A stretch of 64,000 nucleotides of DNA from Iocasia fonsfrigidae (GTDB taxonomy: Bacteria > Bacillota > Halanaerobiia > Halanaerobiales > DTU029): contig NZ_CP046640.1 in NCBI RefSeq assembly GCF_017751145.1, forward strand, positions 2,088,137 through 2,152,136, written 5' to 3'. Within the stretch, counting starts at the first letter, position 1. Every line of letters starts with the position of its first letter. Position numbers and translations under genes: made by a program. Under the pieces are notes generated by a model. That model was given only the letters and a program-made list of their open reading frames with translations. It was not told where the DNA came from and made no database searches. This document shows positions 1 through 64,000 of the stretch, piece by piece.

Positions 1-36
1 AATAGAGCAAAACAATAGATAATAGGGGGTTTTTAT

Positions 37-546
37 ATGTTAGTAGAAGTTGGGTATAATGATTATGCAGAAGAAATGTTAGATAACCTGGAAAAAGGAG
101 GCTTTCTTATTGTTGCTAATGAAAATAAAGTTAATACAATGACAATCGGTTGGGGGAGTCTAGCTTATATCTGGGGTAAACCTGTTCTTATGGTAATGGT
201 GCGAAAATCCCGTTACACCTTTCAGCTTATAGAAAACACTAATGAATTTTCAGTAAGTATTCCTTTTGAGGGTAAGATGAAAAAAGAATTAACATTCTGT
301 GGAACAAAATCAGGTAAAGACTATGATAAGATAGCAGAGTGTAATCTTGAATTGTTAAAAGGTACTAAAACTAATACCCCACTAATTGCCGGTTGTCAAC
401 TTCATTATGAGTGCCAGATCTGCTATAAACAAGAGATGGCTCCTGCAAATCTAATCAATAGTTTTCAGGATTCATGGTATGCTGATAATGATTATCATAC
501 ACTATATTTTGCTGAAATTATCGGCAGTTATCTTGACAAGAATTAA
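37..546 (+). CDS. flavin reductase-like FMN-binding protein
   Basis: A 169-residue protein with the general shape of the flavin-reductase-like (split-barrel FMN-binding) family: an N-terminal strand region (GGFLIVANENKVNTMTIGWG) followed by a pattern like 'KPVLMVMVRKSRYTFQLIE', where such proteins bind FMN and hold the 'sR.T..li..n..F.vs.P' signature. Members reduce flavins with NAD(P)H or act as small FMN-dependent reductases in the cytoplasm. Several cysteines sit in the second half. The ATG at 37 follows a GGGGG ribosome site at a normal distance. It is followed on the same strand by the YyaL-like gene. The family call is good; the substrate is unknown. Confidence 0.8.
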   Translation: MLVEVGYNDYAEEMLDNLEKGGFLIVANENKVNTMTIGWGSLAYIWGKPVLMVMVRKSRYTFQLIENTNEFSVSIPFEGKMKKELTFCGTKSGKDYDKIAECNLELLKGTKTNTPLIAGCQLHYECQICYKQEMAPANLINSFQDSWYADNDYHTLYFAEIIGSYLDKN

Positions 547-631
547 TATTATTTAGAATTAGTTTTTAAAATTACATCAAGGTATATTAAACCTCCTATT
601 GAAGGATAATACTGATAGGGGGTGTTTTTTT

Positions 632-2701
632 ATGACTACAAAAACTAAAAGAAATGCAAATCACTTAATAAATGAAAAATCTCCATATTTATTACAACAT
701 GCTTTTAATCCAGTTAATTGGTATCCCTGGAATAAAGAGGTTTTTAAAAAGGCCAAAAACAAAGATAAACCTATTTTCCTCAGTATTGGATATAGTACCT
801 GCCACTGGTGTCATGTAATGGCCCATGAATCCTTTGAAGACTTTGAAGTAGCACGTTTAATAAATGATACATTTCTTGCTATTAAAGTTGACCGTGAAGA
901 ACGACCAGATATTGATAATATTTATATGGATGTCTGTCAGTTAATAACCGGGAGTGGTGGCTGGCCTTTAACAATTTTTATGACAGCAGATAAAAAACCC
1001 TTTTATGCTGCTACCTACCTCCCTAAAGATAGCCATTATAATCGGATAGGACTCCTGGAATTAATACCAAAGATAAAGGAATTGTGGAAAAACAAAAAGA
1101 ATGAATTATTAAATTCAGCTGATAAAGTAAGTGGGATTTTAGTAGAAAAAAATAAAATAGGAATAAAAAAAGAACTAAATTCCAATATTCTTGCTAAAAC
1201 CTATCAAATTTTAGAGAGTCATTTTGATGAAGAATACGGTGGTATTGGAATAAAGCCTAAATTTCCAACACCTCAGCAATATTCTTATTTATTAAGATAC
1301 TGGTATAGTACAAATAAAGAAAGGGCCCTAGAAATATCAGAAAAAAGCTTGTTAGCAATGAGAGCCGGGGGGATCTATGACCACCTTGGATATGGTTTTC
1401 ATAGATATGCTACAGATAGAAAGTGGTTATTACCACACTTTGAAAAAATGCTCTATGACCAAGCTATGATTGTTTATACCCTGGTTGAATTATATCAGAT
1501 AAATAGTAGTAATATTTATGCCAGAACTATTAAGGAAATAATTGATTATTTAAAGGGTAAAATGTTAGCAGCTGAAGGTGCTTTCTATTCAGCAGAAGAT
1601 GCTGATAGTGAAGGAGAAGAGGGGAAATATTATCTGTGGTTTGAAGAAGAACTCAAGGATATTTTAGGTGAAAATTCAAGTGAATTTCTGGATATATACC
1701 AAATAAAAACTGATGGTAATTTTCATGAAGAAAGCACTGGTCTAAAAACAGGTAGAAATATTCTGCACCTGGCAAACCCGCTAACTAATGATTCTGTATT
1801 TAAGGAAATTGATAAATTTACGGAGGAAAGAGAAAAATTACTTTCCAGCAGAGAGGAAAGGGTTCCACCGGAAAAGGATGACAAAATACTAACTGACTGG
1901 AATGGGCTAATAATTGCTGCCCTGGCCAGAGCAGGTTTTGTCTTAAAGCGGGTGGAATATATCAATCTGGCAAAGGGGGCTGCTGATTTTATTTTAGAAA
2001 AATTATATCAAGATGAAGAATTACTACATAGATACCGTAGTGGGGATTCTTCATTAAGAGCTAATATCGATGATTATGCTTTTTTGATCTGGGGATTGAT
2101 TGAATTATATAATAGTACTTTTGATAGTCAATATCTTGAATCTACTTTAAAGTTAAATAAAAAGATGATTAAATTATTTTGGGATAATCAAGATGGAGGA
2201 TTTTTCTTTACTGTAGAAAATAATCAGGATTTAATACTAAGGAGTAAGGAAATATATGATGGAGCAGTTCCTTCAGGTAATTCTATAGCACTCTGGAATT
2301 TAATAAGACTAAGCCATATAACTGGTAATAAAGACTATGAAAAAAAGGCTTATAGTTTAATAAATTGTTTTGCAGAAAAAGTAGAAGAAAATCCTGCTGC
2401 TTACTGCCAATTTTTAATTGCTTTCAATTCATTACAGGAATCTTATTTTGATCTAGTAATTGTCGGAGAGAAGAAAGACAGGAATACACAGGAAATACTC
2501 GACTATTTTAGAAATAATTACTTTCCTAACCTACAGATTATCCTGAAAGAATCCAACAGGGATAAAATAAATGAATTTGCTCCATTTATTAAAGAATATG
2601 AAAAAAAGAATGGACAGACAACCATATACCTTTGTAAAGATTATTCCTGTAAATTACCTACAAACAAGCTAGCAGATATAAAAGAGATATTAAATAATTA
2701 A
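632..2701 (+). CDS. YyaL/DUF255-type protein: thioredoxin-like domain fused to a six-hairpin glycosidase-like domain
   Basis: About 689 residues, the usual length for this conserved family (bacterial YyaL, eukaryotic SPATA20). The N-terminal ~180 residues form the DUF255 thioredoxin-like domain, with the redox-type motif STCHWCHVM (Cys57 and Cys60) and NPVNWYPW upstream. The rest matches the alpha/alpha toroid part, with segments such as [14 protein letters not shown] and [14 protein letters not shown]. Its biochemical role is not established. I chose the ATG at 632, which has a GGGGG site just before it, over a TTG at 599 that has no such site and would add an atypical extension. It is probably a single-gene unit or follows the flavin reductase. 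No frameshift was seen. Confidence 0.9.
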
Positions 2702-2720
2702 ATAATTAAATAATTAAATT
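2691..2720 (+). repeat. short 8-bp tandem repeat at the end of the yyaL-like gene
   Basis: The unit TAAATAAT occurs three times head to tail, then decays (taaatt). It overlaps the last codons and stop of the preceding gene, so several in-register stop codons follow one another. Probably simple slippage of AT-rich sequence. Confidence 0.7.
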
Positions 2721-2774
2721 AAGTAAAAACTGCCATGTTTCAATATATCCTACCAATATCAGTTATGATAATCT

Positions 2775-2803
2775 TTGAAATATTATTTTAATCCTGTTAT
2801 AAT
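2775..2803 (+). promoter_or_regulatory. probable sigma-A promoter of the PF09818-like ATPase gene
   Basis: A -35 box TTGAAA (2775-2780) and a -10 box TATAAT (2798-2803) are separated by exactly 17 bases, about 57 bases before the ATG at 2860. This is a close match to the housekeeping promoter consensus. Confidence 0.65.
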
Positions 2804-2859
2804 AATTAATAAAATATCCCAATTATATATTTTGTATTTATACGGAGGTTAGATTTAAA

Positions 2860-4590
2860 ATGATGAACAAAGAACATCTTTATAAAGAATTAAACAATAT
2901 TGATGGAAGGGGTTATAAGGCCTATAGGCAGATTCAAAACAACTACTATGACTTTGGCAAATTTATAATCGGAATTCCTTATGTCCAGGGTGACCCCTAT
3001 GCAAGTCCATCCAGTGTAATTATAAAAACCAAGGGGAAAATAAAAGATTTTCCGGAGTGGCTCTTTGAAAATGAAATTAGGCTTCAAGCTGTTGAAGATT
3101 ACCTGACCAGGGTTATTACAAATAATATAAAAAAATATGCCCGTGGTAATAGAGGATCAGGAAAAAGTGGAAGGATAAATATTGTCCATACCGGGCAGGA
3201 AGTTATAAAAAGGACATCAGTAGAATTTAGCAGAGATTACATAGAAGCCCGTTTAACAGTCGGTCTACCAGCTAAAGGCAGACGAGTACTTGGACACCAG
3301 GCACAGGATCTCTTTTTTAAAGAAATACCTAAGATTGCTGAAAATAGCCTCTTTTTAGCCAATATAAATCAGCAAGCCTTAGAAAATCATGTGAGGGTTG
3401 TTGAAGATCAACATGTCTTAAGGGAATTATTGTCTTCACAGGGCTTGCTGGCCTTTATTGCTGATGGTTCTATCTTACCCCGGAGAAGTGGTGTTGATGA
3501 TCGGCCGCTAAGCAGTAATAAAGTCGTTCCCTTTCAATCACCTGCAGAATATGAATTAAGCTTTAAACTACCTCACAAAGGTGAAATCAAAGGTATGGGT
3601 ATTAAAGAAGGTATTACCCTGATAGTCGGTGGAGGTTATCACGGCAAATCAACACTTTTAAATGCCATTGAAAGAGGGGTTTATAATCATATCCCAGGTG
3701 ATGGACGGGAATATGTGGTTACCCGCCATAGTGCCTTTAAAATAAGGGCTGAAGACGGCCGCAGGGTAGAACGGGTTGATATCAGTCCATTTATAAATAA
3801 TCTACCCCAGGGAGAGACAACTAAAGACTTCTCAACAGATAATGCCAGTGGTAGTACATCACAGGCTGCCAATATAATAGAGGCCCTGGAATTAGGTGCA
3901 GGTGTTTTATTAATAGACGAAGATACCTGTGCTACTAACTTTATGATCCGTGATGCCAGGATGCAGAAACTTGTTGCAGATAAAAATGAACCGATTACAC
4001 CCTTTATTGATAAAGTTAAACCACTCTATAATGAACACAATGTTTCTACTATCCTGGTTGTCGGTGGAGCCGGAGATTATTTTGATGTTGCAGATCGGGT
4101 TATAATGATGAATAAATACAGACCTATTGCCGTAACTGAAGAGGTTAAAGATATAGCCAGTAAATTACCTACTAAACGTGAAAGTAAGCTTAATACTTCT
4201 TTCGGCCAGATATGTCAACGTATTCCAGAACCAGCAAGCATTAATCCACGGAAAAAGGGACGGATAAAAGTTAAAACCCATGGTATGGATACAATCCAAT
4301 TCGGGAGAGAAAATATTGATCTTTCTTACCTGGAACAACTAGTCAATCAGGAACAAAGCAAAACTATTGCCGATATCTTAACTTATGCCATTACAAATGA
4401 TATTATAGATGGGCAAAGAACTATTAGGGAGATACTAGACAGAATATATGAGCACCTCCAGCAGAAGGGCCTTAAGATTATTTCTCCTTTTAATAGTCCC
4501 GCTGGGGCTTACGTTTTGCCACGACCATATGAAGTAGGTGGCGCCTTAAACCGCCTGCGTTCACTTAAAATTAAAGATATTATCTACTGA
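2860..4590 (+). CDS. predicted ATPase of the ABC class (PF09818-like)
   Basis: A 576-residue soluble protein recognised as the stand-alone 'ATPase of the ABC class' family by its full-length layout. The P-loop variant VGGGYHGKSTLLNAIE lies near residues 255-271 and the Walker B segment GVLLIDEDTCATNFM near 347-361, with the typical DxDTCATNFMIRD follow-up. There are no transmembrane segments and no partner permease, so it is not a transporter subunit. The physiological role of the family is unknown. The ATG at 2860 has a GGAGG site (tacggaggttagat), although a second ATG follows at once. It is monocistronic: promoter just upstream, and the next gene is convergent after a 417-base gap. Confidence 0.85.
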   Translation: MMNKEHLYKELNNIDGRGYKAYRQIQNNYYDFGKFIIGIPYVQGDPYASPSSVIIKTKGKIKDFPEWLFENEIRLQAVEDYLTRVITNNIKKYARGNRGSGKSGRINIVHTGQEVIKRTSVEFSRDYIEARLTVGLPAKGRRVLGHQAQDLFFKEIPKIAENSLFLANINQQALENHVRVVEDQHVLRELLSSQGLLAFIADGSILPRRSGVDDRPLSSNKVVPFQSPAEYELSFKLPHKGEIKGMGIKEGITLIVGGGYHGKSTLLNAIERGVYNHIPGDGREYVVTRHSAFKIRAEDGRRVERVDISPFINNLPQGETTKDFSTDNASGSTSQAANIIEALELGAGVLLIDEDTCATNFMIRDARMQKLVADKNEPITPFIDKVKPLYNEHNVSTILVVGGAGDYFDVADRVIMMNKYRPIAVTEEVKDIASKLPTKRESKLNTSFGQICQRIPEPASINPRKKGRIKVKTHGMDTIQFGRENIDLSYLEQLVNQEQSKTIADILTYAITNDIIDGQRTIREILDRIYEHLQQKGLKIISPFNSPAGAYVLPRPYEVGGALNRLRSLKIKDIIY

Positions 4591-4676
4591 TGATTAAGCC
4601 AAGCCTCAGCCGATAAAAACTATTCATAGTTTTATTTTCCTTTATTATATTTTCTTTATTTTCTAAACATAATAAA

Positions 4677-4923
4677 TTATCCACAATCATTTGAATTTAT
4701 CCACATTTTTCCGTGAGATATCCACAGTTTAATGTTATTTTCGCAAAATAAGTATTTTGCGAAGTTTTATTGAGAGAATATTCGACAGGGATTATCTTTT
4801 TTATTGTGCAAAACAATAAAATATTTTGTCTTTTAATTGTCATAAGGTATATATTATAGTAGTTTATATATTAATTAAGCTTTTTCTGTTGTCAAATCTT
4901 AAGATATAAACTCCTGTGGATAA
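4677..4923. other. cluster of DnaA-box-like sequences in an AT-rich gap
   Basis: The gap between 4590 and 5008 has no gene. It holds two perfect DnaA-box consensus nonamers TTATCCACA (4677-4685, 4697-4705), a one-mismatch copy ATATCCACA (4718-4726) and an inverted copy TGTGGATAA (4915-4923). The first three are spaced 20-21 bases apart, about two helix turns, in the same orientation. This is the layout used for cooperative DnaA binding. The flanking genes converge here and no dnaA or dnaN is visible, so a primary oriC is unlikely. Titration or regulatory binding is an alternative. Function is inferred only. Confidence 0.5.
4740..4763. repeat. 24-bp perfect palindrome
   Basis: TTCGCAAAATA and its exact complement TATTTTGCGAA flank a two-base centre (AG). 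It lies 13 bases after the third DnaA-like box. The near-zero spacer favours a dimeric protein-binding site over an RNA hairpin. The binder is unknown. Confidence 0.6.
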
Positions 4924-4948
4924 TTATCTCTCTTTTCTCTAAAAATAA

Positions 4949-4991
4949 AGAGAAAATAATCCTTTATCTTACTATAAGGATTATTTTCTCT
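4949..4991 (-). terminator. terminator-like inverted repeat downstream of the yneA-like gene
   Basis: A 14-base perfect stem AGAGAAAATAATCC (4949-4962) pairs with 4978-4991, directly after the minus-strand gene ending at 5008. Extra pairing extends into the loop. A competing, shorter pairing exists between TTTTCTCT (4933-4940) and AGAGAAAA (4949-4956). Confidence 0.55.
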
Positions 4992-5007
4992 GATTTATTA
5001 TTTGATT

Positions 5008-5313
5008 TTATTGTGGCACTTTAATTTCTTGTCCAGGTTGTAATATTACACTTTCTAAAGAATTCGCCTTCTTAATTTTATTTACAATTTTCCTTAAATC
5101 ATCATTCCTATCATTGTAGTTTCTGGCAATACTCCATAATGTATCCCCTTTCTTGACAATTACCTTTTCCATAACAAGGGTTTTACTACCATATGAAACA
5201 AGGTTAATAAATAGTAATAAGAAAATAACTGCTGAAATAAACAGCACTTTTCTTAAATGTTTTTTCTTAGTCAAAGACCTCTTATATGTATTTTTAGTCT
5301 TTAGATAGTACAT
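5008..5313 (-). CDS. yneA: YneA-like SOS cell-division inhibitor (membrane anchor plus LysM)
   Basis: About 101 residues: a short basic N-terminus, one membrane segment (about 23-41, VLFISAVIFLLLFINLVS) and a C-terminal LysM domain (about 51-100, VKKGDTLWSIARNYNDRNDD...LQPGQEIKVP). This is the architecture of Bacillus YneA, which blocks division during the SOS response and is encoded divergently from lexA, as here. The ATG at 5313 is preferred because a GGGGGG ribosome site lies 6 bases upstream; the upstream TTG (5331) and ATG (5319) overlap that site. The promoter carries two LexA-type boxes, one in the -35/-10 spacer and one after the -10. The sequence alone would only say LysM membrane protein; context supports YneA. 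Confidence 0.8.
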   Translation of the reverse strand: MYYLKTKNTYKRSLTKKKHLRKVLFISAVIFLLLFINLVSYGSKTLVMEKVIVKKGDTLWSIARNYNDRNDDLRKIVNKIKKANSLESVILQPGQEIKVPQ

Positions 5314-5342
5314 TTTCATCCCCCCAAACAAACTTGTGTACT

Positions 5343-5396
5343 AAACAAATGTTCCTTTATATTCATATTATAACAGAACATTTGTTTTTTTGTCAA
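5343..5396 (-). promoter_or_regulatory. yneA promoter with two LexA boxes
   Basis: On the minus strand, -35 TTGACA (5391-5396) and -10 TATAAT (5367-5372) are 18 bases apart. The box GAACATTTGTTT lies in the spacer (5376-5387), and a second copy in inverse sense lies downstream of the -10 (5343-5354). The recA promoter has the same arrangement with the identical 12-mer. Firmicute LexA operators are GAAC-N4-GTTC-like, so repression by LexA is a strong inference. Confidence 0.8.
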
Positions 5397-5416
5397 GGGT
5401 GTGCCGGATTTTTCTT

Positions 5417-5455
5417 GAACGACTGTTTGCTATTTCTTGCCCTCTATGCTATAAT
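5417..5455 (+). promoter_or_regulatory. lexA promoter with overlapping LexA box
   Basis: -35 TTGCTA (5427-5432) and -10 TATAAT (5450-5455) are separated by 17 bases, about 79 bases before the lexA ATG. A GAAC-GACT-GTTT box (5417-5428) overlaps the first bases of the -35. It follows the same GAAC-N4-GTTT pattern as the yneA and recA boxes, which suggests autorepression. Confidence 0.7.
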
Positions 5456-5533
5456 ACTATATAGAAAATATAAATAGCTTATTTTTTTATACTTTATAAT
5501 TGTTTTAATGATAATCAAGGAGGTAAACATTCT

Positions 5534-6160
5534 ATGGAGGAATTAACAAACAGGCAGAAATCTATCCTTTCCTTTATTCAGGAGGAAATTCAAAATAAGG
5601 GTTATCCCCCTTCTGTTCGGGAGATTGGAGATGCAGTTGGTTTAAAATCACCCGCCTCAGTTCACAGTCACCTTAAAACTCTTGAAAAATATGATTACAT
5701 AAGGAGGGATCCCTCTAAACCACGAGCAATTGAGGTCCTTTATAATAAGGATGGTATTGAAAATGTGAATAAAGAAATGATTGATATACCATTAGTAGGT
5801 ACAGTTACTGCAGGGGCCCCAATACTGGCTGAAGAAAATATTGAAGACTTTTTCCCTGTACCAGTACAGTTTCTAAGCAGTTCTGCTAAAGACCTTTTTA
5901 TGTTAGAGATAAGTGGAGAAAGTATGATTGAAGCAGGCATCTATGATGGTGATTATGTTATTGCTCAACGTCAGAACTATGCCAATAATAAAGATATTAT
6001 CATTGCTTTACTTGAAGAAGGTGCTACTGTCAAACGTTTTTTTAAAGAAAAAAATTATATACGTTTACAACCTGAAAACAAGACAATGGAACCAATTATA
6101 GTTCCAGATGTATACATACTTGGTAAAGTAATAGGCCTTTACCGCAGGTTTGTAAGTTAA
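5534..6160 (+). CDS. lexA: LexA repressor, self-cleaving S24-type
   Basis: A 208-residue cytoplasmic SOS repressor. Residues 1-65 form the winged helix ([20 protein letters not shown]...[21 protein letters not shown]). The self-cleavage bond is Ala93-Gly94 in [12 protein letters not shown]. The catalytic pair is Ser130 ([10 protein letters not shown]) and Lys167 (EGATVKRFF). All key residues are present and the length is normal. The ATG follows an AAGGAGG site. Divergent from yneA and ending at a strong shared terminator, so monocistronic. It is expected to repress yneA, recA and itself through the boxes in this window. Confidence 0.97.
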
Positions 6161-6169
6161 TAAAATAAA

Positions 6170-6204
6170 AACAACCCTGGAACCACTTAATTTCCAGGGT
6201 TGTT
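6170..6204. terminator. bidirectional terminator between lexA and the ABC permease
   Basis: A 13-base perfect stem, AACAACCCTGGAA (6170-6182) with TTCCAGGGTTGTT (6192-6204), is flanked by an A-rich run on the left and a T-rich run on the right. It can therefore stop transcripts from both convergent genes. Confidence 0.9.
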
Positions 6205-6226
6205 TTTATTTTACATTACTTATAAT

Positions 6227-7057
6227 TTACCTCCATTTAATAATTGCCTTCTCTAAGATAAAAATAAGGTAATACATTAAACCAGCAATAATGCTTAAGA
6301 TAATAATACTCAGCATTACCATATGTAAATTAAACACCTGACCTCCATAAACTATCAAATATCCCAAACCAGCTTGCGAGACCAGGAATTCCCCAACTAT
6401 TGTACCTACCAGTGATAATCCAGTACTGACCTTGATTGTAGAAAAAATGGTTGGTATACTGGCCGGCAAAACCACTTTCAATAAGACTTGTTTCTTAGAT
6501 GCCCCAAGTGTTTTCAATAGTTTAATCTTATTACCCTCTACTTCATGAAAACCATTTATAAGCATTATTATTGTAATTACAATAGACACCAGAAGTGCCA
6601 TCATAATAATTGAAGTAGAATCATTTCCTAACCAGACTATTATTACTGGACCTAGAGCTACTTTAGGGATACTATTTAAGATAACTAAATAGGGTTCAAA
6701 GAGATTATATAAGAATTCTGACCACCAGAGTATTACTGCAGTGATTAGACCCAGAATAGTCCCTGATAAAAAACCAATAAAAACCTCTATCAAGGTTACT
6801 TTTATATGCAAAAACATTTTCCCATTCTGACACATATTAATAAACAGAGTCAATATTTTAGCAGGCCGGCTCATCAGAAAGGTATTAATTAATTCATAAT
6901 GGGCCAATAATTCCCAGCTTATAAAAAAAATTAATAGAATTGATATCTGAAGTAAACGAATAACAAATCTTTTTTTACGGAGATTAAAAAGATAATCTCC
7001 ATGGGCTTCGGTTTTAGCCTTAATGGCAAATATTTTATATAGTATTTTTTTAAACAT
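6227..7057 (-). CDS. ABC transporter permease, nitrate/sulfonate/taurine (SsuC/TauC) type
   Basis: A 276-residue integral membrane permease. There is a cytoplasmic N-terminus, then about six membrane segments, and the BPD_transp_1 EAA-like loop near TLGASKKQVLLKVVLPASIPTIF, where the ATPase docks. It is third in a minus-strand operon (binding protein, ATPase, permease) and overlaps the ATPase gene by 8 bases, indicating translational coupling. The family imports small anions or heterocycles such as aliphatic sulfonates, taurine, nitrate or pyrimidine precursors. The substrate cannot be read from the sequence. The ATG has an AAGGAG site. Confidence 0.88.
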   Translation of the reverse strand: MFKKILYKIFAIKAKTEAHGDYLFNLRKKRFVIRLLQISILLIFFISWELLAHYELINTFLMSRPAKILTLFINMCQNGKMFLHIKVTLIEVFIGFLSGTILGLITAVILWWSEFLYNLFEPYLVILNSIPKVALGPVIIVWLGNDSTSIIMMALLVSIVITIIMLINGFHEVEGNKIKLLKTLGASKKQVLLKVVLPASIPTIFSTIKVSTGLSLVGTIVGEFLVSQAGLGYLIVYGGQVFNLHMVMLSIIILSIIAGLMYYLIFILEKAIIKWR

Positions 7058-7814
7058 AAATGTCTAACTCCTTCCAGATATTATTAAAATATTCCTGGAA
7101 TTTTTTTACATTTCTCTTTTGAATTGGAGTTAATTTGCTGTCAAATTCTATATTAATCTCTTTTTTTATGACTGCAGGTCTATTAGATAATATAACAACA
7201 CGATCACCTAATGAAATAGCTTCTGCAATATCATGAGTTACCAGTATTACAGTCTTCTTATTATCTTTTAGGATACTGGCCATCTCTTCTTCCATAGTAA
7301 GTTTTGTTTGATAGTCAAGTGATGAAAACGGTTCATCAAGTAATAAAATATCTGGTTCCGGGGCAAGTGTTCTTGCCAGGGCTGCCCTCTGTCTCATCCC
7401 ACCTGATAATTCAGCTGGATAATGTCTAGCAAAATCCTCCAAACCATAAGTTTTCAGTAAATTCATTATCATATCATCTGTGTTTTTATTAACCATATTT
7501 TTTATCTCCAATCCTAGACTAACATTGGCAAAGACAGTACGCCATTCAAACAAATAGTCTTCCTGTAACATATAGCCAACGAGGGGGCATATATCCTTTA
7601 CTTCACCTTGATTAATATAAACACTACCATTATCAGGAGGAATTAAACCACTAATAATTGATAATAATGTAGTTTTCCCACAACCACTTGGCCCAACAAT
7701 ACTGATGAATTCATTTTCTTTTATTGCAAGATTAATTTCTTTTATTGCCAGGGTTTCTCCTTTTATAGAGAGATATTTTTTGGTAATACCATCAAGTCTA
7801 ATTATATAATCCAA
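7050..7814 (-). CDS. ABC transporter ATP-binding protein, nitrate/sulfonate type
   Basis: A 254-residue cytoplasmic ATPase with all motifs: Walker A GPSGCGKTT (41-49), the Q-loop region (GYMLQEDYLFEW), ABC signature LSGGMRQR, Walker B ILLLDEPFSSLD and the H-loop VTHDIAEA. It powers the neighbouring permease. The start is a TTG at 7814, supported by a GGGGGG site 7 bases upstream. It follows the binding-protein gene after 28 bases and overlaps the permease gene, so the three genes form one operon. Confidence 0.92.
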   Translation of the reverse strand: MDYIIRLDGITKKYLSIKGETLAIKEINLAIKENEFISIVGPSGCGKTTLLSIISGLIPPDNGSVYINQGEVKDICPLVGYMLQEDYLFEWRTVFANVSLGLEIKNMVNKNTDDMIMNLLKTYGLEDFARHYPAELSGGMRQRAALARTLAPEPDILLLDEPFSSLDYQTKLTMEEEMASILKDNKKTVILVTHDIAEAISLGDRVVILSNRPAVIKKEINIEFDSKLTPIQKRNVKKFQEYFNNIWKELDIYV

Positions 7815-7842
7815 GATAAATCCCCCCTGTTTTTATTTTGTT

Positions 7843-8847
7843 TTATTTTATAATTTCTATAGCTTTTCTGGCAAATTCAGTATTAACCACCATCTTATAA
7901 TCTACCTTTTCAGCTAATTCTCCGGCCATAATTATAATCTCTTCATAGTGTTCAAAGATTTCTTTTTCTATTAGTGGATTATTACTCCAGCTACCCTGTT
8001 CCTGGTAGCGTTGAATTACCCTGATTAATATATCTAAAGAAGTTTCTTCAAAATAGGATCCAATTAGTTCAGCAATTTCTTCAGGATTATGTTTCAAAAC
8101 CCATAATTGAGCCCTATAGATTGCATTAGTAAATCTTTGAATTATCTCTGGATTATCTTTGAGAAAACTGACTTTAGCCATATATACAGTATAAGGGACA
8201 TTTCCACCGGCCTTACCAAAAGATGCTACCGCATAGCCCTGTCCTGCGGCTTCAAGGGTAGAAGCTGCTGGTTCAAATAACTGTACAAAATCTCCCCTCC
8301 CACTTAGAAAAGCCCCTGCATTAGCAGTAAAATCAAGATTAGTAATTATTTCAACATCTTCACCAGGGATAATCCCCCTTTCCTTCAGAGAGTATTCTAA
8401 GACCATTTGTGGTGCTCCACCAGGCCTGTTGCCAATAATCTTTTTGTTGATTACATCTTCCCATTTAAAATCAGGCATAGGTTCTCTAGCTACAAGAAAT
8501 GAACCTGCTGTACTGGTTAGCTGGGCAAAATTAACAATAAAATCTTTGGCACCCTGTTCAAAGACATAGATGGAAGGTTCTGGACCAATTAGGGCAATAT
8601 CACCACTACCTGCCATAAGTGAAGCAGCGGCCTTATCACCACCCCAGGCAGTAAACAACTCAATATCTAACCCCTCATCCTGAAAAAATCCCTTCTCCAT
8701 TGCTATATATTGTGGTGCATAAAAGATTGAATGAACAACTTCAATAAGTCTAACAGGTTTAAGATCATTTTCTGCAGATAATACTTGACAATGAAAAACA
8801 GACAGTAACAATAAAACAAGAAAAAAAACAGAAATTTTCTTTATCAC
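7843..8847 (-). CDS. ABC transporter substrate-binding protein, SsuA/NMT1-like
   Basis: 334 residues. A cleavable signal peptide (hydrophobic 4-20, likely cut after Ala-25 in QVLSAEN) is followed by an NMT1/SsuA-type periplasmic-binding fold: VVHSIFYAPQYIAMEKGFF near the start, GSGDIALIGPEPS and NRPGGAPQMVLEY later. There is no clear lipobox, so it should be free in the periplasm, which fits a diderm cell. It begins with GTG after a GGGGGT site and is first in the importer operon. The ligand may be a sulfonate, taurine or a thiamine/riboflavin precursor. No TPP or FMN riboswitch was recognised upstream. Confidence 0.87.
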   Translation of the reverse strand: MIKKISVFFLVLLLLSVFHCQVLSAENDLKPVRLIEVVHSIFYAPQYIAMEKGFFQDEGLDIELFTAWGGDKAAASLMAGSGDIALIGPEPSIYVFEQGAKDFIVNFAQLTSTAGSFLVAREPMPDFKWEDVINKKIIGNRPGGAPQMVLEYSLKERGIIPGEDVEIITNLDFTANAGAFLSGRGDFVQLFEPAASTLEAAGQGYAVASFGKAGGNVPYTVYMAKVSFLKDNPEIIQRFTNAIYRAQLWVLKHNPEEIAELIGSYFEETSLDILIRVIQRYQEQGSWSNNPLIEKEIFEHYEEIIIMAGELAEKVDYKMVVNTEFARKAIEIIK

Positions 8848-8909
8848 TTAGATACCCCCTTTATTTATCTGTCAAGAATATTCTATGTAATAAAAGCCAG
8901 ATATGTGAA

Positions 8910-8935
8910 AAAAGACCTGTTACAACAGGTCTTTT
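8910..8935 (-). terminator. minus-strand terminator hairpin
   Basis: Stem AAAAGACCTG (8910-8919) pairs with CAGGTCTTTT (8926-8935), loop of 6. Read on the minus strand it is followed by a T-run. It lies downstream of the PHP gene and upstream of the importer operon, so it probably ends read-through from the PHP gene. Attenuation of the importer is an alternative. Confidence 0.7.
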
Positions 8936-8954
8936 AAGAAGAATATTTTTTGAG

Positions 8955-9100
8955 ATTATGGATAACTCTAAAGGCCGACAAATATATTTACTTTCCTTGC
9001 CGCGCACTGTGGCGTCCTGCCTCTGCTTGCTGTCGAGAAATTGTCTTCCGGTGTCCTACCTCCAGACAATTTCTAGAGTCGTCCAGTAAATATATTTGTC
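8955..9100 (+). repeat. 146-bp structured intergenic element, copy 1
   Basis: This GC-richer block contains nested inverted repeats. The outer stem is 16 bp (8977-8992 with 9085-9100), a small CCGC/GTGG hairpin lies at 9000-9012, and the inner stem is 10 bp (9037-9046 with 9064-9073). A second copy of exactly the same length lies at 17386-17531 in opposite orientation. Stem bases that differ between the copies change in pairs, so both copies fold identically. Flanked by minus-strand genes; no coding potential. Identity unknown: it could be a small RNA, a MITE/REP-like mobile element or a protein-binding site. Confidence 0.8.
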
Positions 9101-9114
9101 TGAGTTAAGGTAGC

Positions 9115-9891
9115 CTAGTATGGAACAGAATAACTTTCGCCGTTTTTAAAAATTGTTATTTCTTTATAACCGATTTTCTGGGCTAAACTGGCTGCTCTTT
9201 TTATACCCTCACCTACTCTACCCGGGGAGTGGGCATCTGAACCAATTGTTATTGGTATTTTTAATTCATAAGCCCTTTTGAGAATATCTGTTGAAGGATA
9301 AAATTCATTTACTGGTTTATTACAACCATTGGTATTAATTTCAATAACAGTTCTGTTTTCCTTGATAGCCTGCAGAACCGGTTCAACAATCTCCAGGAGA
9401 TTTAAATCTACTGGACGGTTATTAAATATCTTTATTAAATCCATATGTCCTATAATCTCAAACAATCCTGAAGAAACTGCCTTTTCTACCAGGTCAAAAT
9501 AAGCAATATATAGTTCATCAATATCCCATTCTTTATACTCACTAACATATGCTGGATGGTCTATTTCCCAGTTTCCTACCCTATGTACAGAACCGATCGA
9601 ATAGTCTAAGGGAAACCTGTTTTTTACCTGCTTAATCCATTCTTCCTTATTTATTTTATAATCAAATTCTATACCAAGCCTTATTTTATCTGGATATTCA
9701 GCAGATAAATCCTCTAATATATCCCAGGAGATAGCATCGATATAATCATCATGGTCGGTAAAGCCTAACTGGGCAATACCCTTTTCTTGGGCCATTAATA
9801 AAAATTCCTTTAAATATTTATAAGAGTATTTATCTCTGATTTCCTGTTCCCCATGTCCATAAGGATGTGTATGATAATCTACTAAAAACAT
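9115..9891 (-). CDS. PHP-domain phosphatase, histidinol-phosphatase (HisJ/HisK)-like
   Basis: 258 residues with the PHP metal-binding motifs in order: DYHTHPYGHG at the N-terminus, FTDHDD, IGSVHR, IGHMDLIKI and GSDAHSP. These ligate a tri-metal centre that hydrolyses phosphoesters. The general layout resembles HisK-type histidinol-phosphate phosphatases, but no other histidine genes are near, so the substrate is open. The ATG has a GGGG site 6 bases before it. It is transcribed alone, with a terminator hairpin (8910-8935) beyond the structured element downstream. Confidence 0.8.
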   Translation of the reverse strand: MFLVDYHTHPYGHGEQEIRDKYSYKYLKEFLLMAQEKGIAQLGFTDHDDYIDAISWDILEDLSAEYPDKIRLGIEFDYKINKEEWIKQVKNRFPLDYSIGSVHRVGNWEIDHPAYVSEYKEWDIDELYIAYFDLVEKAVSSGLFEIIGHMDLIKIFNNRPVDLNLLEIVEPVLQAIKENRTVIEINTNGCNKPVNEFYPSTDILKRAYELKIPITIGSDAHSPGRVGEGIKRAASLAQKIGYKEITIFKNGESYSVPY

Positions 9892-10019
9892 TTTTCAACC
9901 CCTTTATTCATTTATATACAGAGTATACCATATTAAAATCTAGAGGTAAACAAAAATTATCTCTAGGTTCTCAGTTTGAAATACCTTGCATTAAAATATT
10001 CTGAATAATAACACTCTAC

Positions 10020-10048
10020 TTGCATTTAGTAACATATTTTTATATAAT
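10020..10048 (+). promoter_or_regulatory. probable serA promoter
   Basis: -35 TTGCAT (10020-10025) and -10 TATAAT (10043-10048) with a 17-base spacer. It would give a leader of roughly 140 bases before the serA ATG at 10195. Confidence 0.6.
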
Positions 10049-10071
10049 TATAAAATAAAGTAGTGAACAGG

Positions 10072-10148
10072 AAGGAGCTGTCTAATGGAGTAAACTGAAT
10101 TTAATACTCTTTCTTCAAATATTAAGTAAATAATTTAATTTATTTGAA
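10072..10148 (+). promoter_or_regulatory. serA leader: two-codon ORF and attenuator-like hairpin
   Basis: An AAGGAG site (10072-10077) is correctly spaced before ATG-GAG-TAA (10085-10093), a start-Glu-stop mini-ORF. It is followed by a weak AT-rich hairpin, TTCAAATA (10114-10121) with TATTTGAA (10141-10148), and then AGTTTTTT, 40 bases before the serA start. This looks like translation-linked or stem-loop attenuation. No T-box signature was found. The rest of the 303-base gap (9892-10194) shows nothing else. Confidence 0.4.
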
Positions 10149-10194
10149 AGTTTTTTCTTATTTTCCAAGTAAAAATTAAGGAGTTGAATAGTTA

Positions 10195-11781
10195 ATGTTT
10201 AAGGTTTTAGTTAGTGACTATATCTCTGAAGCAGGCATTGAAATACTTGAAAAAGAAGCTGAAGTATATTTTAATCATCAATTATCTAGAGAAGAATTTC
10301 TGGATATAGTAGGTGATTATGATGGAATTATTATCAGGAGTTTCACCAGATTGGATAAAGAAGCACTTAACAAAGCTGAAAAACTAAAAGTAATCGGCAG
10401 GGCTGGTACAGGTTATGATAATATTGATCTTGAAGAAGCTAGCAAAAAGGGTGTAGTTGTTTTTAATACACCTACTGGTAATACAATTTCAGCTGCAGAA
10501 CATACTATTGCTTTATTACTATCACTATCAAGAAATATCCCTCAGGCCAATAATGCTTTACATAATGGTATCTGGGATAGAAAAAAATATAATGGAACAG
10601 AAGTCAGGGATAAAACCCTGGGTATTATAGGCCTTGGTAGGATTGGGAGTTATGTCGCTCAGTTTGCTCAGGGACTCGGTATGAAGGTAATAGCCAATGA
10701 CCCCTACCTAGCACCTGAAAAAGCAGAAAACCTAAATGTACCTTTATTAGATTTTGAGGAAGTATTACAAAAATCTGATTATATATCACTCCATACTCCC
10801 CTTACTGATGAAACCTTCCATATTTTAAGTCATAAGGAATTTGCTACAATGAAGGATGATGTCAGAGTATTAAATGTAGCACGCGGGAAAAATCTTGATA
10901 CAGAAGCACTTGTTGCTGCACTGAAATCTGGCAAGGTCGCCGGCGCTGGCATTGATGTATTTGAAGAGGAACCAATTGATGAAAATCATCCTTATTTTAA
11001 ATATAGTGATAAGGTAGTTGTTACCTGCCATCTTGGCGGTACTACTACAGAAGCAATGGACAATGTTTCTATTGCAGCTGCTGAACAGGTCTTATCTGTA
11101 CTTAAAAACGGTGGATTACCAGAATCACCGTTAAATATCTTTGCTATTAATTCCAAAGATATGAATAAAGCTAAACCATATCTAAAGTTAATTAATAAAT
11201 TAGGTAATTTTCTGGCCCACTGGAAAGGACATGAAAGGATTAAAAATATTGAGGTCGAATATGGTGGTGAAATAACTGAACAGCAATTAAAGCCTTTTAC
11301 AACTTCTCTGCTTAAAGATATCCTTGACCCTATCCTGGACCACAGAGTTAATCTGGTTAATGCCTATCTAGTAGCAAAGGAAAGGAATATTTCTGTAAAA
11401 GAAAGTTATATTGATAAACCAGATGGTTTAAATAATATAATCAAGATTAAAATTACTACTGCTCAAGATGAATATAGTATTGCTGGAACATCTCTTTCTA
11501 TCGGACATAGGGTTATAGAGATTAATGGGTTCAGGGTTGACCTTAATCTAAATGGAAAATTCCTGGTTGCAAATTATCAGGATAGACCAGGTATTATTGG
11601 TAAGGTAGGTACTATTTTAGGTGATAAAAATATCAATATCGCCAGCATGCAGGTCGGCCGCAAAAAAGAACAAGGGCAAGCAATTATGTTAATCCAAACA
11701 GATACCAAACCAAGTGATGAAATAATGTCCCAGATCAAAGATGAACTCAACTTAAATGAATTAACCTTCCTTGAAATATAA
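10195..11781 (+). CDS. serA: D-3-phosphoglycerate dehydrogenase, long form with ACT domain
   Basis: 528 residues, the length of long-form SerA, which oxidises 3-phosphoglycerate with NAD+ in serine synthesis. Visible features: the N-terminal substrate domain; the Rossmann motif GIIGLGRIGSYVA (near 145-155); the active-site Arg in NVARGK, Glu in FEEEP and His in CHLGGTTTEA (a Cys replaces the common Pro); the ASB-like region; and a C-terminal ACT domain (about 455-528, VANYQDRPGIIGKVGTIL), which binds serine for feedback inhibition in relatives. The ATG has an AAGGAG site at 10180. It ends at a bidirectional terminator. Monocistronic with a long leader. Confidence 0.95.
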   Translation: MFKVLVSDYISEAGIEILEKEAEVYFNHQLSREEFLDIVGDYDGIIIRSFTRLDKEALNKAEKLKVIGRAGTGYDNIDLEEASKKGVVVFNTPTGNTISAAEHTIALLLSLSRNIPQANNALHNGIWDRKKYNGTEVRDKTLGIIGLGRIGSYVAQFAQGLGMKVIANDPYLAPEKAENLNVPLLDFEEVLQKSDYISLHTPLTDETFHILSHKEFATMKDDVRVLNVARGKNLDTEALVAALKSGKVAGAGIDVFEEEPIDENHPYFKYSDKVVVTCHLGGTTTEAMDNVSIAAAEQVLSVLKNGGLPESPLNIFAINSKDMNKAKPYLKLINKLGNFLAHWKGHERIKNIEVEYGGEITEQQLKPFTTSLLKDILDPILDHRVNLVNAYLVAKERNISVKESYIDKPDGLNNIIKIKITTAQDEYSIAGTSLSIGHRVIEINGFRVDLNLNGKFLVANYQDRPGIIGKVGTILGDKNINIASMQVGRKKEQGQAIMLIQTDTKPSDEIMSQIKDELNLNELTFLEI

Positions 11782-11805
11782 AATTTAATTTAATTCTAAA
11801 TTCTA

Positions 11806-11842
11806 AAAAAGCTGTCTCATTTAAAATATGAGACAGCTTTTT
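11806..11842. terminator. bidirectional terminator between serA and the TPR gene
   Basis: Stem AAAAAGCTGTCTCAT (11806-11820) pairs with ATGAGACAGCTTTTT (11828-11842), with A and T runs on the outer sides. It serves two convergent genes. Confidence 0.9.
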
Positions 11843-11846
11843 TTAA

Positions 11847-12473
11847 TCAATCATCCCTTAATAGTTTCTTCACAAGACTACCAGCCCTATTCGCCTGGAA
11901 AAAAGCCTTGATATAATGACCGGTATCATAATATATAACCGCCAAAATTAGTCGTGAATGCTCATTCTCTTTCACTTCCAGGGCTTTTTCACAGGTTTCA
12001 ATAGCAAGTTCATTATTATCAATTTCCTTATATACCAGAGCAAGATAATTCCGTATCCAGATATTATCTGGTTCAAGCTCAATAATACGTTTAAAATAAT
12101 CTATTGAAATAGTATATTCTTTGTTAATCGAAGCACCGAAGGCAGCATAATTTAATGATAATATATCCTCACTCTGTAGAGTAATCCCCTCTAAATAAGG
12201 AGAAACCACCTGATTAAATTCATCTATTGAAACAGTATCCTCTATCTCTTCAAAGGTATCTAAGGCCTCTTCAATCATCCCCAGATTTGCTAAGGCAATA
12301 CTATAGCGAAATTTGGCCATGATATTATCAGGTTCTTTCTCTACCAATTGCAGACTATCTTCTTTGAGTCTATTCCAGTCTACTTTTTCTACTGCATATA
12401 TTTTGTTAATAGGCAAAGTTATCATAAAACAAAATAATAAAAGAAGAAAAATAGTTTTTTTAATTAATGCCAC
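11847..12473 (-). CDS. secreted or membrane-tethered TPR protein
   Basis: 208 residues with a hydrophobic signal or anchor at 7-27 (IFLLLLFCFMITLPINKIYA) and tetratricopeptide-like helices after it (e.g. NIMAKFRYSIALANLGMIEE, YTISIDYFKRIIELEPDNIW, NELAIETCEKALEVKENEHS). TPRs bind protein partners; the partner is unknown. It is last in the hfq-dapF-dapL-TPR series, 33 bases after dapL. The annotated GTG start overlaps a GGGGG site, so the exact start is uncertain. Ends at the shared terminator with serA. Confidence 0.75.
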   Translation of the reverse strand: MALIKKTIFLLLLFCFMITLPINKIYAVEKVDWNRLKEDSLQLVEKEPDNIMAKFRYSIALANLGMIEEALDTFEEIEDTVSIDEFNQVVSPYLEGITLQSEDILSLNYAAFGASINKEYTISIDYFKRIIELEPDNIWIRNYLALVYKEIDNNELAIETCEKALEVKENEHSRLILAVIYYDTGHYIKAFFQANRAGSLVKKLLRDD

Positions 12474-12505
12474 CCCCTGATGCTACAACTAAACTGTGCT
12501 TAATA

Positions 12506-13672
12506 TTAAAATTCTATCTTGCTGTCTTTAAGTCTCTGTAAAGCCTCTTTTATCCTTTCTTCTTTGACAGTTAAAGCAATTCTTACATAGCCTTCTCCAT
12601 ATTCACCATATCCATTACCAGGTGTAAAGAATATTCCGGTGTTTTCAAAGACATATGTAGAAAAATCGGCAGCACTATATCCCTGGGGGACTTTTGCCCA
12701 GATATAAAAACTGGCCTTATTGGCTTTTATTTTCCAACCCAGGTCATTTAAACCCTTAGTCAGCAGATCACGCCTTCTGGTATATATTTCATTCATCCTG
12801 GCAATATTTTCTTTAGAATTTTTCAAGGCTTCTATTCCAGCATACTGTACTGCTTCAAAAATCCCAGAGTCGATATTGGTTTTAATCCTTCCCAGGGCTT
12901 CTATTACATCTTCATTACCAACTGCCCAGCCGACCCTCCAACCAGTCATATTAAAAGGCTTGGAAAGAGAGTTAAATTCAATACCTACTTCTTTAGCACC
13001 TTCAAACTGAATAAAACTGGGTGGATTATAACCAGCCAGTCCTATTTCACTATAGGCGGCGTCATGGGCAATAATAATATCATGTTGACGGGCAAATTCT
13101 ATTATTTTTTTATAAAATTCTTCACTGGCCACTGCCCCAGTAGGGTTGTTAGGGTAATTTATATAGAGTAATTTTGCCTTATCAGCAGTCTCTTTACTAA
13201 TCTTATCAAGGTCTGGTAAAAAATCATTTTCCTCCAACAGTGGCATCATAACCGGTTCTCCACCAGCCAACAAAACAGCTGTTTTATATACTGGATACCC
13301 AGGGTCAGGAACCAGAGCCAGGTCACCAGGATTGATATAACAGAAAGGCAAGTGTGCTATACCTTCCTTTGAACCAATTAATGAAACAACCTCTTTATCA
13401 GGATCAAGGTCAACTTCATAATTATCTTGATACCAGTCAGCTACTGCTTTTCTATAATTATATAAACCCTCATATGAAGGATAACTATGTGTTGATGGGT
13501 CTTTAACACTCTCTATCATTTTATTAACAATATTATCTGGTGTTGGCAGGTCTGGATCACCAATACCAAAACTGATTACATCTTTACCTTTACTCTTAGC
13601 CTTAGCAATCATTTTATCAATTTCTGCAAACAAATATGGTGGTAAATTTCTTATCCTATCTGAATTTTCCAT
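12506..13672 (-). CDS. dapL: LL-diaminopimelate aminotransferase
   Basis: A 388-residue class I/II PLP aminotransferase. The PLP lysine lies in SLSKPFNMTGWRVGW; NYPNNPTGA, HDAAYSEI and the C-terminal GEGYVRIAL are family motifs. The sequence resembles DapL, which makes LL-diaminopimelate directly from tetrahydrodipicolinate. The position right before dapF (14 bases apart on the same strand), the next enzyme of lysine and peptidoglycan precursor synthesis, strongly supports this over other aminotransferases. The ATG has an AGGAGGG site. Confidence 0.9.
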   Translation of the reverse strand: MENSDRIRNLPPYLFAEIDKMIAKAKSKGKDVISFGIGDPDLPTPDNIVNKMIESVKDPSTHSYPSYEGLYNYRKAVADWYQDNYEVDLDPDKEVVSLIGSKEGIAHLPFCYINPGDLALVPDPGYPVYKTAVLLAGGEPVMMPLLEENDFLPDLDKISKETADKAKLLYINYPNNPTGAVASEEFYKKIIEFARQHDIIIAHDAAYSEIGLAGYNPPSFIQFEGAKEVGIEFNSLSKPFNMTGWRVGWAVGNEDVIEALGRIKTNIDSGIFEAVQYAGIEALKNSKENIARMNEIYTRRRDLLTKGLNDLGWKIKANKASFYIWAKVPQGYSAADFSTYVFENTGIFFTPGNGYGEYGEGYVRIALTVKEERIKEALQRLKDSKIEF

Positions 13673-13685
13673 TATAATTTCCCTC

Positions 13686-14537
13686 CTATAATTCTATTTC
13701 TCCTTCAAATACTGTTTCAGCTGGTCCTGTCATATAAACACCACTATCCTGATTTGACCACTCAATTACTAGGTCTCCACCTGGTAAATGAACTAGGACT
13801 TCATTATCAAGATAAGCATTTTTTATACCAGCTACAACAGCAGCAGAGGCACCAGTTCCACAGGCCAGCGTAATTCCAGCACCTCTTTCCCATACCTTCA
13901 TTATAATCTCAGACCTATTAACTATCTTAATAAACTCCACATTGCTTTTCTCAGGGAAGACTTTATGATTTTCCAGTTTCGGACCCCATATTTCAAGTGG
14001 AAATTTATCCAGTTCTTCTTCAAAAATAATAGTATGTGGATTACCCATTGAAACACAATTAATTAATAGCTCCTCCCCATCAACAAGCAGAGGATATTCC
14101 TTAATATAATCAGAGGTATTATCAATTTTAACTGGTATTTCCTCTGTTTTAAAATGTGGTCTGCCCATATTAACCCTGACCTGGCTTGTCTTATTATCAA
14201 TTTTCAGTATTTCAGGTGTAATTATACCAGCCAGGGTTTCGATTTTTAATAGCTTTTCAGCTGTTAAACCATATTGATGGAGGTAATGAGCAAAACAACG
14301 GATACCATTACCACACATCTCTGGTTCACTACCATCTGAGTTAAAGATTCTCATCCTGAAATCATACTTATTACTTTCAGGGGGGAGGATTACTATTAAC
14401 CCATCTCCACCAATCCCAAAATGTCTATCACAAAGTTTAACAGCCAGTTTATTATAATCAATTTGAGCAGATTCAAATCCCTTTACCATCACAAAGTCAT
14501 TACCTGCACCATGTGCTTTTAAAAATTTGATCTTCAT
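13686..14537 (-). CDS. dapF: diaminopimelate epimerase
   Basis: 283 residues, standard length. It interconverts LL- and meso-diaminopimelate. Both catalytic cysteines are present: Cys75 in EMCGNGIRCFA and Cys226 in LACGTGASAAV. The N-terminal HGAGNDFVMV and GGDGLIVI segments are also typical. It lies between hfq and dapL on one strand with short gaps (16 and 13 bases), so it is likely co-transcribed. The ribosome site is weak (GGTTGG). Confidence 0.96.
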   Translation of the reverse strand: MKIKFLKAHGAGNDFVMVKGFESAQIDYNKLAVKLCDRHFGIGGDGLIVILPPESNKYDFRMRIFNSDGSEPEMCGNGIRCFAHYLHQYGLTAEKLLKIETLAGIITPEILKIDNKTSQVRVNMGRPHFKTEEIPVKIDNTSDYIKEYPLLVDGEELLINCVSMGNPHTIIFEEELDKFPLEIWGPKLENHKVFPEKSNVEFIKIVNRSEIIMKVWERGAGITLACGTGASAAVVAGIKNAYLDNEVLVHLPGGDLVIEWSNQDSGVYMTGPAETVFEGEIEL

Positions 14538-14553
14538 ATTTTCGCCAACCTTC

Positions 14554-14784
14554 TTATTCTACTTTAAATATGTCTTCAATTTCTTCTTGAGGAATAATAG
14601 TTGAAATTGCATGTTTATATACCATTTGTGTTTTTTTGTCATTTTTTAATATAATAGTGAAGTTATCAAAACCAGCAACCATACCATTAAGTTGATAGCC
14701 ATTCATTAGAAAAATGGTAACCCCTATCTTTTTCTTCCTCACAGCATTTAAAATATTATCCTGTAGATTTAGTTGTTGTTTCAT
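14554..14784 (-). CDS. hfq: RNA chaperone Hfq
   Basis: 76 residues with both Sm motifs: Sm1 region [20 protein letters not shown], and Sm2-type [11 protein letters not shown]. The N-terminal [13 protein letters not shown] is the usual RNA-contacting helix. A hexameric ring that helps small RNAs act on mRNAs in Gram-negative cells; the role in Firmicutes is more limited. A good AAAGGAGG site precedes the ATG. It commonly follows miaA in Clostridia; here a four-gene operon and a structured element lie between. Confidence 0.96.
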
Positions 14785-14881
14785 AAAACTAATACCTCCT
14801 TTACCCCTGTTATATTTACTTTCTACAATTTAATGAAAAATCCTGCTTATAATATTAATTTTTAACTTTTGTTAAATAATA

Positions 14882-15052
14882 TCAATTACTCCTATCACAA
14901 ATAATGCATTTACCTTCTTCCATACTATTTTCTAATATTACCAGTTCTGCTTCCCTGATACCTAATTCTTTCCCCTGTTTTCTACCATTACGCACCCCAA
15001 GATTATAAGCAACTAAGATAGCAGCCAGAAAAAATATAATAAAATATATCAT
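14882..15052 (-). CDS. 56-aa membrane protein with C-terminal CxxC
   Basis: A small gene below usual length cut-offs. It encodes an N-terminal membrane helix (about residues 2-17, IYFIIFFLAAILVAYN), a basic stretch, and a polar tail ending KCIICDRSN with a CxxC pair. Its ATG overlaps the stop of the upstream membrane-protein gene by 4 bases (ATGA), which implies translational coupling; a TAGGTAGGT stretch serves as ribosome site. It is the fourth and last gene of the AAA-GTPase-membrane operon. I do not recognise a family. The coupling and membrane/CxxC layout argue that it is real. Confidence 0.65.
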   Translation of the reverse strand: MIYFIIFFLAAILVAYNLGVRNGRKQGKELGIREAELVILENSMEEGKCIICDRSN

Positions 15053-15627
15053 ATTGACCTACCTATTTGATATTTTTTTAAAAGCCAGAGACTTAAATAA
15101 ATAATACAGGAGGCAAGTGAAAAATAAATCATTTTTAACAAACAGAAATTAAAAACTAAAATAAATAAAATTATAAAGATGATCAATCCATTGAGATGAC
15201 CAAGTTTATTTATCAAATTATCTTTTTTGATATAAATTTCCTTTTTATAATCCAGATAGTCATCAACAAACTGCAGAATTAAGACTAATATTATTGAGGT
15301 AATTACCTCTCTTAAACTTGTAAGATAGATTGCTATGACAATAAGAATTAGTCCCTCCTGCCATCCCCTGAGCCTGGAAGGTAGTTTATCAGCAGCTGTT
15401 GAGGACATCCCTAAGAGATAACTTGCAGAAAAATAACTTACTGATTCAGCAAAATTAAGATGAAGGGCAAAAATCATTATAACTAATGAATATGGTAAAA
15501 TTCCTTTCTTCAGGACAGATGTAAGGTTCCAATCCCCCTGTAAAATATCAATCTCCTGGTCTAAAAAGTCATCCATCATCTTGATCACAAAGCCAATTAA
15601 AATTACACCAGCCAACCTTTCAAACAT
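15049..15627 (-). CDS. uncharacterised integral membrane protein with UbiA-like Asp motifs
   Basis: 192 residues with about six hydrophobic segments. Two acidic motifs stand out: MMDDFLDQEID near residue 17 and FVDDYLDYKKE in the second half. The first resembles the NDxxDxxxD motif of UbiA-superfamily prenyltransferases, but the protein is about two-thirds of their usual length, so the assignment is only suggestive. It is the third gene of an operon, overlapping the GTPase gene by 8 bases and the 56-aa gene by 4. No functional assignment can be made with confidence. Confidence 0.6.
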   Translation of the reverse strand: MFERLAGVILIGFVIKMMDDFLDQEIDILQGDWNLTSVLKKGILPYSLVIMIFALHLNFAESVSYFSASYLLGMSSTAADKLPSRLRGWQEGLILIVIAIYLTSLREVITSIILVLILQFVDDYLDYKKEIYIKKDNLINKLGHLNGLIIFIILFILVFNFCLLKMIYFSLASCIIYLSLWLLKKYQIGRSI

Positions 15628-16225
15628 AGCTTAACACCAATTTCTTTACTTCTTTAAAACCAGTCTGATATAATGCTGATATCGGTATAATTATTTTATC
15701 CCTTATCTTTTCCCGTAATACTTCCAAATTAGTGTAGGAAGATGATAAATCCATTTTATTAACTAAGACAGCATAATTTTTCTCCAGAGAGGCATAATCC
15801 ATGATCAATTTATCAACAGGAAATAGAACTTCGTCAGATGTAGTTCTTATATTAGTAATATCAATAATATGTAAAACCATTTTACTCTCTCTTAAAAGTC
15901 TTATCGTTTTAGCCATAGCTAATCTCACCTCTTCATCTGGATTTATTCCACTGCTCAAACCACAGCTGTCAATGATATTCAACTCTTTAAAAGATTTACC
16001 CACAGGTATTTCCATCTTTATTGACTGAATTTCCCTTGTATAATTACTATCTACTGAGATTAATTTTCTTCTGGCTTCAACAGGTGAAAAAGTTGTTATC
16101 GAGGTATAACCAGCTGTCTGTCGAACATTAAATTTCAATTCCTTTAAACCCATATATTCTGCAAAATTAATGACAAAACAGGTCTTCCCCACATTAGGCA
16201 AACCTGTAACAAGACATTCACTCAT
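15620..16225 (-). CDS. small P-loop GTPase (TrmE-Era-EngA-YihA class-like)
   Basis: 201 residues: G1 GLPNVGKTC (8-16), a Thr-rich switch (TAGYTSITTFSP), G3-like DSCGL, and G4 NKMD with G5-like ISALY. The motif order fits a translation- or membrane-linked GTPase of the TRAFAC class. The DSCG in place of DxPG is unusual. It overlaps both neighbours by 8 bases (AAA ATPase upstream, membrane protein downstream), so it is translated as part of the four-gene unit. A strong GGGGGGAGGG ribosome site sits inside the upstream gene. No named family was recognised. Confidence 0.75.
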   Translation of the reverse strand: MSECLVTGLPNVGKTCFVINFAEYMGLKELKFNVRQTAGYTSITTFSPVEARRKLISVDSNYTREIQSIKMEIPVGKSFKELNIIDSCGLSSGINPDEEVRLAMAKTIRLLRESKMVLHIIDITNIRTTSDEVLFPVDKLIMDYASLEKNYAVLVNKMDLSSSYTNLEVLREKIRDKIIIPISALYQTGFKEVKKLVLSYV

Positions 16226-17228
16226 GTTTGCCCTCCCCCCAGGCCAGATCTTCTTTTCTAATGTATATTAGCTCCCTACGGTTTATTTTGTTTGCCTTGA
16301 TTATTCTTAAAGCCTGTTGTCTAATAGATTTCTCCACAAGGTTTCTGACTGTTCTAGCATTACCACTTATTTCTCCTTCATTATTAAGTATCTCTGTCAA
16401 AACCCGGTAAATAAAATGTTTGCTTTCTTTATCTAATATATATTCGCGCTGCTTATACATTATTTCTGCAATCTTTACTAATTCATCCACCGAATAATCT
16501 GGAAAATCCAGTTGGAGGGCAAACCTGGATTTCAAACCAGGATTTGTATCAAGGAAAAAATCCATTTCATGACAATAACCTGCCAGAATGATAATTAATT
16601 CATCTTTATGGTCTTCCATCATCTTAACCATTGTATCAATAGCCTCTTTACCAAAATCCTTTTCACCACCCCTGGCAAGGGAATATGCTTCATCAATAAA
16701 AAGTACTCCACCTAAGGCCTTCTGAATTAATTTTTTTGTTTTCTGGGCAGTATGCCCAATATACTCGCCTACTAAATCAGACCTCTCAACTTCCAGTAAA
16801 TCACCATTTTTAAGAAAACCTACTTCTTTAAATATCCTGCCTATTAACCTTGCCATAGTGGTTTTACCAGTGCCTGGGTTACCTTTAAAGATCATATGCA
16901 TCACAATTGCGTGACTATTAAGTTGATAGCTTTCCCTTAATTTTTGAACCTGCAGAAAGGCCAGATATTCACGAACAAGTTTTTTTACTTCATTTAAGCC
17001 TATCAGGGCATCCATTTCATCTAATACTTGCTCAAGCTTATTTTCTTTTACCTCAGTTATCTGTCTGTCTATTTTCTGATATGAGATGTGAGTTTCTATG
17101 TTGTTTTTATTATTAAGTTCTTCAGAACTACCCATCAATAATGAAAATGCCCTGGAAATACTTATTTCACCTTTTTTAAAACGGTCAATTATTATATTGT
17201 GGTTTAAATTATCTTGAGGATGATACAT
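16218..17228 (-). CDS. SpoVK/CbbX-type AAA ATPase
   Basis: About 336 residues. The AAA core has Walker A GNPGTGKTTMARLIG, Walker B GVLFIDEAYSL, a sensor-1-like ILAGY and an arginine-finger region (NPGLKSRF). These match the SpoVK/CbbX group, used in Bacillus for spore maturation and elsewhere as a protein remodeller. The N-terminal ~75 residues are less conserved. The ATG at 17228 is preferred over the GTG at 17237 because the GGGG site is then correctly spaced. First gene of a four-gene overlapping operon; spoVK-like genes often lie near miaA/hfq in Clostridia. Symbol left blank because the sporulation role is not shown. Confidence 0.82.
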   Translation of the reverse strand: MYHPQDNLNHNIIIDRFKKGEISISRAFSLLMGSSEELNNKNNIETHISYQKIDRQITEVKENKLEQVLDEMDALIGLNEVKKLVREYLAFLQVQKLRESYQLNSHAIVMHMIFKGNPGTGKTTMARLIGRIFKEVGFLKNGDLLEVERSDLVGEYIGHTAQKTKKLIQKALGGVLFIDEAYSLARGGEKDFGKEAIDTMVKMMEDHKDELIIILAGYCHEMDFFLDTNPGLKSRFALQLDFPDYSVDELVKIAEIMYKQREYILDKESKHFIYRVLTEILNNEGEISGNARTVRNLVEKSIRQQALRIIKANKINRRELIYIRKEDLAWGEGKHE

Positions 17229-17385
17229 TTTTATCACCCCATTTTTAAGGATACATCTACATTATATGCATTAATAACAAAATATGTTAATTAGAAATTG
17301 GCTTCGCCATCCAGACTTAATCAATAATTATTAATTTTTACTTAGGAATATTTCTTACACAAAGTTAACTAATTTTAATAATCCA

Positions 17386-17531
17386 GACAGATATATTTGT
17401 TGGACGACTCTAGAAATTATCCGTAGGCAGGACGCTGGAGGATAATTTCTCGACAGTAAGCGGAGGTAGGACACCGCAGCGCACGACAAGGAAAACAAAT
17501 ATATCTGTCGGTCTTCAAAGTTATCCACAAT
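17386..17531 (-). repeat. 146-bp structured intergenic element, copy 2
   Basis: An inverted-orientation partner of copy 1. The outer stem is 17386-17401 with 17494-17509 (16 bp, perfect), the inner stem is 17413-17422 with 17440-17449 (10 bp, perfect). The boundary sequence AGTTATCCACAAT (17519-17531) matches AGTTATCCATAAT in copy 1. It includes a perfect TTATCCACA. It fills most of the gap between miaA and the AAA gene (17229-17591); an ORF reading across it is a by-product of its composition. See copy 1 for interpretation. Confidence 0.8.
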
Positions 17532-17591
17532 TTCTAAATCGCATAATTTACTTAATAACAAAAAAACAATCCGATTATAATTATCGAATTG

Positions 17592-18545
17592 CTAAAAAAA
17601 TAATTCGCTCTCATTGATATAATTAATTATCTCCTTTAAAACCTCTTCAGAATCAAGTAGTGATAGGTTGATCCATTTTATGCTTTTATCCCTTCTAAAC
17701 CAGGTTAACTGCCTTTTAGCATAGTGTCTGGTATCACGTTTTAATACCCTGACAGCTTCAGCAAGGTCATATTCCCCCTTTAGATAACTAATAATTTCTT
17801 TATATCCTAAACCCTGTAGAGCAGTACCACTTATCTTAAAACCATCCTCTAATAATCTTTCCACTTCTTCAATTAAGCCATCTTCTATCATTTTATCAAC
17901 GCGTTGATTTATCCGCTTATATAATTCACTGCGTTCCCTATGTAGACCGATCTTTAATGATTTATACCTATCAGGTGTTTCAGTCTGTTTTTTCTTAAAA
18001 TAGCTAGTAGTTTTACCTGTTTCTTCATATACCTCAATTCCCCTGATAACCCTTCTAAGGTCGTTAGGATGTAATTTATCTGCCAGCTCAGGGTCTATCT
18101 CTTTTAATTTGTTATGAATATATATATTACCCTTATCCTCAGCTTCTTGAAAGAGTTGACTACGCAATTTTTTATTTATCTTCATCTCCGGAAATAAAAA
18201 ACCCCGCATAACTGATTTAATATATAGACCTGTTCCACCTACCAGCATTGGTCTTGTTCCCCGTTTAACTATCTCTGGAATTAATTTATCTACCAATGTC
18301 TTATAATCAGCAACTGAAAAATCATCATCAGGTTCAATAATATCTATCATATGGTGTCTTACAACTTTTCTGTCCTCATTACTTACTTTAGCAGTACCAA
18401 TATCCATCCCTCGATAAATCTGCATAGAATCAGCTGATATAATTTCAAATTTCATTCTTCTGGCTATTTTCAGAGAAAGACCTGTCTTACCAACACCTGT
18501 AGGGCCAAGTAAAACAAGTAAGGGATACCTCTTACAACTTTCCAT
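17592..18545 (-). CDS. miaA: tRNA dimethylallyltransferase
   Basis: About 317 residues. Adds dimethylallyl to A37 of tRNAs reading UNN codons. Visible motifs: P-loop GPTGVGKTGLSL, SADSMQIYRGMDIGTAK, the DDxFSVADY segment, GGTGLYIKSVMRG, and KRDTRHYAKRQLTWFRRD near the C-terminus. The ATG at 18545 is preferred over the TTG at 18548 on ribosome-site spacing (GGAGTTGATTTG). Last of the miaB-mutS-mutL-miaA run, 12 bases after mutL. MiaA and MiaB act in the same modification pathway. Confidence 0.95.
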   Translation of the reverse strand: MESCKRYPLLVLLGPTGVGKTGLSLKIARRMKFEIISADSMQIYRGMDIGTAKVSNEDRKVVRHHMIDIIEPDDDFSVADYKTLVDKLIPEIVKRGTRPMLVGGTGLYIKSVMRGFLFPEMKINKKLRSQLFQEAEDKGNIYIHNKLKEIDPELADKLHPNDLRRVIRGIEVYEETGKTTSYFKKKQTETPDRYKSLKIGLHRERSELYKRINQRVDKMIEDGLIEEVERLLEDGFKISGTALQGLGYKEIISYLKGEYDLAEAVRVLKRDTRHYAKRQLTWFRRDKSIKWINLSLLDSEEVLKEIINYINESELFF

Positions 18546-18556
18546 CAAATCAACTC

Positions 18557-20440
18557 CTATTTACGCCCCAGACCCCTTTTTATATCATCTAAACTTATAT
18601 TCACTATAATAGGTCTACCATGTGGGCAGCGGTAAGGGTTACTGGCCTTAATTAATCCCTTAATTAATTCATCAATTTCTTTTTCTGCCAGATGTTTACC
18701 GGCCTTAATAGCCCCACGGCAGGACATATATTTAATAACTTGATCCAGTAAGTCTGATTTATTACCCGTCTTTCCCTTTTTAAAAATACTATCTACTATT
18801 TCTTCGACAATCACTTTAATAGGTCTATTCTTTAGAAAGGAAGGAACTCCCTGAACAAGTATACTGTTACCACCAAAAAAATCAATATTAAACCCTAAGC
18901 GTTTTAAATCTGTTAAATATTTTTTAACAAGTTCAATCTCTTCTGCAGTAAAATCAATCCTGACAGGTAGTAATAAGGCCTGGGTATTTATTTGTTCATC
19001 AGCAAATCTATTTTTTATCTTTTCATAAAGAATACGTTCATGGGCATTATGTTGATCAATTATGATCAAGCCATCACTACCTTCTGTTACCAGGTATGTA
19101 TTATAGAGCTGTCCCAGAAAATTATTTATTACTAAATCATTATTATTATCTTTATCTATATTTTTATTAAAAGGCTTATTATTTTCTAAACTATCTTTTT
19201 CTTCACTTACTTTACATGGTTTTAGATTTTCCTTTACTGCCTGCTCAGTTTGTTTTCTATACTTGTTTGACCTGGGGGGCATGTCAGCAGTTTTTTCTTT
19301 ATAATTATTCCTAATAAAATCCCCTTTAAAATTTTCTTGATGTTCTTTAGATTCACTATCTTCAATGCCCTGTTTAAGTTTATTATCATTTATTAGTGAT
19401 AGTCTTTCTTTTTTAGGACTTAAATGCTTTTTCTTGATTTTAGGTATTAGGTCCTTTGTTTGCAAGGTCTTTGATATACCTTTTTTTAGCACATCCTTGA
19501 TTATCCCGTCACGACTAAATTTAACCTCTCGTTTAGTAGGATGAACATTCACATCAATCAATATTTGATTTAAAACTACATTTAAAAATACTACTGGGTA
19601 TTTCCTACCTGGTAAAACTCCATGATAGGCTTCTTCAACACCCTGGCTAAGGGTTCTGCTATTTACTACCCTCTTATTAACAAAAAAAACCTCATAGATA
19701 CGTGAAGAACGGGAGATTGTTTGATTACCTATCAGACCAGTTAACCTGATATATCTATCCTCATAATCAATAGGGGTAAGATTACTGGCAATTTCACTAC
19801 CGTAAAGTGTATAAACAGCATCAATTAATTTACCAGTACCAGGTGTTTTATACACTTCTTTATGATTATGTATTAATGTAAACTTAATATCTGGATAGGC
19901 CAGTGCTTCACGGGTTACTATTTTACTTATATGACCAAACTCTGTATTAACCTTTTTAAGATATTTGTATCTAGCTGGTGTATTATAAAAAAGCCCTGTT
20001 ACCTCTATATCTGTTCCAGCTGGAATACCTACTGGTACCTGCCCTAGAACTGAACCACCCTTTAATTCCATTTTGGTACCCTGTAATTCACCAGCAGTCC
20101 TTGATTTTATTACAACATTACTAACCGATGAGATACTGGCCAGGGCCTCTCCCCTGAACCCAAGTGTCTTAATCGAATAGAGATCATTTATTTCTTCTAT
20201 CTTACTGGTAGCATAACGAGAAAAGGCCAGCTCCATTTCATCAGCAGGAATACCACTGCCGTCATCTTTGACACGTATTTTTTCCCTGCCGCCTTCTTCA
20301 ATCTCTATTAAAATATTTTTACTACCAGCGTCAATGGAATTTTCAAGTAGTTCTTTAACTACTGATGCTGGACGTTCCACTACTTCTCCAGCTGAAATTT
20401 GATTGGCAACTGATTCAGGCAATTGTTTAATTTTGGTCAT
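18557..20440 (-). CDS. mutL: DNA mismatch repair protein MutL, endonuclease type
   Basis: 627 residues. The N-terminal GHKL ATPase shows ENSIDAGSKN, DDGSGI and TLGFRGEALASIS. A variable charged linker (about 335-430) follows, then a C-terminal domain with DQHNAHERILYEKI, CRGAIKAGKH and CPHGRPI. These match the metal-binding endonuclease motifs of MutL from bacteria without MutH. It nicks the daughter strand after MutS finds a mismatch. The start overlaps the mutS end by 14 bases, and an AAGGAG site lies inside mutS, so the two are translationally linked. Confidence 0.96.
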   Translation of the reverse strand: MTKIKQLPESVANQISAGEVVERPASVVKELLENSIDAGSKNILIEIEEGGREKIRVKDDGSGIPADEMELAFSRYATSKIEEINDLYSIKTLGFRGEALASISSVSNVVIKSRTAGELQGTKMELKGGSVLGQVPVGIPAGTDIEVTGLFYNTPARYKYLKKVNTEFGHISKIVTREALAYPDIKFTLIHNHKEVYKTPGTGKLIDAVYTLYGSEIASNLTPIDYEDRYIRLTGLIGNQTISRSSRIYEVFFVNKRVVNSRTLSQGVEEAYHGVLPGRKYPVVFLNVVLNQILIDVNVHPTKREVKFSRDGIIKDVLKKGISKTLQTKDLIPKIKKKHLSPKKERLSLINDNKLKQGIEDSESKEHQENFKGDFIRNNYKEKTADMPPRSNKYRKQTEQAVKENLKPCKVSEEKDSLENNKPFNKNIDKDNNNDLVINNFLGQLYNTYLVTEGSDGLIIIDQHNAHERILYEKIKNRFADEQINTQALLLPVRIDFTAEEIELVKKYLTDLKRLGFNIDFFGGNSILVQGVPSFLKNRPIKVIVEEIVDSIFKKGKTGNKSDLLDQVIKYMSCRGAIKAGKHLAEKEIDELIKGLIKASNPYRCPHGRPIIVNISLDDIKRGLGRK

Positions 20441-23096
20441 TTATCTCCTTGACCTCCTGTTGTAACTCATAAAGAAAATTCAATGCCTCTAAGGGAGTTA
20501 AATTGATAATCTCTTTTTCTTTTATTTTTTCACAAATCAATTTATTACTTTCAAATAAAGAGAGTTGTTTTCTATCTATCTCTTGAACTGTATTATTTGA
20601 AATAACCATATTTTCTTTATTAAGGTTAGTTTCAGTCAAATCTTCACCACTGACAGCAACTTCCTTTATTTCATTATCATTCTGTTCCAGCTGTTTTAAT
20701 ATCTGCCGGGCATTATTAATTAATTCGTCAGGTAATCCTGCCAGTCTAGCTACCTCTATCCCATAACTTTCATTAGCCTTACCCTGAACAATCTTATGAA
20801 GGAAATGAACACCACTATTGTCTTCCTCCACCAGAACACTATAATTTTTAATCCCGTTAAATTCCTCTTCAAGTCTTGTTAATTCATGGTAATGAGTAGC
20901 AAATAGTGAACGGGCACCTATTTCCCGGGGGTCATTGATATACTGACTGACTGCCCAGGCAATACTAAGGCCATCATAAGTACTGGTCCCCCTGCCAACC
21001 TCATCTAAAATAATCAGGCTTTTCTGCGAGGCATTATTAACTATGTTGGCAACTTCATTCATCTCTACCATAAAGGTACTCTGGCCAGTTGTCAGGTCAT
21101 CACTAGCCCCTACTCTGGTAAATATCCTATCTACCAGACCTATTACTGCCTTACTGGCAGGCACAAAACTCCCTATCTGAGCCATAAGGACAATTAAAGC
21201 AACCTGTCTCATATAAGTAGACTTACCTGACATGTTGGGACCTGTAATTATCAAAAATCTATTTTCTTCATTATCAAGAATAGTATCATTGGGAACAAAA
21301 TTCTCGTTAAGCATTTTCTCTACTACTGGATGCCGCCCCTGTTCTATGTTTATTTCATTACTATCATTTATGATCGGAGAAACATAATCATTCTCGATAG
21401 CGCTCAGGGCAAAAGAACTTAATACATCTGCAGTTGCAATAATTCCTGCACTTTTTTTAATACGCTGGATATTATCAGCAACCTTATCCCGTACTGAAAC
21501 AAAAAGCCTGTATTCCAGATCATTAATCTTATCTTCTGCCCCCAGAATCATCGCTTCCTTTTCTTTTAATTCAGGGGTAATATATCTCTCACTATTGGCC
21601 AGGGTCTGTTTGCGAGTATAATCATCAGGCACTTTGTCCAAATTTGCTTTAGTAACCTCAAGATAATAACCGAAAACCTTATTAAAACCAACCTTAAGTG
21701 AAGAAATACCAGTTCTTTCCCTCTCTGATTTCTGTAGATTAGTAATCCAATCTTTACCTTCACCACACATAGTTCTTAATTGGTCAAGTTCCTCATTAAA
21801 ACCTTTTTCAATGATCCCACCTTCACGGACTGTAGTAGGTGGTTCTTCTACCAGGGCCTTTGTTAATAATTCACCAAGGTCATCCAGGGTATCAATTTCA
21901 TCACATAAACCTGATAATAGATGGGAATCCTCAAATAGCGATAAGGCCTCAAAAATAAATGGTAGTTTTGTTAAGGAGTACCTTAAGGCAGTCAGATCCC
22001 TGGCATTTGCTGAACCATAGGTAACCTTTGTTAAGATACGTTCTAAATCATAGACACCATCCAGGGCATCCCTTAATTTTTGAAGGAAGATAAAATTATC
22101 CTTTAGTTCCTCTACCGCCTCTAATCTCCTATCAATTTCTTCTTTATTTATCAAGGGTTGATTGATCCATTTCCTGATCAACCTTCCTCCCATAGAAGTT
22201 ACTGTTTTATCAAGTACATCCAGCAGACTACCGTTTTTACGGTGACTTCTAATAGTGGAAGTAAGTTCCAGATTTTTTCTAGTAGCAGTATCTAATACCA
22301 TATAATTATTCAGAGTATACAATGATATTTTATCAAGGTGTTTAAGACTTCTTTTCTGAGTATTATTAATAAAATGAAGTATTTCCCCGGCGGCAGCAAT
22401 TGCAGCCGGCATGTCTTCTATTCCGAAACCAATTAGTGACTGAATTTTAAAGTGTTTTTGCAAGATTTCATACGATTTTTTGAGATTAAATATTTCCCTT
22501 TTATTTATCAGAATTTTGTTTACCTGTTGATAGTTATTCAGAAATTCCCCGTCTGCCAGATCTTCTTCTACTATGATCTCAGCCGGCCTTATCCGGTCAA
22601 TTTCATCCCACAGCTTACTACTCTGTGTTTTAAAAAGCTCTGTTACATAAAAATCACCAGTTGATATATCAATATAAGAAAAGCCAATAGTATCTTCATA
22701 ATAAACAGCAGCAGCCAGGAAATTGTTGTTTTTGTCTTCTAACATATCATTTTCAATAACTGTCCCAGGTGTGATAACACGTATAACATCCCTCTCAACT
22801 ATACCACTGGCTTCATCAGGGTCTTCTATCTGCTCACAGATAGCAACTTTATAACCATTCTTAATTAGCTTAGCAATATAAGTATCTGCTGAGTGATAAG
22901 GGACACCAGCCATAGCTGCTTTTTCTCCACCACCCTTATTCCGGGCTGTTAAAGCAAGATCCAGTATCCGGGCAGCAATTTCGGCATCCTCAAAAAACAT
23001 TTCGTAAAAATCACCCAGTCGATAAAAAAGTATTGAATCCTGATATTTCTTTTTAATAGATTTATATTGTTTCATCATAGGGGTTAATTCTGCCAA
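20427..23096 (-). CDS. mutS: DNA mismatch recognition protein MutS
   Basis: 889 residues. The mismatch-reading motif is GDFYEMF (Phe30, Glu32). The C-terminal ATPase has Walker A GPNMSGKSTYMRQ, Walker B IILDEVGRGTSTYDG and the helix-turn-helix region used for dimer contact. The start is TTG at 23096 with a GAGGTG site, just 27 bases after miaB. No truncation. Works with the adjacent MutL; the C-terminal tail (about 800-889) is charged and variable as usual. Confidence 0.97.
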   Translation of the reverse strand: MAELTPMMKQYKSIKKKYQDSILFYRLGDFYEMFFEDAEIAARILDLALTARNKGGGEKAAMAGVPYHSADTYIAKLIKNGYKVAICEQIEDPDEASGIVERDVIRVITPGTVIENDMLEDKNNNFLAAAVYYEDTIGFSYIDISTGDFYVTELFKTQSSKLWDEIDRIRPAEIIVEEDLADGEFLNNYQQVNKILINKREIFNLKKSYEILQKHFKIQSLIGFGIEDMPAAIAAAGEILHFINNTQKRSLKHLDKISLYTLNNYMVLDTATRKNLELTSTIRSHRKNGSLLDVLDKTVTSMGGRLIRKWINQPLINKEEIDRRLEAVEELKDNFIFLQKLRDALDGVYDLERILTKVTYGSANARDLTALRYSLTKLPFIFEALSLFEDSHLLSGLCDEIDTLDDLGELLTKALVEEPPTTVREGGIIEKGFNEELDQLRTMCGEGKDWITNLQKSERERTGISSLKVGFNKVFGYYLEVTKANLDKVPDDYTRKQTLANSERYITPELKEKEAMILGAEDKINDLEYRLFVSVRDKVADNIQRIKKSAGIIATADVLSSFALSAIENDYVSPIINDSNEINIEQGRHPVVEKMLNENFVPNDTILDNEENRFLIITGPNMSGKSTYMRQVALIVLMAQIGSFVPASKAVIGLVDRIFTRVGASDDLTTGQSTFMVEMNEVANIVNNASQKSLIILDEVGRGTSTYDGLSIAWAVSQYINDPREIGARSLFATHYHELTRLEEEFNGIKNYSVLVEEDNSGVHFLHKIVQGKANESYGIEVARLAGLPDELINNARQILKQLEQNDNEIKEVAVSGEDLTETNLNKENMVISNNTVQEIDRKQLSLFESNKLICEKIKEKEIINLTPLEALNFLYELQQEVKEINDQN

Positions 23097-23122
23097 ATTT
23101 AATCACCTCATATAAAATAAAA

Positions 23123-24466
23123 CTAAACACTAATAATTTCACCATATAGATTAAAACTCTTTACATCAGTTATCCTTACTCTAATAATTTTACCGATAAT
23201 GTCTTTTCTTTTGGGAAATAATACTAATTTATTCTTCCTATCTCTACCACAAAACACCTCTGAATTATTCTTGCTTTCACCTTCAACTAGGACTTCAACT
23301 TCCTGGTTAAGTAAATCCCTGTTTATTTCTAAACTAATTTCATTCTGCAGTTCCATTAGCCTTGCCAGACGTTCTTTTTTTATCTCTTCAGCTATCTGAA
23401 CTTCCATTTTAGCAGCAGGGGTACCTGTACGACTGGAATATATAAAAGTAAAAGCACTATCAAAACGTACTTCCTCAACCATATTGAGTGTATCCTGAAA
23501 ATCCTCTTCACTTTCACCGGGGAAACCAACAATAAAATCGGTAGTAATACTGGCCTCAGGTATGGTCTGCCGGATCATCTTGACCAGGTCCAGATATTCC
23601 TCCCTGGTATATCCCCTGTTCATCTTCTTTAAAATCTGGTTGCTCCCCGATTGAATGGGCAAATGGAAATGTTCACATACCTTATCTGAGCTATTGATAA
23701 CTTCAATTAATTCTGCATTAAAATCCCTGGGGTGTGAAGTCATATAACGAATACGCTCAATACCAGTTACTTTATCTATTTCTTCAAGTAGGGAAGCAAA
23801 ATCTATGTTCCCAGCCAGGTCCTTACCATATGAATTCACATTTTGACCTAAAAGGGTTATTTCGATAACCCCATCTTCTGCTAATTGAGTAACTTCCTTG
23901 ACTATGTCCTTTAGTGGTCTGCTTCTCTCCCTACCCCTGACATAGGGTACAATACAGTACGTACAAAAATTATTGCAGCCCTGAATAATTGAAACCCAGG
24001 CCTTTTTATCATCCTCTCTGCTAGACGGCAGGTCTGGAATTAGACCTTCTTCTTTATCCCAGACTTCAACAATACGTCCCCGTTCCTTCTCAATAGTACT
24101 AATTAGATCAGGGAGGTGATGAATATTATGTGTCCCAAAAATTAAATCAACCTGGGGGTATTTTTTATATAATTCCTCAACAGCCTCATTAGACTGCATC
24201 ATACACCCCCCTACAGCAATAATAAGAGCAGGGTCTTTATCTTTGAGCCGTTTTAGTGAACCAATCTTTCCATATACCTTTAATTCAGCATTTTCCCTTA
24301 TTACACAGGTATTTAAAATTATAAGGTCAGCCTCTTCCATTTCCTCTGCCTGATGATAACCAATCTCTTCCAGCATACCACCCAGGAGTTCGGAGTCATG
24401 AACATTCATCTGGCAGCCATATGTTATGATAAAATAAGTCTTTGTTTCTTTCATTTCCTTCATCAT
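23123..24466 (-). CDS. miaB: tRNA-2-methylthio-N6-dimethylallyladenosine synthase
   Basis: 447-residue radical SAM methylthiotransferase that adds the 2-methylthio group to i6A37, the product of MiaA. Domains: N-terminal UPF0004 with three cluster cysteines (TYGCQMNVHDSE, LNTCVIRENAE, VGGCMMQ), radical SAM core with NNFCTYCIVPYVRGRE, and a C-terminal TRAM domain (about 375-447). Two adjacent ATGs follow an AGGAGG site. First gene of the miaB-mutS-mutL-miaA group; a K+ channel gene terminator lies upstream. Confidence 0.95.
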   Translation of the reverse strand: MMKEMKETKTYFIITYGCQMNVHDSELLGGMLEEIGYHQAEEMEEADLIILNTCVIRENAELKVYGKIGSLKRLKDKDPALIIAVGGCMMQSNEAVEELYKKYPQVDLIFGTHNIHHLPDLISTIEKERGRIVEVWDKEEGLIPDLPSSREDDKKAWVSIIQGCNNFCTYCIVPYVRGRERSRPLKDIVKEVTQLAEDGVIEITLLGQNVNSYGKDLAGNIDFASLLEEIDKVTGIERIRYMTSHPRDFNAELIEVINSSDKVCEHFHLPIQSGSNQILKKMNRGYTREEYLDLVKMIRQTIPEASITTDFIVGFPGESEEDFQDTLNMVEEVRFDSAFTFIYSSRTGTPAAKMEVQIAEEIKKERLARLMELQNEISLEINRDLLNQEVEVLVEGESKNNSEVFCGRDRKNKLVLFPKRKDIIGKIIRVRITDVKSFNLYGEIISV

Positions 24467-24551
24467 ATTCCTCCTGTATCTTACAATTACTACTTATTAT
24501 TCTACCATTATTACTTACTTTATGCAATTTTATAGTTATTACAGGTAAGAA

Positions 24552-24581
24552 AAAGGCCATAATATATTAATTATGGTCTTT
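24552..24581 (-). terminator. terminator after the downstream ktrA-like gene
   Basis: Stem AAAGGCCATAAT (24552-24563) with ATTATGGTCTTT (24570-24581), one G-T wobble. On the minus strand it is followed by TTTTT. It separates the K+ cluster from miaB. Confidence 0.85.
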
Positions 24582-24612
24582 CAATAAATAATATTTATTA
24601 TATAGATTATAG

Positions 24613-25260
24613 CTAATAATGTTTCAACTTATCAAGGTCATCATTTTTACCCATTACAACTAATACATCCCCCTCTAAGACTTTGTCATTGGCCCCAGGG
24701 GTAATATTCAACTCTTCTCCACGTTTTATAGCCATAACATTAATATTAAATTGACTCCTTAATTTTAATTCAGCTAGTGTATTCCCCAACATATTAGGGG
24801 TAGCTATTATTTCTATTACACTATAATCAGGAGCAAACTCTATATAGTCAAGTACATTAGAAGATATTAGATTATGGGCAATTCTTACTCCCATATCTCG
24901 TTCAGGATAAACCACCCGGTCTGCACCAACTTTACTTAAAACCTTTCCATGGAGGGCATCCTGTGCCTTAACAACTACATAGGGAACACCTAGTTCCTTA
25001 AGAATAAGTGTGGATAGAATATTAGCATGTATATTATCACCTATACTTATTACAGCAACATCAAAATTGCGGACCCCCAGTGTTCTTAAAGCCTCTTCAT
25101 CTGTAGCATCTGCTTCAACAGCATGGGTAACCTCATTAGCTATCTCCTGAACCCTTTCTCCATTTGAATCAATAGCCAGTACATTATAATCATTTTCAGC
25201 CAGTGTTTTGGCAACACTTAAACCAAACCTTCCTAAACCAACTACAATAAACTGTTTCAT
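24613..25260 (-). CDS. KtrA/TrkA-type K+ uptake regulatory subunit (copy 1)
   Basis: 216 residues: an N-terminal Rossmann RCK_N domain (VVGLGRFGLSVAKTLAEND, then LAIDSN with an acidic end) that binds nucleotides, and a C-terminal RCK_C domain (about 140-216, LGNTLAELKLRSQFNINVMAI). It gates a KtrB/TrkH channel on the cytoplasmic face. The ATG at 25260 is chosen because GGGGG lies 8 bases upstream and the length then equals that of the paralogue at 28419. It follows a ktrB gene by 29 bases and is very similar to that paralogue, so the unit is duplicated. Confidence 0.92.
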   Translation of the reverse strand: MKQFIVVGLGRFGLSVAKTLAENDYNVLAIDSNGERVQEIANEVTHAVEADATDEEALRTLGVRNFDVAVISIGDNIHANILSTLILKELGVPYVVVKAQDALHGKVLSKVGADRVVYPERDMGVRIAHNLISSNVLDYIEFAPDYSVIEIIATPNMLGNTLAELKLRSQFNINVMAIKRGEELNITPGANDKVLEGDVLVVMGKNDDLDKLKHY

Positions 25261-25289
25261 GAAAATCCCCCTCATCCCAGATATAATAA

Positions 25290-26615
25290 TTATCCGATTA
25301 AGATATCTTCCGCTGGATATCTAATTTTCTTATATTCCCTTCTACCAAGAGCTACAGCCAGGGTTACAGGACCAACCCTACCAACAAACATAGTAAATAT
25401 TATAAATAACTTGCCAATATTACTCAAACGAGCAGTAATTCCAGTAGATAACCCCACTGTCCCAAAAGCTGAAAAAACCTCAAAAATTATCTGAATAAAA
25501 GAAAACTTTTCTGTTGATGACAGCACAATTGTTACCACAGTAATTAATAAAAGTGAGATAACAACAACTGTTAAGGCTTTATAGATATCCTTATCTCTAA
25601 ATCTTCGCCCAAAAGCCTCTATATCCTCTTTACCAACTGACATATTATAGATTACAATAAGTAGGGTGACTATAGTGGTTGTTTTAACACCCCCACCAGT
25701 GGAACCAGGTGAAGCACCAATAAACATGAATAATATTATTATAAAAAGTGTCACATCTCTTAATCTTTCAATTGGAATCGTATTAAAACCAGCTGTTCTA
25801 GGTGTTACCCCCTGAAAATATGAACCTAATAATTTACCCTTAAGACTTAAATTACCTATTGTAGCAGGGTTAGTATATTCCAGAAAAAAGAAAGAAAATG
25901 TACCAAGAATAATTAAAATCAATGAGGTGTTTAAGACAAGCCTACTATGTAAAGAAAGATTCTTTAGCCCTTTACTAAAGACCTCATCAATAACAATAAA
26001 ACCAATCCCACCTATAATAAACAAAAAAGTAATAACTATATTTATATATGGTATATTAACAAAATCAAGCAAACTATTGCCGAAAAGATCAAAACCAGCA
26101 TTGTTAAAGGCTGAAATAGCATGAAATACTGCAAAATAAACAGCCCGGGCAGAAGGCATTATCTTTTTAAAGTAAAGAAAAAGAAGCAAAGCCCCCAGGG
26201 CCTCAGTAGTAAAGGTTAATATTATGATATATTTACTTAAACTGATGGCCCCTGATATCTTATTATAATTCAAGTCTTCCATGATAATTAATCTTTCTCT
26301 TAAAGAAACCCTTTTACCAAAGATTAAAAATAACAAAGTAGTACTGGTCATAAAACCAAAACCACCAATTTGTATTAATAACATAATCACAGTTTGACCA
26401 AAACGGGTCCAGTGTTCCATAGTATTTAAGGTAATCAAACCAGTAACTGCTGTTGCTGAGGTTGCTGTAAAGAGGGCATCAATAAAGCTGGTTACTTCAC
26501 CCTCAACTGTCGAAATCGGCAGTAATAAAAAGAACGTTCCTACTGAAATAACAAGTAAATAACCAAGTATTAAAAAGCGTCCTGATGATAATTTGCTTAT
26601 TTTTATTTTAAACAC
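25290..26615 (-). CDS. KtrB/TrkH-type K+ transport membrane subunit (copy 1)
   Basis: 441 residues with the four-fold membrane-pore-membrane plan of the Trk/Ktr family. The selectivity-loop signatures appear in order: TSATAVTGL, SAFNNAGFD, PGSTGGGVK and AFGTVGLSTG. The size matches KtrB. It works with the neighbouring KtrA-like regulator. The annotated GTG overlaps a GGGG stretch, so the precise start is not certain. Halophilic Halanaerobiales store K+, which fits several copies. Confidence 0.9.
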   Translation of the reverse strand: MFKIKISKLSSGRFLILGYLLVISVGTFFLLLPISTVEGEVTSFIDALFTATSATAVTGLITLNTMEHWTRFGQTVIMLLIQIGGFGFMTSTTLLFLIFGKRVSLRERLIIMEDLNYNKISGAISLSKYIIILTFTTEALGALLLFLYFKKIMPSARAVYFAVFHAISAFNNAGFDLFGNSLLDFVNIPYINIVITFLFIIGGIGFIVIDEVFSKGLKNLSLHSRLVLNTSLILIILGTFSFFFLEYTNPATIGNLSLKGKLLGSYFQGVTPRTAGFNTIPIERLRDVTLFIIILFMFIGASPGSTGGGVKTTTIVTLLIVIYNMSVGKEDIEAFGRRFRDKDIYKALTVVVISLLLITVVTIVLSSTEKFSFIQIIFEVFSAFGTVGLSTGITARLSNIGKLFIIFTMFVGRVGPVTLAVALGRREYKKIRYPAEDILIG

Positions 26616-26676
26616 CCCATTTTATTTATAATATACCCAAAAGGTGTTTTAAAATATAAATAAGCCCTGAGATTCT

Positions 26677-28005
26677 TTAACCCACCATTATTTTTTCCTT
26701 GGGATAATGATAAACCCCACTCCTTTTCCGTTCTGCAAAGGCAAGAGCCAGTGTAAGTGGACCTACCCTACCAGCAAACATGGTAATGGTTATCATTAAC
26801 CTGCCAAATGATGATAAAGCCGATGTTATTCCGGTTGATAACCCAACTGTTCCAAAAGCAGAAACAGTTTCAAAAAAGACTGGTAAAAAATCCATTCCCT
26901 CACTAACAGTAAGAATCATCGTCACCAGTACAACCAGCATTAAGGATAAGATAGTAATTGAAAGGGCTTTAAATATTATTTCATTTTCTAACTGTCGTTT
27001 AAATATCTCAATATCCCTCTTACCAGTAATCATGCTCCAAACTGTAATTAATAAAACACCAAAGGTAGTTGTCTTAATACCACCACCGGTAGAACCAGGA
27101 GAAGCGCCAATAAACATAAGAACTATTACCAAAAAGAGTGTTGAACTCTTCAAAGAACCAGTTGGAATTGTATTAAAGCCAGCGGTCCTGGGAGTTACCG
27201 ATAAGAATAAAGCAGATAGTGTCTTTTCACCAAAAGATAGATTTCCCATTGTTAACTCATTATTATACTCCAGGGCCAGAAAACTAATAAACCCTACAAT
27301 AATTAAAATCAAGGAAATAGTAATAACAATCTTTGTCTGCAGACTGGTCTTTTTTATATCACGTTTATTATAAAGCTCAGCCAAAACTGCAAACCCTAAA
27401 CCACCAAGTATGATCAAGAAAATAACAGCTAGGTTTATAAAAATATCACCGGTAAAACCTTCCAGACTATTACCAAAAAGGTCAAAACCAGCATTATTAA
27501 AAGCTGAAATAGCATGAAATATTGCATAATAAATAGCTTTCCAGAAAGAATAATCTTTTAAAAGGCGCAGAAACAATATTAAGGCTCCAATACCCTCAAT
27601 AACAAAGGTAACTATCAACACATACCTTACTAAAGCAACCAGACCTGATATTTTAAATTGGTTTAAGTCTTCCTGGATAAGCAGTCTTTCTTTTAAACTT
27701 ATCTTTTTACCAATAATAAAGGCTACCATTGTTGACATAGTCATTAGACCAAGGCCACCTATTTGAATTAAAATCATAATTACTAACTGACCAAAGACAG
27801 TAAAAGCTGTACTAGTATTTACTACTATTAGACCTGTCACACAGGTAGCTGAAGTAGCTGTAAAAAGAGCAGATATAATATCAAGCCCACCACTCTGGGT
27901 TGTTGCAGCCGGTATCATCAAAAGAATCGTCCCTGTTATAATTACTGCTAAATAACCTAGTACAAGCAGCTGAGCCGGGGTATAATCATGATTATTGCTA
28001 AACAT
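26677..28005 (-). CDS. KtrB/TrkH-type K+ transport membrane subunit (copy 2)
   Basis: 442 residues, clearly paralogous to the 25290 gene (the same order of loops: TSATCVTGL, SAFNNAGFD, PGSTGGGIK, AFGTVGLSTG). The extended N-terminus and a PKEKIMVG end differ slightly. ATG with an AGGAGATG site. It lies between rubredoxin and copy 1 with a 61-base gap to the latter, so the two ktrB genes may be co-transcribed and share the KtrA subunits. Confidence 0.92.
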   Translation of the reverse strand: MFSNNHDYTPAQLLVLGYLAVIITGTILLMIPAATTQSGGLDIISALFTATSATCVTGLIVVNTSTAFTVFGQLVIMILIQIGGLGLMTMSTMVAFIIGKKISLKERLLIQEDLNQFKISGLVALVRYVLIVTFVIEGIGALILFLRLLKDYSFWKAIYYAIFHAISAFNNAGFDLFGNSLEGFTGDIFINLAVIFLIILGGLGFAVLAELYNKRDIKKTSLQTKIVITISLILIIVGFISFLALEYNNELTMGNLSFGEKTLSALFLSVTPRTAGFNTIPTGSLKSSTLFLVIVLMFIGASPGSTGGGIKTTTFGVLLITVWSMITGKRDIEIFKRQLENEIIFKALSITILSLMLVVLVTMILTVSEGMDFLPVFFETVSAFGTVGLSTGITSALSSFGRLMITITMFAGRVGPLTLALAFAERKRSGVYHYPKEKIMVG

Positions 28006-28093
28006 ATCTTATAACATCTCCTCTTCTTTTTTCCGAGCAACTATTATGCTGCTTATTATACTACAAGAAATAAATAAAGTAAAGACAATAGAA

Positions 28094-28117
28094 AAACCGG
28101 GATTTTACTCCCGGTTT
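28094..28117 (-). terminator. terminator after rubredoxin
   Basis: Stem AAACCGGGA (28094-28102) with TCCCGGTTT (28109-28117), then TTTTTC on the minus strand. Confidence 0.85.
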
Positions 28118-28126
28118 GGTAAATGA

Positions 28127-28291
28127 TTAATCATCATACGGCTCAAACATATCTTTGCCAACACCACACTCAGGACAGACCCAATCTTCAGGGAGGTCAT
28201 CAAAAGATGTGCCTGCTTCAATCCCATTATCCGGGTCCCCTTCTGCCGGGTCATAAATATACATACAGACTGTACATTGATATTTTTGCAT
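28127..28291 (-). CDS. rubredoxin
   Basis: A 54-residue gene. The four iron ligands form two CxxC pairs, Cys6/Cys9 ([10 protein letters not shown]) and Cys39/Cys42 ([10 protein letters not shown]), with the usual DxxxGDPDNGIxxGT and DLPEDWVCP segments. A one-iron electron carrier of anaerobes, often in oxygen and peroxide defence. The ATG at 28291 has an AAAGGAG site, and a hairpin terminator follows. It stands alone between ktrA and ktrB genes, with no obvious partner oxidoreductase. Confidence 0.95.
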
Positions 28292-28418
28292 ATTATCATC
28301 TCCTTTCCTAGTTTTTATGTAATAATAACTTAACAGTAATTGTTACTGGTTTTTAGTATAACATATCAAACTGTTTTGTCAAGGAGTAAGCAAAGGAGTA
28401 ATAAAGGGTTAACCACCT

Positions 28419-29069
28419 TTATATAGAATTCTGTAACTCTTTCAGGTCATTATTACTGCCAAAGACAACCATAATATCACCTGAAGAAAAAGAAATATCA
28501 TTTCTCACACTTATATTTATTTCTCCTTTACGTTTAATAGCTACAAGATTAACATTATATTGAGACCCTATTTTCAATTCTGCTAGATTCTTACCGACCA
28601 TACTTGCTGTTACAGGGAGTTCAATAATACTATAATTAGGTGAAAACTCCAGATAGTCCATCACATTAGAAGAAATAAGATTATGGGCAATTCTTACTCC
28701 CATATCTCTTTCAGGATAAATAATCCGGTCTGCACCAACCTTACTCAATAGATTACCATGCAAATTATCCTGGGCCTTGACAATAACATAGGAAACCCCC
28801 AGTTCCTTTAACAATAGTGTAGTAAGTACATTGGCGTGAATATTATTACCAATACTTACTACTGCTAGATCAAAATTTCTTACACCAAGTGTTTTTAATA
28901 CTTCTTCATCTGTAGCATCTGCTTCAACAGCATGGGTAACTGTATTAGCCAATTCCTGTACTTTCTCCTTATTTTTATCAATTGCCAGAACATTATAACC
29001 TTTATCAACTAAGGTTTTAGCTACACTGGCACCGAAATTACCTAGTCCTATCACAATATACTGTTTCAT
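28419..29069 (-). CDS. KtrA/TrkA-type K+ uptake regulatory subunit (copy 2)
   Basis: 216 residues, the close paralogue of the 24613 gene. The RCK_N Rossmann motif VIGLGNFGASVAKTLVDKG and the C-terminal RCK_C segment (VGKNLAELKIGSQYNVNLVAI) are intact. It follows the truncated trkH gene after 25 bases, so it is probably expressed from the riboswitch promoter even though the first gene is broken. ATG with a GGGGAGG site. Confidence 0.9.
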   Translation of the reverse strand: MKQYIVIGLGNFGASVAKTLVDKGYNVLAIDKNKEKVQELANTVTHAVEADATDEEVLKTLGVRNFDLAVVSIGNNIHANVLTTLLLKELGVSYVIVKAQDNLHGNLLSKVGADRIIYPERDMGVRIAHNLISSNVMDYLEFSPNYSIIELPVTASMVGKNLAELKIGSQYNVNLVAIKRKGEINISVRNDISFSSGDIMVVFGSNNDLKELQNSI

Positions 29070-29094
29070 CTCAACAAATCCTCCCCAAACAACT

Positions 29095-29946
29095 TTAGCC
29101 AGTTATTTTTTTCTTAAAGTAATATTTACTGTCTTTGATTAACTTAGTAAAAGCGAAAATAATCACTAAAAATTCTAATCTCCCCAGCATCATGCCAAAT
29201 ATTTCTGTCCATAAGATTAACCCAGAAGCATCAGGACCAGTAATTCCTATCGAAAGACCAACTGTTCCCAGGGCTGATGCGAATTCAAATAAACTATCCC
29301 TGAGGCTGTAACCTGAAGCCAGAAAAATTAAAACACCAGATAGGTAAGTAAATAGATATAAAATAATATAGTTGGCAATCTCTCGTATATTTTTATCTTT
29401 GATATATAATTTATCTTCCCCACGCCAGACATAATCCTCATTGACTCTATTTTTAGGAAGAAAATGCTGTTTAATCTCCCAGTAAATCGATTTTAAAATG
29501 ATATATACTCTAAACTGTTTAATACCACCTGCTGTTGAGCCTGTTCCACCACCAATCAACATGAATATTATAACAAAGAAATTAGCAAAAATAGGCCAGA
29601 ATACAAAATCAATAGTGGAAAAACCAGTAGTTGATAAAGCAGATACCAGCTGAAAAACTGTATCACGAAAACTGGAACTAAGAGTTGTATAAAGACCATT
29701 TAAACCTATAAAAACTACTAAAGGAATCGATATAATTAATAAAAACCCCATTAATCTTATTTCACCATTACGAAAAAACGTTTTAAATTTGCCCTGTAAT
29801 AAGGCATAATGGGTAGCAAAGTTAATTGTTCCCAGAAACATTAGAATAATCGTTACCAGTTCAATAGGCACACTATTCCAATAACCTATACTGGCCTGAA
29901 CTGTTGAGAAACCGCCTGTAGAAATATCTGCATAACCAGAATCCCT
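29095..29946 (-). pseudogene. 5'-truncated TrkH-type K+ channel gene
   Basis: Only about 280 codons remain of a family that normally has about 440-480. The open reading runs back from 29095 to 29946, where a TGA (29947-29949) lies in frame. The surviving part keeps the second to fourth pore loops: ADISTGGFSTVQASIGYWNS, GGTGSTAGGIKQ and SALGTVGLSIG. The first membrane-pore module and the rest of the N-terminus are missing. The internal GTG at 29871 has no convincing ribosome site. It lies directly under the c-di-AMP riboswitch, so the gene was once the regulated first gene. A sequencing or assembly gap is possible. Confidence 0.7.
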
Positions 29947-30050
29947 TCAATTTCCTTAACATAAATAACCACTCCTACACCTGAAAGGTCAACACTAGAT
30001 TTGATACTTATTATTCCTAACCAAAAAATAAATTTACGCTTAAATACAAA

Positions 30051-30082
30051 AAAACCACTACAGATATAACTGAAGTGGTTTT
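30051..30082 (-). terminator. terminator of the c-di-AMP riboswitch
   Basis: Stem AAAACCACT (30051-30059) with AGTGGTTTT (30074-30082), followed on the minus strand by seven T. It lies between the aptamer and the truncated trkH, as expected of the expression platform of an OFF switch. Confidence 0.8.
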
Positions 30083-30117
30083 TATACTCTTTAAACTAAT
30101 AAATATGTATCTCAGTT

Positions 30118-30241
30118 ATCTGCCTTTTATTGTCGACGAGGTTAGCTGGCGGGCTAGGAGTAAAAGGTCTCCCTTCAAAAGAATTAGCCCCATAGATTGG
30201 GTCCCCCGTTTCCATAAAAATGGAATTAGACCAGGATAGTT
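30118..30241 (-). ncRNA. c-di-AMP (ydaO/yuaA-type) riboswitch
   Basis: On the minus strand the segment carries the conserved aptamer blocks in order: GAAACGGGGGACCCA, GGGGCTAATTC, GAAGGGAGACC, and AGCCCGCCAGCTAACCTCGT. The last block is the hallmark of ydaO-class RNAs. These bind cyclic di-AMP and usually turn genes off through a terminator, here at 30051-30082. The promoter is visible at 30261-30289. The genes behind it (truncated trkH, ktrA) are K+ uptake genes, a known target class. Identification is by eye; no model was run. Confidence 0.9.
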
Positions 30242-30260
30242 TATTCAATTGTTGATTATT

Positions 30261-30289
30261 ATTAAACCATAGATAAATATAAATGTCAA
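30261..30289 (-). promoter_or_regulatory. promoter of the riboswitch operon
   Basis: Minus-strand -35 TTGACA (30284-30289) and -10 TTTAAT (30261-30266) with a 17-base spacer, about 20 bases before the aptamer. Confidence 0.65.
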
Positions 30290-30311
30290 GATTTTTTATA
30301 GAAACCTCCGT

Positions 30312-30953
30312 TTAAACATTTTCTATAGCAACAGCCCTAACCGGTGAACCATCTGCTTTTATAGTCTTAAGAGGCATAACACTTAAAATGAAGTATTTGC
30401 TTTTTATTGAATCTAAATTACTTAGATTCTCGATAATTAAAGTCTCCTCTGCTAACAATATCTTATGGTTAGCAAATGTTTGAGAATTGATACTATCAAT
30501 TGAAATCGCATCAATTCCTATTCCCTTTAAATTAAATTGTTTAAGCCATCTGGCTGATTCTTCACTTAAATAAGGAAATTTTCCATAATATTTTTTATCA
30601 CCCCAGTATTTTGACCAGCCGGTTTTAATAATGACAAAATCGCTTTCTGTTAATTCTCTGTTATAAGCAGCTAAATAATCCACTTCAATTAAAGGTGTTT
30701 TTTGTTCTATATAGCTTATTATAGTGGCTTTCCCCATATACTTATCTACCGTAAATTCATCCAGAAATAAACCGCCTTCCAGCATATGTGCGGGGGCATC
30801 AACATGTGTTCCAGTATGTGAACTTATCTTTAACAGTGATTCCCTATATCCATCAGTTTTATATTTTTTCATTCTGTCTATCACTGCTTGTATACTACCT
30901 GGAAAAACTGGTATATCTTCATCAATAGTATGTGTTAAATCAGTAACCTTCAT
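30312..30953 (-). CDS. cyclase-family metal-dependent hydrolase (kynurenine formamidase-like)
   Basis: About 213 residues. The signature HTGTHVDAPAHML near residue 50 supplies the metal ligands, and DLTHTIDEDIPVFPG opens the domain as in the family PF04199. Members hydrolyse N-formylkynurenine, isatin or other small amides; no tryptophan genes are near, so the substrate is unknown. The ATG at 30953 is preferred over the GTG at 30962 because of the GGAGAGT ribosome site. Monocistronic. Confidence 0.85.
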   Translation of the reverse strand: MKVTDLTHTIDEDIPVFPGSIQAVIDRMKKYKTDGYRESLLKISSHTGTHVDAPAHMLEGGLFLDEFTVDKYMGKATIISYIEQKTPLIEVDYLAAYNRELTESDFVIIKTGWSKYWGDKKYYGKFPYLSEESARWLKQFNLKGIGIDAISIDSINSQTFANHKILLAEETLIIENLSNLDSIKSKYFILSVMPLKTIKADGSPVRAVAIENV

Positions 30954-31200
30954 TTTGCACACTCTCCTTTTTTATTTATTATTATCATTCTATAATTAAA
31001 ACAAATAATCCTGCATTAAAGCAATATGTATACAATAATAATTCCTCAATCCTTTCACTTATTTAATTTTGCTGTACTAGTTATTTTGTCCTATATTGTA
31101 GCTAATTAAAGGATTTATTGATCCTTTATCGAATATAATTTAGAGTAATTTTTAATAAGATTTATATTAAAAAATCAATTATTTATTAGGAGGTAATTTT

Positions 31201-31851
31201 ATGCAAGTTAGTAATTCAATTAAAAGCAGTAATGAATTAAGAGCAATTTCAAGAAATCAATTAAAAGGTCACTGGGGTACTGCTGTTTTATTATGTCTAG
31301 TTTTTATGATCCTAACTACTCTAGCAGGAACTGTACCAGCTATTGGAATGATTGTAAATCTATTAGTTAGTGGACCTTTACTTCTGGGGTATGTTAGCTG
31401 TTTTCTAAAACTTATCAGAAAGGAGCCTTTCCGTTTTGAAAACTTATTTGATGGTTTTTCAAATTTTAAATCAGCATTTCTAGCATATTTACTAATGACA
31501 ATATTTACAGTCCTCTGGACTCTCCTCTTTCTAATACCGGGAATTATCGCTATACTTAGGTATTCAATGACTTTTTATATACTACATGATTATCCTCATA
31601 TAGGGGCCTTAGAGGCAATTAGAACCAGTAAGAAAATGATGATAGGTTATAAGTGGAAATTATTCTGTCTGTTTTTGAGTTTTTTAGGATGGATTATACT
31701 GAGTATCTTGACCCTGGGTATAGGTTTTTTATGGCTGACGCCTTACATACAAACAGCTATTACTAATTTCTACCAGGAGTTAAAAAATACTCAAGCCAAT
31801 TTACTGGAATCAAAATCACAGGAAAAAGATACAGCAACAGTAAATACATAA
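31201..31851 (+). CDS. DUF975-family membrane protein
   Basis: 216 residues. The N-terminus (SNELRAISRNQLKGHWGTAV) and the four to five hydrophobic segments match the DUF975 family of Firmicute integral membrane proteins of unknown function. The tail is charged. AGGAGG before the ATG. Alone on the plus strand between minus-strand genes; the 238-base gap upstream holds only a short AAAGGAT/ATCCTTT hairpin near 31107-31128 of uncertain meaning. Confidence 0.75.
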   Translation: MQVSNSIKSSNELRAISRNQLKGHWGTAVLLCLVFMILTTLAGTVPAIGMIVNLLVSGPLLLGYVSCFLKLIRKEPFRFENLFDGFSNFKSAFLAYLLMTIFTVLWTLLFLIPGIIAILRYSMTFYILHDYPHIGALEAIRTSKKMMIGYKWKLFCLFLSFLGWIILSILTLGIGFLWLTPYIQTAITNFYQELKNTQANLLESKSQEKDTATVNT

Positions 31852-31915
31852 TAATCAGTTTAAATCATCCCTTAAATATTACTGTTTGAGTTTCCTAAAG
31901 TTTAAAAAAGAAATA

Positions 31916-32599
31916 TTAAGAACTAAAAATATCTCCCAGATTTTTTAAAACATCTGGATTTTCATATTTATTGGTAAGGTAATATTCAAGTTTATTTTTA
32001 AGAATAGAACTGTTTATTATGATATTTTTTCTCACAAAATAGTCCTGCAATAGTTTATTATCTTCTTCTGAAAGATGAAGACTATTAAAAAGACTACCCT
32101 CTGTTAGATTTTCCAGTGGATAGGGGATATCATTTTCTACAACTACAATAGTAGAGGCAGCAAAATCCCCTATCCGTTTATGTTCTTTTGTGAAAAATAT
32201 AGAGACAACTCCCACACCAAGCATATCCAGAAAAACCCTAAATAAGTTTCTAATTGCAGAGTGTTTCAAAGTTAAAGGCTGGCCATTATTCCTGATCGTT
32301 CGTAGTTTTAGTATTTTTTTACCTGGTGTTCTACCATTCATATTAAGTTCCATAAAAATATAATAAGCATAACTTATTACTGCATTAATTAAAATAGATA
32401 TAGCAATTATCCAGGCTAAATATTCATCCCAAAAGTCAGGGGCATAAATAACAATTAATACTATAGCTATAGCAAGGAGTATCAACAAGAAACCCTGAAT
32501 TGCCAGATCAATGACTGCTGCTGCAACACGGGAACCCAAATCAGCCAGTGTATATTCCACATCTATATTTTCTGGGGTTGTTAACTCTATTTTTTTCAT
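31916..32599 (-). CDS. RDD-family membrane protein
   Basis: About 227 residues. The RDD domain (LADLGSRVAAAVIDLAIQGF near residue 20, with Arg and Asp; NGRTPGKKILKLRTI later) has two or three membrane helices and is followed by a cytoplasmic tail. Role uncertain; RDD proteins often sit beside SpoIIM and MoxR-DUF58 genes, as here. The ATG at 32599 is preferred over the TTG at 32602. Divergent from the SpoIIM-like gene with a shared 126-base control region. Confidence 0.8.
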   Translation of the reverse strand: MKKIELTTPENIDVEYTLADLGSRVAAAVIDLAIQGFLLILLAIAIVLIVIYAPDFWDEYLAWIIAISILINAVISYAYYIFMELNMNGRTPGKKILKLRTIRNNGQPLTLKHSAIRNLFRVFLDMLGVGVVSIFFTKEHKRIGDFAASTIVVVENDIPYPLENLTEGSLFNSLHLSEEDNKLLQDYFVRKNIIINSSILKNKLEYYLTNKYENPDVLKNLGDIFSS

Positions 32600-32725
32600 C
32601 AATCATCACTCCATCTTCTTGTTTTTTTAATATAAACCAACTATATAGTTGTGTGTTCTTTTTATATGCCAACACAAAGTAAAAAAATTCTACTGTCATA
32701 AAGAATAATTAAATGAGGTGAAAAA

Positions 32726-33676
32726 ATGCAGGAAAGCAAATTCATTAAAAAATATTCAGCCACTTGGGAAAAATTAGAATCCCTCTCTTCAATTATTAAT
32801 AAAAAAGGTGTGAAATCTTTATCATCTAAACAAGTAAAGGATTTTCTAAATATATTTAAACAGTGCAGTCACCATCTGGCTTATACCAGAACCCATTACC
32901 CTAATAGTAATATTGTAAGTTATTTAAATAATTTAGTCAGCAAAGGACACAGCCATGTTTATACCGTAAAAAAATCTTCTTTCCGTAATTTCAAAAACTA
33001 TATCTTTTCTGGATTTCCTGAACTGCTAAAAAAAAATAGGATATACCTATTGGGTTCTTTGGGTTTTTTTACACTAGGAATAATAATCAGCTTTTTGTTT
33101 GTGCTGTATAAACCAGAACAGGCCTATCTATTCCTTCCTGGAGACCTGGTAGAATCTATCAAGGCAAATAAATTAGGTGGTGGTGAATGGAACTATCCAC
33201 TGATGTCCAGCTATATTATGATTAATAATATTACTGTTGCCCTAAGGGCCTTTGTTTTAGGGATAACCCTTGGACTGGGAACTATCTATGTCCTGTTTTT
33301 TAATGGAACAATGCTGGGAGCACTGACTGCCCTTGTATATCTATATGCTGATCCTATAAAATACTGGTCCCTTATCCTGCCTCACGGTATAATCGAACTT
33401 TCTGCTATCTTTATTTCAGGGGCAGCCGGGTTGATTATTGCTAAAAGTATACTACTACCGGGAAAATACTCACGAAAACATGCCCTTATAGCTGCCAGCA
33501 AACAAGCGGTGTCCTTAGTTATTGGTGTAGTTTTTATGTTAATAATTGCTGGTATAATAGAAGGGTTCTTTACCCCACTTGATATTAGTAATCATTTGAA
33601 ATTGTTATTTGCCGCTATAACTGCAATTATTTTAAGCATCTACTGCTCAATCCCTTATTTTAATAAACAGGACTAA
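32726..33676 (+). CDS. SpoIIM (stage II sporulation protein M) family membrane protein
   Basis: 316 residues. A cytoplasmic N-terminal ~100 residues is followed by several membrane spans with segments such as NNITVALRAFVLGITLGLGT and LPHGIIELSAIFISGAAGL. The HGxxE motif in LPHGIIELS is the family hallmark. The group is widespread beyond sporulation, usually with RDD and MoxR genes. A GAGGTG site precedes the ATG. It points toward the minus-strand DUF58 gene, and its stop (33674-33676) directly abuts the other stop with no spacer. Confidence 0.85.
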   Translation: MQESKFIKKYSATWEKLESLSSIINKKGVKSLSSKQVKDFLNIFKQCSHHLAYTRTHYPNSNIVSYLNNLVSKGHSHVYTVKKSSFRNFKNYIFSGFPELLKKNRIYLLGSLGFFTLGIIISFLFVLYKPEQAYLFLPGDLVESIKANKLGGGEWNYPLMSSYIMINNITVALRAFVLGITLGLGTIYVLFFNGTMLGALTALVYLYADPIKYWSLILPHGIIELSAIFISGAAGLIIAKSILLPGKYSRKHALIAASKQAVSLVIGVVFMLIIAGIIEGFFTPLDISNHLKLLFAAITAIILSIYCSIPYFNKQD

Positions 33677-34990
33677 TTATAAAGACATTTTATTTTTAAC
33701 TTCTATATATTTATTTATTGTGGTGTACTCCAGTTTTTCAGCAGGACATTCAAGACAAAAAATGCCTTTACGATTTAATAATTTAATTATCCGTTTTCTC
33801 TCATTAAGGAGTTCCAGAGCAACACCCTTAGTAAACAAATCTTCAAGGTTCCCTATGTTTTGATTGGCCACCAATTCTCTGCTTTCATTCTTAATCAGGA
33901 TAATAATCAGCAGATTGTTTTTAGAAACAAGGGGTAATAACTGAAGGATATTTTCTGCTTCACTTTCAGTTTCAAAGTCAGTAAAGAGGAAAATAATACT
34001 TCGGTGGCGCTCCTTTTTTTTGAAATAACAAAATGCTTCTTGATAATTAGAGGTATAATTAGTGTAATCTATATGATATAGTGTTTCCATGATCTTCTTT
34101 CTATGTTCAACACCCTTTCCAGGCATAACAATACTGTCTATTCCAGTATTAAAAAGGAGTACAGCAGATTGATCCCCACTCTGATTTATCACATCTGATA
34201 AAACCAAAGCTGTATTTACTACCAGATCCAGCTTGCGATGTCCACGCACAGTATAACTCATAGGTCTCCCGATATCGATAAACATATAGACATGCTGGTT
34301 CTTCTCAGGTTCATATTGATTTAAAATCGGCTTATTGGCCCGCCCTGTTGCCTTCCAGTTAATCTTTTTATAGTCATCACCAGTAACATATTCACGTAAA
34401 CTTTCAAAGGAGCTACCATTGCCACACATCCTCAGACTTCTCCAGCCCTGTTTTAATAGACGGTTATTTGCCATTTTTAAACTATATTTATGTAAATTCT
34501 TCATATTAGGATAGACCTTATATTCGCGGTTAAGCTTAAGCTGGAATACCTTTGTACAGAGATTTAGACGACCTTTATATTTAAGATGAAGGTTTTTAAA
34601 TGTAAAGGCTCCCCTTTTAGTCGGGACTACCTGATAATTAAATTTCTTTTTTTCACCTGGACTAATCATACCAGTCATTAGATAGTCTTCCACTTGAAAA
34701 TGGAATTCAGGAACCTCATCCTTTAACTCAAGGGATAGTTTATAAGGACTTTTATTATAAAGCTGAAAACTGATCACTTCCTCTTCAAATAAAGACAGTT
34801 TTTCTTTCCCACAGCGTTCCACGGCAAGACAAGATACCCCTGGTGATATATAATAATCGATTATTAGCAATATAATACATAATACATTGTATATTAAAAA
34901 AACAGTAAAAGAATTATTAATAAAAACTGCAGCAATAAGTAATATTAGTCCAATTAATAATAAATAAACAAAACGTCTACTAATACCCAA
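33677..34990 (-). CDS. DUF58 (vWA-like) protein
   Basis: 437 residues: two N-terminal hydrophobic segments, a beta-rich part, then the DUF58 core with SLREYVTGDDYKKINWKATGR and a vWA-like region (HVYMFIDIGRPM). The usual MIDAS DxSxS is degenerate here (DIGRPM). DUF58 proteins act with MoxR ATPases as chaperone-like assemblies. The start is TTG (34990) with a GGGAGGG site. Last gene of the five-gene operon that begins at 38545; convergent with the SpoIIM-like gene. Confidence 0.85.
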   Translation of the reverse strand: MGISRRFVYLLLIGLILLIAAVFINNSFTVFLIYNVLCIILLIIDYYISPGVSCLAVERCGKEKLSLFEEEVISFQLYNKSPYKLSLELKDEVPEFHFQVEDYLMTGMISPGEKKKFNYQVVPTKRGAFTFKNLHLKYKGRLNLCTKVFQLKLNREYKVYPNMKNLHKYSLKMANNRLLKQGWRSLRMCGNGSSFESLREYVTGDDYKKINWKATGRANKPILNQYEPEKNQHVYMFIDIGRPMSYTVRGHRKLDLVVNTALVLSDVINQSGDQSAVLLFNTGIDSIVMPGKGVEHRKKIMETLYHIDYTNYTSNYQEAFCYFKKKERHRSIIFLFTDFETESEAENILQLLPLVSKNNLLIIILIKNESRELVANQNIGNLEDLFTKGVALELLNERKRIIKLLNRKGIFCLECPAEKLEYTTINKYIEVKNKMSL

Positions 34991-35007
34991 AACTATCCCT
35001 CCCTTCT

Positions 35008-35973
35008 TTATCTGGGTACTTCTATTTTAGAAAGTATCTCAGCTAAAACCTGCTCCGGTTTAACTCCTTCAAGGCTCAGTTCAGGTTTTAAAATAATTCT
35101 GTGCCTAAGAGTTGGGATAGTCATTTTTTTGATATCATCTGGAATAACAAAACTTCTTCCCTGATAAGCAGCACATGCTTTCGAAGACTGCAGTAAGGCA
35201 ATTCCTCCTCTAGGAGAACTGCCGATTTCAATTGCATGATTCCGCCTTGTTTGTGTTACTATCTTGACCATATAGGCCCTTAAATCTTCATCTACTTCCA
35301 CCTTTTGCACCTCTTCTCTGGATTCTTTAATATCCTCAGGTGAACAAACAGCCCTTACATGGCATTTATCTAAGTCAACACTTGAAAAACCCTGGTGATG
35401 GCGTTTTAACATCTCATTTTCAGCCTTAAGAGAGGGATAGTCCACAATAACTTTCAGCAGAAAACGGTCTATTAATGCCTCTGGCAAGGGATATGTTCCT
35501 TCATATTCCAGAGGATTCTGGGTAGCAATCATCATATAAGGTGAAGGTAATTGATGTGTATCTCCATCAATTGTAACAGTATTCTCTTCCATCGCTTCCA
35601 GTAAACCAGCCTGAGTCTTAGGAGGAGTACGGTTGATTTCATCAGCCAGCAAAAGATTGGTAAAAACAGGCCCTTTTTTCAAATCAAAACCCCTTGACTG
35701 TAAATTAAATATTTTTGTCCCTGTTATATCTGCTGGCATCAGATCAGGTGTAAATTGAATCTTCTTAAAATCTATTGCTAAAGCCCTGGCAAGGGCTCTA
35801 ACTAATAAGGTTTTAGCCAGACCAGGAACCCCTTCTAACAACAGATGTCCCCCACTTAGCAAGGTTATTAATGAAAGATCCAGGAGCTCTTCCTGTTCTA
35901 CAATCACTTTCTTTAATTCTATCTTTATCTTTTCTACCAGATTATTTACTCTGTTTTTTTCAATATTTTCCAA
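35008..35973 (-). CDS. MoxR-family AAA ATPase
   Basis: 321 residues with Walker A EGVPGLAKTLLVRA, Walker B LLADEINRTPPKTQ and MEENTVTIDG, the signature of the MoxR group. It works as an ATP-driven chaperone with the vWA/DUF58 partner encoded next. It overlaps the DUF4350 gene by 28 bases and precedes DUF58 by 17. The start is TTG with a GAGAGGA site. Confidence 0.93.
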   Translation of the reverse strand: MENIEKNRVNNLVEKIKIELKKVIVEQEELLDLSLITLLSGGHLLLEGVPGLAKTLLVRALARALAIDFKKIQFTPDLMPADITGTKIFNLQSRGFDLKKGPVFTNLLLADEINRTPPKTQAGLLEAMEENTVTIDGDTHQLPSPYMMIATQNPLEYEGTYPLPEALIDRFLLKVIVDYPSLKAENEMLKRHHQGFSSVDLDKCHVRAVCSPEDIKESREEVQKVEVDEDLRAYMVKIVTQTRRNHAIEIGSSPRGGIALLQSSKACAAYQGRSFVIPDDIKKMTIPTLRHRIILKPELSLEGVKPEQVLAEILSKIEVPR

Positions 35974-36950
35974 TATTCCTCTCTCCTTTTTCGGGATATT
36001 TCCTTTAATTTTTCTATGGTATTTACAATTTGAACAACTTCTTTTTCTTTTAATTTAACTGGTGGTTGATGCATAAAATTATAGACCTGTTTAGCTTCAT
36101 TAAGGTGTGGCAGCCCCTCTTTTTGCCAATACTCCAACCACTTATCAACTGAACAACTGGTCTCTTGTAAAAAATCATTATAATAATTTTCCAGCATCAA
36201 ATCCCAGCAGTCAGCTTGTTTATATAAAGAAGCAGCAGAATAAAGGAATTCGTTTTCGGTTCTTTCTGTTTCTTCATAGAGGGGCAGCGGCTTACCAAAG
36301 CGTTTACCTTTATAGTAAGAAAAAGCAGCCAGAATGATAAATATCTGATATAAGCAATATTTTATTTCCATAGGGATAAAACCCCAGATGGTCAGCTGTC
36401 TATCAGTAACAAATAAATGTCTTTCATTGAAATATAATTTATTATAACGATAACTATTTATCTCTGTAAAAAGCTGATAAGCATTATCCGTTCCCCGGCT
36501 TAATCTGTCATTTGTTATGGAATTTGCATCCGCCAGGATTATAAGACCAGCCTCTTCTTTGACAATCTTTATATCACTGTTAATCTCTTTGCTTTGGTCA
36601 TAAAAATCATAATAAATATTACCAGGGGTTAGATAAAGTAGAATACCGCCCTTGCTTACCCATTCTTTAACTTCACTATGATCAGGATTAAAATTCCCAA
36701 AATAATCATCCGCCACGATCTGTATATTATTTTGCCCAGCCGAATTTATAGGTTGCAATGTTCTCTCAACAGGATAATCTAATTCTTTTAATAGCTGATA
36801 AAATACACTACAACCATATTCTGACCTGTTTAATACTGAATAATTAGGCAAGTTATTTTTAATCCTACTTGAAATATAAAAACTGGCATAGAGGAAGACT
36901 GGTACTAGAATAAAAAAGCAAATTAATTCTTTATTTATTCTTCTTTTCAT
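35946..36950 (-). CDS. DUF4350-containing membrane protein
   Basis: 334 residues: an N-terminal membrane helix (about 11-26), a periplasmic or extracytoplasmic middle part with the DUF4350 pattern (SEYGCSVFYQLLKEL; GGILLYLTPG), a second helix (about 205-222) and a polar tail. Found with DUF4129, MoxR and DUF58 in many genomes. Its function is unknown. It overlaps DUF4129 upstream by 20 bases and MoxR downstream by 28. Confidence 0.75.
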   Translation of the reverse strand: MKRRINKELICFFILVPVFLYASFYISSRIKNNLPNYSVLNRSEYGCSVFYQLLKELDYPVERTLQPINSAGQNNIQIVADDYFGNFNPDHSEVKEWVSKGGILLYLTPGNIYYDFYDQSKEINSDIKIVKEEAGLIILADANSITNDRLSRGTDNAYQLFTEINSYRYNKLYFNERHLFVTDRQLTIWGFIPMEIKYCLYQIFIILAAFSYYKGKRFGKPLPLYEETERTENEFLYSAASLYKQADCWDLMLENYYNDFLQETSCSVDKWLEYWQKEGLPHLNEAKQVYNFMHQPPVKLKEKEVVQIVNTIEKLKEISRKRREEYWKILKKTE

Positions 36951-37581
36951 AATCTATTACCTCATTCCACACTAGATTAAAATCATCAAGCCAGTTTTCA
37001 TATGTTTCCTGAGGACATTCCTGATGACCATACCAACTTAAATTAAATAAAATAACTAAATCTTGAAAAATTAAAACTTCAGCAAAATTGTTTTCCTGCA
37101 GTAAGTGACAGATTTCATAATTGGTTTTACTCTCTTCTAGATACAGTACTCTCTTCTCATGCATTAACAATAACAGACTAATAAAATTATACCTAATAGC
37201 TTGTCTAAAATCACCCTGTTCCTGAAAACCTGCAGCCCTATTTCTTAAACTTTTCGGAGTGGTATTTTCATCAATTTTTTCTCCCAAAATCTCTTTAACC
37301 TTTCTCGCTCTTTCAAAACCCTTATTTATAATTACTAATACTAAAATTATTATCCCCATAATAAGCAGGATTCCTATTATAATAAAAAATGTTGACAGCT
37401 TTTCTGGTATTGAAGGAGATATATCCCAGTTAACATTTTCTAGTTTTTTAAATATCCAGTAGGCAATTTTCTCCTTGAGTTTATTAATGAAATCACTTAA
37501 ATGCTTATTCAAATGTCTGTACTCATTACGGCTTAATATCTTACTTATAACATTATCAAATTCATGTTTGGAGGGAATCAC
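36931..37581 (-). CDS. DUF4129-containing membrane protein
   Basis: 216 residues. One membrane segment (about 65-90, LSTFFIIIGILLIMGIIILV), with the C-terminal DUF4129 helix bundle (GDFRQAIRYNFISLLLLMHE... WLDDFNLVWNEVID). Often an accessory of MoxR systems. The start is GTG at 37581 with AAAGGA. It overlaps both flanking genes by 20 bases, so translation is linked along the operon. Confidence 0.75.
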   Translation of the reverse strand: MIPSKHEFDNVISKILSRNEYRHLNKHLSDFINKLKEKIAYWIFKKLENVNWDISPSIPEKLSTFFIIIGILLIMGIIILVLVIINKGFERARKVKEILGEKIDENTTPKSLRNRAAGFQEQGDFRQAIRYNFISLLLLMHEKRVLYLEESKTNYEICHLLQENNFAEVLIFQDLVILFNLSWYGHQECPQETYENWLDDFNLVWNEVIDYEKKNK

Positions 37582-38545
37582 TTAATTGTTTCCTTTCCTT
37601 TTTATCTACTAACTTTTCTAATCTTAAAACAAGATCAAAACCTTCTTTTTTAAACCGTTGATTAAAGTATAAATTTGTCATCATTATGGTCAGTAATGGA
37701 GATATCACTAACCAGTTTACCATAAAAAATGGCCATCTAGTAAATGAATATATTTGAGCCATAAAAGTCATATAATCCAGTTGCATGTTTAAGATTTTCA
37801 TTATTAAATATACCAGACCTAATATTAGTGCTAAAAAGCTCTGTAATGAAATATAAATAGCATAAATACTTAGCATAAATAATATAATACATCCAAATAC
37901 CTTCCAAAAATTTTTCTTAACAAGCTGATAACTCTTTTTAATACTACTAAAACCCCCTTTTTTCTCTATAATGGCAACATGTAGAGCAAAAGAAAGTATT
38001 GTAATATAGCCTAAAACCAGCATCATAGCAACAAATAAAAATATCATTAAAAAGATTATCAAGGGGATTTGACCCTGAAAACCCAAGAGCACTATTTGTT
38101 CTATTTTTGGTGAAAGAATATATATCACAATAGCCAAAACAGCGATGATTGGTAGAAATAGAAGCATAGCAGCAATTATAACCCTGATAACTTTAAAAAT
38201 ACTCTTAATCGAACTTTTTATTGCCTGGTCTGCATAAATTGATTCATTTAAGAATTCCTGACTTGCAATTTTAATAATACCAACCTGAAAACATAGACCA
38301 AATCCAATAATAAAAAGTATATATAAAGTAACAATAGAAATTAGAAAAACATTAGTCATGAACCCAGCTGAAAGAAATGCTATACTTAGATTGACCCCAA
38401 TAATCGCCCCTAAAAAAATAAATACTATCATCCCTACAAAAACAATTACACTGAAAGCAAGAATATATAATACTATTGTTTTTATGTATTTTCTTAAAAT
38501 ATCAAAAGATTTATCAAATATTTCTGCACGACCCATCACTCCCAT
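37562..38545 (-). CDS. multi-pass membrane protein, glycerophosphodiesterase-membrane-domain-like
   Basis: About 327 residues with six to seven hydrophobic segments, beginning MGVMGRAEIFDKSFDILRKY. The repeated 'SFxIxRKYxxxxxxxx' start and membrane pattern resemble the membrane domain found in glycerophosphoryl diester phosphodiesterases and related Firmicute proteins. The catalytic domain is absent. The ATG at 38545 is chosen for its AGGGGG site; an upstream start at 38638 has no support. First gene of the operon with DUF4129, DUF4350, MoxR and DUF58. Confidence 0.65.
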   Translation of the reverse strand: MGVMGRAEIFDKSFDILRKYIKTIVLYILAFSVIVFVGMIVFIFLGAIIGVNLSIAFLSAGFMTNVFLISIVTLYILFIIGFGLCFQVGIIKIASQEFLNESIYADQAIKSSIKSIFKVIRVIIAAMLLFLPIIAVLAIVIYILSPKIEQIVLLGFQGQIPLIIFLMIFLFVAMMLVLGYITILSFALHVAIIEKKGGFSSIKKSYQLVKKNFWKVFGCIILFMLSIYAIYISLQSFLALILGLVYLIMKILNMQLDYMTFMAQIYSFTRWPFFMVNWLVISPLLTIMMTNLYFNQRFKKEGFDLVLRLEKLVDKKERKQLSDSLQT

Positions 38546-38730
38546 TGGAAACCCCCTACAAGATATTTTGATGTTTACCTTTCCAATTATATTAGGCAAA
38601 AATAACACAAATATAATATTAAATATATTCCCCCTCAAATTACATTTTCCTTCCTTTTTTGATATCTTTTTTGCAGTTAGGAAAATATACCTACTCTGAA
38701 TTCATAATAACAGCACATCTATAAGTTTTA

Positions 38731-40782
38731 TTAGTCATCATTATTTAGATTATTTTTTTGTAAGATAGCATAAATTAATTTATCAATAATATTTTTTTTA
38801 ACAAACGGTTTTAATAAAAAACCTATACTTGAAGGTAATAGTATATATAATATAGCTTTAAGTATATTCTCAATTATTGGTGAAAAATTAGTCCACGTCC
38901 ATCCAAAATACTTTATTAAAATATATATAATAGCTACACATAATACAAATATACACATAAAAGAAATAAGCTGGTTCTGAATATCTATTATTCTATTATT
39001 AGCCGCTATCTCTTCTTTTGAAATTCTAATTTGATTTTCATGATTGATAATATTTTCTATTAACTTTCTGTTTTTTTCCACTTCTTTTCTTAAACTGAAA
39101 GTCAATTCTTCTTTAGTATTTTCAAAAATATTAATTTTTTTATTTGCCTTTTCTAGTTGAATCTTCATTTCTTCTGCTTTACTAATTAAATTGTCATAGA
39201 TCATTTCTTCTTTTTCACCATCAGATTTGCATTTTTCAAATTGATGGACAAAATAACTATCTAATAGTATTTTTTTTGCTAATGAAGGTGAACCTTTATA
39301 TTTTCCGATTCTTGATAATATTTCCTGAGCAGTTTTGGTAGATATTGAATTTCGTGAAGATTTAAGGGAATTAGAAAAAAGATTTATAAATGCCTCATTA
39401 TATAAATTATTTACAGGGGTAACAAATCTTAATATTTGAATTAATTGTGAAGGCAGGATTGCTAGAGGCACTTTGTTTTTCAATTCAGTTTTTTGTAAAT
39501 TTATAATAAAATGATCAGTTGTAAGAAACCATGCGTTTGTGTTCATAATATTACTGCATTCATCATCTCTGTAATAATCTATCACTGCTAGATTATAGGC
39601 GTCATGTTCAACAGAATAATCCATTTTTATCTTTCCTTCTGGATCTATTTTTCTAAAAATTAAGATATATTCATTGATTTTTTTATTAAAATCATTGGGC
39701 AAATCAGGATGTTTTTTTTCTACATTAATACCATCTTTTTTTAATAAATCATCTATATGTTTATAATGATTAATAAAATCTTTAAGAGAGGTTCCTTTTA
39801 TACTATTTTCTCTCCAATATGTCGTAACATAATTTTCCTGAGTAATATTACTGTAGCCAATTTTAGCTAATTCAATTTTTACCGGGTATTTTTTTAACAA
39901 TTTTGCATCATAAGATAATCTTTCTTTTAATTCCTCTAAAGTCTTCATACTGACTCTTAAGTCTATATCAAAACTATGGCACATTTCTACTACTTCTTTT
40001 GTTATTTTATGCCTATCTTCACCTTGTAGATTTTCTAATCTATAAACTACACTTGAATCCAAATATATCTTTTTGCCTTTCACTTTTTCTTTAAAATTAT
40101 CCATTATTTTCGGGTCACAGACCACTGTTAAAAATTTAAAGGCCTTATCCAAAAATTGTATTAAATAAGCAGCCCGTTCTTTATCTGCTCTAGAAAAAAA
40201 ACCAGGAAATTCATTATACTCAATCAATTTAATTTCTTTATTCCTATTAGGTAATGAATCAATTACGCTTTTCATATCCAGACTGTTTTGGAATAAATTA
40301 TTAATATTATTCATTATTAAAGATAAACTTTCAAGACCATGCCTAATAAATAGAGTTTTTAAAAATAATACGATATCTTTCTTTATTATTTTCAGGTCAC
40401 TATTAGAGAGAAAAATGTAATGTGGACGTATTTCATTATACAACCATATATTTAATACTTTATCTTCGTTTTTATGCTCTAAATCTATTTTTTCTTTTAT
40501 TTCATCATATTTTTCTGGTATAAGCATAAATTTATTTTTTGATTTTAATACATAATTAATATCTACTAAACTATTTAAAATTTGAACTAATTCGTTTTTA
40601 CTTAATTGTACACCTAAGCTATTACAAATTTGTTCTTTTAATTCCAAGACAGTAACACTTGATTTCTCAGTATGATAAAGTCCACTTAAAACCAGGTCTT
40701 GCTTAGTTTGTTCTGTATCATCATCACTATTGGGTACAAAATGTGATAACCTGTTAATTAAAATATCATCTTGAGTCATCAT
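38731..40782 (-). CDS. membrane-anchored PIN-like protein with N-terminal winged-helix-like region
   Basis: 683 residues, no family recognised. Region by region: a winged-helix-like N-terminus (about 30-90, SSVTVLELKEQICNSLG... INYVLKSKNKFMLIP); a helical linker; a PIN-nuclease-like set of acidic residues (Asp242 in KIYLDSSVVYRL, Glu283/284 in MKTLEELKERL, Asp394 in EHDAYNLAV, and Thr422-Asp423 in WFLTTDHFI); a coiled coil (about 530-605); and two C-terminal membrane helices (606-624 and 640-658). PIN domains are metal-dependent RNases, so a membrane-tethered nuclease is the inferred role. The gene is very AT-rich and stands alone. The ATG has a GGGGG site. Confidence 0.6.
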   Translation of the reverse strand: MMTQDDILINRLSHFVPNSDDDTEQTKQDLVLSGLYHTEKSSVTVLELKEQICNSLGVQLSKNELVQILNSLVDINYVLKSKNKFMLIPEKYDEIKEKIDLEHKNEDKVLNIWLYNEIRPHYIFLSNSDLKIIKKDIVLFLKTLFIRHGLESLSLIMNNINNLFQNSLDMKSVIDSLPNRNKEIKLIEYNEFPGFFSRADKERAAYLIQFLDKAFKFLTVVCDPKIMDNFKEKVKGKKIYLDSSVVYRLENLQGEDRHKITKEVVEMCHSFDIDLRVSMKTLEELKERLSYDAKLLKKYPVKIELAKIGYSNITQENYVTTYWRENSIKGTSLKDFINHYKHIDDLLKKDGINVEKKHPDLPNDFNKKINEYILIFRKIDPEGKIKMDYSVEHDAYNLAVIDYYRDDECSNIMNTNAWFLTTDHFIINLQKTELKNKVPLAILPSQLIQILRFVTPVNNLYNEAFINLFSNSLKSSRNSISTKTAQEILSRIGKYKGSPSLAKKILLDSYFVHQFEKCKSDGEKEEMIYDNLISKAEEMKIQLEKANKKINIFENTKEELTFSLRKEVEKNRKLIENIINHENQIRISKEEIAANNRIIDIQNQLISFMCIFVLCVAIIYILIKYFGWTWTNFSPIIENILKAILYILLPSSIGFLLKPFVKKNIIDKLIYAILQKNNLNNDD

Positions 40783-40917
40783 ATTAAAACCCCCTTAGCA
40801 AAATTTGATATACTCTTCATTGACCTCATATGCCGCTTGCCTTATATTTTATAATTATCCATATATTTCTTTTCTCCTTCTTTGATACATAGGTCAAAGG
40901 TTATAATATAAAAAATT

Positions 40918-40941
40918 AGCCCACCTTTTTAAGGTTGGGCT
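40918..40941 (-). terminator. terminator downstream of the peptide-deformylase-like gene
   Basis: Stem AGCCCACCTT (40918-40927) with AAGGTTGGGCT (40931-40941), a few mismatches and wobbles, then ATTTTTT on the minus strand. Confidence 0.75.
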
Positions 40942-41038
40942 TACATATTTACTTAATCTAAAGCTGATATTATAACATCTGACTATCGCTGCAATAAATT
41001 CATCTTTTATATTTAACCATAAATTAATTTCTTTTTTT

Positions 41039-41545
41039 TTATTTATATCTCCTTTCCCATTCATTTCTCATTATAATCTTATTATCAACTAAATAGTCAG
41101 TAGCCAACTTGCCAGAAAGATGGTCGATTTCATGTTGAAATAATTCTGACAAATCATCATTAAATTGTTTGATAAGTTCTTTCCCCGTTTCATTTTGATA
41201 TTTAACTCCTATACTCTTATGTCTGGCAATATTAACAAAGAAAGCAACATCAAAACTAAAACAACTATCCCAAACATCAAACATTTCTTCACTTTTCCAG
41301 ATGATTTCTGGGTTAACCATAACCATCTCTTCATCATTTGATTTATAGTAAACCACCTTTTTCATATGACCTATTTGTGGAGCTGCCAGTGCTCTACCTA
41401 TATTCTTTTCATCTTGAAGAAAAGACAATGTATCCTTCAAATCTTGAACAACTTCTAGTAATTCTCCAGTAAAATCAGTCATATTTGACGATTTTTCTCT
41501 TAACTTTGGATTGCCAATCATTAATACTTCTTTTTTAGCCATCAT
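41039..41545 (-). CDS. divergent peptide deformylase
   Basis: 168 residues. Deformylases remove the formyl group from nascent proteins using a metal held by one Cys and two His. Here the three motifs are GRALAAPQ (canonical GxGLAAxQ), WDSCFSF with Cys95 (canonical EGCLS) and QHEIDH with His138, Glu139 and His142. Ligands and catalytic Glu are kept, but motifs 1 and 2 are altered. It is likely a second, specialised copy; the usual def-fmt pair is not in this window. An AGGAGGT-type site precedes the ATG; transcribed alone. Confidence 0.75.
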   Translation of the reverse strand: MMAKKEVLMIGNPKLREKSSNMTDFTGELLEVVQDLKDTLSFLQDEKNIGRALAAPQIGHMKKVVYYKSNDEEMVMVNPEIIWKSEEMFDVWDSCFSFDVAFFVNIARHKSIGVKYQNETGKELIKQFNDDLSELFQHEIDHLSGKLATDYLVDNKIIMRNEWERRYK

Positions 41546-41686
41546 TTAATACCTCCCTAGCTGGTCTTTTCTAAAACTATATTATAGCGCTTACTTCTTT
41601 TTACCATCTTGCCATACTCTGTTAGTATAATATATAATTTAATACTTTTATAAGTATAGGCCACCACAACTTTATAGACAACATTT

Positions 41687-42577
41687 TTAAAATAAATTTT
41701 CAACTAACTTTACCACATTTCTCGCAGTTTGTTGGTTAACATCCAACTTAGGATTCACCTCAACAAATTCCGCTGAGCTTAATAATTTTGATTCGCGTAT
41801 TGTTTTCATAGCAATAATTCCATCAGATAATGATACACCATCTGAACAAGGAGTACGAACACCAGGAACATAATTAGGATCTAATACATCCATATCAAAA
41901 CTTAAATGAATCCCATCGCATTTTTTTCCTAAATAATCTAATACATCTATCATTACATTCTCTATACCCTTTCGGTTAATTTCTTTCATCGAAAAAACTT
42001 TTATGTCATGATTATCTATAAACTTTATTTCTCCCGGGTCTAATTCTCTAGTACCAACAAGGACTATATTTTTATGTTTAACTTTAGGACCTGAATATCC
42101 TACTTCCAAAAATCTAGGATAACCATACCCAAGGTTTACAGCTAAAGGCATTCCATATATATTCCCGCTAAGAGAGGTATCTGGTGTATTAAGGTCTGCA
42201 TGGGCATCAAACCAAATAATTCCCAAATTATTATAATTTAAAGATATCCCTGCAATAGTTGCTATAGATATACTATGATCACCACCAATAATTAAAGGAA
42301 ATTTATCAGTAGTACAAAAGTTTTTTACTTTGTTTGCTAATCGTTCAAATTCTTTAGTAACAATCCTAATGTCTAAAGAAACATTATTAAAATCATTTAA
42401 GTAATCAACTAATTCTACATCTGAATCCCAATCTCCTTCATCATACACATTATATCCTTTACATTCAAGTCCTCTGATTAGACCTGCTTTTCTTATAGCA
42501 TCTGGACCATTATTTGCTCCTCGCTTATAAATACCTAAATCTACTTTGATTCCTAAAACTGATATATCATTATTCAT
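41687..42577 (-). CDS. arginase/agmatinase-family (ureohydrolase) protein, arginase-like
   Basis: 296 residues. Arginases cleave arginine to ornithine and urea with two manganese ions. Ligands visible: His101 (GGDHSIS), Asp124, His126 and Asp128 (FDAHADLNT), Asp228 and Asp230 (SFDMDVLDP). The position of the catalytic proton-shuttle His in SGNIHGMPL is Tyr141 here (SGNIYGMPL), confirmed at the DNA level (TAT). The length and the SGN..GMPLA segment favour arginase over agmatinase. Activity may be lowered or altered. ATG with GGAGGT; no other arginine genes nearby. Confidence 0.85.
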   Translation of the reverse strand: MNNDISVLGIKVDLGIYKRGANNGPDAIRKAGLIRGLECKGYNVYDEGDWDSDVELVDYLNDFNNVSLDIRIVTKEFERLANKVKNFCTTDKFPLIIGGDHSISIATIAGISLNYNNLGIIWFDAHADLNTPDTSLSGNIYGMPLAVNLGYGYPRFLEVGYSGPKVKHKNIVLVGTRELDPGEIKFIDNHDIKVFSMKEINRKGIENVMIDVLDYLGKKCDGIHLSFDMDVLDPNYVPGVRTPCSDGVSLSDGIIAMKTIRESKLLSSAEFVEVNPKLDVNQQTARNVVKLVENLF

Positions 42578-42696
42578 CTGATACCTCCAACAATGTTTTT
42601 CACTAATTCTTTATGCTTTTTACTTATATCTTTTAATGTATTCCCAACAATTATCCTAAACACACAGGGTAACCTATCTACTTTTAGCTTACCCAA

Positions 42697-43431
42697 CTAG
42701 TCTATATCTGTTTTATTGAAATAAATAAGAGTAGCAGTTAAAGATATAATGAAGACTCCAATAATAATTAGCCAACTTATTAGAATTGGGTATTCTGACT
42801 GCTGATTATTCATTGTCATTGAACCAGGGATACCCCAGGGATATAAGGCTATATATTTTGAGTTCGCTATAATCAAAGTAGCTAGAGTAGCAAATATACT
42901 GAAGGCAATTGATGGTATATAAGTTCTAAATAAAATAGTGATCAGCGTTATGACTGGTGTTAATAAATAGAGTAAAAAACCGGTGAAGATATATTTTTTA
43001 AAGAATAACAGTAATATATTGGTCTGAAAACCCTCAAATCCCCCTATAAATCCTAATAAAATAACCATAAAAAAGGAATAAATCATTATTATTTCAATCC
43101 AGACTATTAGAATAAATAATTTACTCAAAACTAACTGTGTCCGTCCAACTGGAATCGTTAATAGATTTTTAAGGGTGTCTTCCTCAAATTCCCTGTTAAA
43201 CAAATAGGTGGTGATTAAAGCAAAAAGCATTGTACCAACTAAAAAAGCGACAAATATATGTGTCTGATCTAAAAAACTCTCTATAGTAAGAGTTCGTGCC
43301 GGGTTTTGCTGGTGGCGGGCAAGTAGCATAAAAAAGGTCAATAACGGAGATACAATCCCTCCCAGCAGACTGAGCAAAAACATCCTGGACTTTTTCATCT
43401 TTAATATTTCAGTATATACTAAACTATTCAA
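42697..43431 (-). CDS. ABC-2 type exporter permease
   Basis: 244 residues with six membrane segments and a long first extracytoplasmic loop, of the bacitracin/lantibiotic or Na+ exporter-type permease group (PF12730-like). It begins with TTG (GGGGTGAGG site) and overlaps its ATPase gene by 8 bases, so the two are made together. Substrate unknown: antibiotic peptides or ions are common for this class. Confidence 0.8.
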   Translation of the reverse strand: MNSLVYTEILKMKKSRMFLLSLLGGIVSPLLTFFMLLARHQQNPARTLTIESFLDQTHIFVAFLVGTMLFALITTYLFNREFEEDTLKNLLTIPVGRTQLVLSKLFILIVWIEIIMIYSFFMVILLGFIGGFEGFQTNILLLFFKKYIFTGFLLYLLTPVITLITILFRTYIPSIAFSIFATLATLIIANSKYIALYPWGIPGSMTMNNQQSEYPILISWLIIIGVFIISLTATLIYFNKTDID

Positions 43432-44344
43432 TTACCTCACCCCCTGTTAATTTAACAAAATAATCTTCCAGATTATCTTCACTAAGTTTAATTTTGCTTA
43501 CTTCAATATCTTCATTAACTAAGACTTTATTAATCCTGGCTACCTTATCATGGTCTGTATATATTCTAATAGTCTCTTCTGGATAAACCTCATAATCTTC
43601 TATACCAAATTCATTTTCCAACAGCAGCGTAGTCCGGGCATCATCAGATACCTTCAGTTCAATATATCTCCTATTCTTCTTTCTTAATTCTTCAAAATTA
43701 ATCTCTTCCACCAGACGTCCTTGATGAATTACCCCGATAGTATCAGCTAACTGTTCAACCTCACTTAAGATATGGCTGGACATAAAAATAGTAATTCTCT
43801 TTTTCTCAGCCAAGGTCTTGATAAATTTCCTTATCTCCTTTATTCCTACCGGGTCTAAACCATTTGTTGGCTCATCTAGAATTAAAAGTTCAGGATCATG
43901 CAGTATCGCCCTGGCTATTCCCAGCCTCTGTTTCATTCCCAGGGAATAATTTCCTACTGCTTTATTTCTTTCTTTATAAAGCCCAACTATATTTAATACT
44001 TCTTTGATAGCATCTTTTTTCTTGATACCTATCAAGGTAGCATTTATCTTAAGATTATCCACTGCCGAAAGATTATTATAAAATCCTGAAAATTCAATGG
44101 TAGACCCAATCCTTTTTAAGATTTCTCTTTTATTTGCTGAAAAATCTTCCCCAAATATTTTGATTTCTCCTTCACTTGGTCTGATTAAACCTAACAACAT
44201 CCTAATGGTCGTTGTTTTCCCAGCCCCATTACGTCCTAAAAAGCCATATATTTCTCCAGGTCCTACTGTTATATTAATCCTATCTACCGCTTTCTGGAGA
44301 CCATAATGTTTGGAAAGGTTTATAGTTTCAATTATTCTATCCAT
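43424..44344 (-). CDS. ABC exporter ATP-binding protein
   Basis: About 306 residues. Walker A LGRNGAGKTTTIRM, Q-loop region, signature YSLGMKQRLGIARA, Walker B LLILDEPTNGLDPVG and switch His SSHILSEVE. The C-terminal ~80 residues form the regulatory extension typical of CcmA/BcrA-type exporters. The ATG at 44344 has a GAGGAGG site; the upstream ATG at 44374 has none. It pairs with the permease at 42697. A broken histidine kinase lies just upstream, which suggests a former sensor-controlled resistance exporter. Confidence 0.88.
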   Translation of the reverse strand: MDRIIETINLSKHYGLQKAVDRINITVGPGEIYGFLGRNGAGKTTTIRMLLGLIRPSEGEIKIFGEDFSANKREILKRIGSTIEFSGFYNNLSAVDNLKINATLIGIKKKDAIKEVLNIVGLYKERNKAVGNYSLGMKQRLGIARAILHDPELLILDEPTNGLDPVGIKEIRKFIKTLAEKKRITIFMSSHILSEVEQLADTIGVIHQGRLVEEINFEELRKKNRRYIELKVSDDARTTLLLENEFGIEDYEVYPEETIRIYTDHDKVARINKVLVNEDIEVSKIKLSEDNLEDYFVKLTGGEVIE

Positions 44345-44453
44345 ATTTGATACCTCCTCTTTTACTGTCTCCATTATATAATAATAAATTTTACATTGTA
44401 CTTAATAATTCCTTAAGATTTTCTTAAGAAGAAATTTAAATTACCTAGATTTG

Positions 44454-44549
44454 TCAGATTCCCAGAAAATATAATTTAAAAACCGTTTTTTCCCCAGGAA
44501 TACTCTCCAAACCAATCTTACCTCGATGCTCTTGACTAGAATATATCAT
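44454..44549 (-). pseudogene. remnant of a sensor histidine kinase C-terminus
   Basis: About 31 codons ending at a TGA (44454-44456) read EHRGKIGLESIPGEKTVF-KLYFL, matching the end of histidine-kinase ATPase domains (HGGKIxVESxPGxGTxFxxxLP). Nothing of the kinase upstream is readable. It lies beside the ABC exporter genes, a frequent neighbour of two-component systems. The remaining gap from 44345 to 44842 has no gene. Confidence 0.55.
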
Positions 44550-44669
44550 ACCTAGATTAAATAATCTATACTGAACAAATGTAAAAATGCCCTTTTAATT
44601 CCATAGCACTACACATACACTATATCATTTATCTAGGATGGTATTGTAGATAATGTACCAGAGATTTAA

Positions 44670-44716
44670 GAAGTTCATGAGGCTTAGGGGGCGAGTAAGC
44701 GGGGCTTTACAACTTC
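44670..44716. other. GC-rich intergenic hairpin
   Basis: Within an AT-rich gap a GC-rich stretch carries GAAGTT/AACTTC outer arms (44670-44675, 44711-44716) and GCTTA/TAAGC inner arms (44682-44686, 44696-44700). It does not match a known riboswitch I recognise. It may be a small structured RNA or the worn end of a mobile repeat. Confidence 0.35.
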
Positions 44717-44842
44717 ATATATTATATATTCTTAATTTAGAGTATTTTTTCTACATTTAGTTTTAGTAAATAAGATTTTTAAAAGGCTATAACATGATCC
44801 ACATAAATTCACTTTTAATAAAATAAATTATCTCAATAACTA

Positions 44843-45067
44843 TCAGCTTAGTATAATAATTATACTAGGAGGTTGTTTATGAGAAGAATAATACAATTTA
44901 TAGAGTTTAAACCAAACTTTTTTACTTTCATTTAACTCTTTTCTTAATTTCTTTATTTCTGTATCTTTTTTATCTGTATCAATTATTTCAGTCATAATTT
45001 TATATTTTACTACAGAACTATTTGTATTACTTAAAACTTTTTCTGCTATATTATTAATATCTGTCAT
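44843..45067 (-). CDS. small hypothetical protein (74 aa)
   Basis: 74 residues, unrecognised. The N-terminal 60 residues are charged and helical (KKDTEIKKLRKELNESKKVW, coiled-coil-like) and the end is unlike it (KQPPSIIIILS), so it may be the start of a broken longer gene. An AAAGGTG site stands 5 bases before the ATG, the main support for a genuine start. It is followed by no clear terminator, and lies between an exporter and a PHP gene. Confidence 0.35.
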   Translation of the reverse strand: MTDINNIAEKVLSNTNSSVVKYKIMTEIIDTDKKDTEIKKLRKELNESKKVWFKLYKLYYSSHKQPPSIIIILS

Positions 45068-45202
45068 TATATCACCTTTTATTTTTTCCCAAAATTAAAT
45101 GAATCACTTATTCTAGTTATATCAAGCCCCTAGAAAAGTTACTAATATTACTGTAAATAGTATATTTAATAATTTCATGATACGTCCCCTACACTCAAGA
45201 AA

Positions 45203-46090
45203 TTATCGGTTTAGTGCCCCTTTTAGTGCTAGTATAATGTCTTCTCCATTATTCTCACAGTTTAAATACCCTATTGATATACTAGGTTTTGTTTTCCCGT
45301 GAAAATCACTACCACAAGTTAAGAGCAATTTATGCCTTAGTGCAAATTCTTTATAAAATAACATTTGTTTTTTACTATGGTAACTACTATAAACTTCTAT
45401 CCCTTTAATACCACAGCTAATAATAGCTTCTAGTAAAGCACCATTTTCTTTAATGTTGTTTCCAGGATGTGCTAAAACAGGTATGCCTCCATTTTCTTCT
45501 ATAACTTTAATTGCTTCTTGTAATTTTATAAATTTTACTTCAGCATAGGCTGGTTTACCCTGGGCACAATAATCCCAATAAAAATTAACATAAGGGTTAT
45601 CACTTCTAGAACCATGTTCATAATAAGACTTGAGTAGTGGGTTAGTATGTTCCTTATCAAATTGCATAGCAGCTTCAGCAATCATTTCACCAGTAACTAT
45701 ACCGTTCTTAGACAAGTCTGCAATTATTTCATCTGAAAAATCTATCCCTAATTCCCGAATCAATTTTATACGTTTCTGGGAAGCAGTTTGTTCTTGTAGT
45801 ATAATATTTTTTTCAATTTCATTAAATATTGAGCTTTGATAGTCTATCCCATAGCCTATCACATGCAGGTTAACGGTATCAATAATACAATCCAATTCTA
45901 CTGCTGGAATTATTTCAATATCTTTATCTTTACAATACAATTTTGCTTCATGTATGGCTTTTACACAATTGTGGTCTGCAATAGAAAAATACTTTATTTT
46001 TCTTTCTAAGCATTGATCAACTAATACTTTAGGTTCAAATTCCCCATCATTACTGTAGGCTGAATGAATATGCAAATCTATATAACTCAT
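45203..46090 (-). CDS. PHP-domain phosphoesterase (TrpH/nucleoside-bisphosphatase-like)
   Basis: About 295 residues with PHP metal motifs in order: DLHIHSAYSNDG at the start, FSIADHN, PAVELDCI, LAHPG and GSDFHGKTKPS. The form with a short N-terminus resembles TrpH/YciV-type 3',5'-nucleoside bisphosphate phosphatases and related phosphoesterases. The substrate is not shown. The ATG at 46090 is preferred over the one at 46129, because a GGAGG site lies 6 bases upstream. Monocistronic. Confidence 0.8.
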   Translation of the reverse strand: MSYIDLHIHSAYSNDGEFEPKVLVDQCLERKIKYFSIADHNCVKAIHEAKLYCKDKDIEIIPAVELDCIIDTVNLHVIGYGIDYQSSIFNEIEKNIILQEQTASQKRIKLIRELGIDFSDEIIADLSKNGIVTGEMIAEAAMQFDKEHTNPLLKSYYEHGSRSDNPYVNFYWDYCAQGKPAYAEVKFIKLQEAIKVIEENGGIPVLAHPGNNIKENGALLEAIISCGIKGIEVYSSYHSKKQMLFYKEFALRHKLLLTCGSDFHGKTKPSISIGYLNCENNGEDIILALKGALNR

Positions 46091-46290
46091 CTTTAACCTC
46101 CGTATCTTATTTTTAAAATCTAACGTCATCTCCGACTTTAACCTTGGTTCAACCCCCTAATATAGGATTCATCCTTTAATAATTTGGGTTATTATTAATA
46201 CAAAAATGGTGTTTTATACCCAGAACAAGCTGTAGCTATTTTAGATAACAATTTTTTCACAAAATACGCAAATATAAACTCTATGATAAT

Positions 46291-46348
46291 ATTACCGAAA
46301 TAAGTTCACTAATACAATAAATTTATAATGTTCCCGTATTTCGGTAAT
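46291..46348. repeat. 12-bp inverted repeat in a gene-free gap
   Basis: ATTACCGAAATA (46291-46302) and its exact complement TATTTCGGTAAT (46337-46348) are separated by 34 bases. The gap 46091-46560 has no gene I can support. The long spacer without a T-run argues against a terminator; a paired operator or the ends of a lost element are possible. Confidence 0.5.
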
Positions 46349-46461
46349 GTTTCTATATATAAACACATTTAGTTTTTAGCTTTTTTTATCTACTCATATA
46401 TTCTATAAAACTATAAAATAATCCTGCCCTAATAGCAGTTTTTTCTAATTTATGTTATTTC

Positions 46462-46488
46462 AAAAAAAAAGAGACAATTCAATGTCTC
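46462..46488 (-). terminator. terminator of the gyrB/parE-like gene
   Basis: Stem GAGACA (46471-46476) with TGTCTC (46483-46488), then nine T in a row on the minus strand, 73 bases after the gene's stop. Confidence 0.8.
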
Positions 46489-46560
46489 CATAGCATTTCA
46501 TTAATTTATTCAGTTGTATTTATTTATACTCAGTCGCAAACTTTCTGATTCCCAACACAA

Positions 46561-48477
<1,917 letters not shown>

Positions 48478-48546
48478 TTACACCTTCCTTCTTCAATCTA
48501 TTATAACAAAAGAGATAATATTTTACCACCATTTAAATGGTTTTGT

Positions 48547-48575
48547 TTGACGTAGTCCATAATATATGGAATAAT
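48547..48575 (+). promoter_or_regulatory. probable promoter of the GyrA/ParC-like gene
   Basis: -35 TTGACG (48547-48552) and -10 AATAAT (48570-48575) separated by 17 bases, in the divergent space between the two topoisomerase genes. Confidence 0.5.
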
Positions 48576-48630
48576 AGATATTGTAAATAATTATAATACA
48601 TAGTGTTATATTTTGAAAGGAGTAATTTAT

Positions 48631-51021
48631 ATGACAGAAAAGATTACCCCCATAGCTATTGAAGATAAAATGCGGGAGTCTTACCTAAACTATTCTTTAA
48701 GTGTTATTGCCTCCAGGGCCCTCCCGGATGTCAGAGATGGGTTAAAACCTGTTCATAGGCGCATACTTTATGCTGCCCGTGAAATAAGCCTTTTTTATAA
48801 CAAACCCCACAAGAAATCTGCCAGGGTAGTTGGTGAAGTACTTGGTAAATATCATCCTCATGGTGATGCAGCAGTATATGCTGCTATGGTTAGAATGGCA
48901 CAGCATTTTAATCAGAGGTATCAATTAATAGATGGTCACGGTAATTTTGGGTCAATAGATGGTGATAGTGCCGCAGCCATGCGCTATACTGAAGTTAGAT
49001 TAACTGAGTTGGCCGAAAGTATCCTCTCTGATATCAATCTTAATACTGTTGATTTTACTGATAATTTTGATGGTTCACTACAGGAACCTGTTATTTTACC
49101 CTCTAGAATCCCTAATCTACTGGTTAATGGTGCCAGTGGTATTGCTGTTGGCATGAGTACAGATATACCGCCACATAACATCAATGAAACAATCGATGCC
49201 TTACTCCACCTCTTAAAACACCCTAATGCCAGATTAGAAACACTGATGAAGTACTTACCTGGACCAGATTTTCCTACAGGGGCCCAGATTATGGGCAATA
49301 ATGGCATTATTGATGCTTATAAAACCGGCAAAGGTAAAATTATCCTGAGAGCTAAAACTAAAATAGAGAAAAAAGGTAAAAAAACAAATATAATTATTAC
49401 TGAAATACCCTACCAATTAAATAAATCTCGTTTAATTGAAGAAATTGCTGATCTTGTCAATAGTGGTAAAATTGATGGTATCTCTGACCTCCGAGATGAA
49501 ACTGACCAGGAAGGCATCAGAGTTGTTATTGAATTAAAGGCTAATACAGATACTGAACTAATTTTAAATAGGCTATATAAATATTCCTCAATGCAGACCT
49601 CTTATCGCATCAATATGTTAGCACTGGTTGGCCAGAAACCACTTACAATGAATCTAAGGACAATCTTACAACATTTTATTGACTTTCGACGCAAAGTTAT
49701 TACCAGAAGAACCAAACACAAACTTGAAAAAGCAACTATGAGACACCATATTTTAGAAGGGCTTATTAAGGCTATTGACAAAATGGATCTCGTAATATCT
49801 ATCATTAGAAACTCTCAATCAACCAGTGAAGCAAGGAAAAATCTAATTAATAAGCTGAAGATAAGCCAAGAACAGGCAACTGCTATCCTGGAAATGCAGC
49901 TTCAGCGCCTGGTAGGTATGGAAACAGAGAAATTACTGGCTGAAGCCAAAGATTTAGCTGTTGATATAAAAACATATCAAGCCATACTGAATAATCAAGA
50001 TAAGCTGGATGATTTATTGAAGGACGAATTAAATGAAACAAAAAATAGATTTAGTGATAAAAGAAGGACAGAAATAATAGCCGATGAAAAGAAAGCCCAG
50101 ATTTCTGAAGAAGACCTTATTAAAGATAAAGATGCTATTATAACTTTTTCCTACCGTCAGAACATAAAACGAACAAATTCTAAAGAATATGCCAGAACCA
50201 GTAAAAAAGATTATATTACTACAGTATTAAAAGGCAGCAGCCTGGATCCCCTTCTATTCTTTACTAATACTGGTGATGTCTATACTATTCCTATCCATAA
50301 CATTGAAGAACACCACGGTCTATCTACAGGAGAAAGCATTAAGAAATATTTAAAAATCCCTCTAAAAGAAAAGATTGTTAATATTATTTGTCTAAATGAA
50401 GAAATCAAACAGCAGTACATTACAATTACTACCAAAAATGGAATGGTTAAAAAGACAGCCGCCAAAGAATATTTTACAAACTATAATTCAATAAAAGCCA
50501 TTAATCTTAAGAAAAAAGATGAAGTTGTTGATGTCTTTATAAGTGATGGGAATCAGGAAATAATGCTGGCTACAAAAGCCGGCCAAACCATTAGATTTAA
50601 TGAAAAATCTGTAAATGATACAGGCAGAAATACCATGGGTAAAATTGGTATCAAACTTGAAAAAAACGATAGCATTGTTAGTTCCAATCTACTCAATGAT
50701 AATGACTTTATTATAGCTATTTCAACAAGTGGGAAAGCCAAAAGAACAGCAATTAAAGAATATAAAGTTCAAAAACGTAATGGAAAAGGTCTTAAAACCT
50801 GTGGTTCTAAAATTCATCAGATGTCTGCTGTTTTAAGTGTCCCCCAAGATAAATATATTTTAATCGTTAGCAGTGATGAAAGATTATTTCCAGTAACTGT
50901 TAAAGATATAACCGAAACACAGCGTGATGGTAACATGTTTCAGTTAATTGACCTTAATGAAAATGAAGAAATTACTGGGGCATATATATTACCTGTTTAT
51001 AATGAAAATAATCCTGAATAA
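48631..51021 (+). CDS. type IIA topoisomerase subunit A (GyrA/ParC)
   Basis: About 796 residues. The catalytic tyrosine is Tyr119 in [25 protein letters not shown] and [17 protein letters not shown] flank the cleavage core. The C-terminal pinwheel contains [10 protein letters not shown], an imperfect version of the gyrase box (QRRGGKG), which is why gyrase or topoisomerase IV cannot be fully decided. In the quinolone pocket both usual residues (Ser and Asp/Glu in GDSAVYD/E) are Ala. The ATG at 48631 follows AAAGGAG; the in-frame TTG at 48613 does not. Ends at a strong hairpin. Confidence 0.92.
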
Positions 51022-51027
51022 TTTCAA

Positions 51028-51061
51028 AAAGGACTATTGCATCTCTAGGCAATAGTCCTTT
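51028..51061. terminator. bidirectional terminator after the GyrA/ParC-like gene
   Basis: A 13-bp stem AAAGGACTATTGC (51028-51040) with GCAATAGTCCTTT (51049-51061) serves the two convergent genes. Confidence 0.9.
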
Positions 51062-51077
51062 ATTATATTCGTTTATT

Positions 51078-51674
51078 TTATTTAGCAAATACATGATTAC
51101 CAATAACTACAGTTTTTTCCCTGGTAGATAACCACCATAATGTCTCAGCTGTTTTCGGGTTATAGAAAAAGAGAGCACCCCTTGAAGGGTCTTTCCCATT
51201 TATAGCATCTCTAGCTGCCCGGTATGCCGTATCATTAGGTCTAAGATTAATCTGTCCATCTGTTACTGACGTAAATTGCCCGGGTTGATATACCACATCT
51301 GTTATAGTATCTGGAAAACCAGGGTTTTTTACCCTGTTTATAACAACCGCTCCAACGGCAACCTGCCCTTCATAAACCTCTCCTCTTGCCTCAGCATAAA
51401 TAACCTTAGCCAACATGTCTATCTCATTACTATCATAGTCAGGATTATCTATATCTATCCTGACACTACCCTTCCCTGAATCACTTGATTGAGCAATTTT
51501 AGATAGAATAATTAATAATAAAGCAATCCCCATCCCACGATAAACATCATTATTTTCAATAGAGGCTTTTACTGTTTGATAAGTAGTTATAGGAGGTATT
51601 ACGGGAATAATAGCATAAAACATAAGTAAGATTAAAGTTAAAATACTTATCTGTCTTAAATATTTCTGAAACAT
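51078..51674 (-). CDS. SleB/CwlJ-type cell wall hydrolase, membrane-anchored
   Basis: About 198 residues: an N-terminal membrane segment (about 9-28), a linker, and a Hydrolase_2 domain from about 90, with LAKVIYAEARGEVYEGQVAVGAVVINR split over YAEARGE and VVINRVKNP, and ALFFYNPKTAETLWW. SleB/CwlJ lytic enzymes open spore cortex or trim peptidoglycan. The ATG at 51674 has a GGAGG site; an upstream in-frame ATG is less well placed. Last gene of the exbB-to-sleB cluster, 13 bases after the SLH gene. Confidence 0.88.
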   Translation of the reverse strand: MFQKYLRQISILTLILLMFYAIIPVIPPITTYQTVKASIENNDVYRGMGIALLLIILSKIAQSSDSGKGSVRIDIDNPDYDSNEIDMLAKVIYAEARGEVYEGQVAVGAVVINRVKNPGFPDTITDVVYQPGQFTSVTDGQINLRPNDTAYRAARDAINGKDPSRGALFFYNPKTAETLWWLSTREKTVVIGNHVFAK

Positions 51675-51687
51675 ATCCTTACCTCCA

Positions 51688-52509
51688 TTAGTTAGCAACT
51701 AATAACAATAATAAAGCAATTCCACCGATAGCATAGATTGTTTTATCCGAATTGTTTTTCTTACTTTCCAGTTCTTTTATTTCACTATTTTTATCAGTGA
51801 TTTCACCTTTTAGGCTGTTAACTTCCCTTTGTAGTGAATTTATCCGGGCCTGATTAACTGATATATTATCTTTCAATTGCTGTATTGTATCATTAGTTGA
51901 CTGTAATTTCATATCTTCTAGACGGCTCAATCTTTCATTCATATCCCCTTCTAGCTCGGCCATTTTTGTACGTAGGTCCTGTAACTCCTCTTCCAGTGTT
52001 TTTATCTTAATAATGTTATCAATAATTTTTGAAACATCATTTTCTAGATTACTTACACGAACATCTACTTTTTTAACACTATTATTTAAACCAGCTATAT
52101 CAACATCCTTTATCTCTGTCATAAATTCATCCTGAATTATATTTTTCTTTTGTAATTTTTCAATCTGTTCTTGAAAAGCGTCCCCACGTACAGCAAGGTC
52201 TACTAATTCATCCTGAAATTCAACAGATAATTTTCTAATTAAATTCATATCTTCTTTATTAACCTTTGTTCCAGCAGAATTTAGTCCTTCCAGCATTCGG
52301 GCCAGAATCTCCGCTAATTGATAACGTGAAACCTTGTCCTGTCCTCTAAAGGTTCCATCTTCATGTAATGACAATAATCCTGCATCAACAAGTTTTTTGA
52401 CACTTTGATATGCCCAGTGGTCAGCAGACACATCCTTAAAACCATCAGCCCTGACAAAAAACGGAATAAACAGTATAAAAACCATCATTAAAACTATAAT
52501 TCTCTTCAT
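51688..52509 (-). CDS. SLH-coiled coil-membrane protein (Omp-alpha-like tether)
   Basis: About 273 residues: signal peptide (1-22), one S-layer homology domain (about 25-78, FKDVSADHWAYQSVKKLVDAG), a long coiled coil (about 90-245, with IKTLEEELQDLRTKMAELEG) and a C-terminal hydrophobic helix (about 255-272, IGGIALLLLLVAN). This is the plan of Thermotoga Omp-alpha, where SLH binds peptidoglycan, the coil spans the periplasm and the tail sits in the outer membrane. Here the coil is shorter. The ATG at 52509 has a GGAGGAG site. It stands between a secreted protein and a wall hydrolase. Confidence 0.8.
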   Translation of the reverse strand: MKRIIVLMMVFILFIPFFVRADGFKDVSADHWAYQSVKKLVDAGLLSLHEDGTFRGQDKVSRYQLAEILARMLEGLNSAGTKVNKEDMNLIRKLSVEFQDELVDLAVRGDAFQEQIEKLQKKNIIQDEFMTEIKDVDIAGLNNSVKKVDVRVSNLENDVSKIIDNIIKIKTLEEELQDLRTKMAELEGDMNERLSRLEDMKLQSTNDTIQQLKDNISVNQARINSLQREVNSLKGEITDKNSEIKELESKKNNSDKTIYAIGGIALLLLLVAN

Positions 52510-52526
52510 TATTCTCTCCTCCAAAT

Positions 52527-54515
52527 TTAGAAATTAAGATCCCTGGTAATAACCTCAGATTCTTCATTGTCAATAATAAAAGTGGAATCACCCCAGCTTA
52601 TTTGATGATTACTTTTCTTTAAAACCTTGAAATGTAAAGTCGCTAATGTCCCTCTATCTATCTCAGTTGGGATTATTTCACTAAGATGGATAATACCTTT
52701 TTTGCTGGTATCAGGTTTATCAAAAGGTAAAAGTTTATTATCTTTCAAGAAAATATTACCACGTGAAACATGAACTAACTTCAAATACTCAGGGTCATAA
52801 TTAATAATTGAATCAAGTAAATCAAGCCCCTGGATGTTTTCGCCAACAATATCAATACTTATATAATCCCCCTCTTCTATCTCTTCATATTCATTTAGAT
52901 TGAGATAAAAATAAGGGTCTAACACAGGAATATCTAAGTCATCAAACCTGTCAATTTTTTGATAACCATGTAATCCTCTATTATCTATTGCTACAGGGAG
53001 TTTGCCATCAACTTCCAGGGCTTTAATCTTCCAATTTACCTTGATTTCTTGCCCTGCTTCCAAATTACCAGGATATTTTCTAGCCCTCTCTTTAGTGGCC
53101 AACAGTAACCCTGGCGGCAGAAATAGTTCAGTAGAAAGATCATAAAGGGTAGAACCCCCTACATTTTTAAAAACAGCCTGAATATCAAACGGATTAGGAA
53201 CAAGGCGTCCATTATCTACACTCAATTTATCAATTAAATTAAGGCTAGTTTTAAGCTGTGGTGGGCCAACAAAAATAATCTCCCTCTTAACCTGATTAGA
53301 ATCCGTATTATCTGCCTCAACTTTAACTGTATACTGAGTTTCTGGAGGTAATGATTGATCATCGTTATCAGCAACATACCAGATAAGCTGTACTATCTCC
53401 CCTGCCTCCATATCACCAATCTTTTTCTCTTTATCATCAACATTCAGACTATCAGTGATATCTAAATTAACTCTTACATTTTTAGCTGTAATCTCTGAAG
53501 TGTTTTCAATATAGGCTATGATTGGGAATGTTTTATCAGGTCTATCAAATGTTACTTCTGCTGGTGAAGTTACACCTAAAGAAATAAGACCAGGTACAAT
53601 CGTAATACCCCCTAAACCATATCTTGTGATATAGGTCTTTGTCTCACCTGGTTTTATCATCTCTGGTACCCAGTACATAGCTATAGCACTATCAATCTCA
53701 AACTCACCCTTACGTAAAAACTCTTCACCTGGGTTAAAATCAAAATCCCATACCCCATCAGCTAAACTACCCCAGTCAGCCAGATAAACCTTATCAGGGG
53801 AGGTAACACCAGGACCAGTAAAAGTACCCTGTGAAGTAACTGTTGGATTACTTATACTATCAAAGGCCTGCCAGAACTCTGGCAATTGTTTTTTATAATA
53901 AAGCCTATCACTTACTACTGCATCCTTACCAATGCGGAATGGAGCACCATCATTTTGACCTAACATTGTATCAAGCATTATTCTCAAACCAACTTTTTCA
54001 TTACCATTACCTAGATTCTCAACTCTGTATTTAATCTGAACAGCATCATATAAACCAGTAGTTGAACTCTTTACAATGCTTAGAATTTGTTCAACCTTAA
54101 TACTGTCTTTAATCATTATTTCGGTATGAATACCATCATCTAATAAGTAAGGTTTTTTAATTAGTTCACCATATTTACCTGATTTTCCAGCTCGGCGTCC
54201 TGATTCCCCTCCAAATACATACTTTTCATTATTCAACCAGATACTGGTATATGATGTCCATGGTTTAGGTCTTCCGTAAATAAGGGGTTTATTATTATCA
54301 TTATTACGGAAAGGAGCACCACCGGTAGTTTCTATAGCAAAACGGCCCATCCCATTTTCATCCATATTTACTACAATAACAATATAATCATTACCAAGCC
54401 GGAGATTATTGTATTGGTCTATTTCATCAAAGTTATCTCCTTGTCCAATTGCTGTAATAGTAGTGATAAATAATAATATTAAAATTGATAATGTTAAACA
54501 AACCCCTTTTCTCAC
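52527..54515 (-). CDS. large secreted protein with CARDB-like and cohesin-like regions
   Basis: 662 residues: signal peptide (1-25), an N-terminal beta-rich part (NYNNLRLGNDYIVIVVNMDE-like start), middle repeats with CARDB-type pattern (VTSPAEVTFDRPDKTFPIIA; AKNVRVNLDITDSLNVDD), and a C-terminal segment (about 530-655) that resembles a cohesin-type fold (YISIDIVGENIQGLDLLDSI, TLATLHFKVLKK). It should be periplasmic or outer-surface. GTG start with GAGGTG. It lies between tonB and the SLH tether, so a structural envelope role is plausible. No enzymatic motif was seen. Confidence 0.6.
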   Translation of the reverse strand: MRKGVCLTLSILILLFITTITAIGQGDNFDEIDQYNNLRLGNDYIVIVVNMDENGMGRFAIETTGGAPFRNNDNNKPLIYGRPKPWTSYTSIWLNNEKYVFGGESGRRAGKSGKYGELIKKPYLLDDGIHTEIMIKDSIKVEQILSIVKSSTTGLYDAVQIKYRVENLGNGNEKVGLRIMLDTMLGQNDGAPFRIGKDAVVSDRLYYKKQLPEFWQAFDSISNPTVTSQGTFTGPGVTSPDKVYLADWGSLADGVWDFDFNPGEEFLRKGEFEIDSAIAMYWVPEMIKPGETKTYITRYGLGGITIVPGLISLGVTSPAEVTFDRPDKTFPIIAYIENTSEITAKNVRVNLDITDSLNVDDKEKKIGDMEAGEIVQLIWYVADNDDQSLPPETQYTVKVEADNTDSNQVKREIIFVGPPQLKTSLNLIDKLSVDNGRLVPNPFDIQAVFKNVGGSTLYDLSTELFLPPGLLLATKERARKYPGNLEAGQEIKVNWKIKALEVDGKLPVAIDNRGLHGYQKIDRFDDLDIPVLDPYFYLNLNEYEEIEEGDYISIDIVGENIQGLDLLDSIINYDPEYLKLVHVSRGNIFLKDNKLLPFDKPDTSKKGIIHLSEIIPTEIDRGTLATLHFKVLKKSNHQISWGDSTFIIDNEESEVITRDLNF

Positions 54516-54559
54516 ATTCTCACCTCAGTTCATCTTAATTTATAATATAGATATTTTAG

Positions 54560-55402
54560 CTATTCAAACTCAAGATTTTGCAATTCTACACTAACATGGG
54601 AATTATTGTTTTCATCCATATTGTAATTTATTATAATTTCAATAGTATATGCTTGTTGATAATCTTTAAAACTCCATCCCCGTTCCACAGTTAAACCTGC
54701 AATCCGGTCCATTTGTTCTATACCAGAGGATTTAATAAGTTCCATTTCTGTAATTTCTCCAGAGGTATTAACCTTGACCTTATAAATAACAGTACCTGTC
54801 AAGGCTTTACTAACTAAATCCTTAGGATAAGCTGGTGTTGGAGCACCAATTACCAGATCCCCGGCAGTAGGTGGTGGAGGTGGTGGTGGTTCTTCAACAT
54901 GATTTCCTTCAACATTTCCAGACTGACTACTACCATTAACTTGCTCATTTGTCCCAGATGCCCCCTCCCCTTTATTGCCATCAACCTCAACCTCCATATC
55001 ACTATTTTCACTACTTAAGACTTCTGGCTCAGGTTCTGGCTCTGGTTCAGGTTCTGGCTCTGGTTCAGGTTCAGGTTCAGGTTCAGGTTCTGGTTCTGGT
55101 TCAGGCTCTGGTTCAGGTTCTGGTTCAGGCTCTGGTTCAGGTTCTGGTTCAGGTTCAGGCTCTGGTTCAGGTTCAGCTTGTTTAATATTTGTCCTACTTT
55201 CTTCAACTGTACTCCTATCATCAGTAATAGTTGAAGGTGTCCTGTATTCAATACGCTGAACAAAACTAAATTCCCTCTTTTGTCCATCATTTCCCATAAC
55301 ACCTAAATTCCCGTAGGGAAAAACAATTAATAAAAGAAGGTGAAATACAATTGATAAAATTAGATATACTATTAAACGGTCCGGATCCTTTTGATAACGC
55401 AT
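54560..55402 (-). CDS. tonB: TonB-family energy transducer with Glu-Pro repeat
   Basis: 280 residues: one N-terminal membrane helix (about 9-30), a periplasmic linker with 25 consecutive Glu-Pro dipeptides (DNA 55025-55174), then Gly/Ser-rich spacer, PPPPPP, and the C-terminal TonB fold (about 192-270, [20 protein letters not shown]...). TonB couples the inner-membrane proton gradient to outer-membrane receptors. Such a protein has no role in a single-membrane cell. It directly follows exbD in an operon. ATG with a GGAG site. The repeat tract may vary in length between strains. Confidence 0.9.
55025..55174 (-). repeat. 150-bp Glu-Pro coding tandem repeat
   Basis: Twenty-five 6-base units coding Glu-Pro, with mixed synonymous codons (GAA/GAG, CCA/CCT). 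It lies in the tonB linker. The three-fold periodicity keeps other frames open too, so long ORFs in those frames here are artefacts. Confidence 0.95.
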
Positions 55403-55409
55403 AGCTTAA

Positions 55410-55811
55410 TTACTCCTTTTTTTCAGCAGCCAGTGCCAGTTTATAGATCCCTGATTGACGCAAATTATCCATCACAGCAATAATATCTTTGTATAATACC
55501 TGTTCATCTGCATTTATAATAGCAATAGTATTATTATTATTTTGGTAATATGTGGCGGCAATCTCTCTTATTCTATTAATGGAGATTTTTTTATTTTCAT
55601 AATATAAATCACCATTTTCACTTATATCAATTATTAAATTATCACTATCCTGTTCAGAAACAGTAACAGCTTTAGGTAATTGAAGGTCTATACCTGTAGG
55701 AGTTGTTCTAAAGGTTGTAAAAAGCATAAAAAAGACCAGCAAAAAAAAGATTACATCAATCATTGGTATAATATTAATCGATGATTTCTTTTTAAGAGTA
55801 GTCTTGAACAT
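55410..55811 (-). CDS. exbD: ExbD-type biopolymer transport protein
   Basis: About 133 residues: a short cytoplasmic start, one membrane helix (about 15-35) with the conserved acidic residue in NIIPMIDVIFFLLVFFML, and a periplasmic domain (QLPKAVTVSEQD..., KDIIAVMDNLRQSG). With ExbB it forms the proton-driven motor of TonB. The ATG at 55811 has a GAGGTG site. It overlaps exbB by 20 bases. Confidence 0.93.
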   Translation of the reverse strand: MFKTTLKKKSSINIIPMIDVIFFLLVFFMLFTTFRTTPTGIDLQLPKAVTVSEQDSDNLIIDISENGDLYYENKKISINRIREIAATYYQNNNNTIAIINADEQVLYKDIIAVMDNLRQSGIYKLALAAEKKE

Positions 55812-56439
55812 CAATTTCACCTCGATTACCAATTACATCCATAATATCTACCATACTTAGATTCATTTCATGGGCTTTTGTTGCTACTGTATTTGTAAAA
55901 TAAGAATAAAATATTGCTGATGGTATAGCAATTATAAGTCCGATAGCAGTACTAATTAAAGCAGCCGCAATACCTCCACTAATTTGAGCAGGATTAGCAG
56001 CACCAGCTGCAGTTCCAAGTATATTAAAACTATTGATTATTCCCAGTACTGTACCCAGCAGTCCTAATAAAGGAGAGATCATTGACACTACATCAAGAAT
56101 AGGTAAATGTTTTTCCATTTTTTTGATCTCATCTTCCCCCACAGCCTGTAAAACCTCTCTAATCCGTGCAGGGTCTTCACTATGATGAGATAAAGCTGTG
56201 GCAAGAAGCTTTGCATTAGGTCCTTTTTCTCCTTTTAACTCATTAAGGGCTGTTAAAATATCGTTCTGCTCAACTAGTAGTTCTATTTTTTTTATTAAAC
56301 GAAAACTACTATCACGATAACGCATGAAAAATATTAATTTCTGTAAAATTACAGCAAAACTAAAAATAGAGGCAATCATTAATGGTATTGTCATCGGCCC
56401 ACCTAATGCCAGAAAACTATATATTTTACCTAAATTCAA
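55792..56439 (-). CDS. exbB: ExbB/TolQ-type motor protein
   Basis: About 215 residues of the MotA/TolQ/ExbB family: a membrane helix near the start, a cytoplasmic loop, and two further helices with SMISPLLGLLGTVLGIINSF and GGIAAALISTAIGLIIAIPS. It builds the stator with ExbD. Start chosen at TTG 56439, 8 bases after an AGGAG site; the GTGs at 56445 and 56448 lie on top of that site. First gene of the Ton/envelope cluster. Confidence 0.93.
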   Translation of the reverse strand: MNLGKIYSFLALGGPMTIPLMIASIFSFAVILQKLIFFMRYRDSSFRLIKKIELLVEQNDILTALNELKGEKGPNAKLLATALSHHSEDPARIREVLQAVGEDEIKKMEKHLPILDVVSMISPLLGLLGTVLGIINSFNILGTAAGAANPAQISGGIAAALISTAIGLIIAIPSAIFYSYFTNTVATKAHEMNLSMVDIMDVIGNRGEIDVQDYS

Positions 56440-56526
56440 TTCCACCACTCCTTTTATACTTGTCCTATAATTATAAATTCTACATCTAAGAGAGTTTTCC
56501 TGCCTATCTATTTAAAATTTAAAAAA

Positions 56527-56551
56527 GCCTTTAATCTTTAAGACTAAAGGC
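56527..56551 (-). terminator. terminator downstream of spmB and the 76-aa ORF
   Basis: Stem GCCTTTA (56527-56533) with TAAAGGC (56545-56551), then TTTTTT on the minus strand. Confidence 0.8.
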
Positions 56552-56587
56552 CTGAATAATATCTAGTAAAATTATATATTATTTTAT

Positions 56588-56818
56588 CTATGCGTTATTA
56601 TTAACTGTCATGTATTTTGCATCATGTAAAATTTCATCTATTTCCTGATTACTTATTTCAACCCCTCTATCTTTAATCAATTTTTTTATATTTTTATCAT
56701 ATACAGTAGTATATTCCATAAAGGTTTCTTCTAACTTTTTCATATAATCAAGCCCCAAGTTTTCACACTCCCATCTATTTTTACTTATATTATTTCTATA
56801 ATAAAAAATTTTATTCAT
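56588..56818 (-). CDS. small hypothetical protein after spmB
   Basis: Up to 76 residues, charged and helical, unrecognised. The ATG (56816-56818) directly abuts the spmB stop, without a visible ribosome site; a shorter start at Met26 (56743) has a weak GGGG site. The terminator just after the stop (56527-56551) supports transcription with spmB. May be real and coupled, or chance. Confidence 0.35.
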   Translation of the reverse strand: MNKIFYYRNNISKNRWECENLGLDYMKKLEETFMEYTTVYDKNIKKLIKDRGVEISNQEIDEILHDAKYMTVNNNA

Positions 56819-57352
56819 TTATAAAAACAATAATTTACAAACAAATACTGCTGCAAAAAAACCAGCAATATCGGCTAATAAACCTACAGTTACAGCATAT
56901 CTATATTTTTTTATACCAATAGCCCCAAAATACACAGCAATTATATAAAAAGTAGTTTCAGTACTTCCTTGTATAGTAGAAGCAAGTTTACCTATAAAAG
57001 AATCTGGACCAGAGTTTTTTAGTAAATAACTTGTGTATGAAAGTGAAGCATTACCAGAAAGAGGTCTTAAAAACAATAATGGCAGAACATCATCAGGTAT
57101 TCCTAATTTTTTTGTGACTGGATTTATCAAATTAATTAATAGATTCATAGCACCTGAAACTCGAAAAATATTAATTACAATCATCATAGCCAGTAAATAG
57201 GGAAAGATCTTTAAAACTGTTTTAACCCCACCCTTTGCACCTTCAACAAAAACATCATATACCTTTACACCTTTTAAAAAACCATATAATGGTATAATAA
57301 GGATTAAAATTGCTATACTCCAGTTAGAGATCCCTTTTATTATCTCAAACAA
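56819..57352 (-). CDS. spmB: spore maturation protein B
   Basis: 177 residues with about five membrane segments and the nucleoside-recognition (Gate) domain: RPLSGNASLSYTSYLLKN is the hallmark. SpmA/SpmB are needed for proper core dehydration in Bacillus spores. TTG start with GGGAGTG. It follows spmA after 5 bases, so the pair is an operon. Confidence 0.92.
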   Translation of the reverse strand: MFEIIKGISNWSIAILILIIPLYGFLKGVKVYDVFVEGAKGGVKTVLKIFPYLLAMMIVINIFRVSGAMNLLINLINPVTKKLGIPDDVLPLLFLRPLSGNASLSYTSYLLKNSGPDSFIGKLASTIQGSTETTFYIIAVYFGAIGIKKYRYAVTVGLLADIAGFFAAVFVCKLLFL

Positions 57353-57357
57353 TCAAC

Positions 57358-57939
57358 TCACTCCCTGGTAAAAACTCTGAAAAATCTGTCAAAAAATAAG
57401 GCGGTAACCGTTGAAATGCTTGTTGCAAAAATACTACTCACTATTATTATTGTTGGATTATTTGAATTACAGGCAACCCTTAAACTGATTATTGTTGCCG
57501 GAATGATTGTTATACTGGAAGTATTCAGGGCAAGTAACGTACACATAGCAAAACTGGCTCTTTCTTTTTTTGGATTAATATCCTGTAATTCCTGCATTGC
57601 TTTAATACCTAAAGGAGTAGCAGAGTTTCCCAGACCCAGCATATTGGCTACCATATTTAAAACTATAGCCCCCCTTGCTGGATGACCATCAGGTATTCCG
57701 GGAAAAATTAAATTAATTAATGGTTTAATTAATCTCCCCAACAGCTGAGTAAAACCAGATTTCTGGGCAATATTCATGATTCCCAACCAAAGCGCTATGG
57801 GTCCTAATAAATCTATTGTTAGTCTTACACTATCTTCAGCACCCTGAAAAATTGCCTCTGAGACCTTATCTATCTGCCCAGTAATCCCCCCTACTATAAA
57901 TCCAGTAATAATCAATCCCAGCCACAAATAATTAATCAT
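57358..57939 (-). CDS. spmA: spore maturation protein A
   Basis: 193 residues. Gate-domain membrane protein with MNIAQKSGFTQLLGRLIKPL, GHPARGAIVLNMVANMLGLG and NSATPLGIKAMQEL, as in SpmA. Works with SpmB in spore core dehydration. ATG with GGGGGTAGG site. First gene of the pair; a broken peptidase M19 gene lies upstream. Confidence 0.92.
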   Translation of the reverse strand: MINYLWLGLIITGFIVGGITGQIDKVSEAIFQGAEDSVRLTIDLLGPIALWLGIMNIAQKSGFTQLLGRLIKPLINLIFPGIPDGHPARGAIVLNMVANMLGLGNSATPLGIKAMQELQDINPKKERASFAMCTLLALNTSSITIIPATIISLRVACNSNNPTIIIVSSIFATSISTVTALFFDRFFRVFTRE

Positions 57940-57961
57940 AAACCTACCCCCAGTAAATCAC

Positions 57962-58209
57962 TTATAAAATAGGACCAATTCCCCCAGAATATTTATTAAT
58001 ATCTCTCCTGGAATAAGCATTTTTATAAAGCATCTCCTTTAGCTTATTTAACTTAGCAATATTTTCTAAACCAACCGTAATACTTTTAATCCCATCATAA
58101 TCTGTACTTAAGTATAATATAATTAATACCCTATAAGCTTTCTAATATAATCTATATGCTTAATTACATCTATTATTTCTGCTTTAGCAGAATTATTTAA
58201 AAAAGCTGA
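57962..58209 (-). pseudogene. remnant of a peptidase M19 (membrane dipeptidase) gene
   Basis: Two frames together spell the end of an M19 peptidase: first AFLNNSAKAEIIDVIKHIDY (family: HIDxxxxLxG region), then after a +1 shift STDYDGIKSITVGLENIAKL and LYKNAYSRRDINKYSGGIGPIL to a TAA. The family end is 'GTDFDGI...GLEDVS...L...GY...dI.KILGGN'. The N-terminal two thirds and reading frame are lost. The gap 57940-58333 has no intact gene. Confidence 0.7.
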
Positions 58210-58293
58210 GTATCCCTGACTGCCTCTACCCCCTCAACACCATAATAGCTCCATAAATCCAGACATAAAATAACCCCCCCAAAATACAAAAAT

Positions 58294-58318
58294 CCTGCTT
58301 GCCCGGCGGACAAACAGG
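58294..58318 (-). terminator. spoVS terminator
   Basis: An 11-bp stem with two G-T pairs (58294-58304 with 58308-58318, loop GCC/GGC), followed on the minus strand by ATTTTTG. It is 15 bases after the spoVS stop. Confidence 0.9.
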
Positions 58319-58333
58319 TCAATTACAAATATA

Positions 58334-58594
58334 TTATCGCGGTTCTACAATTAATTTGATAGCTGTTCTTTCTTCACCATCAATCTCTATATCTGTGAAT
58401 GCAGGAATACAAATCAGGTCAATTCCACTGGGAGCAACAAACCCTCTTGCAATTGCTACTGCTTTTATACCCTGGTTCAAAGCCCCAGCCCCAATAGCTT
58501 GTAGTTCAGCACTACCTCTTTCTCTTAATACACCAGCTAATGCGCCAGCTACTTTATTAGGGCTCGATTTTGCTGATACTTTTAATACTTCCAT
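58334..58594 (-). CDS. spoVS: stage V sporulation protein S
   Basis: 86 residues, the typical length and sequence of SpoVS: MEVLKVSAKSSPNKVAGALA, QAIGAGALNQGIKAVAIARG, and DLICIPAFTDIEIDGEERTA. Alba-like; it affects the commitment to sporulation in Bacillus. AAGGAGG precedes the ATG. Alone, with its own terminator. Also present in some non-spore-formers, so it does not prove sporulation. Confidence 0.97.
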   Translation of the reverse strand: MEVLKVSAKSSPNKVAGALAGVLRERGSAELQAIGAGALNQGIKAVAIARGFVAPSGIDLICIPAFTDIEIDGEERTAIKLIVEPR

Positions 58595-58698
58595 GATAGT
58601 AAAAAACCTCCTTGTATTGTTAAATTTAACTATTCTTATATATTATATTAGTCACTTATAAAAAAATTCCTGCAAGTTTAGTAAAATAATTCTAAAAA

Positions 58699-59475
58699 TT
58701 ATTTCAAAGAGGTTTGATGTATTCGTAAAACACTTTCTGCTTTTCCTGTAGTGTCATTTATATCAACTAGAAGGCCTTCCAGCTGATAAAGACCCCTGGC
58801 CACTTTAAAACGTTGAGGTATCTGATATCTAAACCTTTCAATTACACTAGTTTTAGACATACCCAATATCGAATCAACAGCACCTGTCATACCAAGATCA
58901 GTAATATAAGCTGTCTGCTGTTCTATAATCTTTTCATCAGCAGTTTGTATATGGGTATGTGTACCAACAACACAGCTGACATCAGCAGTTACATAATGGG
59001 CAAATGCTAACTTTTCACCAGTAGCTTCAGCATGAAAATCAATTACTATTAGATCGGATTCCTTTTTTATATTAGCTATTTCCTGTTCATATTTATCAAA
59101 GGGAGAATTATTATCCATAAAGACCTGGCCTATAAAATTCACAACAGCAAGTTTTTTATTATTTATTGCAAAAATCCGCCAGCCTGAACCAGGACTACCC
59201 AGGTTATAGTTTAACGGCCGAACAATTGCATACTCATCAATAATATTTAAAATATCTTTATTATCCCAGGTATGATTACCCATAGTTAAACAATTAATCC
59301 CATAACTATAGAGTTCTTGAGCCACTAATTTAGTTAATCCAAAGCCACCAGCTGCATTTTCACCATTAGCAATTACAAAATCAAAACCATGCTTTTTCTG
59401 AAGGTCAGGCAATATTTCTTTAACTGCTTTCCGACCAATACGTCCAACTATATCACCTATAAAGAAAATTCTCAT
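58699..59475 (-). CDS. YmdB-type metallophosphoesterase (TIGR00282 family)
   Basis: 258 residues. Metal motifs GDIVGRIGRKA, NGENAAGGFG, MGNHTWDN and GTHTHIQTADE match the YmdB family, which hydrolyses 2',3'-cyclic nucleotides. In many Firmicutes it lies next to rny, as here, with a 71-base gap holding rny's terminator. The cytoplasmic location is inferred from the lack of a signal peptide. ATG with AAGGTGG. Confidence 0.93.
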   Translation of the reverse strand: MRIFFIGDIVGRIGRKAVKEILPDLQKKHGFDFVIANGENAAGGFGLTKLVAQELYSYGINCLTMGNHTWDNKDILNIIDEYAIVRPLNYNLGSPGSGWRIFAINNKKLAVVNFIGQVFMDNNSPFDKYEQEIANIKKESDLIVIDFHAEATGEKLAFAHYVTADVSCVVGTHTHIQTADEKIIEQQTAYITDLGMTGAVDSILGMSKTSVIERFRYQIPQRFKVARGLYQLEGLLVDINDTTGKAESVLRIHQTSLK

Positions 59476-59507
59476 TTTTATCCACCTTATATTTTTAGCT
59501 TTATTCT

Positions 59508-59534
59508 AAAAAGGGCCCCTGTAAAAGGAGCCCG
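59508..59534 (-). terminator. rny terminator
   Basis: Stem GGGCCCC (59513-59519) with GGAGCCC (59527-59533), a G-T wobble, then TTTTT on the minus strand. Confidence 0.85.
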
Positions 59535-59546
59535 GATATTCATATA

Positions 59547-61091
59547 TTATTTTGCATAATCAACAGACCTGGTCTCTCTAATAACAACAACCTTAATCTG
59601 TCCAGGATAGTCAAGACTTTCTTCAATTCTCTTCGATAAATCTCTAGCAACTTTCGAAGACTTGGAATCATCAATCTTATCAGACTCAACAATTACCCTG
59701 ATTTCACGGCCAGCCTGTATAGCATAAGCCTTTTCAACACCATTATATGTGTTGGCAATATTTTCTAATTCTTCAAGACGCTTGATATATGATTCCAGCG
59801 TTTCCCTTCTGGCCCCAGGTCTTGCAGCTGAAATTGCATCTGCAGCTGAAACCAAGACAGCTTCTATTGATTCAAATTCAATATCTCCATGATGAGCACC
59901 AATAGTATGAATTACTTTATCAGATTCTCCATATTTGCGAGCAAGGTCCATACCAATTTTGATATGCGGCCCTTCAACCTCATGATCAATCGATTTTCCT
60001 ATATCATGCAGTAATCCACCTCGTTTAGCAAGAGTAATATCAGCACCTAATTCAGCTGCCATAATTCCTGCCAGATATGAAACTTCCAGTGAATGCTGTA
60101 ACACATTTTGTCCATAACTGGTCCTAAATTTTAGCCTTCCCAGTAATTTAACCAATTCTGAATGAAGACCGTGTACTCCCGCATCAAAAGTAGCCTGTTC
60201 ACCAACTTCTCTAATATGTGTGTCCAATTCTTTCCTGGCCTTTTCTACCATTTCCTCTATGCGAGCTGGATGAATTCTTCCATCAACTATTAATTTCTCC
60301 AGAGCAATCCTGGCAATTTCTCTTCTCATGGGATCAAAACCGGAGATAACAACTGCCTCAGGTGTATCATCAATAATTAAGTCAATACCAGTTATACTTT
60401 CAAGTGTCCTGATATTACGCCCTTCACGCCCAATAATTCTACCCTTCATCTCATCATTTGGTAGAGAAACAACAGAGATGGTTGTTTCAGCAACATGATC
60501 AGCAGCACAGCGTTGGATTGCCAGTGAGATAATCTCTCTTGCCTTCTTATCAGCTTCTTCCTTAACCCTTGCCTCCTTTTCCTTGATCATTTTAGCAAAC
60601 TCATGCTCTAACTCTTCCTCAACCTTTTTAAAAAGGAATTCTTTGGCCTCATTTTGCGTAAAATTAGCAATCTCTTCAAGGGTTTTTAGCTGCTTTTCTT
60701 TCAAATTTACAATCTCTTTTTCCTGATTATTTAAATAATTTTCTTTATCACGTATACTCTGTTCTTTTCTTTCAAGTGTTTCCGTTCTGCGGTCTAAAGA
60801 ATCTTCTTTATGAAGGAGTCTATTTTCTAACTTCTGCAATTCACTCCTTCTTTTTTGATTCTCTTTATCTGTTTCTTCTTTAATTTTATGGGCTGATTCC
60901 TTAGCTTCAAGGATTAATTCCCTTTTTTTTGATTCTGCTTCGCGTTCTGCCGTCTCACGAATTTTCCTAGCTTCCTGTTCAGCAGACTGTATTTTTGCTT
61001 CCGCAATATATTTTCTAATAAAATACCCGATAATAATACTGGCGGGTACAGCAACTACTACATACAATACACCTCCATTAATCGTATTCAC
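59547..61091 (-). CDS. rny: ribonuclease Y
   Basis: About 510 residues: N-terminal membrane anchor, long coiled coil (about 25-190), KH domain ([18 protein letters not shown]), HD domain ([28 protein letters not shown]) and C-terminal RNase Y end. It begins mRNA decay at the membrane. The start is unclear: GTG at 61091 overlaps its GGGAGG site, and TTG at 61067 follows a second GGAGG by 4 bases. No break seen. Near ymdB, as in Bacillus. Confidence 0.95.
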
Positions 61092-61233
61092 CTCCCATCA
61101 AACAATATTTAATTAATTTATATACAAAGTCAAACAAAATCGGGAAAACGCCTGTTATTATTTTATCTCTTTTATCCCTGACTGTCAAGAAACTTAAACA
61201 AAAGATAAGCGGTATAAAGCCGAAGATAATATT

Positions 61234-61743
61234 TTATTGATTTTCTTCTATTTTTGAGACAACTATATTAACTAAATCAAAACTAAATCCTTTATTACGT
61301 AAATACCTTTTTAATCTTAAAAAATACTCTGCTTCATGATATTTATCTATCGAATGGGATTTTATCCATTTATTCGCTAATTTTTCAGCCATTTCCTTTT
61401 CATTGCCATCTGTTAAAAGTTTGTTTAAGACACTAGCAATAACCGCTGGTTTAACACCCTTATTCTTTAATTCTTTTTTTAAGTAATACCGCCCTCGCGG
61501 CTTATTAGCAATTCTATCCCGTATCCACATCTCAGCAAATCTTTTATCATTTAGATAGTCTAAATCCTTCAACCTTGCTATAACCTGATTAATAATAGCC
61601 CTTTTATGTCCTTTTCTTAATAGACGTTTTTTAAGTTCATTTTCACTCCTTTCCCGATAAGAAAGGAGATTAAAGGCATCATCCTTAGCAGATTGAAGGC
61701 AGTCATCAAGATTCTTCCTCACTGGCAGCAACCTCTTCTTCAT
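61234..61743 (-). CDS. recX: regulatory protein RecX
   Basis: Up to 169 residues. Three helical repeats with the RecX patterns [32 protein letters not shown] and [11 protein letters not shown]. It blocks RecA filament growth. Overlaps the end of recA by 38 bases, so the two are translated together and share the LexA-controlled promoter. The ATG at 61743 lacks a clear ribosome site; a GTG at 61722 follows AGAGG at normal spacing and may be the true start. Confidence 0.88.
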
Positions 61744-62731
61744 CTAATAAACCTAATGAGCCCCTGATTTTTTCATCTACCTCTTTTAAGATATCTCCAT
61801 TATCCTCCAGAAATTTCTTGGAGTTTTCCCGTCCCTGACCAAGTCGTTCATCACCATAAGAATACCAGGAACCAGCCCGATCAATAATACCGGTCTCAAC
61901 CCCCATATCAAGTATACAACCAGAAGCAGAAATGCCGGTCCCATACATAATATCAAACATAGCCTGTCTAAATGGTGGGGCTACCTTGTTTTTGACAACC
62001 TTTACTTTAGTTTGAGCACCAATAGACTCATCACCATCTTTAATTGCCTGAGCCCGCCTTATCTCCATTCTTACAGAAGAATAAAACTTTAAAGCCCTTC
62101 CACCTGGAGTTGTCTCCGGGTTCCCAAACATAACCCCAACCTTTTCCCTGATTTGATTGATAAAAATACAAATAGTCTTGGATTTACTTATTGCCCCCGA
62201 AAGCTTACGCATGGCCTGTGACATTAATCTTGCCTGTAAACCAACATGACTGTCTCCCATCTCTCCATCTATTTCTGCCTTTGGAACCAGAGCAGCTACC
62301 GAATCAATTACAATAACATCTATAGCATTACTCCTCACTAAGGCTTCAGCAATTTCCAGGGCCTCTTCCCCATTATTCGGCTGTGATATCAAGAGATTAT
62401 CAATATTAACCCCCAGGTTTTCCGAATACTTTGGATCAAGGGCATGTTCTGCATCTATAAAAGCAGCTATCCCACCCTTTTTCTGGGCTTCAGCTATAAT
62501 ATGTAAGGCTAGTGTCGTTTTCCCAGAGGATTCTGGCCCATATATCTCAATAATCCTACCCCTAGGAACCCCTCCTACACCAAGGGCTATATCAAGCGGA
62601 AGAGCCCCTGTGGGTATAACCTCTACATTCATTGCTTTAGCCTCTCCCAATTTCATAATTGAACCTTGACCAAACTGTTTTTCAATTCTTTTAATCGCCA
62701 TATCAAGCGCTTTTTCTTTTTCGTTAACCAC
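61706..62731 (-). CDS. recA: recombinase RecA
   Basis: About 341 residues. Walker [14 protein letters not shown] (65-73), Walker [14 protein letters not shown], and DNA-binding loop regions ([20 protein letters not shown] area; [20 protein letters not shown]). Catalyses strand exchange and stimulates LexA self-cleavage. I prefer GTG at 62731 (GAGGT site 7 bases upstream) to the GTG at 62740, which abuts it. Transcribed from a LexA-regulated promoter, with recX in the same unit. Confidence 0.97.
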
Positions 62732-62763
62732 ATTATTCACCTCACAGATAATTTCCTTCTATA

Positions 62764-62812
62764 GAACATTTGTTTATAATTCTATTATAGAACATTTGTT
62801 TAGAAAAAACAA
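62764..62812 (-). promoter_or_regulatory. recA promoter with two LexA boxes
   Basis: Minus-strand -35 TTGTTT (62807-62812) and -10 TATAAT (62784-62789) with a 17-base spacer. Box GAACATTTGTTT lies in the spacer (62790-62801) and again downstream of the -10 (62764-62775). The same 12-mer and the same arrangement occur at yneA. It should be repressed by LexA. Confidence 0.85.
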
Positions 62813-62838
62813 GTATATTTTCTTATTATACTATCATA

Positions 62839-63405
62839 CTATAAAGAAACTGAATATATGTCCTGATAAACAGGGCCATCTGATTTTAATTCACTCTTTA
62901 TCAGTGATATTTTTTCCAGGACCATTTCCCCAACAAAAAATTCTTTATTCATTAATTCCTTAATATCACGCGACAATCTTTTCATATCAGTATTTCTTCT
63001 ACTTCTAGCTAGTGTTATATGAGGGGTATATGACCTATCTTCCCTTTTAAATCCTATTTTAACTAATTCATCTTCTAACTTATAGTGTATTATTTTAAGA
63101 TAATCTTCCCCTTTGTCTACCCCTAAATAAAATATTTTAGGATTGTCTGGATATGGAAAAGCACCACTCCCTTTAAAAAGGAGTGGAGCAATTGCTGTTC
63201 CCTGAGCTACTATATCTATAGCTTTTTTTATATCAAAAATTTTATCCCCTTTAACCTCACCCAAAAACCTGAGGGTTATATGATAATGATCCTTTTTAAC
63301 CCATTTTAATCCTGCATTAATTTCCTTTTTTAGAATATCAAGCTGTCTACAGAGATTATCCCGCAGTAAGGCAGGCAATTTAATAGCAATAAAAAGTCTC
63401 ATCAT
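62839..63405 (-). CDS. thpR: RNA 2',3'-cyclic phosphodiesterase (2H family)
   Basis: 188 residues. Two HxT-type motifs, HITLRFLG and HITLARSR, about 85 residues apart, define the 2H phosphoesterase family; the rest matches ThpR (old name LigT). It opens 2',3'-cyclic phosphate ends of RNA. Two ATGs in a row after AAAGGA; the first is used. It precedes recA on the same strand but recA has its own promoter. Often neighbour of cinA-recA. Confidence 0.9.
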   Translation of the reverse strand: MMRLFIAIKLPALLRDNLCRQLDILKKEINAGLKWVKKDHYHITLRFLGEVKGDKIFDIKKAIDIVAQGTAIAPLLFKGSGAFPYPDNPKIFYLGVDKGEDYLKIIHYKLEDELVKIGFKREDRSYTPHITLARSRRNTDMKRLSRDIKELMNKEFFVGEMVLEKISLIKSELKSDGPVYQDIYSVSL

Positions 63406-63406
63406 A

Positions 63407-64000
63407 CTATTCCTTTAACATTTCAGCCAGCATTCTTTTTGCCTGGACATGACTACTATCTAGATGGATTGCCCTTCTAAGTTCATTAATAGCAGCCTCT
63501 TTCATATCTAAATTTTTATAAGCCAGTGCCAGACTGAAATGAGCAGGTGCATGTTCAGGATTATGCTCCAGGGCTTTTATATACTGTGCCATAGCTTTAT
63601 AAGGACTATCATCTTCCAGGTAAATATCCCCCAGCGCAAGATATGCCCTTACATAGCTTCCATTATACTTGATAGCATCATTATAATATGCTATAGCACT
63701 CTCTATTTCACCTTCCTTTTTATATATCTCAGCCAGGTAATAATATGCCTGATAAATATTTCTATTTTGTTCTACAATAAGCTCAAATTCATCCCTGGCT
63801 TTATCAATATCACCATTACTATATAAAGCAACAGCCAGCTTAGTCCTGATTGCTACAAAACTAGGACTGATCTCTACACCTTTAGACAATATATCTATAG
63901 CAGATTGATAATCTTCTAGCCCTAAATAAATATCCCCCATATTAAGATAAATTGATACATCATCTCTTTTGTCTTCCAGGGCTTTTTCATATGCTGTCAA
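63407..64000 (-). CDS. TPR protein, partial at window edge
   Basis: At least 197 residues; the start is beyond the window's end. Successive 34-residue TPR units (e.g. DVSIYLNMGDIYLGLEDYQS, YQAYYYLAEIYKKEGEIESA, VRAYLALGDIYLEDDSPYKA) give a superhelix for protein contacts. No enzymatic motif. One base separates its stop from the thpR start. Whether it has a signal peptide cannot be judged. Confidence 0.88.
   Translation of the reverse strand: MTAYEKALEDKRDDVSIYLNMGDIYLGLEDYQSAIDILSKGVEISPSFVAIRTKLAVALYSNGDIDKARDEFELIVEQNRNIYQAYYYLAEIYKKEGEIESAIAYYNDAIKYNGSYVRAYLALGDIYLEDDSPYKAMAQYIKALEHNPEHAPAHFSLALAYKNLDMKEAAINELRRAIHLDSSHVQAKRMLAEMLKE

Follow-up and report, generated by a model that had tools for sequence, protein, structure and literature searches.

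Strand-oriented repeats with IS91-type ends and a covarying two-hairpin core in Iocasia fonsfrigidae

What kind of element are the two hairpin-forming sequences that face each other in a 64,000-nucleotide stretch of the Iocasia fonsfrigidae chromosome (hereafter the window), and what has kept their fold and set their direction? The copies, at 8955–9100 (+) and 17386–17531 (-), are of the same length and mutually inverted, as a preliminary description of the window had reported, and both fold far more stably than shuffled sequences on either strand (z -3.8 to -5.4). That description took 146 bp as the natural unit and knew of two copies only; similarity runs on beyond either side, so that the 146 bp form the centre of a repeat of ~270 bp, and the genome (one contig of 3.93 Mb) yields at least 40 full BLAST matches and about 110 model matches, with long and coreless forms included. 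The long forms (207–266 bp) have extra hairpins inserted in the loops of a central core, and the short forms (48 bp) are without the core. These extra hairpin-forming inserts of ~50–70 nt recur exactly in the core's two loops (loci L081, L082, L097, L117 and other long forms), and some of them are common to different core families.

Copy 1 (8948–9115, +; left-flank match at genome position 2097084, which is window position 8948) comprises a truncated left end, the hairpin core and the start of the right flank, and encloses 8955–9100. Its 16-bp outer stem is formed by a left arm, GACAAATATATTTACT (8977–8992, +), and a right arm, AGTAAATATATTTGTC (9085–9100, +), between which lie core hairpin 1 (9002–9030, +; loop GTCCT) and core hairpin 2 (9037–9073, +), a 10-bp stem of GAAATTGTCT and AGACAATTTC with the tip GGTGTCCTACC. 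Copy 2 (17295–17561, -; left- and right-flank matches 2105646 and 2105431) is a near complete, IS91-ended non-autonomous repeat that adjoins the terminator T-run of a neighbouring gene, and its core, both outer arms included, spans 17386–17509 (-). A DnaA-box-like sequence, TTATCCACA (17521–17529, +), lies in its terIS-like left end, and its right end is an oriIS-like hairpin, TGGCGAAGCCA (17299–17309, -), the same hairpin that ends an IS91 transposon on the right.

The structure is kept through sequence change. Across 40 genomic copies, 97.4% of cells are paired compared with 92.7% in shuffles, 111 cells are changed on both sides compared with 41 in shuffles, and sliding the partner arm drops the paired cells to 35–47%. 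The consensus from these forty copies has 40 pairs, 12 of them with changes on both sides. Selection on single-strand structure, which had been suggested from the two window copies, is supported by this excess of double changes. The compensation read from those copies also stands for three pairs in the 16-bp outer stem and two in the inner stem; over the 40 genomic copies, not every change is compensated, and ~2.6% of cells are unpaired. A small CCGC/GTGG hairpin, likewise thought to be conserved through changes, shows no covariation above shuffles, and the covarying hairpin at this place is hairpin 1 with its GTCCT loop.

The suspected mobility of the element is supported by a transposon that stands behind several of the repeat copies and whose ends are those of the repeat. 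The left end common to both reads AGGAAA.TATG...TTGTGGATAACTT (AGGTATAGGAAATTATG...TTTGTGGATAACTT in the transposon), the common right end is GGGTGGCGGAGCCATTTTGTTC, and a look for terminal inverted repeats found the transposon's two ends dissimilar to each other. Its product of 441 aa matches the IS91-family transposase model NF033538 with 286 bits (cut-off 125), contains the domains Y2_Tnp and Zn_Tnp_IS91 (PF04986, PF14319), and bears the motifs PHIH (HIH at 172) and YIGRY at 253; the combination of HUH nuclease, two catalytic tyrosines and zinc-binding domain is that of the IS91 family. Eight near-identical copies of this autonomous transposon are present, several in tandem, and all eight intact copies sit behind another copy. 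All share one left end, and each bears GTTC on the right (8/8), so that the oriIS end lies beside the GTTC/CTTG target of the family; GTTC is also found in most repeats. Homologues in Halanaerobium, with ~65% identity, share this left end, DnaA-box sequence included, as well as the right-end hairpin and GTTC, and start directly after terminator T-runs. The repeat has both ends in common with an autonomous element of the same genome, as a non-autonomous derivative does, and probably represents a rolling-circle transposon of the IS91 family in non-autonomous form. Searches against phages, plasmids and viral contigs gave no match.

Two open reading frames near the transposons are recorded here. 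At locus L124, an 89-aa zinc-ribbon-like ORF (3627–3893, +) overlaps the end of the IS91 transposase gene, with a similar reading after the transposase gene in the Halanaerobium homologues, and at locus L168 a tyrosine-recombinase (XerC/D-like) ORF (11340–12260, -) adjoins an IS91 copy near the terminus.

Hairpin repeats of this kind could also be REP/REPIN or IS200/IS605-type elements mobilised by a RAYT (Y1) transposase, a mobiliser that the preliminary description had suggested looking for. The genome does contain a single full, RAYT-like Y1 transposase gene (locus L098, 9603–10361, -) 2 kb from the nearest copy; no flanking repeats are seen around it, the repeat ends match IS91 instead, and RAYT relatives are absent from the relatives richest in cores; G038, G039, G047, G049 and G050 all have cores and no RAYT relatives. 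We therefore rejected this mobiliser on co-occurrence; the repeats do not qualify as REPs or REPINs with a RAYT, and we consider such an origin highly improbable.

The direction of the repeats agrees with that of replication in almost every copy. Nearly all copies lie on the plus strand before ~2.10 Mb and on the minus strand after it, and cumulative GC skew reaches its maxima shortly ahead of the window (2.074 Mb) and at its beginning (2.093 Mb), which places the orientation switch at the terminus, in the window and just before it. Counted over 1.27 Mb of sequence and the genome-wide model matches, 79 of 81 IS91-ended repeat loci run along the replication fork, the exceptions lying at 778.9 kb and, in the terminus zone, at 2082 kb. 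In a second core family, in which no IS91 ends were recognised, 11/12 copies are polar (the copy at 1014705 is an exception), and in a third family the core is inverted within a host repeat whose own direction is unchanged; hence it is the host repeat, not the core, that carries the polarity. A search for a dif site in the terminus found none. Separately, three exact DnaA boxes (TTATCCACA) lie within 250 bp at window positions 4677–4923, where 0.8 would be expected in the whole window; this cluster is close to a lexA-like gene, at a GC-skew turning point near the terminus.

Orientation might instead track transcription, with elements inserted after intrinsic terminators and facing the same way as the genes, which are themselves mostly leading (90.4% of 1057 ORFs, by simple ORF calls). 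The direction of the upstream gene is indeed matched by 85/94 repeats, a terminator lies just upstream of 16/40 non-tandem left ends compared with 4/40 at 400 bp further up, and the T-runs before the Halanaerobium copies fit the same account; with genes 90% leading, most of the polarity could arise from insertion behind co-directional terminators. Replication, however, is matched by 92 of the same 94 repeats, and outside the terminus zone 77/78 IS91-ended repeats are polar compared with the leading share of genes (P 0.0035), an excess that is modest because that share is already so high. Outside the terminus zone, 12 loci have a flanking gene at odds with the element, and 11 of these elements stay replication-oriented. 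Window copy 1 runs opposite to both neighbouring genes, but lies near the terminus. Gene orientation accounts for much of the polarity, not for all of it, and transcription as the sole guide seems rather unlikely to us.

Strong orientation would also be expected of a repeat that selection maintains as an oriented chromosomal site, for replication, DnaA binding or segregation, rather than one that is merely mobile. The DnaA-box-like sequence of the left end is exact in 34/54 cases, and the left-end motif that contains it is conserved across the class (13/59 class genomes, 0 in reversed controls). This sequence belongs to the transposon end itself, however, and copy number is very uneven among relatives, tandem and truncated copies occur, and the IS copies are near-identical and recent, all of which makes an oriented site very unlikely.

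We next consider the core, ~115 nt with two hairpins, which occupies the middle of a 16-bp AT-rich palindrome within the repeat. A core model built from diverse cores and run on 59 class genomes found it in 15 of them, with at least 63 copies in G047 and 36 in G039, and across species 17/19 tested pairs covary (91% paired compared with 67% in shuffles). A strict core pattern, searched in the genome collection, matched only Halanaerobium saccharolyticum. The core occurs in either orientation in different, unrelated host repeats. The host repeat of Iocasia is a variant form of the derivatives known from the IS91 family. In G047 the core is housed in a ~590-bp repeat whose ends are different, and is found there on both strands and not polar. 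This G047 repeat (loci L239–L256) has the ends TTGATATATTGTG and ACAATATATCAA and hosts one or two cores, and no clear target duplication was found for it. Three genomes with cores (G038, G039 and G047) have no close IS91 transposase; the core itself is therefore independent of that enzyme.

A structure that covaries class-wide, with conserved loops, could be an expressed RNA carried on transposons, for example a CsrA sponge with two CAGGACG-type reverse-strand loops, and the reverse-strand hairpin loops do contain GGA. In the main family, however, the strand with these GGA loops is opposed to replication and to local genes, and in the third it is aligned with both. Rfam 15 gave no match to the core at gathering or relaxed thresholds, in line with the preliminary description, which could not match the element to a known RNA or REP family. 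An RNA function of this kind seems unlikely to us. Elsewhere in the window, a c-di-AMP riboswitch lies at 30116–30242 (-) (Rfam RF00379, 71.9 bits).

Where the core is missing, the repeat shows an uninterrupted palindrome, GACAAATATATTTGTC, and in cored repeats a 10-bp AAATATATTT is duplicated around the core, so that the coreless forms look like precise core losses between 10-bp direct repeats. We also considered the coreless repeats as pre-insertion sites, a reading made less likely by the one direction of all cores in the main family, since entry into a palindromic target would occur both ways. This single direction argues for one capture followed by repeated precise loss. Our favoured reading is that the core is a passenger hairpin, probably kept for folding in single-stranded intermediates. 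More tentatively, it could be a new small hairpin element that enters palindrome centres in unrelated transposable repeats throughout the class, its own loops receiving further hairpin inserts, independently of any one transposase.

Taken as a whole, the data are probably best explained by non-autonomous IS91-family copies, oriented by insertion of single-stranded DNA, with the core as passenger. IS91 moves via single-stranded DNA circles (PMC5714925), and the family favours GTTC or CTTG targets and leaves no duplications (PMC6052338). In Iocasia, the two-tyrosine HUH transposase would cut the right end (oriIS) at its GTTC, one strand would be displaced up to the left end (terIS), and the displaced strand would be joined to the single-stranded lagging-strand template, which would set the orientation of the new copy. 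For IS200/IS605, insertion into the lagging-strand template is what gives direction (PMC6006769), and by extension to IS91 we infer such insertion to be the best mechanism for the polarity. The core would have been captured once per repeat family, would be lost again through slippage between the AAATATATTT repeats, and may have retained its shape because it must fold while the element is single-stranded.

Target choice of IS91-type rolling-circle elements is poorly known, and their ISCR relatives are associated with resistance genes. With ~100 oriented derivatives and a DnaA-box-like end, coupling of IS91 to the replication fork becomes directly testable, and in the covarying core, unrelated repeats across an entire bacterial class share a structured module so far undescribed. 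Oriented IS elements in Firmicutes, reportedly described by Gomez et al. in 2014, are said to show a family-specific orientation bias relative to replication, and the repeats described here resemble them in having such a bias.

In their enzyme and ends, the elements are like IS91 and ISCR, with a two-tyrosine HUH transposase bearing a zinc domain, apparently no terminal inverted repeats, a terIS-like end before the gene and an oriIS-like end, closing on GTTC, after it; this is the layout of ISCR elements, with terIS before the gene and oriIS after (PMC13393415). Incomplete mobile derivatives are also on record for the IS91 type, as IS801 fragments (PMC3189936). Unlike IS91 and ISCR, the left end here has a DnaA-box-like sequence class-wide, ~100 short derivatives carry an inner hairpin module, and polarity relative to replication is nearly complete, a feature for which we found a description for IS200/IS605 and not for IS91. 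Single-stranded DNA intermediates, hairpins and lagging-strand insertion liken the repeats to IS200/IS605 and its PATE, REP and REPIN derivatives (PMC6006769), from which they differ in enzyme class; the IS200/IS605 copies of Halanaerobium hydrogeniformans have no strand preference (10/22; PMC7290912). As covarying palindromic intergenic repeats, they are also akin to the GTAG- and CGTC-tagged REP families, the CGTC type of which has no dedicated enzyme known (PMC3733652), but whereas those REPs are single hairpins of 20–40 bp, the core here comprises two hairpins in ~115 nt inside an outer stem.
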